Assembly (NCBI GenBank): GCA_025059045.1 | Contig: JANXEA010000013.1 | Span: forward strand, 1 to 33,895 | Length of the DNA stretch: 33,895 nucleotides | Direction: 5' to 3' | Source: Candidatus Bathyarchaeota archaeon | GTDB lineage: Archaea > Thermoproteota > Bathyarchaeia > Bathyarchaeales > DTEX01 | In this document: one piece after another, positions 1-33,895 of the stretch | How the letters are laid out: every line of letters begins with the position of its first letter | Position numbering within the stretch: the first letter of the stretch is position 1 | The notes under the pieces: model-generated | Told to the model about the DNA's origin: nothing | Databases searched by the model: none | What the model saw: only the letters and a program-made list of their open reading frames with translations | Program-made: the position numbers and the translations under genes

Positions 1-193
1 ATCACAAGATCAATCTTACCAACCAACGCCCAGCAACCGCCTCACAACCATCAACCTACCTGCCAAAATAATGCATTAAATTAGATAAAATAAGTTTTTG
101 TCTCTGTATTCATTGAAAAGACAATGGTTCATTTTGTGTTAACTCTTTGCTCTCACTCGTTTTGGAAAAATAATTTATTTTTTGTAGCCTTGC
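1..193. other. Left edge, no callable gene
   Basis: All three forward frames stay open over the first 70 to 85 bases of this C-rich start, so the 3' end of a plus-strand gene could lie here, but it is too short to identify. The minus strand has many stops. Bases 60-190 are AT-rich; read on the minus strand they follow the epimerase stop and contain a short T-run (complement of 168-175), a weak terminator candidate. Confidence 0.4.
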
Positions 194-1186
194 TTAGAGT
201 GCGGGGTTCATTTCAAATAGTTGCTTATACCACTTTATCACATAAGTTTCATCTGTATCTTTTAATATGCCCTGTTTCAGGTTATCAAAAATTTCTTTTG
301 CCCCCTTTCCAGGCGTATAAGCAGCCTTAAATCCCAATTTATTACTTATCTTATCGAAGTTGACAATATATGACCTTGTGTCAGGTTCGCCATACCATTC
401 TATCTCATAGGATACGCCTATGGATTCGCCTATCAACTTTGCCAAATCATAAATTCTGAAGTTCTGATCGTTCGATCCAACATTAAAGACTTCTCGGTTA
501 ACTGTCTCACTATCAGCCTCCATAACTTTCAGAATTGCTTCGGAAACATCCTTTACATGAACGAATGGTCTCCACTGCGAACCTGGTCTCATTACCCGAA
601 TTTTGCCGCTTTTGAAAAGTGATAGGGTCATGCCATTTATGACTAGGTCGAACCTCATCTTGCGTGACGATCCATAGCATGTTGCAAACCTTAGAATGGT
701 TACGCAGAATTTGTCGTTTGAGAGGGGTAGAATCCTCTTCTCAGCCTCAGCTTTTGTTCTTCCGTATTCTTCTAGAGGCTTCAGTGGAGATTGCTCATTC
801 AGGATTTCAGTTTGAAATCCGTAGACGCTGCATGTGGAGGCGAATATGTACCTTCTAACTCCATATTTCTTGCTGAGGCTTGCGACTCGAACTGGCCCCT
901 CAAGGTTCATCTGCATAAACCTGATCGGATCTATCTGTCCTGATGGGTCTGGCTGCGATATGCTTGCAAGATCAACCACGACGTCAATGTCCTTTAGTAA
1001 CGATGGATCAAAACTTCTGGTGTCTTCTTTGATCAGCTTGAAGCATGGGTTTCCTACTAGATGCTTTATGCCAACGTCCCCGAAGAAGAGCATGTCTAAG
1101 CATATTGTTGAGTAGCCTCTTTCTAGCAGGTTCTCCATAAGGATGGATCCGATATATCCGGCTCCTCCAGTTACAAGTACGTTCAA
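194..1186 (-). CDS. NAD-dependent nucleotide-sugar epimerase/dehydratase (extended SDR)
   Basis: This 330-residue protein is an extended short-chain dehydrogenase/reductase. It has an N-terminal Rossmann motif (TGGAGYIG, residues 7-14), the catalytic STCSVYG segment near residue 118 and a YGRTK active-site Tyr-Lys pair near residue 141. The family epimerises, dehydrates or reduces NDP-sugars in the cytoplasm; the exact substrate cannot be read from sequence. It is last in a minus-strand operon with rmlA, rmlC and an RmlD-like gene, so a dTDP-linked sugar is the likely substrate. It starts at a TTG that shares four bases (TTGA) with the stop of the upstream gene, behind a GGAGG-type Shine-Dalgarno, which indicates translational coupling. 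It could stand in for the missing RmlB dehydratase, but resembles general sugar epimerases/reductases more. Confidence 0.8.
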   Translation of the reverse strand: MNVLVTGGAGYIGSILMENLLERGYSTICLDMLFFGDVGIKHLVGNPCFKLIKEDTRSFDPSLLKDIDVVVDLASISQPDPSGQIDPIRFMQMNLEGPVRVASLSKKYGVRRYIFASTCSVYGFQTEILNEQSPLKPLEEYGRTKAEAEKRILPLSNDKFCVTILRFATCYGSSRKMRFDLVINGMTLSLFKSGKIRVMRPGSQWRPFVHVKDVSEAILKVMEADSETVNREVFNVGSNDQNFRIYDLAKLIGESIGVSYEIEWYGEPDTRSYIVNFDKISNKLGFKAAYTPGKGAKEIFDNLKQGILKDTDETYVIKWYKQLFEMNPAL

Positions 1187-2088
1187 CCTTGCCCCCTCCC
1201 AGCTTCCTCCTTTTCTCTACATAGAATATCCAGTGCGGTTTCGGTTGAATAAAAGTCTGTTTTCAGAATACTTCTGGTAAATGTGGAGTCAAGACTAGAA
1301 TCCTTAGGTCTTCTAGCAAACCATTTCATGTCACTCATCCTTGCCTCCGAAATTAACCTCTTGTCCAACCCAAGTCTTTCAGAAATCCTTAATGCAAACT
1401 CAAATCTACTCATTCTTTCTCCCACAACATGGAATATGCCTGTAAGTCTCCGTTCGATTATTTCTAGGACGGCCTTTGAGAGTAAGGTTGCTTGGGTTGG
1501 ACTGGTATATTGATCGACTAATGCTTTAACCTGCTCTCCTCTCTCAAGTTTTTCTATGACAAACTTGGCAAAATTCATCCTTCCGGGTCCAAAGCCGTAT
1601 ATAGAGCTGGCTCTAACTATTGCGCAATCTATAGATGCGGATCTGAAGGTGGCTTCGCCTAAAAGTTTTGTTAGGCCGTAATAATTCACTGGGCAGGGCG
1701 CATCCAGCTCCTTATAGCCGCCAGTCTCTCCGTCAAAGACATAATCTGTGGAGAGATAAACTGTAAATGCTTTAATCTTTGACGCCATAAACGCTAATGT
1801 GAGACTTGGATTTACTGTTGTCTCCCAGGCCAATTGCCTGTCTTTCTCGCAGAGGTCCACGTCTCCAAGTGCAGCCATATGAACTAGAACATCAGGTCTC
1901 TCGTTGGCGACGACTTCTCTCAAAGAATTTAGATCAGAGATATCCATGGATATTTTTTTTAACTTCTCCTCCTCAATAGGGATAGGATTTCTCCAATGCA
2001 GAGCGACGACTTCATGGTTGCGCTCCAGAGATTCAAGGGTTGTTCTAAATCCTGGGAGACTACTTGCACCTGTAATAAGTATCTTCAC
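1183..2088 (-). CDS. dTDP-4-dehydrorhamnose reductase-like SDR (RmlD family)
   Basis: The 301-residue product begins with a beta-strand and glycine motif (KILITGASSLPG), followed by STDYVFDG and YYGLTK, the RmlD family's Thr/Tyr/Lys active-site pattern. RmlD reduces the 4-keto group of dTDP-6-deoxy-L-lyxo-4-hexulose with NAD(P)H to give dTDP-L-rhamnose. The GTG at 2088 is chosen over an in-frame codon at 2151 because GAGGAAG lies just upstream and the longer form would overlap rmlC by 53 bases. With this start the gene follows rmlC by 10 bases and overlaps the next epimerase by 4. The glycine motif (GASSLPG) departs from the usual GATGQLG, so cofactor preference or exact product may differ. 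Confidence 0.78.
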   Translation of the reverse strand: MKILITGASSLPGFRTTLESLERNHEVVALHWRNPIPIEEEKLKKISMDISDLNSLREVVANERPDVLVHMAALGDVDLCEKDRQLAWETTVNPSLTLAFMASKIKAFTVYLSTDYVFDGETGGYKELDAPCPVNYYGLTKLLGEATFRSASIDCAIVRASSIYGFGPGRMNFAKFVIEKLERGEQVKALVDQYTSPTQATLLSKAVLEIIERRLTGIFHVVGERMSRFEFALRISERLGLDKRLISEARMSDMKWFARRPKDSSLDSTFTRSILKTDFYSTETALDILCREKEEAGRGQG

Positions 2089-2098
2089 TTTTTCTTCC

Positions 2099-2602
2099 TC
2101 ATTTGTGCGGTGGATAGTTCCAATCCCAGGTCTTGCCAACTCTCGGGTCATCTGTTTTTCCGTTTACGGACTTTGGCACAATTAATGGGTCGTTCCATGG
2201 CCTGCGCTCCTCATCCGGGTCCTTATAGTTGTATAGTCTTGTTACAAAATATAAGGTTAGGGAGGGCTCGTTTCCCAGAGTTTTGGTTCCATGCCAGAAG
2301 TTTCCCGGGATTCTTACCACTTGGATCTTATGCTCACTTCCTACTATTTCATCTAGCTCACATGTCTCTTCATCATACGCGCAGATTTTCATTGCTCCTC
2401 TTAATACGACGAAATAGTCGATCTGCCCCCTTAGATGCCTATGCCAAGCCCTGACTATGCCAGGATAACTGTATGAAAGGTTCGCCTGTACAATCCATTC
2501 GTCCCCGAGGAATTCTCTCCAGTCTTGCCTGAGTATCTCACAGAAGAATCCTCTCTCGTCAGGTATCTTCTTAAGCTCAAACGTCCTTATTCCTTCCAGC
2601 AT
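2099..2602 (-). CDS. rmlC: dTDP-4-dehydrorhamnose 3,5-epimerase-like cupin
   Basis: The 167-residue product matches RmlC: DERGFFCEI near the N-terminus, the RAWHRHLRGQ segment with the cupin histidines, a GNFWHG turn, and the closing pattern DPDEERRPWNDP (family: Y-x-P-x-E-R-x-I-x-W-N-D). RmlC epimerises C3 and C5 of dTDP-4-keto-6-deoxy-D-glucose. ATG 2602 is preferred to a TTG at 2620 because GGAGG lies nine bases upstream of it. It sits between rmlA (40 bases upstream) and the reductase (10 bases downstream). The RAWHRH segment differs from the bacterial RGLHYQ, so a related sugar epimerase is possible. Confidence 0.82.
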   Translation of the reverse strand: MLEGIRTFELKKIPDERGFFCEILRQDWREFLGDEWIVQANLSYSYPGIVRAWHRHLRGQIDYFVVLRGAMKICAYDEETCELDEIVGSEHKIQVVRIPGNFWHGTKTLGNEPSLTLYFVTRLYNYKDPDEERRPWNDPLIVPKSVNGKTDDPRVGKTWDWNYPPHK

Positions 2603-2642
2603 CTTCAAATTCCTCCTCAATATTACCTAACCTAGATCCGCT

Positions 2643-3701
2643 CTAAACCTCAACTTCGGAATAATCTCCAATATTCAGCCTTATAGAGTTTCCTTCCTTG
2701 CTTCCAGTTATTTTGGCGTTTCTCCCAATAAGACTTTCTTCTAGGCGGTTAACATCTCTTATGATCGCATTCTCCATTACCACGCAGTATTCCACATTTG
2801 AGCGGATCACTTGTGTGTTGTCCCCTATGCTGGTATACGGCCCTATGAAAGACTTCTCTATGAATGCATTTTTTCCTATGACCGCTGGACCACGAATAGT
2901 GCTGTCGGTTATTTTCGCTCCCGCCTCTATTTTCACTCTGCCCTCGATTCTACAGTTTATTGTATCCCCTTTGACTTCGCTTTTGAGGTATTCGTCTAGT
3001 ATCTTCGCATTCGCGGTAAGTATGTCATCCTTTTTGCCCGTGTCAAGCCACCATGTGTCAAGTATCTCGGCGTTAACTCTGAACCCCATATTGATCATCT
3101 CTTGTATCGCATCTGTAATCTCGAGCTCGCCTCTCCATGAGGGTTTGATGCGGTCTACTGCATCGTGTATCTTGCTTGAGAACACGTATGTGCCGACAAT
3201 TGCTAGGTTGCTTAGGGGTTCTTTGGGTTTCTCTACAAGTTTAAGTATTTTTCCACCGGGGTCAAGTAGGGCCACGCCGAATTTTGTCGGGTCTTCAACC
3301 TCCTTCAAAAGGATAAGCGCATCAAGGTTTTTCTCCTTAAACTTTTCTATTAATCCTTTTATCCCTTTCCCCTGCAAGTTATCTCCTAGGCACATGATGA
3401 AGTCATCGTCCTCTAGGAAGGGTTTTGCTGTTTTCACTGCATGCGCTAGGCCAAGCGGCTCCTGTGGGATGTAGGTCACCTTGAACCCCCACTCTGAACC
3501 GTCCTTCACATATTCCTTGACGTAGACTCCGGTGTCGGGAGCGATGATCACACCGACATCTTTTATTCCAGCTTCAGCCACCTGATCGAGGACATAACCT
3601 AGAATCGGTCGGTTAGCAACGGGAATAAGCTGTTTCGCTAGGGTGAATGTTAAGGGGCGAAGTCTCGTCCCCCGACCACCGCTCAAAACAAGGGCCTTCA
3701 C
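2643..3701 (-). CDS. rmlA: Glucose-1-phosphate thymidylyltransferase, long archaeal form
   Basis: The 352-residue enzyme has an N-terminal nucleotidyltransferase domain (residues about 1-235) opening with ALVLSGGRGTRLRPLT, the dNTP-binding signature, and a C-terminal left-handed beta-helix of hexapeptide-like repeats (about 245-352). It joins dTTP and glucose-1-phosphate to dTDP-glucose, the first step of dTDP-sugar synthesis. It is the first gene of the operon. GTG 3701 is chosen because homologues start right before this motif and a TATA box lies about 26 bases upstream, giving a leaderless transcript; a TTG at 3743 has no ribosome site and would lie upstream of the predicted transcription start. 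The long form is typical of archaea and may accept other sugar phosphates. Confidence 0.86.
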   Translation of the reverse strand: MKALVLSGGRGTRLRPLTFTLAKQLIPVANRPILGYVLDQVAEAGIKDVGVIIAPDTGVYVKEYVKDGSEWGFKVTYIPQEPLGLAHAVKTAKPFLEDDDFIMCLGDNLQGKGIKGLIEKFKEKNLDALILLKEVEDPTKFGVALLDPGGKILKLVEKPKEPLSNLAIVGTYVFSSKIHDAVDRIKPSWRGELEITDAIQEMINMGFRVNAEILDTWWLDTGKKDDILTANAKILDEYLKSEVKGDTINCRIEGRVKIEAGAKITDSTIRGPAVIGKNAFIEKSFIGPYTSIGDNTQVIRSNVEYCVVMENAIIRDVNRLEESLIGRNAKITGSKEGNSIRLNIGDYSEVEV

Positions 3702-3723
3702 GAAAGATATTTGGCGGGCATCG

Positions 3724-3734
3724 AATTTAAAGTT
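3724..3734 (-). promoter_or_regulatory. TATA box of the rml operon (leaderless)
   Basis: Minus strand reads CTTTAAATT, centred near 3728. The GTG of rmlA is about 26 bases downstream, the archaeal TATA-to-start distance, so transcription probably begins at the start codon itself. Confidence 0.6.
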
Positions 3735-3791
3735 AGTGTGCAATTAACTGGACGTACTGCTCATTTTCAATTCCGTTGGTAGATTGACAGA

Positions 3792-5579
3792 CTACATGAT
3801 TATAAGCGCCAGTATTAGAGCAAGACTAAATGCCGGGAATATTAGGGCTGAGGACACCTTCGCACTCTTAGAAGCTTCGTTGATAACATTGCATAGTCTC
3901 TCAATCTGTCTCTCTCCTATGACTCTGACCCTTGGAACCATTATTTGGCAGCATGAGGCTGATGAGGGCTTGAGTTTCATTACGGACTCTTTGGCTGCAA
4001 TCTTGATATAGTTTATCAGTTTATCATGATCTATAGCTTCGCCTACAGGATGGTAGCCCCGTTTCGCCATTGTTACTGCGTTGACAATGTGCGTATCGGT
4101 TGTAAACACCTCCCCAATGTCAACGCCCACCTCTTTTAGGCTTGAAAGTATCTTTTCGCGTAAACCCGAGACCATGTTGTTCCCATCAATCGTGATGTAC
4201 GCAGATACCTGTTCGCCAACCTTAACTGCTGTTACGACTATCCCCCCGGGTCCCATTCCATTTTCCACGCTGAAATCATTCGGCACGATCTTAGAAGAGC
4301 CTGCGTTGAAGGTTAACCGCTCCAATTTCACAGCCGCATCTAAAACATCAGTGATTGCGCCTTTCATGGGTTCTATCACATTTTCCGGGTTAAAGGCGCC
4401 CTGTATACTGTTATGGGCATCAATTGCCATGACAAAGGATAGGCCTCTTTTCCTCGCCTCTGTATTTATGAAGTCAACGAGTTGGGATGGTAGATCCTCC
4501 ATTGTCTCGGGGGCTAGTGTTAAGCTCAGGATTGCACAGTTGCCAAATATCTGGCAGCAGGCAGTGACTCCGCCCCTCTTTATGCTAACGAAGGGTGTTG
4601 CATGATCGGACGCGTCATTAAAGCTCGCGTTTTTAAGAAAATATCTTATCACTTTAAGGTTCTGGGATCTTGATGCTAAATCGAACCCATGGCCTGAGAT
4701 CCCATGGGGAACTGAAACTATGCATCGCCACGCCTTCTCAACAAACCTCTGGATTAGGCTCGGAAACGCGCTGCTCCCAATATTTTTGAATGGTCCAGGA
4801 TGGATGTCACTTACTATGATTGCTGCTTTGATCTCGCCGCCAGAGCGGAATGTTATCGCCGAAAGTTTAACATCCCGCATCTCACTTGACGTCTCAAGAA
4901 TTTCCTCTATAGGCTTCACCTGCCCCTCAGTCCAGTTAGCAATAAAGGCTCTAAACATTCTAATCGTGGGGATGCCTAGGCTCCTAAGTCCAACAGTATT
5001 CACTGTTCTGATGAAGAGTTTTGCCGCGGATAAGGAGGCGATTATTGAGACAATAATTGCATAAGCCTCGGATGAAGTGAGCTGCGAAGACTTTGTTATG
5101 AGTGGTGATAGGAATAGGAGTGGCTGAAGGGCGGCCGAGATGAAGTTCCTAGAGCTGCTGGAAGATGAAATTGAGTCCATTACGACAAGCCTAAGCGACA
5201 ATGATGCATATAATCCGAGGCAGTAGACCTTAAAAGAAATGGCAGGTGATAAAAGATTAGCCAAAACAATGAAGATGAGGAATAGGAAGTTTGAAGCGAA
5301 AGATAGGAATAGGCGTCTTCGAAGGCTTAGAATATGCTTCTTGCCTAAAATCTTCCCGCTCAAATAGTCTGCAGACACTGTCAACAGTAGAATAAGCAAG
5401 CCGAGCTGAAGCCTTTCAAGAAATTCGATGGGTAAGTTCTCTAATGACCCTGTTAAGAGACCTATAAGCATGCATTCGGCTATAACAAGCCCGAGTACCT
5501 TACCTAGAGATGGCAGCGTGAATAAAGATGAGTAATGGCTTATAGCCTCATCAACGACCCCTTTTTTCAATGTCTCCAC
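3792..5579 (-). CDS. DUF2070 family membrane protein, function unknown
   Basis: A 595-residue protein. The N-terminal 195 residues hold about six hydrophobic helices (roughly 28-44, 55-72, 91-112, 115-135, 148-162, 172-190). A soluble domain of about 360 residues follows, then one C-terminal helix (about 575-595). The soluble part contains SDIHPGPF (257-264), PHGISGHGFD (291-300), a later AIDAHNS and TDTHIVNA. These His/Asp-rich motifs, as I recall the family, are conserved, and they look like metal ligands of a hydrolase-type active site, but no function is established. GTG 5579 begins the ORF. It is monocistronic and lies upstream of the rml operon on the same strand with a promoter in between. 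Confidence 0.8.
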   Translation of the reverse strand: METLKKGVVDEAISHYSSLFTLPSLGKVLGLVIAECMLIGLLTGSLENLPIEFLERLQLGLLILLLTVSADYLSGKILGKKHILSLRRRLFLSFASNFLFLIFIVLANLLSPAISFKVYCLGLYASLSLRLVVMDSISSSSSSRNFISAALQPLLFLSPLITKSSQLTSSEAYAIIVSIIASLSAAKLFIRTVNTVGLRSLGIPTIRMFRAFIANWTEGQVKPIEEILETSSEMRDVKLSAITFRSGGEIKAAIIVSDIHPGPFKNIGSSAFPSLIQRFVEKAWRCIVSVPHGISGHGFDLASRSQNLKVIRYFLKNASFNDASDHATPFVSIKRGGVTACCQIFGNCAILSLTLAPETMEDLPSQLVDFINTEARKRGLSFVMAIDAHNSIQGAFNPENVIEPMKGAITDVLDAAVKLERLTFNAGSSKIVPNDFSVENGMGPGGIVVTAVKVGEQVSAYITIDGNNMVSGLREKILSSLKEVGVDIGEVFTTDTHIVNAVTMAKRGYHPVGEAIDHDKLINYIKIAAKESVMKLKPSSASCCQIMVPRVRVIGERQIERLCNVINEASKSAKVSSALIFPAFSLALILALIIM

Positions 5580-5767
5580 AACCTATTCCCAGAGCATAGA
5601 TTGTTTAGTTGCAAAAAAATTTTGGGGTATTAATAGAATTATTTTTCATCTTTCATGCTTAACACATGACGTTTGCATCTGCCTTTTTAGTGCCAAAATT
5701 GAAAATGTCTATCTGTCAAGGGCGATGATAATGGCCTGTTAGGCTTAATTTTTCCATATAATGGAGA

Positions 5768-5780
5768 GAAAGGTTTATTT
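5768..5780 (+). promoter_or_regulatory. Promoter of the LSm-like gene
   Basis: AAAGGTTTATTTG is a good archaeal BRE/TATA match centred near 5774. It predicts a start near 5800, inside the longest ORF, so it argues for translation from 5812 rather than 5761. Confidence 0.5.
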
Positions 5781-5811
5781 GTCAAATTGGAGATCTAATA
5801 ACAGAAGATTC

Positions 5812-6087
5812 ATGTCTATGGTTTCTCCTCCGCCTACTGTATTCCATATGCTTGAGCGTCATGTAGGGCGGAGGATACATGTTGTTCTAGATCAATCATT
5901 CGGGTATGAGGGGACGCTCGTCGCTGTGACTAGAGAACCTCCGGGAATCTGGCTTTCAGACGCTAAGGCAACAGTATTGCGATCAACGATCGCGCAGCCT
6001 ATACCGCAGATAGTGAGCAGGGAGGATAGAAGCGAGGTTTTCATAAATCTGAATTCGGTGCACCGGATAGAAGTTCTGCACGAATGA
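5812..6087 (+). CDS. LSm/Sm-fold-like small protein
   Basis: The 91-residue product has HMLERHVGRRIHVVLDQS...YEGTLVAV...GIWLSDAKAT, which follows the Sm1 pattern (hydrophobic-G-x-x-V-x-V-x-L-x-x-G-x-x-x-x-G-x-L), and VFINLNSVHRIEVL near the C-terminus, which resembles the Sm2 strand pair. Sm-like proteins form rings that bind U-rich RNA. It is more divergent than canonical archaeal SmAP1/2: it lacks MNL and RGxN. An RNA role is therefore inference. The start at 5812 follows the promoter; 5818 is an alternative. It converges on a SPOUT RNA methyltransferase gene 45 bases away. Confidence 0.5.
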   Translation: MSMVSPPPTVFHMLERHVGRRIHVVLDQSFGYEGTLVAVTREPPGIWLSDAKATVLRSTIAQPIPQIVSREDRSEVFINLNSVHRIEVLHE

Positions 6088-6132
6088 TGTTTCACCTTTT
6101 TTCTTTAGTCTGTGGTCCACTTTGAAATGAGG

Positions 6133-7008
6133 TTAATGGTCTCTTAGGTAGTTTAGGATGGCTAATGTCGAGATTAGCGCTTCCTCTGTCCTAACGGTTT
6201 CAGTTGCCTGTCTGGGGATGGTGTTGATGATGAAGTCGGCGAGATCTTCAAGTTTGATGCCCTCACGCATTATGATATTGTGAAGCCCCTCATTCGGGGA
6301 TCCGAATGCTAAGAGAATATTTCGCGATTGGATCCATCTTCTAGACAATTCATCCGATACCCTTGCTATGGGGTCACCGTACTTGGATGTGGCTATAACG
6401 AGATCAAATTTCCTTTCTTTGAGCAATTGTCCAAGGCGAAAGTTGGAGATCGTAATTTTATATCCCCAGTAGACTTGGATCTCATCAGTGTTTACAATCC
6501 TCGCTATAAGCATCTTTCCAGCCTCAATAATCTTTACTGTTACACGTCTATTCGGTGTTAGGTGAACGTTTGGAACATAGGCGAGCTTTTCAACCCCTAC
6601 ATCTATATGCGATCCTTTTTCATCAGTTGAGACTACCACGCCATCTCTATACTCTCCAACATTTAATGCAGATGCGCGGCTTTGAAGTGGATGATGCGGC
6701 GTCCTAAGCGGGGGAAGGATGCCAGCGTACTTAAGCTCAGGTCTTATCTTGAATAAACGTTTCCTCAAATATTGCGGGGTCTCCATGAATGAGAGAATCA
6801 ATCCAATTAATTCGGCATCACGTTTCTGTTCGTCGGCTCTAATGTCAGGATAAATTATCACTTCGTCTACGCGAAAGATTGCTGCTGCCCTACCTACAAT
6901 TCCAATCCTGAAGGTTTTCTCTCGGAGATGAGGAATATCTGAGACAAGTGATGCGGGAATGGCTACTGAGAGCCTCTGCCCCCTTTTAATTGGCATGTTG
7001 TCATACAT
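6133..7008 (-). CDS. SPOUT-fold RNA methyltransferase (COG2106 family)
   Basis: The 291-residue protein fits the archaeal COG2106 family, related to eukaryotic SPOUT1. An N-terminal knot half (LSVAIPASLV..., FRVDEVIIYPD) is followed by an inserted OB-like domain (about 110-170, EYRDGVVVST...VTVKIIEAGKMLIARIVN) and the C-terminal knot half with FGSPNEGL, the SAM-binding loop. It probably methylates rRNA or tRNA; the target base is not readable. ATG 7008 is used because AGAGGAAAGG lies upstream; the longer ORF to 7185 adds a low-complexity leader unlike the family. Two TATA candidates lie at about 7034 and 7062. Confidence 0.8.
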   Translation of the reverse strand: MYDNMPIKRGQRLSVAIPASLVSDIPHLREKTFRIGIVGRAAAIFRVDEVIIYPDIRADEQKRDAELIGLILSFMETPQYLRKRLFKIRPELKYAGILPPLRTPHHPLQSRASALNVGEYRDGVVVSTDEKGSHIDVGVEKLAYVPNVHLTPNRRVTVKIIEAGKMLIARIVNTDEIQVYWGYKITISNFRLGQLLKERKFDLVIATSKYGDPIARVSDELSRRWIQSRNILLAFGSPNEGLHNIIMREGIKLEDLADFIINTIPRQATETVRTEEALISTLAILNYLRDH

Positions 7009-7644
7009 GAGCCTTTCCTCTTTTCTTAACTTTTTAATACTCTCCGAACGGGAAGATCTAAATTTAGTCGTTTCCCACGCTTTGGAATGATGATGGATAT
7101 AGAAAATACGCGAATATTGGGATCGCATTTTCCTCCGAATTATACTGTGATTGATATGAAAGTACCATAATAAAAGGTTGGTCATGCGAAAAGATGAAAA
7201 GGTTCGAGAAGACTCTTAAGTTCAAATGAATTGGCTTGCTAATCTGAGGATCCCCTGTAAGGAAATTTGAGGGAAAAATCTTCAAATCAGAATGAGTTTA
7301 AACATATCCTCAAGTGAGTTCGTCGAGTTAAAAATATCAGTCCAAACAGTCACCTGCATCTTAACCCCCATGGGTTAATTCGCATCCTCAGTCCGAAACT
7401 TGGGAACCAAGGTCTGTTTAAGCAGTAGAATAAAAAACCTAGAGGGGGTAGGGAAAAATAAACGTGAAAATCTGTCTATTTTCCTAGATGAATCGGGTGG
7501 TGGGAAAATAAGTGGTCAATCCATTTAGATGGTGAATAACTTAAGCCTTCAGCAACCTATTTTTCCTCTTTCTTAATAGTGCTTATTCCTGCTACCCCAT
7601 TAAACTCAAGCCATAATGTAAATCTATTATGACCGTTTCAAGAT
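7009..7644. other. Long non-coding stretch
   Basis: About 636 bases without a convincing gene. The short ORFs have no ribosome site and biased, unlikely translations. The first 60 bases hold the promoter of the methyltransferase gene (TATA-like TATTAAAAAG and CTAAATTTAG on the minus strand). A box-C-like ATGATGA occurs at about 7088, but no paired box D is found. No T-arm or other RNA signature is seen apart from the tRNA-like gene that starts at its right edge. Confidence 0.5.
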
Positions 7645-7882
7645 TGGTGGGGCCGGCCGGATTTGAACCGACGGCCTCTGCCCAGATACAAGGCCTTATT
7701 TCTGGCTTAAGCCTTGTATCCTACGGGTTTCTTCAAAGCTCCAGAACTTCTTCATCCCATTCTGGTCCGCAAACCCATTCATGCTTCTGGAGCCCTTAAC
7801 GGCTGCTTTGTTCGCATCAGCTGTCGTCATACCTTTCCAGCAACCCGGCTGAAACAGCCGGATGTTACTAGACTACGGCCCC
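7645..7882 (-). tRNA. tRNA-like RNA gene with about 150 nt of internal insert (identity uncertain)
   Basis: Read on the minus strand, GGGGCCG (7882-7876) pairs perfectly with CGGCCCC (7655-7649), followed by discriminator A and an encoded CCA. A full T-arm (GTCGG TTCAAAT CCGGC, 7672-7656) and a 5' TAGTCTAG D-arm start are present. The span is 238 nt rather than about 76-88, so it is either a multi-intron tRNA or another tRNA-capped RNA. One tRNA reading has anticodon stem CAAGG (7716-7712)/CCTTG (7693-7689), loop CTTAAG (anticodon UAA, Leu), a short intron and a long variable arm, with a large D-loop intron whose bulge-helix-bulge could use ATCC (7863-7860)/GGAT (7721-7718). That product would lack G18-G19, so the identity is doubtful. 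The insert has further perfect hairpins and a 44-codon ORF (7830-7696). A TATA box at the right distance supports transcription. Confidence 0.6.
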
Positions 7883-7908
7883 AGCAGCTAAATCTTTTCC
7901 AGAAGATG

Positions 7909-7922
7909 TGGATATATGCGTT
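7909..7922 (-). promoter_or_regulatory. Promoter of the tRNA-like gene
   Basis: Minus strand CGCATATATCC is centred near 7914. Transcription would begin near 7888, five or six bases before the acceptor stem, as expected for a tRNA gene. Confidence 0.6.
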
Positions 7923-7948
7923 ACGCTTTCCTTTAATCTGCGAGCGAA

Positions 7949-7960
7949 AAGTTAATGAAT
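7949..7960 (+). promoter_or_regulatory. Probable 5S rRNA promoter
   Basis: AAGTTAATGAAT is centred near 7955, about 26 bases before the 5S gene. It lies back to back with the promoter of the tRNA-like gene in a 98-base gap. Confidence 0.4.
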
Positions 7961-7980
7961 GCCCTTGTCCAAGACTATCC

Positions 7981-8103
7981 GGGTTGCCGGCCATAGGGCG
8001 CGGGAACCACCCGATCCCATTCCGAACTCGGAAGTTAAACCGCGCTCCGTCTCCGGTGGTAGTGCAGTCTTCGGCTGCGCGAAGCCGGAGAAGCTGGCAA
8101 CCC
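7981..8103 (+). rRNA. 5S ribosomal RNA
   Basis: About 123 nt. The ends GGGTTGCC (7981-7988) and GGCAACCC (8096-8103) form helix I. The conserved 5S core is present: CCCGATCCCATTCCGAAC followed by CGGAAGTTAAACC, then the GGTGGTAGTGC loop E/helix IV region. No 16S or 23S sequence lies nearby, so this 5S is unlinked, as in many TACK archaea. It ends 9 bases from the stop of the convergent GH127 gene, and no clear U-run terminator follows. Confidence 0.93.
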
Positions 8104-8112
8104 ACTTCCTAT

Positions 8113-9984
8113 CTATGCACATGTGCGTATCCAGACTGTCATGGGCCCCGGTTCACGATTAGCCCAACAATGATATGGGATCGCCTTAATTCTTGTCTTG
8201 TCATACCTCTCATGGACTTCTTCACTTCTCTTATAGAGAGAGTCTTCGAAACCCGTGAAATGGTGGATTAATGCTTCACCCTCAATGGTGACTATCCCAT
8301 GGAGAAGATTCGGTGTCCACTTTGCTTCTAGGTGAGCATCCCTCGGCAATGTTAATTCCCAAACATCGTTTTCTCCATGATCTGTCTGCTCAACGCAATA
8401 AACTAGCGGACCGCGGATCAGTGCTACCCTTCCAAAGTTCTCGAATACGTGGGGATGACACATCATTCTTTCAATAGGCATGGGCAATGAGATCTTTATT
8501 GAGTCCCCGTTTTCCCATTCACGTTTGACCTGCATATAACGTCCAGATGCGGCCGCATCCACTAATATTTGCCCATTGACTGAGACCTCAGATCTTCTGC
8601 ACCATCCAGGGATGCGAACGAATATAGAGAATTCCCTCTTCTTCTCCATTTCTATGATTATCTCTATATTTCCATCCCATGGGTAACTTGTTCTCTGGAT
8701 TAGAGTAACTTTTTCTCCGTTAAGGTTAATGAATGCTCTGCTTTGAGCGTAGAGATGAACCCATATGCCCTCCGCGGATATGCTGTAGAAGTATCCTGGG
8801 AGTGATGCCATTAGTCTAGCTATATTTGGTGGGCAGCAGGCGCAGTCAAACCATTTCTGTCTTCTATGTTTCCCTCGGTCTGCTAGGGGGTTAACATAGA
8901 AATATTTTTTTCCATCAAGTGAAATCCCTGAAAGAACCCCATTGTAAAGTGCAAGTTCCATGATGTCAGCGAACCTCGCGTCTCCAGTTGCTAGTAGCAT
9001 ACGATAGTTCCACATCACATTCGCAATCGCGGCGCATGTTTCTGCATAAGCCCTCATATTAGGCAATTCGTAATCCTCGCCGATCGCTTCTCCCTCATGT
9101 CGGGATCCAACACCGCCCGTAATGTACATTTTCCTTTCGACCATATTGTGCCAGAGGCGTAAGAGCGCATCGAGTAATGTTCGATCACCAGTTTCCATGT
9201 AGACGTCGGTAGCTCCGCAGTTCAAGTATAATGATCGAACTGCATGCCCTACTATTTCGGATAGCTCTCTGAAGGGTTTGTGGTCAATGTGGTATGGTCG
9301 GCCACCCACGAGTCCTTTGCCTCTGCTGTCGATGAAAAATTTTGCTAGATCAAGATATCCTTGCTCTCCGGTTGTTCTATACAACTCAACCAAGGCCATT
9401 TCGATTTCTGGATGGCCACATGTTCCTTGACGCCTATCCGGACCGAATGTGTCTAGGATATGGTCTGCAAATCTGCGTGCTACCTTGAGAAGTTTAGTGT
9501 CTCCCATTGCACGATGTAATGCGATGCCCGCTTGGATAAGGTGTCCAGCGCAGTAGAGTTCATGCATGTCGCGAAGGTTCGTCCACCGTTCCTTCTTCTT
9601 CTCAAAGATGAAGTAGGTGTTAAGGTATCCATCCTGATCCTGCGCAGCCACAATCTCATTGACAACCCCCCCAGCAAGATTGAACAGTCTCTCATTAAAT
9701 TCTTGTGCTAGCGAGAAGGCAACGGCTTCAACCCATTTGTAGGCGTCGGAGTCGATGAAGACGGGCCCCCTAAACTTGTCGGTTTTCTTTCCCGCAGCCC
9801 TTCTAAAGTTTGACAGGCACCCGCTTTCCTCAAGCATTTTATATTGCTCGGGGAGGGTTACCTCTATAAGTCTCTTTAACCTAGGAGCCCAAAAATTATC
9901 CTCTAAACGGACGTTCTCTATTGGAACCGGGTGTAACCTTGCAAATGGGCTCTTTGATGTATCAACTACGAATGTCAATTCCAC
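8113..9984 (-). CDS. GH127 beta-L-arabinofuranosidase (DUF1680)
   Basis: The 623-residue protein is full-length for glycoside hydrolase family 127, an (alpha/alpha)6 barrel followed by beta-sandwich domains. Residues equivalent to the known catalytic and zinc site are present: Glu299 (acid/base position, in GSRHEGEA), Glu315 and Cys317 (in AYAETCA), and Cys383/Cys384 (in FDCACCPPNIA), including the nucleophile cysteine. Family members remove terminal beta-L-arabinofuranose from plant glycans or arabino-oligosaccharides. No signal peptide is visible, so it should act in the cytoplasm. GTG 9984 lies only three bases after GGAGG; TTG 9978 has better spacing and may be the true start. No transporter or other hydrolase is adjacent, which suggests an isolated acquisition. 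Confidence 0.88.
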   Translation of the reverse strand: MELTFVVDTSKSPFARLHPVPIENVRLEDNFWAPRLKRLIEVTLPEQYKMLEESGCLSNFRRAAGKKTDKFRGPVFIDSDAYKWVEAVAFSLAQEFNERLFNLAGGVVNEIVAAQDQDGYLNTYFIFEKKKERWTNLRDMHELYCAGHLIQAGIALHRAMGDTKLLKVARRFADHILDTFGPDRRQGTCGHPEIEMALVELYRTTGEQGYLDLAKFFIDSRGKGLVGGRPYHIDHKPFRELSEIVGHAVRSLYLNCGATDVYMETGDRTLLDALLRLWHNMVERKMYITGGVGSRHEGEAIGEDYELPNMRAYAETCAAIANVMWNYRMLLATGDARFADIMELALYNGVLSGISLDGKKYFYVNPLADRGKHRRQKWFDCACCPPNIARLMASLPGYFYSISAEGIWVHLYAQSRAFINLNGEKVTLIQRTSYPWDGNIEIIIEMEKKREFSIFVRIPGWCRRSEVSVNGQILVDAAASGRYMQVKREWENGDSIKISLPMPIERMMCHPHVFENFGRVALIRGPLVYCVEQTDHGENDVWELTLPRDAHLEAKWTPNLLHGIVTIEGEALIHHFTGFEDSLYKRSEEVHERYDKTRIKAIPYHCWANREPGPMTVWIRTCA

Positions 9985-10045
9985 ATTCCTCCTACAAGTT
10001 CAAGGTGTCTGAATGGGAAGAGGGTCAGTACACAAAGACGAAAAG

Positions 10046-12280
10046 TCAATAATATTCCATAAGAGCTTTTTGTTCCCCTTCATTCCTGCTTGAAATCTTT
10101 CTCCAATCTTCCTTCCTGACATATCCGCCTATTTGCTCCTTTATCTTCTTAGCTGTACTCTTCCCAATCATTGGTAATCTCATAAGTTCTTCAAGATCAG
10201 CCCTTTTAAGATCCTCAATTGATTTAAACCCTGCATCATATAATATGCGCGCTCTAACCCGACCTACCCCCTCAAGCCTTGCAAGCGGAAGAAGCTCTCT
10301 CTTTACACCCTTCACAACCCTCTCCCTTAGACTTGAAAGATAAGCGAGGAAATCTTTATAGCCTAACAGACTGGCTAACTCATGTGATGCGTAGAGGAGC
10401 CACTCAGCCGTTGACACAAGTCTATATAGGTCTCCGGGTTCAACGCCAAATTTTTCTATCATCTCGTCTTCCGACATCTCCTCAATCCAGGACTTGAGTA
10501 TCAGAGCTGTTTTTACTTCGCCAAGGAATTCCTCATAGGCTAACCTATCATCCCATTCTGCCGGCGGCTCGAACATGAATTCGTCACAATTCGTCTCAAC
10601 ATACATGCTTACCTGATCAAAATCTCTTCCAGTACATCTGAACTTCGGAAACATGTCAGGAGTATGGCTGACTAGGTGGAGAAATGTCATATCCGTGATT
10701 TTGGCTGGAATATTACGCAGACCATCCCGAATTATTATCGCCGATAAGGGGTCAATATATAGTTGCGATACTCTCCTCCCAAACTGTGTTGCTCTCAAGC
10801 TTGGTCCTTCTGCCTCAATCATGCCCTCCTGGTAGAGGAACTTCAATATCTTTGAGATCACGCCCCTCATCGCCCGAAGATCATATTGATGGGCGTAAAG
10901 GGTTCTCCCAAAGAATTCGAATACTCCATTCTCTGTGAAGGCAAACTCAGAAGCGATTGTGGATAGCACATGCGCTCTCAGAACCTTTTCAACGCCAAGC
11001 TTTGACCATATCCTCTCTGGCTTTGCAAGGACATAATTGCTGAACAGATAATCAAGTTCCTCCTCAGTCTTTGCTAGAAGTATAGATTCGCCTATCTTAT
11101 CGTACTTTGGTCTCCCGGCTCTCCCCGCCATCTGCTTATATTCAAGCACCGTTATGGGATAATAGCCGTATCCCGGCTCATATCTGCGGTAGCTGCTGAT
11201 GATCACCATCCTGGCTGGCAGGTTCACTCCAAAAGCAAGTGTCGGAGTCGCCGTCAGCACCTTGATTTTCCCATCACGAAAATAGTCCTCAACAATCTTC
11301 CTATGCTCTGAGCCTAGCCCAGCGTGATGAAACGCTACGCCATTTCTGACAAGATCGGCCAATGTCCTGCTTATTCTGGTTCTCTCCCCTGAGGCGCTTA
11401 TCTTCTTGGAGATATTGTCGAGGGAGCGTTGGAGAGGTTTAGAGATTAAGCCCTTCATATGACCAGCAATTTTGGTAGCTAGGCTTACGGCGCTCTTTCT
11501 GCTGTCGGCGAAGATGAGTGTCTGACCTCCTCCCTCAACGCCATGCAACGCAAGATTGATCACAGGATTGCTGATCCTCCTCTTTATTTTTAATGAGTCC
11601 CCGTCAGAGAACTGGATTTCATCATTTATTAGGACGCCTTCCCTAAGGGTTACTGGCCTCCACTGGGTCATAATTGGAATGGCCCTAAGCCACTCTGCTA
11701 TCTCCTCAGCGTTTCTGACGGTTGCACTTAAGGCTAAGACTTGAATATCAGGCTTGATTTGGAGCAGGCGGGCCAGAACAACTTCTAATGTGGGTCCCCT
11801 TTCACCGTCATTTAGGAGGTGAACCTCATCGGCCACTAATAGGGAAATATTGTCGATCCAATGTGCCCTATGCCTGAGCAGCGAGTCGCATTTCTCATTG
11901 GTAGTTACAATAATGTCGAATTTTTCAAGCCAAGGGTCGCTGCTGTCAAAGTCGCCTGTGCTTATCCCTACTCTTACTCTTCTTCCATTCGGCTTCCTGA
12001 TCACCTCATACTTTCTGAATTCTTCATATTTCTCGTTTGCTAAGGCGCGTAGAGGGGTTAAGTAGAGAACCTTTCCATCTTTTTCGAGTATATGCTTTAA
12101 TGCGCATAGCTCAGCGACCAGCGTTTTTCCGGAGGCTGTTGGACTTGCCAAAAGAATATTCTTTCCTTCTAACGCCCCCGCATTTACTGCCTCCTCTTGA
12201 GGAGGGAATAACTCAACGATTCCCGAATCAATTAATAATCTTTGAACCTGATCTGGTATCGCCAATTCCCTCAACAGCAA
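10046..12280 (-). CDS. hel308: Hel308 (Ski2-like) DNA helicase
   Basis: The 744-residue superfamily 2 helicase has motif I SPTASGKT, motif II DEVH, motif III LSAT, motif VI QMAGRAGRP and a C-terminal helix-hairpin-helix region (LEGVGRVRARILYDAGF, LPMIGKSTAKKI). Hel308 unwinds 3'-5' at stalled forks and remodels recombination intermediates. The start is a TTG 22 bases after the mcm stop, with AAAAGGG about seven bases upstream; two other TTG/CTG codons follow immediately. It is the third gene of a gins-mcm-hel308 operon, which ties fork repair to the replicative helicase. Length is slightly above the usual 700-720. Confidence 0.93.
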   Translation of the reverse strand: MLLRELAIPDQVQRLLIDSGIVELFPPQEEAVNAGALEGKNILLASPTASGKTLVAELCALKHILEKDGKVLYLTPLRALANEKYEEFRKYEVIRKPNGRRVRVGISTGDFDSSDPWLEKFDIIVTTNEKCDSLLRHRAHWIDNISLLVADEVHLLNDGERGPTLEVVLARLLQIKPDIQVLALSATVRNAEEIAEWLRAIPIMTQWRPVTLREGVLINDEIQFSDGDSLKIKRRISNPVINLALHGVEGGGQTLIFADSRKSAVSLATKIAGHMKGLISKPLQRSLDNISKKISASGERTRISRTLADLVRNGVAFHHAGLGSEHRKIVEDYFRDGKIKVLTATPTLAFGVNLPARMVIISSYRRYEPGYGYYPITVLEYKQMAGRAGRPKYDKIGESILLAKTEEELDYLFSNYVLAKPERIWSKLGVEKVLRAHVLSTIASEFAFTENGVFEFFGRTLYAHQYDLRAMRGVISKILKFLYQEGMIEAEGPSLRATQFGRRVSQLYIDPLSAIIIRDGLRNIPAKITDMTFLHLVSHTPDMFPKFRCTGRDFDQVSMYVETNCDEFMFEPPAEWDDRLAYEEFLGEVKTALILKSWIEEMSEDEMIEKFGVEPGDLYRLVSTAEWLLYASHELASLLGYKDFLAYLSSLRERVVKGVKRELLPLARLEGVGRVRARILYDAGFKSIEDLKRADLEELMRLPMIGKSTAKKIKEQIGGYVRKEDWRKISSRNEGEQKALMEYY

Positions 12281-12302
12281 GACAAGACCCTTTTTTCAGT
12301 TT

Positions 12303-14345
12303 TTACGTCTTTTTCAGATAGCCCTCTCTCGGCTCATAAATTGTGCCCTCTCTTAGTAGCTGCCCGATCAGCCTCTCAGCCTCTGGGCGTTGAATGTCAA
12401 ATTCCCTTTCGAGCTTGTCAATTAATTCTGTTTTCTGAACAATTCCCACATCTTTCTCCATTTCTACAAGGACGTTAAGTATTATGCGGAGCTTGTCCTG
12501 CATGCTCTTCGGCTTCCCAGTCATGATTATATCGATGTCGATTTTCTTGGATGATATGTCTATTCCTGATTCTTCAAGCGACCTCTTCATTATCGCTATC
12601 GCGTATTCAGCATCTTCAGGCAGAACCTCTCTCCTTAAAGCGGCTCTCGCCCTTGCCTCAGCAATTCGGACAAGTGACTCAAGCTGACGTGCAGTTATCG
12701 CTATCGGCGAACCTTCAGTCTCGCTTGCAGCACGCATTTCCATATAGAAATCCCTTATCCGCTCGAGCGCCTCGGGCGTCAATACTGGATTTATCCCTCT
12801 GGCATAAGCGATATATTTTCTAAGAAGGTCAGGAGGTATGGGAGGCGCAGTAGGAGGCGCCCCCTTCCTATGAAGCTCAAGAATGTGTTCACTCATCCGG
12901 AGGTCGCGTTCTTTCTCGGGAATATCCTTCAGCACAAATATGAGATCGAACCTTGATAGAATCGTTACAGGTAGAGAGATGTTTTCAGCGACTGTTCGAT
13001 ATGGGTCATACCTTCCAAGAGCCGGGTTCGCAGCGGCGAGAATCGCCGCCCTCGCGTTAAGTGTAGCAACGATCCCACCCTTCGCAACTGAAATCGTATG
13101 TTGCTCCATCGCCTCATGAATAGCTACTCTGTCATCTGGACGCATCTTGTCCATTTCATCTATGCATGCAATCCCTCTGTCCGCTAGTACGAGCGCGCCG
13201 GCCTCCAATGTCATTCCTCCGCTAGCCGTGGGGAGAACCGCAGCCGTTAACCCAGCTGCCGTGGTTCCTCTTCCGCTGGTATACAGGCCTCTGGGAGCTA
13301 TCCGAGGCACGTACCTTAAAAGTTGTGATTTTGCCGTTCCAGGGTCTCCTATTAGGAGTATGTTCAGCTCACCTCTGATGCTGATGTCAGGTAAATGTTT
13401 AGGGACACCGCCGAATAGAAGATACATTATAGCCTCCTTTATATGCTCGTATCCGTAGACTGAAGGCGCTATAGATTGAATGATTCTTCTGTGGATCCAT
13501 GGGTCCTTGGAAAGTTTTATGATTTCCTCCTCTTCTTCCGGGGTGATTACAAGAGATTCTGGCTCCTTACCCGCGGTATCAACGAAGTTTGCCTCCACAA
13601 AGAGGGAGAATGCTCTAAGTTTACCTGTTCTAGGGTAGGTCTTCGCTTCTGCTCGGACGATCCCAACGACGTAGACGCGGTCTCCGGGGCGGGCGGCATC
13701 TACCATATCCTTACCTATTAATTGGATGTCTAGGGAGCGGGGTGTCTGACCAGGAGGAAGATCTTCTGGGTATTCTTGGATTCTGATTTCCTGAGAGTCG
13801 ATAAATTCTGATTCTTCTTGTATAAGCTCGAAGTTGTTGCCAGATGCTTTGCATGTTGGATTTAAACATTTATGCGGAAAAGTTATGAAGTTTCCAGTTT
13901 GGGGTACCTCTATCTTCTCGTCGCACCTCTTGCATTTGAAGATCCCATTAACTAGAAGCGGTCTTACACTTGTAGAACGGATTACGATACCCTCCAGCAT
14001 AACGAGCTTACCAATATGCTCGGATCCCAGATTTCTTAGGGGCGTCGTGTATGGAAGATTCCTAATCCTAACCCTTATCTTTATACCTTTGATCTTCTCC
14101 GCATATTCACGATCCTCAATTAAGAGTTGATCATAGACCGCGTTGCTTGCATGCTCCAGGCTCTCATCAGGATACTGGATCAGGTTCTCTGCTAGCTCAT
14201 TGTCGGCGATTAGTAGATCTTCAAAGTCTATTATGAGCGATGTAACCCCGCTCAGAGACATCTGTGCAATTCTATGCCGATACTTATCAGACTTTAGGAA
14301 GTTCTGAAACCTTTCCTGAGGGTTCTCGAGAACTAACTCTGTCAT
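12303..14345 (-). CDS. mcm: Replicative helicase MCM
   Basis: 680 residues. The N-terminal domain has a four-cysteine zinc site (CKRC ... CLNPTC). The AAA+ core has Walker A GDPGTAKSQLL, Walker B CIDEMDKM, sensor-1 AAANPALGRY and the arginine finger in SRFDLIF. A C-terminal winged helix (about 610-675) is present. MCM forms the hexameric 3'-5' helicase of the archaeal CMG-like complex together with GINS and GAN/RecJ. The ATG has GAGG eight bases upstream. It follows the gins gene by 22 bases, so helicase and activator are co-expressed. No intein is present, although archaeal MCM is a frequent intein site. Confidence 0.96.
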   Translation of the reverse strand: MTELVLENPQERFQNFLKSDKYRHRIAQMSLSGVTSLIIDFEDLLIADNELAENLIQYPDESLEHASNAVYDQLLIEDREYAEKIKGIKIRVRIRNLPYTTPLRNLGSEHIGKLVMLEGIVIRSTSVRPLLVNGIFKCKRCDEKIEVPQTGNFITFPHKCLNPTCKASGNNFELIQEESEFIDSQEIRIQEYPEDLPPGQTPRSLDIQLIGKDMVDAARPGDRVYVVGIVRAEAKTYPRTGKLRAFSLFVEANFVDTAGKEPESLVITPEEEEEIIKLSKDPWIHRRIIQSIAPSVYGYEHIKEAIMYLLFGGVPKHLPDISIRGELNILLIGDPGTAKSQLLRYVPRIAPRGLYTSGRGTTAAGLTAAVLPTASGGMTLEAGALVLADRGIACIDEMDKMRPDDRVAIHEAMEQHTISVAKGGIVATLNARAAILAAANPALGRYDPYRTVAENISLPVTILSRFDLIFVLKDIPEKERDLRMSEHILELHRKGAPPTAPPIPPDLLRKYIAYARGINPVLTPEALERIRDFYMEMRAASETEGSPIAITARQLESLVRIAEARARAALRREVLPEDAEYAIAIMKRSLEESGIDISSKKIDIDIIMTGKPKSMQDKLRIILNVLVEMEKDVGIVQKTELIDKLEREFDIQRPEAERLIGQLLREGTIYEPREGYLKKT

Positions 14346-14367
14346 GACACTGGCCTCGCTTAGTTAA

Positions 14368-15051
14368 CTAGAGAATCATAGATCTCCAATCGCTTATGAT
14401 CTTTTCTAGCCTCTCATAAAGGTATAGCTCCTCAGGAGTCAAGTTTCTCAGCGCTTGGCTCTTCTGTCCAGGCGTCGAAGCCAATGAGACTATCTTCTTA
14501 AGCCTACAGTTAATAATATCTTTAGAGAGTTTTTGTGCGTTCTCGTACTCCCTCATCTTTTCGGGGCTAGATTTTGAAGAACGTTTCAATTCATCCACAA
14601 GACGGCGGATTCTTGGATAAAAATCTTCGGGTAGTTGGGATAGGTCAAGCGCCGGTTGGATCCGTTCTTTGTGGAGTATTTGGTAAAGCCTTGGAGCCGT
14701 CAAGGTTTCTTCCTTTAGCCTAACTATGCCTGTTTTCTCAAGCTCATCGGCTATCCAAAATTTAACTTCATACTCGATCCCTTCCTCGAAAGGTCCTAAA
14801 GAAAGCCCGGCTAAATCGATCTTTGGAGAGTTCCTTACCGCGATAACTTTTGTAAGCCTATTTTCGAAGAGGAAAATTGATCTCTCTATTCGAGAAACGG
14901 CCTCCTCATTATGCAAGATCGCATCCTCCCATACTATAAGATTATTTCTACTGCTAACCATTTGCTTACCGGAAAAATAAGGTGAGCGGAAGGTTTTGAT
15001 AAAGCCTTTTTCTCGCCTCAAAATCTTGATAAACCTCTTTTTATCATTCAT
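14368..15051 (-). CDS. GINS complex subunit (BA domain order, Gins23-like)
   Basis: 227 residues. A small beta-rich B-domain (about 65-115, GPFEEGIEYEVKFWIADELE) precedes a helical A-domain (about 118-225) with FYPRIRRLVDEL, EYENAQKLSKDI and LTPEELYLYERLEKII, typical of GINS. B before A is the Gins23 arrangement, while the A-domain wording resembles Gins51, so the subunit name is left open. GINS activates MCM at the fork. The first 60 residues are a basic extension not needed for the fold. ATG 15051 is supported by a TATA box 26 bases before a start near 15055; ATG 14961 is an internal alternative. First gene of the operon. Confidence 0.78.
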   Translation of the reverse strand: MNDKKRFIKILRREKGFIKTFRSPYFSGKQMVSSRNNLIVWEDAILHNEEAVSRIERSIFLFENRLTKVIAVRNSPKIDLAGLSLGPFEEGIEYEVKFWIADELEKTGIVRLKEETLTAPRLYQILHKERIQPALDLSQLPEDFYPRIRRLVDELKRSSKSSPEKMREYENAQKLSKDIINCRLKKIVSLASTPGQKSQALRNLTPEELYLYERLEKIISDWRSMIL

Positions 15052-15075
15052 CGGAGGCCGCTTTGTCTGATCTTT

Positions 15076-15087
15076 TCTATATTTTAC
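15076..15087 (-). promoter_or_regulatory. Promoter of gins-mcm-hel308
   Basis: Minus strand GTAAAATATAG is centred near 15081 and predicts initiation near 15055, giving a very short leader before the gins ATG. Confidence 0.5.
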
Positions 15088-15192
15088 TGGGTTGACTCAA
15101 AAATTCTCTGGGAGGGGTTGGGCTTTGTAGAGTTCAATGTATATTGTTAAATCGGTATCTGCTTAAGATTGAAAAGTACACTTTAATAGATT

Positions 15193-15279
15193 GAAAGTAT
15201 CATTCTTGTTGTTGGAGGATGCGAACCTACAATTTAAAATGGAAGAATCACATACGTGGAAAGTATAATTCTTGATATT
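15193..15279 (+). repeat. Imperfect direct repeat ahead of the DUF99 gene
   Basis: GAAAGTATCATTCTTGTTGTT (15193-15213, one base beyond which similarity ends) recurs as GAAAGTATAATTCTTGATA (15259-15277), a 66-base shift. The second copy contains the probable TATA box of the downstream gene, so the first may be a duplicated promoter or regulator site. Confidence 0.5.
15261..15270 (+). promoter_or_regulatory. Promoter of the DUF99 gene
   Basis: AAGTATAATT is centred near 15265. Initiation is predicted near 15291, just before the GGTGA ribosome site of the gene at 15305. Confidence 0.45.
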
Positions 15280-15304
15280 TTCTGGATTATAGGGTGAACG
15301 CATC

Positions 15305-15904
15305 ATGATTGCTGGAAGGAGTTATCACGTTCACAAGAAAGCAATAAGAGCGTTAGGTATTTCTGAGAGCTTTACGAAAGGCTTAAGCGAAAAGTCTGTT
15401 CTGGCCGGTGTTGTAATGAGGTCAGATATGGTTATAGATGGGTTTGTCTTCTCGACAGCAACGGTTGGTGGAATGGATGCCACGCAAAAGATCATAGAGA
15501 TGTATGAGAGCTTAGGTAGGGCTGATCTAAATGTTGTGCTTTTAAATGGCTGCGTCATAAGCTGGTATAATGTAGTTGACCTGCATGAGGTTGCGGAGAA
15601 GACCCAGCTCCCCTTAATATGTGTGACCTATGAGGAGTCTGAAGGTCTAGAAAAATACTTCATGAAGTTTTTTCCAGAAGATTGGAGGATTCGAGTCGAA
15701 ACATATCGTAAAAATAGGGCGAGGACTCCTCTCGAACTAAGGACCGGGCATACAGTATTTGTAAGATTCATTAACATAGATGAGCAAGAAGCTAGGGTGA
15801 CGCTTGACAAATTCACAGTTCACGGATCAATTCCAGAGCCCTTGAGAGTTGCTCGACTGGCTGCAAGGTCGGTGTCAAGGGTCTTTGATCGCGAATTACA
15901 TTAA
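15305..15904 (+). CDS. DUF99 family protein (endonuclease V-like fold)
   Basis: The 199-residue product matches the archaeal DUF99/UPF0215 family: GISESF near the start, VDGFVFSTATVGGMDAT-like core (here IDGFVFSTATVGGMDAT), the hydrophobic strand VVLLNGCVISWYNVVDL and LPLICVTYEES. The family has a fold related to endonuclease V, which suggests a nucleic-acid function, but the activity is not established. ATG 15305 has GGGTGA about 9 bases upstream. It is the only gene on its transcript and faces the convergent eL33 gene. Confidence 0.82.
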   Translation: MIAGRSYHVHKKAIRALGISESFTKGLSEKSVLAGVVMRSDMVIDGFVFSTATVGGMDATQKIIEMYESLGRADLNVVLLNGCVISWYNVVDLHEVAEKTQLPLICVTYEESEGLEKYFMKFFPEDWRIRVETYRKNRARTPLELRTGHTVFVRFINIDEQEARVTLDKFTVHGSIPEPLRVARLAARSVSRVFDRELH

Positions 15905-15950
15905 CTAGCAGGAATCGCTTCCTTGTAACTCAAAAATATATGATGCATTT

Positions 15951-16220
15951 TCAGCCGACAATCTCAACGTAGGTTCCAAGGACTTGCCCTGGAAGACCCC
16001 TTCTAAAGCGGGCTCTTACAACCCCATTCTTGCCATGAGTGGCTAATATCTTCCCAATACACCTCTTCGGAGCTAGAGGCCAAGCAACCTTCCTACCTAT
16101 TAGCTTTGCCGCCTCCTCTCTTGTGTCAATGTTCGGAAAGCGTAGCAGACACTCCTTTGGTTTCTGGGTTTTTGGGCCCTTCCTATATGCAAGGACAACC
16201 CCTTTAATAGCTTCACTCAT
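15951..16220 (-). CDS. rpl35ae: Ribosomal protein eL33 (L35Ae)
   Basis: 89 residues, the usual archaeal length. It begins with a beta-barrel strand (IKGVVLAYRKG), and the hallmark RKVAWPLAPKRCIGKILATHGKNGVVRARF region is split here into IGRKVAWPL, GKILATHGKNG and VRARFRRGLPG, ending in GTYVEIVG. It is a large-subunit protein found in archaea and eukaryotes that binds 23S rRNA. ATG 16220 has GGTGA seven bases upstream. The gene stands alone on the minus strand between two plus-strand genes. Confidence 0.92.
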   Translation of the reverse strand: MSEAIKGVVLAYRKGPKTQKPKECLLRFPNIDTREEAAKLIGRKVAWPLAPKRCIGKILATHGKNGVVRARFRRGLPGQVLGTYVEIVG

Positions 16221-16315
16221 ATCTCTTCACCGAGCTTCCGATGTTATGGAGGCAGACGTTGAATTCAAATGTATGCAGCTATTTTTACTAAGAAAAGAAA
16301 TTACTGAAAGATTGG

Positions 16316-16326
16316 CATTTATATAC
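16316..16326 (+). promoter_or_regulatory. Promoter of the Toprim-dnaG pair
   Basis: ATTTATATACT is a strong archaeal TATA centred near 16321. It predicts a start near 16347 and a 23-base leader carrying GAGTGAT, a good Shine-Dalgarno match, eight bases from the ATG. Confidence 0.6.
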
Positions 16327-16369
16327 TTCACGGTCTTAGCATTTCTATGATGTTGAACGAGTGATATGC

Positions 16370-16789
16370 ATGTCTACGCTCCTAGGAAAAAAGAGAGAAG
16401 AACTGCTGGAACTTATAGACGATCTGCGCGACTGTCTAAACGAGGGAATGCCGGTGATCGTGGAGGGAGAGAATGATGTGGAAACACTTAAGTCATTAGG
16501 TGTAAACGGAGACATTATAGCGGCGAAAGCGTACGGAAAAAACTTTCATGGAATACTGGAAGAGATCGAATCTAGGAAGAAAAGTGAAGTCATCCTGCTG
16601 ATGGACTTTGATAGACGTGGTAGACAGATGACAAAGAAACTGCAAGGCGATCTTGAAAGGATGAGGATAAAACCTAACCTGAGAATCTGGAGAGAATTGG
16701 TTAGGCTTGCTGGGAAGGACCTTAAGGATGTTGAGGGGCTTCTAACATACATGAGAACTCTTGAAAGGAAAATAGGTAAGAATATATGA
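16370..16789 (+). CDS. Small Toprim-domain protein (UPF0292)
   Basis: The 139-residue product is almost entirely one Toprim domain. IVEGENDVETLKSLGV supplies the catalytic Glu, and LLMDFDRRGRQM supplies the DxD metal site. The UPF0292 family resembles RNase M5 and small primase-like proteins; its substrate is not established, but RNA processing or primase-related work is the reasonable guess. ATG 16370 is preferred to GTG 16361 because of the GAGTGAT spacing. It lies 81 bases before dnaG, another Toprim protein, on the same strand, and probably shares its transcript. Confidence 0.82.
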   Translation: MSTLLGKKREELLELIDDLRDCLNEGMPVIVEGENDVETLKSLGVNGDIIAAKAYGKNFHGILEEIESRKKSEVILLMDFDRRGRQMTKKLQGDLERMRIKPNLRIWRELVRLAGKDLKDVEGLLTYMRTLERKIGKNI

Positions 16790-16870
16790 TTGAGATTATA
16801 GAAACTTATAGACAATGCTGTTAGGAAAGATTTAGAAGCTAGGTTTTAATTGAAAGGAAAGGTGTGAAAA

Positions 16871-18007
16871 TTGACGGCTCAGCCTTTTACAGTTAAGTAT
16901 GTTATCCGAGCGAGATTCGAAGTTGAAGGGGTAGTTGAAAAACCTGACGTGATCGGCGCGGTATTTGGACAGACAGAAGGTCTTTTTGGAACAGAACTCG
17001 ACCTTAAAGAGCTGCAGAAATCTGGAAGAATAGGTAGGATCGAGATAAACTTGACGTCACAGAAGGATAGGACAACCGGTACAATAATGATACCTTCAAG
17101 CCTAGATAGGGTTTCAACAGCGATTATTGCGGCTAGTGTGGAAAGTATAGAGAGGATCGGTCCATGCTCTGCGGTTGTTAAACTTGAAAAGATTGAGGAT
17201 GTGAGAGAGACAAAAAGGAAGGCGATAATTGAGAGGGCGAAAGAGATTCTGCAGAATTGGAACCGTGAGATGCGGCCTGAAACAGAGGAGATATTTAGGG
17301 AAGTTTCTGACATTCTGAAAGTTTCGAAAGCTCAACAGTACGGTCCGGAAAAGCTGACGGCAGGCCCGGCTGTCGATTCTTCAAAAGAAATTATTATTGT
17401 TGAGGGAAGGGCGGATGTGATAAATCTTTTGAAGACGGGGATCGAGAATGTCATAGCGCTTGAAGGTGTGAAGGTTCCGGAAACAATTATAAAACTAACA
17501 AAGGAGAAAGAGGCAACAGCTTTTCTGGACGGCGATAGAGGCGGCGACTTAATCCTGAAAGAGCTACTACAGGTAACAAATATAAAGTATGTTGCAAGAG
17601 CACCTCCTGGAAAGGAGGTTGAGGATCTCACATCAAAGGAGATCGAAGAAGCTCTTAAAAGCAGGATTCCAGTCGAAGAGCTCGTAGAGAAAAAGAGGAA
17701 GAGAAAGAGGGTTCTCGTTCCACGCGAGATTGTGGATACCGTGAACAAGTTGGAGGGTACACTTGAAGCCATTCTGTTGAATGATGAGTTAAAAGAAATC
17801 GCCCGCCTTCCAGTCAGTGAGCTTGCTGAGAGATTAAAGGAATTTGAAGGCGTGAATACCGTGGTCTTTGATGGTGTAACAACTCAGAGGCTTGTTGACC
17901 TTGCAAGCGAAAAGAACATTAAGTTTCTAGTTTCAGCCCGTATATCGGATGTCATTAAGCATCCTCTCGGTGTGCATTTACTGACATTCGATGATGTGGC
18001 AGGCTAG
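16871..18007 (+). CDS. dnaG: Archaeal DnaG primase-like protein
   Basis: 378 residues. The N-terminal archaeal-specific region (KYVIRARFEVEGVVEKPDVIGAVFGQTEGL, here two segments each under twenty residues) precedes a Toprim core with IIIVEGRADVINLLK and FLDGDRGGDLI. In archaea DnaG is best known as a stable component of the RNA exosome that binds poly(A) RNA, and it shows primase activity in some species. TTG 16871 follows GAAAGGTG. Its TAG stop shares the tetramer CTAG (18004-18007) with the stop of the convergent polB gene, so the two transcripts must overlap. Confidence 0.93.
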   Translation: MTAQPFTVKYVIRARFEVEGVVEKPDVIGAVFGQTEGLFGTELDLKELQKSGRIGRIEINLTSQKDRTTGTIMIPSSLDRVSTAIIAASVESIERIGPCSAVVKLEKIEDVRETKRKAIIERAKEILQNWNREMRPETEEIFREVSDILKVSKAQQYGPEKLTAGPAVDSSKEIIIVEGRADVINLLKTGIENVIALEGVKVPETIIKLTKEKEATAFLDGDRGGDLILKELLQVTNIKYVARAPPGKEVEDLTSKEIEEALKSRIPVEELVEKKRKRKRVLVPREIVDTVNKLEGTLEAILLNDELKEIARLPVSELAERLKEFEGVNTVVFDGVTTQRLVDLASEKNIKFLVSARISDVIKHPLGVHLLTFDDVAG

Positions 18008-20391
18008 CCTAGGAAATCCGCCAAAGTTTTCGGTTTTCTTGTTGAATGCTTGGGGAGTATGTCCTCCTCCCTGACCCCGAACATGGATAGGATCCGCAGG
18101 GCCGCTGGGATCACTTGGTTAGCAATATAATATTCTACGTCGACCTCATCAAGGCTTGCCAGAATATGCGGCTTAGCTCTTTCATACAGTTTTCCAGAAC
18201 CTTGAACAATAACATAGCCGATCTTATCCCCAACCGAAAGAGACCAGCCTTCCTTCTCCAATAATCTTGCAGCCTCAACATGTGGAGCGTTAACCTCGTA
18301 CTCATCAAGGGGCTTCGTAAGGGTCTTCCAGATCACTAGATCAGATAATGGGATTTTTCGCTGTCTAAGTTTATTGATATACTCTTGAACGAACTCAACA
18401 GCCCTTCTTTCCGATCTCTCCCTTAATATAATGCGTAGCACATTTTCCTGAGTGTCTTTCGCAACATTCGCCCAGTCTCCTCTTACAACCTCTAAACCGA
18501 CAATGTCTAGACTCCCGTCCTCAAGAAGGCCGCAGTAACGCTTCTTTGCTTCGGTGAAGAAAATGCGGGTATAAAATTTATCTGGCTTGATCTCTAAGCC
18601 TGTGGTCTCTCTAATTATTCTACAAAGTCTGTCAACTTTTTCAGGGTCATTCATCACAAAGATGCTGTCTGTATCGCTATATATTACGTTAAGGCCTAGC
18701 TCTTCTGCTATTTTGATGCTGGTCGCTATCGTTTCTCGACCCCAGGCAGTTGTGGCTTCGGCGACAGGTTTTATAAACCACCTGGCCCCGATCCAACCTG
18801 CGTATCCATATGCTGCGTTCGTAATAACCTTGACCGCCTTCTCTCTGGCGCTTAGAAGCCGATACTCTGGACTTTCAGGCGACAAATCCTTTAACTTTCT
18901 CTTTACATTCTCTCTTACTGAAATCAGTCCTGATAATACCCTCTTATACAAGCCGGGCGGTCTCTTGCGGAACATATGCTTAACTTCAGGGGCTACATAA
19001 ACCTCGGAGGAATCAAAATGGCATGTGAGAGGAACATAAGTGTCTGGTGATATATTCTTCTCTATCATGATTGTCGGATACATAGATTTGAAGTCGAGAA
19101 CCACTATATTCTCATGTATGCCGGGTTTTGGTGCAAGTACCATGCCGCCAGCATACGGTACGTATGGTCTTTCAGTTCTTGCCGGTATAAGTTCACCCAT
19201 CTTAAAAGATTCCCTAATGATATACCATTCTATTCTGAAGCCTACTGCAGCCTTTCCAATCTGATCTAAGGGTATCCCGACAAGCTTTGACAGTTCTAAT
19301 GAATATTCGAACAGTTTTTCAAATATGCCCAGTAAGCATTCGGCCGCTTCAGAGGAGAATTGTAGCAAATCCCTTTTTCTCGAGGGGTTGTCCCAGTACA
19401 CTGAAAATTCCGCTTCTTCAATAACCGTCCACTCGCTCATCCTTTTTACACCTAGAAAGTCTGCCATGCTCTCAAGGGTCTTAAGTTTTAGTTCAGGAAA
19501 CTCGTCAAAAAAATCGTGTGTATCCATTCCGATTCTGCCAGTTATTGAGATGTGGCCATAAACGCTTAGATGCGGCAGCCCACCAGCTCTGTCAATAATG
19601 AACTTTATCCCCAGCGCATCTGCTCTGTTCTGCAGGTATTGCCAATGACGCCGATTACTCTCATATCCGATAATGATGTCCGGATCAAAATTCTTGATAA
19701 AATTTATGAAGTCCATTAGTATCTCAGCGTCGTTATGATCGCGTGCAGTAAACTGTTTCCTCTCGCCTGTGTTGGTAGATGCAGCGATAACTACTACAGG
19801 ATCTCTTTGCGGTTTAGGCGTCCCCTTTGGGCAATAATAAATTGGGAAGAAGCTTAGCACCCTGAGGTGTGGGATGTCTTCTCTTTCCATAGGCTTCGGT
19901 GTTGACTTTGCAATGTATACTTTTTCAGCTTGGACTTTTATGAGCCTCTCTTCTTCGGCCTCAACTTGAAGCCAGCTGCATGGTCTTATATCATTGTCTA
20001 TGAGGTATCGCATCGAATAACGAATATCATCTTCTAAGCATTTTTCCACACCGTCAATCTTTGAAAGTTGAATCGCATACTTGGAAACTACGTCTGGATC
20101 TTGACAGTAAACCTTTATGGCGTTAACAGGTTGTCCAAATAGGCGGCGTGAAACTATCTCTATGCCTGAAATGAATGGAAAATCATCACTTAATTTTTGT
20201 ACTCTTTCAAGAATCTCCTGAGGTTCTCTATTCTGCTCTATGACCAAATAAAAATAAGCGGAAAAATTTCTATCTATTACCAGAACCCGTTTTCCTTCCT
20301 CATCTATTCCCCACAACCAAATCTCTGCCTTTCTAGAATCCTTATCCACCTCATAATTTATGTCTAGTAGCCAAAAACTGACTCTTTCCAT
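18004..20391 (-). CDS. polB: Family B DNA polymerase with degenerate exonuclease motifs
   Basis: 795 residues from ATG 20391. The polymerase motifs are intact: motif A DFKSMYPTIM (Asp433), motif B KVITNAAYG (Lys521-Gly529), motif C YSDTDS (Asp573, Asp575). The 3'-5' exonuclease motifs are not: Exo I is LSFFPIYY where active enzymes have LSFDIEVY; Exo II is GYESNRRHW instead of GYNSNxFDW; Exo III is FSSEA instead of YxxDD. It should therefore polymerise without proofreading. KTLADFLG at the C-terminus is a plausible PCNA-binding box. ATG 20391 is preferred to a start at 20484, because a TATA box (about 20418-20428) puts transcription initiation almost at this codon. It faces dnaG. Confidence 0.92.
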   Translation of the reverse strand: MERVSFWLLDINYEVDKDSRKAEIWLWGIDEEGKRVLVIDRNFSAYFYLVIEQNREPQEILERVQKLSDDFPFISGIEIVSRRLFGQPVNAIKVYCQDPDVVSKYAIQLSKIDGVEKCLEDDIRYSMRYLIDNDIRPCSWLQVEAEEERLIKVQAEKVYIAKSTPKPMEREDIPHLRVLSFFPIYYCPKGTPKPQRDPVVVIAASTNTGERKQFTARDHNDAEILMDFINFIKNFDPDIIIGYESNRRHWQYLQNRADALGIKFIIDRAGGLPHLSVYGHISITGRIGMDTHDFFDEFPELKLKTLESMADFLGVKRMSEWTVIEEAEFSVYWDNPSRKRDLLQFSSEAAECLLGIFEKLFEYSLELSKLVGIPLDQIGKAAVGFRIEWYIIRESFKMGELIPARTERPYVPYAGGMVLAPKPGIHENIVVLDFKSMYPTIMIEKNISPDTYVPLTCHFDSSEVYVAPEVKHMFRKRPPGLYKRVLSGLISVRENVKRKLKDLSPESPEYRLLSAREKAVKVITNAAYGYAGWIGARWFIKPVAEATTAWGRETIATSIKIAEELGLNVIYSDTDSIFVMNDPEKVDRLCRIIRETTGLEIKPDKFYTRIFFTEAKKRYCGLLEDGSLDIVGLEVVRGDWANVAKDTQENVLRIILRERSERRAVEFVQEYINKLRQRKIPLSDLVIWKTLTKPLDEYEVNAPHVEAARLLEKEGWSLSVGDKIGYVIVQGSGKLYERAKPHILASLDEVDVEYYIANQVIPAALRILSMFGVREEDILPKHSTRKPKTLADFLG

Positions 20392-20416
20392 TTTATAAGA
20401 CGCCTTCCCATCCACT

Positions 20417-20429
20417 GTATACAATAAAT
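20417..20429 (-). promoter_or_regulatory. Promoter of polB (leaderless)
   Basis: Minus strand ATTTATTGTATAC covers two TATA registers centred at 20424 and 20420, predicting initiation between 20398 and 20394, next to ATG 20391. Confidence 0.45.
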
Positions 20430-20455
20430 GGAATAATGTTAAAAGAAGATTTCGG

Positions 20456-20470
20456 ATGTTTTTATTTATG
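20456..20470 (+). promoter_or_regulatory. Promoter of proC
   Basis: GATGTTTTTATTTAT, centred near 20464, predicts a start near 20490 and a short leader with AGGATGG before the proC ATG. Confidence 0.4.
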
Positions 20471-20521
20471 TCATCAAGATACAATTCAATCGGGATTTTC
20501 TAACACCAGGATGGAAAAGTC

Positions 20522-21319
20522 ATGAATGTCGGCATAATAGGCGCCGGAGTAATAGGAAGCGCCATAGCGAAAGCGTTAATCGCAAGCAGCTTTGTTGAGG
20601 TGGTCATCGTCTCCGACAAGCTTGCTGCAAGATTAAGTGATTTGGAGAAGATTGGAGCAAAAGTTTCAATGGACAATAAACTGGTTGCAAAGAGATCTGA
20701 CGCCATTATAATAAGCGTGAAGCCTAATAATGTAGGAGAGGTTCTAGAAGAGGTTCGGAATGAGGCGGGAGAGAAACTTATTATATCTGTTGCTGCAGGT
20801 GTTAGGCTTAAATTTCTAAAGAAAATTGTTCCTGAGGGAAGATTTATAAGGGCTATGCCTAATATCGGGGTCACGATGCGCCAGTCCTTTACGGCGTATT
20901 GTGTAGATGAGGATGTAGGGCCTAGAGAAAGGGAGATTGCCGAAAAAATACTCAGCGTTTTCGGTAGAGTTGTACAGGTAGAAGAACGCTACATGGACGT
21001 GGTGACAGCTCTTAGCGGCTGTTCTCCCGCATATTTATCGATGATAGTCGACGCTATGGTCGATGCGGCTGAACAGTTTGGGCTATCTAGAGATCTAGCG
21101 CTTAACTCCCTCGCACAAACCATGATAGGAACAGGGATGCTTATTCTGGAAGGAGGTAAGAGTCCATCAGAGATAATAAGCATGGTGGCAACGCCGGGAG
21201 GCGTAACAGAAGAGGGTCTTAATGTATTGAAAAGATATCCGGTAAAAGAGGCTCTTGCTAAAACAATTGAGGTGGGAGTTAGAAAGGCCCAAGCATTATC
21301 TCTCAGCCTAGGTGAGTAG
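20522..21319 (+). CDS. proC: Pyrroline-5-carboxylate reductase
   Basis: 265 residues, the normal ProC length. NVGIIGAGVIGSAIA (2-16) is the NAD(P)H-binding glycine motif. IRAMPNIG and the C-terminal signature ALSGCSPAY plus ATPGGVTEEGL carry the substrate site. It reduces 1-pyrroline-5-carboxylate to proline, the last step of proline synthesis, in the cytoplasm. ATG 20522 lies behind AGGATGGAA. It is divergent from polB and ends 5 bases before the stop of the convergent NMN adenylyltransferase gene. No proA or proB is nearby. Confidence 0.93.
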   Translation: MNVGIIGAGVIGSAIAKALIASSFVEVVIVSDKLAARLSDLEKIGAKVSMDNKLVAKRSDAIIISVKPNNVGEVLEEVRNEAGEKLIISVAAGVRLKFLKKIVPEGRFIRAMPNIGVTMRQSFTAYCVDEDVGPREREIAEKILSVFGRVVQVEERYMDVVTALSGCSPAYLSMIVDAMVDAAEQFGLSRDLALNSLAQTMIGTGMLILEGGKSPSEIISMVATPGGVTEEGLNVLKRYPVKEALAKTIEVGVRKAQALSLSLGE

Positions 21320-21324
21320 TTAAT

Positions 21325-21876
21325 CTACGCTTTATCGCTCTTGGCTAGGTCGCGAAGCCTCTCAACCCCTTTTATTTCTCTAATATACCTCGCTACGCTC
21401 CTTGGCAGGAGGTCTTCCCATCCCCAGTCATTTAGCATTCTCTGCCTTATCTCCGTCGCTGAACATAACTCTCTCTGGAAGAACGGGATGGGCTTTGTTA
21501 TGAACCCGGCTTCAATAAATAGTCTTCTGGTTAAAGGCTCATTTGAATACACTACATCAAATTTTGGGACAAGTGAGCATACGTGGGAGACCCATATGCT
21601 ATGTATTTTCAAGTCCATGACAGGTATTATATAGTATCTTGACGGATCAACTCCAGCCTCGTTGAGGGCTAGTCTAATCATAAAGATTCTTTCTCCAGAT
21701 GTGAACGGGTTCCTTAAAGTGTGACTTTGCAAAGCGCTTCCAACCATTATAATAACCTCGGACGCCTCTCCAAGTATGTGTTTGACCGCCTCCAGATGGC
21801 CAAGATGAAAGGGTTGAAAACGTCCAGGATAGAGGCCCCTTTCAAAGTTCTTATTGCCTTCCGAAGGAAAGTGCAA
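21325..21876 (-). CDS. nadM: Nicotinamide-nucleotide adenylyltransferase (archaeal NMNAT)
   Basis: 183 residues. GLYPGRFQPFHLGHLEAV near residue 14 has the nucleotidyltransferase GxFxPxHxGH motif, and CSATEIRQRM near residue 140 corresponds to the ISGTEIR motif. It joins NMN and ATP to NAD+. The family usually begins just before the GRFQPFH motif, yet no start codon lies there in frame; the TTG at 21876 with an upstream GAGGGGAAG is the best choice and adds about 12 residues. The gene converges on proC. Confidence 0.9.
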   Translation of the reverse strand: MHFPSEGNKNFERGLYPGRFQPFHLGHLEAVKHILGEASEVIIMVGSALQSHTLRNPFTSGERIFMIRLALNEAGVDPSRYYIIPVMDLKIHSIWVSHVCSLVPKFDVVYSNEPLTRRLFIEAGFITKPIPFFQRELCSATEIRQRMLNDWGWEDLLPRSVARYIREIKGVERLRDLAKSDKA

Positions 21877-21928
21877 TTTTTTCGGCTTCCCCTCTTATTT
21901 TAGCTAAAACAAAGAGTGCATCTAGAAT

Positions 21929-23038
21929 TTATCTATTTTCTGTTGTTTGTCGGCTTATGTTGATTCCTGCCTCGGCCCAAATCCTGCATGTTCCCTCAAT
22001 GCTGACCATGCATGCGCCCATTGGATTTTGAGGGGTGCAAGATTTCATGAATAGCGGGCATTCGATTGGCTTTATTCTTCCGACTATTACAAGGTTGCAT
22101 TTGCATCCTGGTCTGAGATCCGCTCCCTCTTCTATTTTCATCCCGTATTTGATGTGAGCATCAAAGTTCTCATATTCCCCTTTTAGAGAGAATTTTGATG
22201 ATGGTATGACACCTAGGCCACGCCACTTGCCATTTTCGATATTGAAAACCTTCCGCATAACATTTTGGGCCTTAATATTCCCTTCATATCTTACTGCCCT
22301 TGTATATTCGTTTTCAAGTCTGCTTTCCCCCTCAGACAATTGTCTAAGGATCATGAAAATCGCGATGAGTATGTCTGTGGGCTCAAACCCTGCTATAACG
22401 GTTGGGATCCCGTATTGCTCAGGGAAGATTTGATATGGTTTTAAGCCTATCACTGTACTCACGTGACCTGGAGCTATAAATCCGTTAAGCATGAGATCCT
22501 TTGTCTCGGCTAACAGCTTCATAGCGGGCGGTATGAGACGATGCGATATTAGGAAGGAAAAATTTTTCGGAGGTTTGCCTAAAATCTCTACTGCGGTGGA
22601 CGGCGCTGTAGTCTCAAATCCGACGGCTAAAAAAACGAATTGCTTATCGGGGTCTTTCTTAGCTATTTTAATAGCGTCGGAGAGACTGTAAACGACTCTG
22701 ACTTCTGCCCCCCTCGCCTTCGCATCTAAGAGCGACAATTCAGATCCTGGGACCCTGACGACGTCACCGAAGGTTAATATCCCCACGCCTTCTAGTGATA
22801 TTTTGATGGCTTCATCGATCTCGGATGATGGAACAATGCAAACTGGGCATCCCGGGCCTGCTATAACTTCAACTGTCGGAGGTAAGAGTGCGCGTAGCCC
22901 AAAATGTGTGATGACCCATTCATGAGTGCCGCATACATGGCAGATTTTTATTATTTCATCTTTAGGTGCAAGCTCACGGAGTCTTTCAGATAACTGTCTT
23001 ACAAATGAGGGGTCTCTATACCCGAATGTCAGGGTCAT
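21929..23038 (-). CDS. hypD: Hydrogenase maturation factor HypD
   Basis: 369 residues. CHVCGTHEW (33-41) holds the conserved CxxC and the GTHEW motif, followed by GPGCPVC. The C-terminal cysteines (CKC, ECPLFMKSC, CMVSIEGTC) bind the [4Fe-4S] cluster. HypD with HypC is the scaffold on which the Fe(CN)2CO group of [NiFe] hydrogenase is assembled. A TATA box 26 bases upstream makes ATG 23038 leaderless. It has its own promoter, and the gap to hypC contains an opposite-strand micro-gene, so it is not in a simple hypFCD operon. Confidence 0.95.
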   Translation of the reverse strand: MTLTFGYRDPSFVRQLSERLRELAPKDEIIKICHVCGTHEWVITHFGLRALLPPTVEVIAGPGCPVCIVPSSEIDEAIKISLEGVGILTFGDVVRVPGSELSLLDAKARGAEVRVVYSLSDAIKIAKKDPDKQFVFLAVGFETTAPSTAVEILGKPPKNFSFLISHRLIPPAMKLLAETKDLMLNGFIAPGHVSTVIGLKPYQIFPEQYGIPTVIAGFEPTDILIAIFMILRQLSEGESRLENEYTRAVRYEGNIKAQNVMRKVFNIENGKWRGLGVIPSSKFSLKGEYENFDAHIKYGMKIEEGADLRPGCKCNLVIVGRIKPIECPLFMKSCTPQNPMGACMVSIEGTCRIWAEAGINISRQTTENR

Positions 23039-23060
23039 AATGATTCATTGGTGAATCTCT

Positions 23061-23070
23061 GTATTTATCT
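23061..23070 (-). promoter_or_regulatory. Promoter of hypD (leaderless)
   Basis: Minus strand AGATAAATAC is centred at 23066, about 27 bases before the hypD ATG. Confidence 0.55.
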
Positions 23071-23289
23071 TATTACATCTTTTAATCATCGTTGTTTTTT
23101 GGCTTATCATTAGATGAGGCGTTAGTGTGGACGTCTATCTGACTGTTTTATTCTTAATTTGCTTTTCGATGCATGATTTTGTATTTTTATTCTTGAATAG
23201 GATTAAATTTATACTGTAATTCTCCTTCAGGTAAAAATTAAATCTTTAATTCGAAGAAAAACTTTTTTTGTCCCTTCGCTTCCTTCATA
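23071..23289. other. AT-rich intergenic region between hypD and the Glu/Trp gene
   Basis: These bases are strongly AT-rich, with several T-runs and a short dyad (AATTAAATCTTTAATT, near 23237-23252). It is the divergent control region of hypD (-) and the micro-gene (+). No ORF or RNA gene is recognisable. Confidence 0.4.
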
Positions 23290-23300
23290 AAGATTTATTT
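23290..23300 (+). promoter_or_regulatory. Promoter of the Glu/Trp micro-gene
   Basis: AAGATTTATTT is a good TATA element centred near 23297. It predicts initiation near 23323 and a 19-base leader that carries AAGGTG. Confidence 0.55.
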
Positions 23301-23341
23301 GGATGTCCTGTAAGAATCAAGACCCCTATAAGGTGTCATGT

Positions 23342-23467
23342 ATGTCGAGAAAGAAGCCTTCACTGGATGAGGAAGAGGAAGAGTGGGAAGAAGAGGAACC
23401 TGAAGAAGAATGGGAGGAAGAGTGGGAAGAAGAGGAAGAGTGGGAAGAAGAAGAGGAAGAGTGGTGA
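23342..23467 (+). CDS. 41-residue acidic Glu/Trp repeat protein, unknown
   Basis: The short ORF opens with MSRKKPSLD and then consists almost wholly of Glu runs broken by Trp at residues 15, 24, 28, 34 and 41, with one Pro at 20 and Trp as the last residue before TGA. The blocks are of the type EEEEEW and EEEW. Support for expression: a strong TATA box, AAGGTG six bases before the ATG, a stop immediately after the last repeat, and a T-rich tract downstream. Two other frames read through the same purine tract as Lys/Gly/Ser-rich or antisense Phe-rich sequence, and these have no start signals. I recognise no family. It lies between hypC and hypD on the opposite strand. Confidence 0.55.
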   Translation: MSRKKPSLDEEEEEWEEEEPEEEWEEEWEEEEEWEEEEEEW

Positions 23468-23510
23468 ATCCACCCTCATCCGCAGAATAAATGGAGAACC
23501 GTAGATACCC

Positions 23511-23532
23511 ACTCCTTTTCCCCTTTTTATTT
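23511..23532 (+). terminator. Pyrimidine/T-rich tract after the Glu/Trp gene
   Basis: CTCCTTTTCCCCTTTTTATTTG, 45 bases after the stop, is a plausible archaeal T-run terminator for the plus-strand micro-gene. No hairpin is needed in archaea and none is seen. Confidence 0.35.
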
Positions 23533-23555
23533 GAAAGAATATTCTCAACTTCTCT

Positions 23556-23792
23556 TTATCTTGTTCCACTATTAGTGCTGCGGTTCAATATTTCTTTCCA
23601 AAGTCTTAAAGTTTCCTTTGCCTCTTTTTCGTCAAGGACTTGGATCGCATATCCCGCATGGACTAACACATAGTCGCCGACTTTTGTATCGACAAGCATG
23701 ATGTTTGCTTCCTTGGTCACGCCGCCTCCGAAATCGACGATGGCGATGTGGTTTTTAATGGAGACAACTTTAGCGGGGATTGCTAAACACAT
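23556..23792 (-). CDS. hypC: Hydrogenase maturation chaperone HypC
   Basis: 78 residues starting MCLAIPAKV, the HypC signature; Cys2 carries the iron ligand during cofactor transfer. The small OB-like barrel continues through VGDYVLVHAGYAI. HypC carries the Fe(CN)2CO unit with HypD and escorts the large-subunit precursor. It lies 34 bases after hypF on the same strand, which indicates cotranscription. Its 3' end faces the Glu/Trp gene. Confidence 0.94.
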   Translation of the reverse strand: MCLAIPAKVVSIKNHIAIVDFGGGVTKEANIMLVDTKVGDYVLVHAGYAIQVLDEKEAKETLRLWKEILNRSTNSGTR

Positions 23793-23826
23793 GCTAACCG
23801 AGCATGTAATGGAGGATGGGGGATAA

Positions 23827-26190
23827 TTATGTTTCGTTTTTAGCTGCTAATATGGCTTGTCCAGCGGATAAACCGCCATCGCCGGGTGGTACGCATTGGT
23901 GAGTTAAAAATTTTAGACCAGCTTTCTTGATGATTCTACGCATTATTGAGGTGATGATTTGATTGTATGCTACACCCCCTGTGAAGCCTATATGCTCTAT
24001 ATCTTCCTGGAATGCTTTCTCTATGGCTATGGAGGCTAACCCCTCGGCTAGGTATGCATGTGCTAAGTACGCTAGATCGGCTCTATGGAATTTTTCCCTA
24101 TTCTCAAAAATCTCACTGACTATGAATGTGGTGTTCAGTATACCGTTCTCGATTCTAGGCTTGACCTTGAACGGCAACTTACCATCGACCGCTATGGACT
24201 CAAGTTTCATGGCTGGTTCTCCTTCATATGTGCGTTCGAAGCAGACGCCTAAAATCGCCGAGATGGCATCCAAGACTCTTCCACAGCTAGAAGTTTTAAG
24301 ATTATCTTTCTTATGCTCAAGTTGATGAAGAAGAACGTATACTTCCTCTCTTCCATGAGGAAAATATTTCTCATTACTTAATAACCATTCTTCGATATTG
24401 ACTTGCCCATACAATATGTTAGCAGCCATTCTGAGGGGATAACGGGTTGCCAAATCGGCCCCGACGAAAGGTTGTTCCTGAAGATGCGAAAGCCTTTTGA
24501 AGTTTCTAGAGTCACGCTCACATAGAAGTATTTCTCCACCCCACGCACCGCCGTCAAGACCATATCCATACCCGTCGCAGCATATTCCAATAATCTGGTC
24601 CACCCCATGCTCAGCCATAAGTCCAGCGATATGTGCTTGATGATGTTGCACTTCAATGAGATCCCATCCATATCTATGCGTGAGATCCCGCGCAAGTTGA
24701 GTGGTAATGAATCTCGGGTGCATATCACATGCAACTGCGCCTACCTTCGCATTCGTTAAGTGTATCATGTGATGAACTGTTCTTTCAAGAAAATCTCGGG
24801 TCTCAACATTTTCGACATCGCCTATATGCGGTGATAAGAATGCTTTATCGTCGAGGATTATGCATATAGTGTTATTCAATTCTCCTCCTAGCCCGACAGC
24901 ACATTTTTCCGCCTTAAACCTAAGAAAAATTGGTGCAGGTGCATATCCGCGTGATCGTCTTATATGTACTGGCATACATTCGTGGACCCTCACTACTGAG
25001 TCGTCGCATCTCTGGGCTATCTGGCGGTTGTGAATAAGAAAATAGTCGGCAGTCTCTCTCAGTTTTCTAATAGCCTCTCTCTCATCTACTATTATTGGCT
25101 CGTTAGGCGGGTTCGCGCTTGTCATGACGAATGCAGGGTCTGCTACTTGGCTGAATAGTATGAAATGTAGTCCAGTGTAGGGTAGCATAACGCCTATATT
25201 ATGAAGGCCTGGAGCGACCAGATCGGACAGGAAGTAGTGTCTGCTCTTCCTTAAGAGGACTATAGGCCTCGCGTAGGATGTCAGTAGCTTAGATTCCATT
25301 GGACTTATAATGGCAAAGGTCCGTGCGGTTTTAAGGTTTGGAGCCATAACAGCAAATGGTTTCTGTCGACGGTGCTTTACCCTTCTCAGCCTTGCAAGCG
25401 GCTCATCTAGGACTGTTGAAGCAGCGAGGTGGAATCCGCCAAGTCCTTTCACTGCAACCAGATATCCTTCAGAAATCAGTTTTCCCGCCTCTGCTATTGG
25501 ATCCTTGAGGTAAAGTTTTTGCCCATCATTTGTGGTGAGGTAAGCTTCGGGACCGCATTTAGGGCAGGCTACCGTTTGCGCGTGAAAGCGTCTGTCAAGG
25601 ATGTCCTGGTACTCTGTGTAGCAGAGAGCACACATTGGGAAATCGCGCATTGTGGTGTTTTCCCTGTCGTAGGGGAGTTTTTCTATTATTGTATATCTTG
25701 GCCCACAGTTTACGCATGTTATGAAGAAGTAATTGAATCTGTGGTTGTCAGGCGATTTAAGCTCTTTTAGGCATTCGCTGCATATCGCTATATCAGGTGG
25801 TATAATTGATCCTGAATTCTCCACTATTTTTGTGCTTTGTTTGATTCTAAATCTTTTGTTCTTTTCTCTCCCCTCAAGTTTTCTCTTCTCTATCTTATGA
25901 ATCTGGGCGATAGGCGGCTTCTTCTCTATTACATCCTTAAGGAACTTGTTGATACTCTCCTCTCTGCCTTCTAGAAGTATCTCTACCATAGCATCTCCTC
26001 TGTTTCTCACATATCCCGTTAGGCCATGTTTGATTGCGATCCTGTAGACGAAAGGGCGGAAGCCCACTCCTTGAACTATTCCGCTAATTATAACTTTTAG
26101 ACGCAAATTTCGGCATCCCTTTCCTCTGCAGAGACGATCTGTATCCTCATTAGCGTTATCAGAATAAAAGGATGCGTCATATCTATACAT
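23827..26190 (-). CDS. hypF: Carbamoyltransferase HypF
   Basis: 787 residues. In order: acylphosphatase-like domain (IISGIVQGVGFRPFVYR, about 33-49), two zinc fingers (CSECLKE, CVNCGPRY, CALCYTEY, CPKCGPE), a YrdC-like domain, and a Kae1/HypF ATP-binding domain with CCDGYGYGLDGG, ending in FTGGVAYNQ and PPGDGGLSAGQA. It makes the thiocarbamate on HypE that becomes the cyanide ligands of [NiFe] hydrogenase. ATG 26190 gives a 30-residue leader before the acylphosphatase strand; a TTG at codon 29 is an alternative nearer the family norm. HypA, HypB and HypE are not in the window. Confidence 0.95.
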   Translation of the reverse strand: MYRYDASFYSDNANEDTDRLCRGKGCRNLRLKVIISGIVQGVGFRPFVYRIAIKHGLTGYVRNRGDAMVEILLEGREESINKFLKDVIEKKPPIAQIHKIEKRKLEGREKNKRFRIKQSTKIVENSGSIIPPDIAICSECLKELKSPDNHRFNYFFITCVNCGPRYTIIEKLPYDRENTTMRDFPMCALCYTEYQDILDRRFHAQTVACPKCGPEAYLTTNDGQKLYLKDPIAEAGKLISEGYLVAVKGLGGFHLAASTVLDEPLARLRRVKHRRQKPFAVMAPNLKTARTFAIISPMESKLLTSYARPIVLLRKSRHYFLSDLVAPGLHNIGVMLPYTGLHFILFSQVADPAFVMTSANPPNEPIIVDEREAIRKLRETADYFLIHNRQIAQRCDDSVVRVHECMPVHIRRSRGYAPAPIFLRFKAEKCAVGLGGELNNTICIILDDKAFLSPHIGDVENVETRDFLERTVHHMIHLTNAKVGAVACDMHPRFITTQLARDLTHRYGWDLIEVQHHQAHIAGLMAEHGVDQIIGICCDGYGYGLDGGAWGGEILLCERDSRNFKRLSHLQEQPFVGADLATRYPLRMAANILYGQVNIEEWLLSNEKYFPHGREEVYVLLHQLEHKKDNLKTSSCGRVLDAISAILGVCFERTYEGEPAMKLESIAVDGKLPFKVKPRIENGILNTTFIVSEIFENREKFHRADLAYLAHAYLAEGLASIAIEKAFQEDIEHIGFTGGVAYNQIITSIMRRIIKKAGLKFLTHQCVPPGDGGLSAGQAILAAKNET

Positions 26191-26261
26191 GGTGAAAAAC
26201 TGCGACCTTTAATTCTATGTTCGTTAAGATGGGAGAAGATTATGGAAGAAAATGAGTTAAT

Positions 26262-27470
26262 CTAGCATACAGTGATCTTACCATATGCTAGTTCCATACA
26301 AAACTTGTCTATGTTATCCAACTCATATTCCACTATCTCCTCTGCCTTCTTCTTTATATCATTGAAGATGGCATTTGGCTCTGGGATCAATTGGATTGCT
26401 GTTAGTGTTGGCTGGTCGATGGGTCTGCCTATTTTGCTTACCATCCAGACATACACTTCCCTCGTTTCGGGGATTTGCTGGTTTATTTCATTGGCAATCT
26501 TGTGGGTCAATAGATTGTATATTTTCCCAACGTGGCTCACAGGGTTCTTTCCAGCAGCGGCTTCTGAGCATTGGGGTCTATTAAGCGATATCACGCCATT
26601 CACGCGGTTCCCTCTGCCGACCTGTCCAGAGTCCGCGCCGTCTGCGCTTGTGCCGAGAACAGTTAGATAAACGCCGTCTACACCCCTGCCCGGAGCGTCA
26701 AGAGTGTTCAATTGAACAGTGATCTTGTCAAAATCGTTGTTCTCCTTGGCGAACCTGATTATCTCTTCTAAAACTTCGTCCTTCCTTCTAAAATAATGTT
26801 TTTCACTTTCCACTAGGTGATCGACGAATGCTATAGATATTGTCAGTTCGAGTTCGTTTCCCTTTCTGAGACCCATGACTTTAATGTCTTCTCCAGTTTC
26901 AGGGAACATCTTCTTAAATTCGGCGGAATTCAGGTACTTCTCCATCGACAGGACAGCTTTTTCAGTTCTGGTTAGCGGTGCCCAGCCGACGGCGGCCGAG
27001 GTGTCATTCGCCTCTAAAACTTTGCCGCCTCTCCGGAAAATGTCTGTCAGGGCTGAGGATCCTGGCTGTATTTCAATCTGGTACTTGACGTGTTTGTCTG
27101 GGTCTACGAACCTCATATTCTTCTTGAACCACTCTTTAGCGGTGTTTATCGCGATCTCGTCGACCTGTACATCGACGCTGCCTATCTTGTATGTCGCCCT
27201 ATCTCCGAAGATGAGCTTCATCGGTTTCTTAACTATTCCTCCGCCGAATCTTGTTTCCACTTCGCCAGCCGCAAGAAGCGATTTGTCAATGTTATGGTGG
27301 AGTATTGTGCCCGTCTTTTCTATGTATTCTTTGCTTAGGTTTACAGAAACCTCATTCATTATCGAGTCGCATATCGTGTCTGGGTGCCCAATCCCCTTTC
27401 TTTCGACGACCTCGATCATCTGATCCTCCAGCGGAACCTGACTTAAGGGTGCGACAATTATGTTTCTCAT
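26262..27470 (-). CDS. mat: S-adenosylmethionine synthetase, archaeal type
   Basis: 402 residues, the usual length for the archaeal AdoMet synthetase family (COG1812), which shares little sequence with bacterial MetK. It begins MRNIIVAPL, followed by ERKGIGHPDTICD (23-35), and later has GRGNRVNGVISLNRP and GKNPVSHVGKIYN. It makes AdoMet from methionine and ATP. ATG 27470 is preferred to 27503 because the latter lies upstream of the predicted transcription start. GGGAAGGCG lies upstream. It is divergent from an HTH-CBS regulator. Confidence 0.95.
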   Translation of the reverse strand: MRNIIVAPLSQVPLEDQMIEVVERKGIGHPDTICDSIMNEVSVNLSKEYIEKTGTILHHNIDKSLLAAGEVETRFGGGIVKKPMKLIFGDRATYKIGSVDVQVDEIAINTAKEWFKKNMRFVDPDKHVKYQIEIQPGSSALTDIFRRGGKVLEANDTSAAVGWAPLTRTEKAVLSMEKYLNSAEFKKMFPETGEDIKVMGLRKGNELELTISIAFVDHLVESEKHYFRRKDEVLEEIIRFAKENNDFDKITVQLNTLDAPGRGVDGVYLTVLGTSADGADSGQVGRGNRVNGVISLNRPQCSEAAAGKNPVSHVGKIYNLLTHKIANEINQQIPETREVYVWMVSKIGRPIDQPTLTAIQLIPEPNAIFNDIKKKAEEIVEYELDNIDKFCMELAYGKITVC

Positions 27471-27500
27471 GTATTTTCGCCTTCCCTTCTGATAGCCGCT

Positions 27501-27516
27501 CAATAAATATATAATT
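27501..27516 (-). promoter_or_regulatory. Promoter of the AdoMet synthetase gene
   Basis: Minus strand TTATATATTTATTG is centred near 27510 and predicts a start near 27484, 14 bases before the ATG. Confidence 0.6.
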
Positions 27517-27540
27517 TACGGTATAGTCTGAGGGGTAAAG

Positions 27541-27608
27541 ATGCATTATTTTGCATAATTCTCTGTTAACCATGCTGCCTTAGCAGAATATATGCTTAAA
27601 AACATGCT
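27541..27608. promoter_or_regulatory. Candidate operator region, mat / HTH-CBS divergent promoters
   Basis: An inverted repeat ATGCA-N6-TGCAT (27541-27556) and three direct ATGCT copies (27572, 27592, 27604) surround the TATA box of the regulator gene (GAATATATGC, near 27587-27596). They are candidate sites for the neighbouring HTH protein. Confidence 0.35.
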
Positions 27609-27652
27609 AACTAATAGTAATATTCGCTGTTAATAACTGGAGGTTATGATCT

Positions 27653-28198
27653 TTGCTACTTACGGGCTCAACCTTAAAGAAGCTCAGGATGGAGGCGGGT
27701 TTGACGCAGGGGGAACTTGCGAAGATGGTAGGTGTGTCGCAGGCTCACATAGCGAAGATTGAAGGAGGAAAAGTTGATCCGCGCTTATCGACTGTTAACA
27801 AGATAATCCAAATTTTGGTTGCTAAGCAGGGGAGAAAATGTAGTGATATAATGACCAACGGCGTCATCGTGACGGGTCCAAAGGAGAAGATTAGTAAGGT
27901 GTGTGAGACTATGATAAAGCATGGTATATCGCAATTGCCTGTGATAGAGGATGGAAGAGTAGTGGGTATGATTACGGAAGAGAGTATCGTGAGGAACTTG
28001 AACCCTCATATTGCGGATGAGCCTGTTGAGAAAATAATGGAGCCTCCGCTTCCATGCGTATCCGAGGATGACGATATAAGTACAGTCAGAGGTTTATTGG
28101 TTAAGTGTCCAGGTGTGCTTGTGACGAGGAAAGGTAAGTTAACGGGGATTATAACGCGTTCTGATCTTTTGAAGGTGATCTTGAATCTGGTTTATTGA
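27653..28198 (+). CDS. HTH (XRE-type) transcription regulator with two CBS domains
   Basis: 181 residues. Residues 5-58 form a Cro/CI helix-turn-helix (LKKLRMEAGLTQGELAKMVG, then VSQAHIAKIEGGKVDPRLST). Two CBS motifs follow (about 63-118, CSDIMTNGVIV; about 122-180, VEKIMEPPLPCV, with GIITRSDLL). CBS pairs bind adenosyl ligands such as AMP, ATP or AdoMet. TTG 27653 has GGAGGTTA nine bases upstream. The gene is divergent from AdoMet synthetase, so control of that gene by an adenosyl ligand is a reasonable inference, not shown by sequence. Confidence 0.88.
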   Translation: MLLTGSTLKKLRMEAGLTQGELAKMVGVSQAHIAKIEGGKVDPRLSTVNKIIQILVAKQGRKCSDIMTNGVIVTGPKEKISKVCETMIKHGISQLPVIEDGRVVGMITEESIVRNLNPHIADEPVEKIMEPPLPCVSEDDDISTVRGLLVKCPGVLVTRKGKLTGIITRSDLLKVILNLVY

Positions 28199-28239
28199 AT
28201 GGTCATTATTATTTCCAGCAATATCTTGGGTGAGTATGG

Positions 28240-28710
28240 TTACGTTAAAGAGACTTTGAAGTTTTCTTTGACCACGTTTAGGACCACATTCGTAACGGTT
28301 CTTTTGACATGAGGAATGGATATTAGGTTCTTAACGAACGAGTTTAATCTGTTCCTGTCTTTAAATCGTGCTATAACAGCAATGTCGAAGTCTCCGGTAA
28401 TGTCGTACACGCAGATTACATTCTCGTTTTTTGCAATTTCCTCCTCCACTTCCGTGAGGTGAGCTCCCTCAGCCTGTACCAAAATGATTGCCGTGAGGGT
28501 TAAGCCTAGCTTATATGGGTCAACAACCGCTGTATACGTCTTGATTATACCCTTTCTTTCTAGATTCTTAATACGATTGTAGGCTGTTCCAACTGATATG
28601 CCGATTTTTTTGGCGAGGTTGTGAAAGCTGATTCTGGAATCTTCCTGAAGCATTTTAAGAATCTTTAGGTCGATTTCATCAATTTTTTCTACTGATTCTT
28701 CATCGTTCAT
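28240..28710 (-). CDS. Lrp/AsnC family transcription regulator
   Basis: 156 residues. An N-terminal HTH (IDLKILKMLQEDSRIS..., SVGTAYNRIKNLERKGII) is joined to a C-terminal RAM effector domain (LTAIILVQAE..., VYDITGDFDIAVIARFKD). Such proteins form dimers to octamers and sense amino acids or related metabolites. ATG 28710 follows from a TATA box at 28749-28760, which places transcription start near 28728 and excludes the TTG at 28743. It is divergent from glnA, and its own RAM domain resembles the two stand-alone RAM proteins of the glnA operon. Regulation of glnA is likely but inferred. Confidence 0.92.
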   Translation of the reverse strand: MNDEESVEKIDEIDLKILKMLQEDSRISFHNLAKKIGISVGTAYNRIKNLERKGIIKTYTAVVDPYKLGLTLTAIILVQAEGAHLTEVEEEIAKNENVICVYDITGDFDIAVIARFKDRNRLNSFVKNLISIPHVKRTVTNVVLNVVKENFKVSLT

Positions 28711-28748
28711 GAAGCTCAATCTGGTAATTGATCCTCCGTTCAAATTTC

Positions 28749-28760
28749 GCTATAAATGAA
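28749..28760 (-). promoter_or_regulatory. Promoter of the Lrp-type gene
   Basis: Minus strand TTCATTTATAGC is centred near 28754; predicted start near 28728. The 8-mer TGAACAAT (plus strand 28757-28764) abuts this TATA box. Confidence 0.55.
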
Positions 28761-28810
28761 CAATATTCAATTTTTTCTAGTAATATTTAAGATTTGTTTT
28801 TCAAATGGGA

Positions 28811-28822
28811 AAGATTTATATG
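28811..28822 (+). promoter_or_regulatory. Promoter of the glnA operon
   Basis: AAGATTTATATG is a strong TATA element centred near 28817; predicted start near 28843, with a 31-base leader holding AAGGTGTGA before TTG 28874. Confidence 0.6.
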
Positions 28823-28846
28823 TGACTTAGTCATCCACACTTCATT

Positions 28847-28857
28847 TTGTTGAACAA
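28847..28857. promoter_or_regulatory. Candidate glnA operator (11-bp palindrome)
   Basis: TTGTTGAACAA is a perfect palindrome about its central G, a few bases after the predicted glnA start. Its right half with the next base, TGAACAAT (28851-28858), repeats at the TATA box of the divergent Lrp gene. Confidence 0.4.
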
Positions 28858-28873
28858 TCTCAAGGTGTGATCG

Positions 28874-30334
28874 TTGGAGACGGATCCTCTCAAAAAGGCT
28901 GTAGAAACATTGAAAAAGAACAAGATTAGATGGGTCCACTGCGCTTTTGTAGACATCAGAGGTCTGATGCAGGACATGGTTGTTCCGGCAAGGGAGTTCA
29001 TCGAAGGGTCAGCATTCACTTCAGGTTTAGGTTTCGACGGCTCATCGGTTAGGGGATTCAAGTCGATAGACGAATCTGACATGAAGTATATGCCGGATCT
29101 AGGAACGTTGGCGATAATACCTTGGACCAACAATGAAAGTCAAAGAAGCGCTATCGTCTTAGGCGATGTCTACGAGGCTTTCGGCGGCGGGCCATCTGAG
29201 GTTTGTCCACGAGGTTATGTGGCGAAAAGAGCAGTCAAAAACGCTGAGGATATGGGTTATGTGGCGAATGTAGCACCTGAACTAGAGTTCTTCTTGTTCT
29301 CATCTATAGATCCCACTAAGCTTGTGTGGGATCTTTGGGTAAGCCCAAAAGGGGGCGATGGCGACTCTTGGGGTGCACCGAGGGTTGTGCCTGAATCGCC
29401 TGAGATAAAGCCTGGAAACTTTGTTCTTAGGCCGAAAGAGGCTTATTATAGACCGCCTCCCGAGGACACAACGATAGAGTACCGGAACGAGGTCTCCTCA
29501 GTCCTAGAAGATTATTTTGGTTTTAAGATTGAGAAGCATCACCATGAGGTGGCAACGGCTGGGCAGATAGAAATAGCCTTCAAATTCGGCGCTCTGGTGG
29601 AAACGGCTGACCGAACTATCTATTATAAGTTTGTCGCGAAGAATGTGGCTAAGAAGCATGGGCTAATCGCCACTTTCATGCCGAAACCTGTCTACTTGGA
29701 TAATGCCAGTGGGATGCATACCCACCTCTCTTTATGGCGGGATGAAAGAAATGTGATGTATGATGAGAGCGATGAGTATGCGGAGATCAGCCAGACTGGG
29801 CGATACTTTATAGGAGGTCTTCTGGACCATGCCAGAGCCTTGACAGCTGTCTGCTGCTCCACTGTTAACTCTTACAAGCGATTGGTGCCTGGTTTTGAAG
29901 CGCCTATCTATATAATGTGGTCTCGTCGAAACAGGTCTGCATTGGTTAGGATCCCCGTTTATCATAGGGGATCTAAATACGCTGATCAAAAGAGAGTTGA
30001 ATATCGTGGTGTAGATCCCTCCTGTAATCCATATTTGGCTTTCGCATGCCTGTTGATGGCTGGTCTTGACGGCGTTAAGAAGAAGATGGATCCAGGGGAT
30101 CCGGTGGATGAAGATGTGTATAAGATGGCTCCAGAGAGGCGGAGGGCTTTAGAGATAAGAGAGTTGCCAACAACTTTACGTGAAGCCTTGGATGAGATGA
30201 AGAGTGACGAAGTAATACACCGAACGCTTGGAAGCCATATCTTCGATGCATTCATTGAGTATAAGACGAATGACTGGAATCAATACTGCCTTTACGTAAC
30301 ACCTTGGGAGATTATGAAATATCTTGATTATTAA
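28874..30334 (+). CDS. glnA: Glutamine synthetase type I
   Basis: 486 residues. FTSGLGFDGSSVRGF and ELEFFLF at the N-terminal half, HHEVATAGQIEIAF (ammonia/metal site), MHTHLSLW (ATP site) and the substrate-binding NRSALVRIP are all present. It makes glutamine from glutamate, ammonia and ATP. The NRSALVRIP segment is followed by no Lys-NLYxLP adenylylation motif, so control by adenylylation is unlikely. TTG 28874 follows AAGGTGTGATCG. First gene of a four-gene operon with gaps of 22-38 bases, ahead of two RAM-domain proteins and a homocitrate synthase-like enzyme. Confidence 0.95.
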   Translation: METDPLKKAVETLKKNKIRWVHCAFVDIRGLMQDMVVPAREFIEGSAFTSGLGFDGSSVRGFKSIDESDMKYMPDLGTLAIIPWTNNESQRSAIVLGDVYEAFGGGPSEVCPRGYVAKRAVKNAEDMGYVANVAPELEFFLFSSIDPTKLVWDLWVSPKGGDGDSWGAPRVVPESPEIKPGNFVLRPKEAYYRPPPEDTTIEYRNEVSSVLEDYFGFKIEKHHHEVATAGQIEIAFKFGALVETADRTIYYKFVAKNVAKKHGLIATFMPKPVYLDNASGMHTHLSLWRDERNVMYDESDEYAEISQTGRYFIGGLLDHARALTAVCCSTVNSYKRLVPGFEAPIYIMWSRRNRSALVRIPVYHRGSKYADQKRVEYRGVDPSCNPYLAFACLLMAGLDGVKKKMDPGDPVDEDVYKMAPERRRALEIRELPTTLREALDEMKSDEVIHRTLGSHIFDAFIEYKTNDWNQYCLYVTPWEIMKYLDY

Positions 30335-30357
30335 GTTGAGAGGTGAGGGAAAGTAAA

Positions 30358-30591
30358 ATGAGAGCGTATATCTTCATAAAAACAAAACCAGGTACATCTG
30401 AAGAGGTTGTGAAGAGGATAAAGCGTAATGTGAAGGAGGTTGTGCAGGCGGACTCGATCTATGGGAGATTCGATGCTATAGTGATTGTGGAGACGCCGAA
30501 TCTTGAGGACATAAACGAGATCCTCTATAAGGTTATCGAGAGAGACCCAAACATAATCCATACAGAGACGTCTCTTGCACTTTCGAGCTGA
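30358..30591 (+). CDS. Stand-alone RAM (Lrp/AsnC effector) domain protein 1
   Basis: 77 residues, a single alpha-beta RAM domain without DNA-binding helices: AYIFIKTKPGTSEEVVKRI, YGRFDAIVIVE, LEDINEILYKVI, IIHTETSLAL. In Lrp proteins this domain binds amino acids and drives oligomerisation; stand-alone versions form rings or mix with full-length regulators. ATG 30358 follows GAGGTGAGGG. It lies 23 bases after glnA. It may modulate the Lrp-type regulator at 28240 or glutamine synthetase itself; both are inference. Confidence 0.85.
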   Translation: MRAYIFIKTKPGTSEEVVKRIKRNVKEVVQADSIYGRFDAIVIVETPNLEDINEILYKVIERDPNIIHTETSLALSS

Positions 30592-30613
30592 CAAGAATGT
30601 AGGGAGATTGTGT

Positions 30614-30877
30614 ATGGCGTCTGCTAAGGATTTGCGTAAGAAGGCTTTGCGGGCTTTTGTGATGGTTACGGTGAAGCCGGGCACTTCGGAAGAGATTGTG
30701 AGATCTCGAAGGATAAGAGGTGTCAAGATGGCTAACTCTGTGCTTGGAAGGTTCGACGCTGTCTTGGTAGTTGAAGCGGACAGCTTGGAAGACCTGAGAA
30801 GAATTATTTATGAGATGATTGAGCAGCACCCCAATGTTGTTCATACCGAGACTCTCATCTCCATATTCCATCATTAG
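30614..30877 (+). CDS. Stand-alone RAM (Lrp/AsnC effector) domain protein 2
   Basis: 87 residues. After a basic N-terminal stretch (MASAKDLRKKALR) comes a RAM domain clearly paralogous to the preceding gene: AFVMVTVKPGTSEEIV, LGRFDAVLVVE, LEDLRRIIYEMI, VVHTETLISIF. It differs by an extra RSRRIRGVKMAN segment where protein 1 has KRNVKEVVQAD. ATG 30614 follows AGGGAGATT; a longer in-frame start at 30575 lacks a site. The pair likely arose by tandem duplication and could form a hetero-oligomer. Confidence 0.84.
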   Translation: MASAKDLRKKALRAFVMVTVKPGTSEEIVRSRRIRGVKMANSVLGRFDAVLVVEADSLEDLRRIIYEMIEQHPNVVHTETLISIFHH

Positions 30878-30915
30878 CTTCGTGAAAATGCTTTTTGACT
30901 TGGAGGGCTTGAACC

Positions 30916-32130
30916 ATGAAGATTGATCCAGCCGAGTTTGGATTGAATGTGATCCCGCTGGAAGTCGAGCCAATAATCGATGATACGACGCTGAGAGACG
31001 GTATCCAGATGCCTGGTTTGGCGGTTTCGCCTGAAGACGCAGCTACTATAGCCCAGATGCTTGATGAGCTTGGGGTCGAGAGGATCGAGCTTCATCACTT
31101 CCAGGAGCCGGATAAGAAGGCCGTGAAGATCATTAAGGATCTGAGTCTAAATGCCAGTATCGCAGGTTGGTGCAGGGCGGTTAAGGAGGATGTGGATGAC
31201 GCCTTAGAGTGCGGCTTCGACGATATTGGCATCTCTCATCCTGTTTCCTACATCCATTTCAGGGCAAAATGGCCTGACAAGACACCTGATGAGCTCTTGA
31301 ATAGGGTTGTCGAGGTAGTCGAATACGCCGCTAAAGATCATGGGTTAAGGGTTTTCGTTCACGGGGAGGACAGCACGAGGGCGGATTGGAATTTTGAGAA
31401 GAGGTTCATTAACGCTGTGGAAGATGCTGGAGCGGAGTGCTACCGAATCTGCGACACGGTAGGTGTCGGCCTATCATCCCCCACTGCCCCCCTGCCGAAT
31501 GGGATCCCAATGAAGATCAAGGCGATTAAGGCTGAGACCAAGATCAAATGCGTGGAGATTCATGCCCATGATGATTTTGGAAACGCCGTCGAGAATACTA
31601 TTGCGGCGATCCGCGCCGCGTCCGGCATATGGGACAAGATATACGCTAGCACAACCTTCCTTGGGATAGGCGAGAGGGCTGGAAACGCTGAGACTGAAAA
31701 AGTCATCATGAACCTCCTCATGCATCACGGTGTCAAGAAGTTTGAGGGAAAGGTGAAGAATCTTAAAAAGATTGCCGACTTCATTGGCAAAGCTACGGGT
31801 TACGTTGTGCCTCCAAACAAGGCCATAGTCGGAGACTATGCCTTCGCGCATGAGTCTGGAATTCACACTCACGGGGTTCTGCGAGACGCATTAACATACG
31901 AGCCCTATCCGCCTGAGCTTGTTGGGAACAGGCGCCGATTAACAATTGGCAAGCATTCAGGAAAAGCAATAGTGAAACATAAGATCGAAGAGGTTACTGG
32001 TCAGACACCTGCGCCTGAAAAGCTTGAAGCCATCATGAATAGGATCAAGGAGATCTATGCTGAAGGTAGGAAAGCTTCGCTGAGGGAAGAAGAGTTTAGG
32101 AGAATTCTCCGCGAATTCGGATTGCTCTGA
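30916..32130 (+). CDS. Homocitrate / isopropylmalate synthase family enzyme
   Basis: 404 residues. A TIM-barrel HMGL-like domain starts at IDDTTLRDGIQMPG (21-34), contains the metal motif HAHDD (216-220) and GIGERAGNAE (250-259), and is followed by a C-terminal domain with HESGIHTHGVL. The family condenses acetyl-CoA with a 2-oxoacid. Lack of a LeuA allosteric domain and the overall form favour homocitrate synthase or a related activity such as Re-citrate synthase over LeuA. The usual DGEQ is DGIQ here. It lies 38 bases after RAM protein 2, so a shared 2-oxoglutarate theme with glnA is plausible. Confidence 0.82.
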   Translation: MKIDPAEFGLNVIPLEVEPIIDDTTLRDGIQMPGLAVSPEDAATIAQMLDELGVERIELHHFQEPDKKAVKIIKDLSLNASIAGWCRAVKEDVDDALECGFDDIGISHPVSYIHFRAKWPDKTPDELLNRVVEVVEYAAKDHGLRVFVHGEDSTRADWNFEKRFINAVEDAGAECYRICDTVGVGLSSPTAPLPNGIPMKIKAIKAETKIKCVEIHAHDDFGNAVENTIAAIRAASGIWDKIYASTTFLGIGERAGNAETEKVIMNLLMHHGVKKFEGKVKNLKKIADFIGKATGYVVPPNKAIVGDYAFAHESGIHTHGVLRDALTYEPYPPELVGNRRRLTIGKHSGKAIVKHKIEEVTGQTPAPEKLEAIMNRIKEIYAEGRKASLREEEFRRILREFGLL

Positions 32131-32258
32131 TCGATCACAAAATCCATAAAACCAGAACCCGATTCGGCTGTTTCCACATTAGCTGCGAAGTTTTTCTGGA
32201 AGATTAAGAATTAGAAGACTGTATAATAAAATAGAGCTGCTAAAAAATAAACAATCCT

Positions 32259-32534
32259 CTATTCGACGTCTTTTTGGTTTTCAGCGTCTATTCTATCTAA
32301 TACCTCGAATCCCTTCAGGAGTATCGTGCTTCTACATTTATTGCATTGCAGGCTCAGAGTCAAGATTGAGCCGTCCTCCCTGGTTTCAACATCAGTTATG
32401 GTATAAGCTTCCTCAGTCTCATCATCAGGAGATATTATTGACCCGCAGCAGGGGCATGGAAATTCTCCTTGGCCTTCAATCTTCGTCAGGTCTATCGTGT
32501 AAATCGCTAACTGGCCGGTCCTCCTCATTTCCAT
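32259..32534 (-). CDS. Zinc-ribbon protein, unknown
   Basis: 91 residues. CPCCG (27-31) and CNKC (64-67) form a probable zinc ribbon; the segment between is acidic beta-strand sequence (TITDVETREDGSILTLSLQ). I do not recognise a named family. ATG 32534 follows GAGAGGTAT; ATG 32528 is an alternative. A TATA-like TTAAAAAGATATC lies about 30 bases upstream on the minus strand. It may bind nucleic acid or another protein. No operon partner. Confidence 0.7.
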   Translation of the reverse strand: MEMRRTGQLAIYTIDLTKIEGQGEFPCPCCGSIISPDDETEEAYTITDVETREDGSILTLSLQCNKCRSTILLKGFEVLDRIDAENQKDVE

Positions 32535-33084
32535 ATACCTCTCTTAAAGGGGTGATGGAGATATCTTTTTAAGATTTAAGAACCATGAGTCCGTATTATC
32601 ACTTAATTGACATGATAGTTATTGTTTCCACCTTCCAGACATTTTTTAATCATTGCATATATTTTTTCGCGGTATCTGTTAGAGAGTGTGACTGGTACAT
32701 GGCGGTTAGAATTCTAGAGATTTGAGGAGAGATTAATGAGGTGTTCGGATGCCAGGCTAATGATAGTTTGTTGTGGAACATCCAAAAAAGGTTTCTAAGA
32801 AATACCTTATAAAATGTGGTAGATATTTAGAATTGACTTTGGAAATGGTTCGTTGAAGTTTTTGCGTATGCTACGTTTAGAATTAGCTGGAGATAAAGGT
32901 CTTCTACGATAATGTAGCCTAGGTGAAATTGTTAATTTTCAAGGTGAGATGGCTAATGAAAAGAAATAGGTGAGCGTTAGTTTAAACCTTGGCTCGCTGA
33001 TGCCTCCTTGGGTGGAGACCGTGTATAAATGTGAAAACCACTATCATGTTCTGCAATCTTAGCGGTCTCTGATGTTCTAGGCTG
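32535..33084. other. Non-coding stretch
   Basis: 550 bases without a gene I can support. It contains the promoter of the zinc-ribbon gene at its left edge and a 20-codon ORF (32736-32798) with a fair ribosome site but nothing else in its favour. T-runs and AT-rich segments alternate with unstructured sequence. No C/D or H/ACA RNA pattern is convincing. Confidence 0.45.
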
Positions 33085-33504
33085 CTAGATTTCTTCCATC
33101 AATGTTGTGAAGGTGTCGTGGTGTTCTTCCTCGTCCTTCAATATCTCTTCAAGTATGAATGCTGTGGTTATATCATTTTCTGAACGTGCCTGGGCTATTA
33201 TCTCCTTATATAATTTGATTGCGTTTTCCTCATCTTTTATGTCGCGTTCTATCATTTCCTTAAGTGTTTTACCGACATATATTTCAGCTGGCTTTGTTGT
33301 CGGGGTCCCGCCTAAATAATTTAGTCTTTCTGCAATGGCTTCTGCATGCTTCATTTCTGTGATGGCTATTTTCTTCAATTCTTCTTGCACTGCTAAACCC
33401 TTAATACCTACCCATTGAACGTGTTGCCACATATATTGAATTGAAACCTGCAATTCTCCGGCTAAAGCATTATTCAACATGTCCAGCAATTTTTTAGAAG
33501 CCAT
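33085..33504 (-). CDS. Ferritin-like diiron protein (bacterioferritin family)
   Basis: 139 residues forming a four-helix bundle. Diiron ligands are visible: Glu in AGELQVS (helix 1), ExxH in ITEMKHAE (helix 2), Glu in FILEEIL (helix 4) and EEEHHDTF (ExxH). Candidate roles are iron storage or peroxide/oxygen protection. The methionine in QYMWQH sits near the place of the bacterioferritin haem ligand, but haem binding is not certain. ATG 33504 follows GGTGAGATT; the five-codon-longer ORF start has no site. The promoter AAAGCTTTTAAGG lies 50 bases upstream. Confidence 0.88.
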   Translation of the reverse strand: MASKKLLDMLNNALAGELQVSIQYMWQHVQWVGIKGLAVQEELKKIAITEMKHAEAIAERLNYLGGTPTTKPAEIYVGKTLKEMIERDIKDEENAIKLYKEIIAQARSENDITTAFILEEILKDEEEHHDTFTTLMEEI

Positions 33505-33550
33505 AATCTCACCACACATTTAGCTTTGCAATTATTTTTTTTTATTTTAG

Positions 33551-33563
33551 CCTTAAAAGCTTT
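33551..33563 (-). promoter_or_regulatory. Promoter of the ferritin-like gene
   Basis: Minus strand AAAGCTTTTAAGG is a close BRE/TATA match centred near 33555; it predicts a start near 33529 and a 25-base leader. Confidence 0.55.
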
Positions 33564-33643
33564 GTCTAAAGGCATTGAAAAAACCCTTTAGTTTTTTCTC
33601 ATTAGGATAATAAGCGTAATAGATGGGAAGAACTAAGGAACTT

Positions 33644-33696
33644 GCCCTAGCCTAAATTAAGCCTCTATGCTTCGCATACCAATAGTTAGCTAGGGC
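33644..33696. repeat. Inverted repeat with nested hairpin
   Basis: GCCCTAGC (33644-33651) and GCTAGGGC (33689-33696) are perfect complements 37 bases apart. Inside them TATGC-TTC-GCATA (33666-33678) forms a second hairpin. The element lies between the ferritin-like gene and the gene that runs off the right edge; it could be a small structured RNA or a transcription end signal. Confidence 0.45.
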
Positions 33697-33756
33697 TCCC
33701 CTAATCTACATCGGGCCTCTTGGAATATTGGAATAATTAAGGTGAGGGACTCATCA

Positions 33757-33895
33757 CTAGAATTTTCTAATGTATGGCTCGAGGCTCAGTGCGGATTCGT
33801 AGGTTCCGGAGAGATCGAACGTGAGGTATGCTCCTTGGCTGTTTGAGTAGGGCGGGCCCTTCCTGGAGAATAGGGTCAGTATCCTGCCGCTATGA
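33757..33895 (-). CDS. C-terminal end of an unidentified gene (partial)
   Basis: Reading on the minus strand from the window edge, 45 codons stay open to TAG at 33757-33759: HSGRILTLFSRKGPPYSNSQ, then GAYLTFDLSGTYESALSLEP, then YIRKF. The composition is protein-like, with a patterned aromatic/hydrophobic spacing and codons like those of its neighbours. I do not recognise the family. The 5' part lies outside the window. Confidence 0.55.
   Translation of the reverse strand, partial: HSGRILTLFSRKGPPYSNSQGAYLTFDLSGTYESALSLEPYIRKF

Follow-up and report, generated by a model that had tools for sequence, protein, structure and literature searches.

Predicted tRNA-Trp(CCA) gene with four introns, one of them a candidate methylation guide, in a bathyarchaeon

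Identity and structure of the gene

The feature at positions 7645-7882 on the minus strand of the window (the whole stretch of archaeal DNA analysed, 33,895 nt) is almost certainly a bathyarchaeal tRNA-Trp(CCA) gene with four archaeal introns of 31, 27, 58 and 45 nt, as judged from its own sequence and from its homologues. This four-intron tRNA-Trp gene is neither a tmRNA gene nor a coding sequence for a peptide.

The tRNA ends of the gene, namely a perfect 7-bp acceptor stem, the T-arm and an encoded CCA, bracket 161 inserted nucleotides. These elements had already been described by a reader of the sequence alone, together with a TATA-like element and several pairings within the insert, and the coordinates given for all of them are correct; among the identities considered there, the tRNA with multiple, large introns agrees with the spliced form and with the homologues, both of which are Trp(CCA). 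The predicted splice sites lie after mature positions 17, 28, 37 and 43 (Table 1). The spliced product is 77 nt long, with the CCA encoded, and is identified by ARAGORN as tRNA-Trp(CCA), with the anticodon CCA in the cloverleaf; the unspliced gene gives no call, and zero tRNAs are reported by the same program on the window. The D-loop formed after splicing is UAGUAAGGUAU, which contains G18-G19; the sequence-only reading had these two residues missing from the spliced tRNA, which it took for a possible Leu form, an error that is removed by the correct splice sites.

Table 1. Features of the tRNA-Trp gene and its surroundings, with positions in the window
Feature	Positions	Strand	Basis or remark
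Exon 1 (mature 1-17): 5' strands of acceptor and D-stem, first part of D-loop	7866..7882	-	same layout in 70 homologues; Trp(CCA) call
Intron 1, 31 nt, D-loop, after position 17	7835..7865	-	BHB; missing in many homologues
Exon 2: G18-G19, D-stem 3' strand, positions 26-28	7823..7834	-	splicing and homologues
Intron 2, 27 nt, anticodon stem, 28/29	7796..7822	-	BHB; missing in many homologues
Exon 3: anticodon stem 29-31, loop with anticodon CCA, up to G37	7787..7795	-	splicing and homologues
Intron 3, 58 nt, canonical 37/38, putative box C/D-like guide intron	7729..7786	-	in 70/70 parsed homologues, found via intron-3 pattern or whole-gene BLAST
Guide-like element AUGGGUUUG, 5' of box D', able to pair with exon 4 and the 3' splice junction	7770..7778	-	N+5 predicts C39
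Box D'-like CGGA (CUGA in other homologues)	7766..7769	-	
Box C'-like GAUGAAGA	7749..7756	-	RAUGANGA in all
UUCUGGAGC, pairs with GCUCCAGAA around anticodon; possible C34 guide	7738..7746	-	adjacent terminal box D degenerate
Exon 4: ACCCGU, positions 38-43	7723..7728	-	splicing and homologues
Intron 4, 45 nt, variable loop, after position 43	7678..7722	-	BHB; missing in some homologues
Exon 5: AGGCC of the variable loop, T-arm, 3' strand of acceptor, A73 and the encoded CCA	7645..7677	-	splicing, genome search
TATA-like element, about 30 nt 5' of the tRNA	7912..7917	-	read from sequence
5S rRNA gene, divergent from the tRNA gene	7983..8102	+	Rfam RF00001, 82.4 bits

Each splice site of the window gene presents 3-nt bulges and the 4-bp central helix of the bulge-helix-bulge (BHB) motif. 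The central helix is fully paired (4/4) in intron 1, with CUAG/CUGG between bulges UA^A and AA^A, and in intron 2, with GACG/CGUU between bulges AC^A and AA^G. One mismatch (3/4) is present in the central helices of intron 3, CUCC/GAAG, and of intron 4, ACCC/GGGC; the latter has bulges GU^A and AG^A and an inner helix of 6/6 pairs, which corresponds to the previously noticed pairing GATACAAGGC/GCCTTGTATC and is conserved. Transposition of introns inside the genome was also considered and rejected, as introns 1, 2 and 4 gave chance-level matches alone (11-12 nt, E 0.15 or worse) when compared with other tRNA loci and their flanks.

Homologues and distribution of the introns

The feature is real, far beyond chance, because whole-gene homologues adjoin the 5S rRNA gene in many bathyarchaeal genomes, as found when 60 related genomes were searched with the DNA of the region; alignment of the homologues found by BLAST made insert-poor versions of the gene visible. 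Scanning public genomes with a sequence pattern gave 77 stretches, almost all of them with Bathyarchaeota in the title; those titled as bacteria (L096, L132 and L137) are chance matches, with no tRNA around the pattern. There were 75 distinct full sequences, including that of the window, and 70 of them were parsable by one rule. All 70, the window gene included, give exactly 73 nt plus ACCA after splicing and are called Trp(CCA) by ARAGORN, the ACCA being added to the homologues by script because the extracted stretches end short of it; the rule is a regular expression that assumes the exon edges, and does not force equal length after removal of any subset of inserts.

Scored as presence (1) or absence (0) at sites 1 to 4, the commonest intron pattern among the 70 is 0011 (39 sequences), followed by 1111 (12), 0010 (7), 1110 (6) and 1011 (3), while 1010, 0110 and 0111 occur once each. 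Sites 1, 2 and 4 are each empty in many of the parsed homologues; intron 3 is found in every one, in a set retrieved through the intron-3 pattern or by whole-gene BLAST. The minimal homologue, L041, has the form GGGGCCGTAGTCTAGCCAGGTATGACGACGGGCTCCAG-[65 nt]-ACCCGTAGGTCGCCGGTTCAAATCCGGTCGGCCCCA, a tRNA-Trp with a single intron at 37/38, and is matched directly by the Rfam tRNA model with 52.7 bits.

Pairing of the central helices exceeds that of shuffled controls at each site: out of four possible pairs, the means for real and shuffled sequences are 4.00 and 1.52 for intron 1, 3.95 and 1.37 for intron 2, 3.19 and 1.64 for intron 3, and 3.55 and 1.20 for intron 4. In introns 1, 2 and 4, the inner helix is found in 16, 17 and 30 versions and remains paired although both of its strands vary, as is clearest at the first pairs. 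Relatives thus conserve the BHB sites and give a normal tRNA on splicing, and the internal open reading frame is not conserved in them, which is the outcome that the sequence-only reading had proposed to look for in case the feature was an intron-rich tRNA. The exon/intron layout, the homologues without individual introns, the BHB pairing and the guide complementarity are established by sequence comparison. The multi-intron structure accounts for the tRNA-Trp being missed by standard scans (ARAGORN, Rfam tRNA) in such genomes.

Alternative identities

A heavily interrupted gene might be a pseudogene or a remnant of tRNA-Trp, as the earlier suggestion of a disrupted tRNA implied; this is very unlikely, and the reading fails because the exons are conserved, the length is kept on splicing and the gene is the sole tRNA-Trp candidate found. 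The exons are fully paired, splicing restores the exact length and conservation is order-wide. In a genome that is 98% complete, neither a search with the spliced sequence nor the typing of other tRNA candidates found a second tRNA-Trp.

Like a bacterial tmRNA, the feature has tRNA-like ends that enclose extra sequence, with an ORF between them, and a permissive Rfam scan of the window gives a weak tmRNA match; the feature is nevertheless extremely unlikely to be a tmRNA-like archaeal RNA whose ORF encodes a tag. The match scores 18.3 bits where the cut-off is 47, and the sole match in the window at Rfam gathering scores is the 5S rRNA. SmpB was not found in the genome, where a PF01668 search gave no match and bacterial controls were positive. 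The 44-codon ORF, which begins in the tRNA D-stem, is present where the sequence-only reading placed it but is not conserved: in relatives, the frame from the same ATG is between 4 and 44 codons long or remains open, and the sequences are unrelated. Splicing would moreover yield an anticodon arm, and relatives that lack the inserts are plain tRNA-Trp. The resemblance to tmRNA is therefore refuted by the intron-poor homologues and by the non-conservation of the ORF; unlike in bacterial tmRNA, a conserved tag ORF and SmpB are absent here and the inserts are removable introns.

A tRNA-Leu(UAA) with multiple introns, also put forward earlier and favoured by a CTTAAG within intron 4, is next to impossible, as this motif lies in a variable-loop intron that is missing in some homologues and not conserved in sequence, the gene is Trp(CCA), and the suggested check for another tRNA-Leu(UAA) revealed a separate gene of this type at C13:145.4 kb. 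The latter locus (L151, G000:C13:145390-145660) has a CTTAAG anticodon loop, a type-II variable arm and an apparent insert in the D-loop, and was missed by ARAGORN.

Two other candidates were dropped. RNase P RNA was considered for the conserved internal motifs, and the genome has an ordinary copy of it (212.8 bits). A pseudoknotted new non-coding RNA, built on GCTCCAGAA/TTCTGGAGC and GGGTTT/AAACCC, was abandoned since the shortest homologues are tRNA-Trp; these pairings are guide-like pairings and BHB alternatives of the tRNA-Trp gene.

Intron 3 as a candidate methylation guide

Introns of archaeal tRNA-Trp contain a nested box C/D RNA that directs methylation of C34 and U39 (PMC4090602). Intron 3 of the window gene is probably an archaeal tRNA-Trp guide intron for 2'-O-methylation of C39. 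It contains a D'/C'-like kink-turn, in which D' is mainly CKGA and C' is RAUGANGA, and application of the N+5 rule to the element upstream of D' gives C39 in 70/70 homologues, with 8/9 pairs in 64 of these; conservation of the guide and boxes is partly imposed by the scan pattern, and the independent set found by BLAST agrees. The pairing GCTCCAGAA/TTCTGGAGC, reported in the sequence-only reading, is conserved and corresponds to the guide-like duplex of this intron. The GGGTT/AACCC pairing (7846-7842/7729-7725) reported with it has correct coordinates but lies outside the conserved structure, in which AAACCC pairs with the GGGTTT of intron 3 (7776-7771).

The same intron may perhaps also direct 2'-O-methylation of C34, which is uncertain because its terminal boxes C and D deviate from the canonical form. 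Box D is degenerate and no conserved box C was found within the intron, the AUGACGA match being located in an exon. The genome contains a fibrillarin gene. Intron 3 resembles the guide introns of tRNA-Trp(CCA) in Haloferax and other archaea in isotype, in the 37/38 position and in its complementarity to position 39 and the anticodon loop, and its 58 nt are near the published median of 65 nt (PMC4090602); it differs from the known guide intron in the degenerate terminal boxes C/D, in C39 instead of U39 and in the presence of three further introns.

Proposed splicing

We infer from the sequence that the window gene is transcribed, spliced in a certain order and methylated. A splicing endonuclease would cut the transcript at the BHB motifs, and the exons would be ligated to the 77-nt tRNA with release of the introns. 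Two paralogues of this enzyme (tRNA_int_endo, PF01974) are present in the genome; archaea with two-subunit splicing endonucleases, which tolerate relaxed motifs, have two such genes (PMC4090602). The central helix of intron 4 would occupy A38-C41, which would be needed also by the outer helix of intron 3 and by the anticodon stem, and introns 1 and 2 would take up both strands of the D-stem. The BHB motifs cannot all form together, so splicing is probably sequential. Tentatively, and at somewhat less than even odds, up to four BHB introns in the window gene, and five in the homologues L085 and L098, would compete for exon bases and be removed in a fixed order, coupled to an intron-borne methylation guide with a target that straddles the 3' splice site of that intron.

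Number of introns per gene

Three introns are the published maximum for an archaeal tRNA gene (PMC4033280, PMC8450103), and this number, given by reviews and by the paper on tRNAscan-SE 2.0, is exceeded in tRNA-Trp. L085 and L098 apparently contain five, after mature nucleotides 10, 29, 38, 46 and 60, and splice to tRNA-Trp(CCA), while L114 has four, at 29, 38, 46 and 60; all the central helices of these introns have 3-4 pairs of 4. The extra sites lie on the 5' side of the D-stem, at 45/46 and within the T-loop, and have no counterpart in the window. A literature search, with most subscription papers outside its scope, returned no relevant account of an archaeal tRNA gene interrupted four or five times; within this scope, the numbers are new and the highest for any archaeal tRNA gene.

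The window gene is similar to the multi-intron tRNA genes of Thermoproteales in having several BHB introns, non-canonical positions and an endonuclease of the two-subunit type, and differs from them, with their maximum of three, in its four introns and in the five of L085 and L098. The bathyarchaeal series, from one to five introns at mostly shared sites, provides useful data on intron gain and loss and on ordered splicing.

Some minor features of these genes were also recorded. Intron sites 10 and 46 of L085 and L098 have a common central helix, CCGU/GCGG; the 3' end of L085 is CCACTT and not CCACCA; L130, like L114, is a bathyarchaeal tRNA-Trp with introns at other sites.

Neighbourhood and other tRNA loci

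The 5S rRNA and tRNA-Trp genes are divergent also in L036 and L041; in the window, they share a 100-bp intergenic region (7883-7982). Elsewhere in the genome, an isolated sequence resembling a tRNA 3' half, with T-arm and acceptor strand and no evident 5' half (L154, G000:C13:129210-129460), is possibly another multi-intron or split tRNA. Finally, a locus at G000:C10:63700-64050 (L149) is called tRNA-Pyl(CUA) by ARAGORN; a tRNA-Arg(UCU) interrupted by a canonical intron is an equally possible reading.
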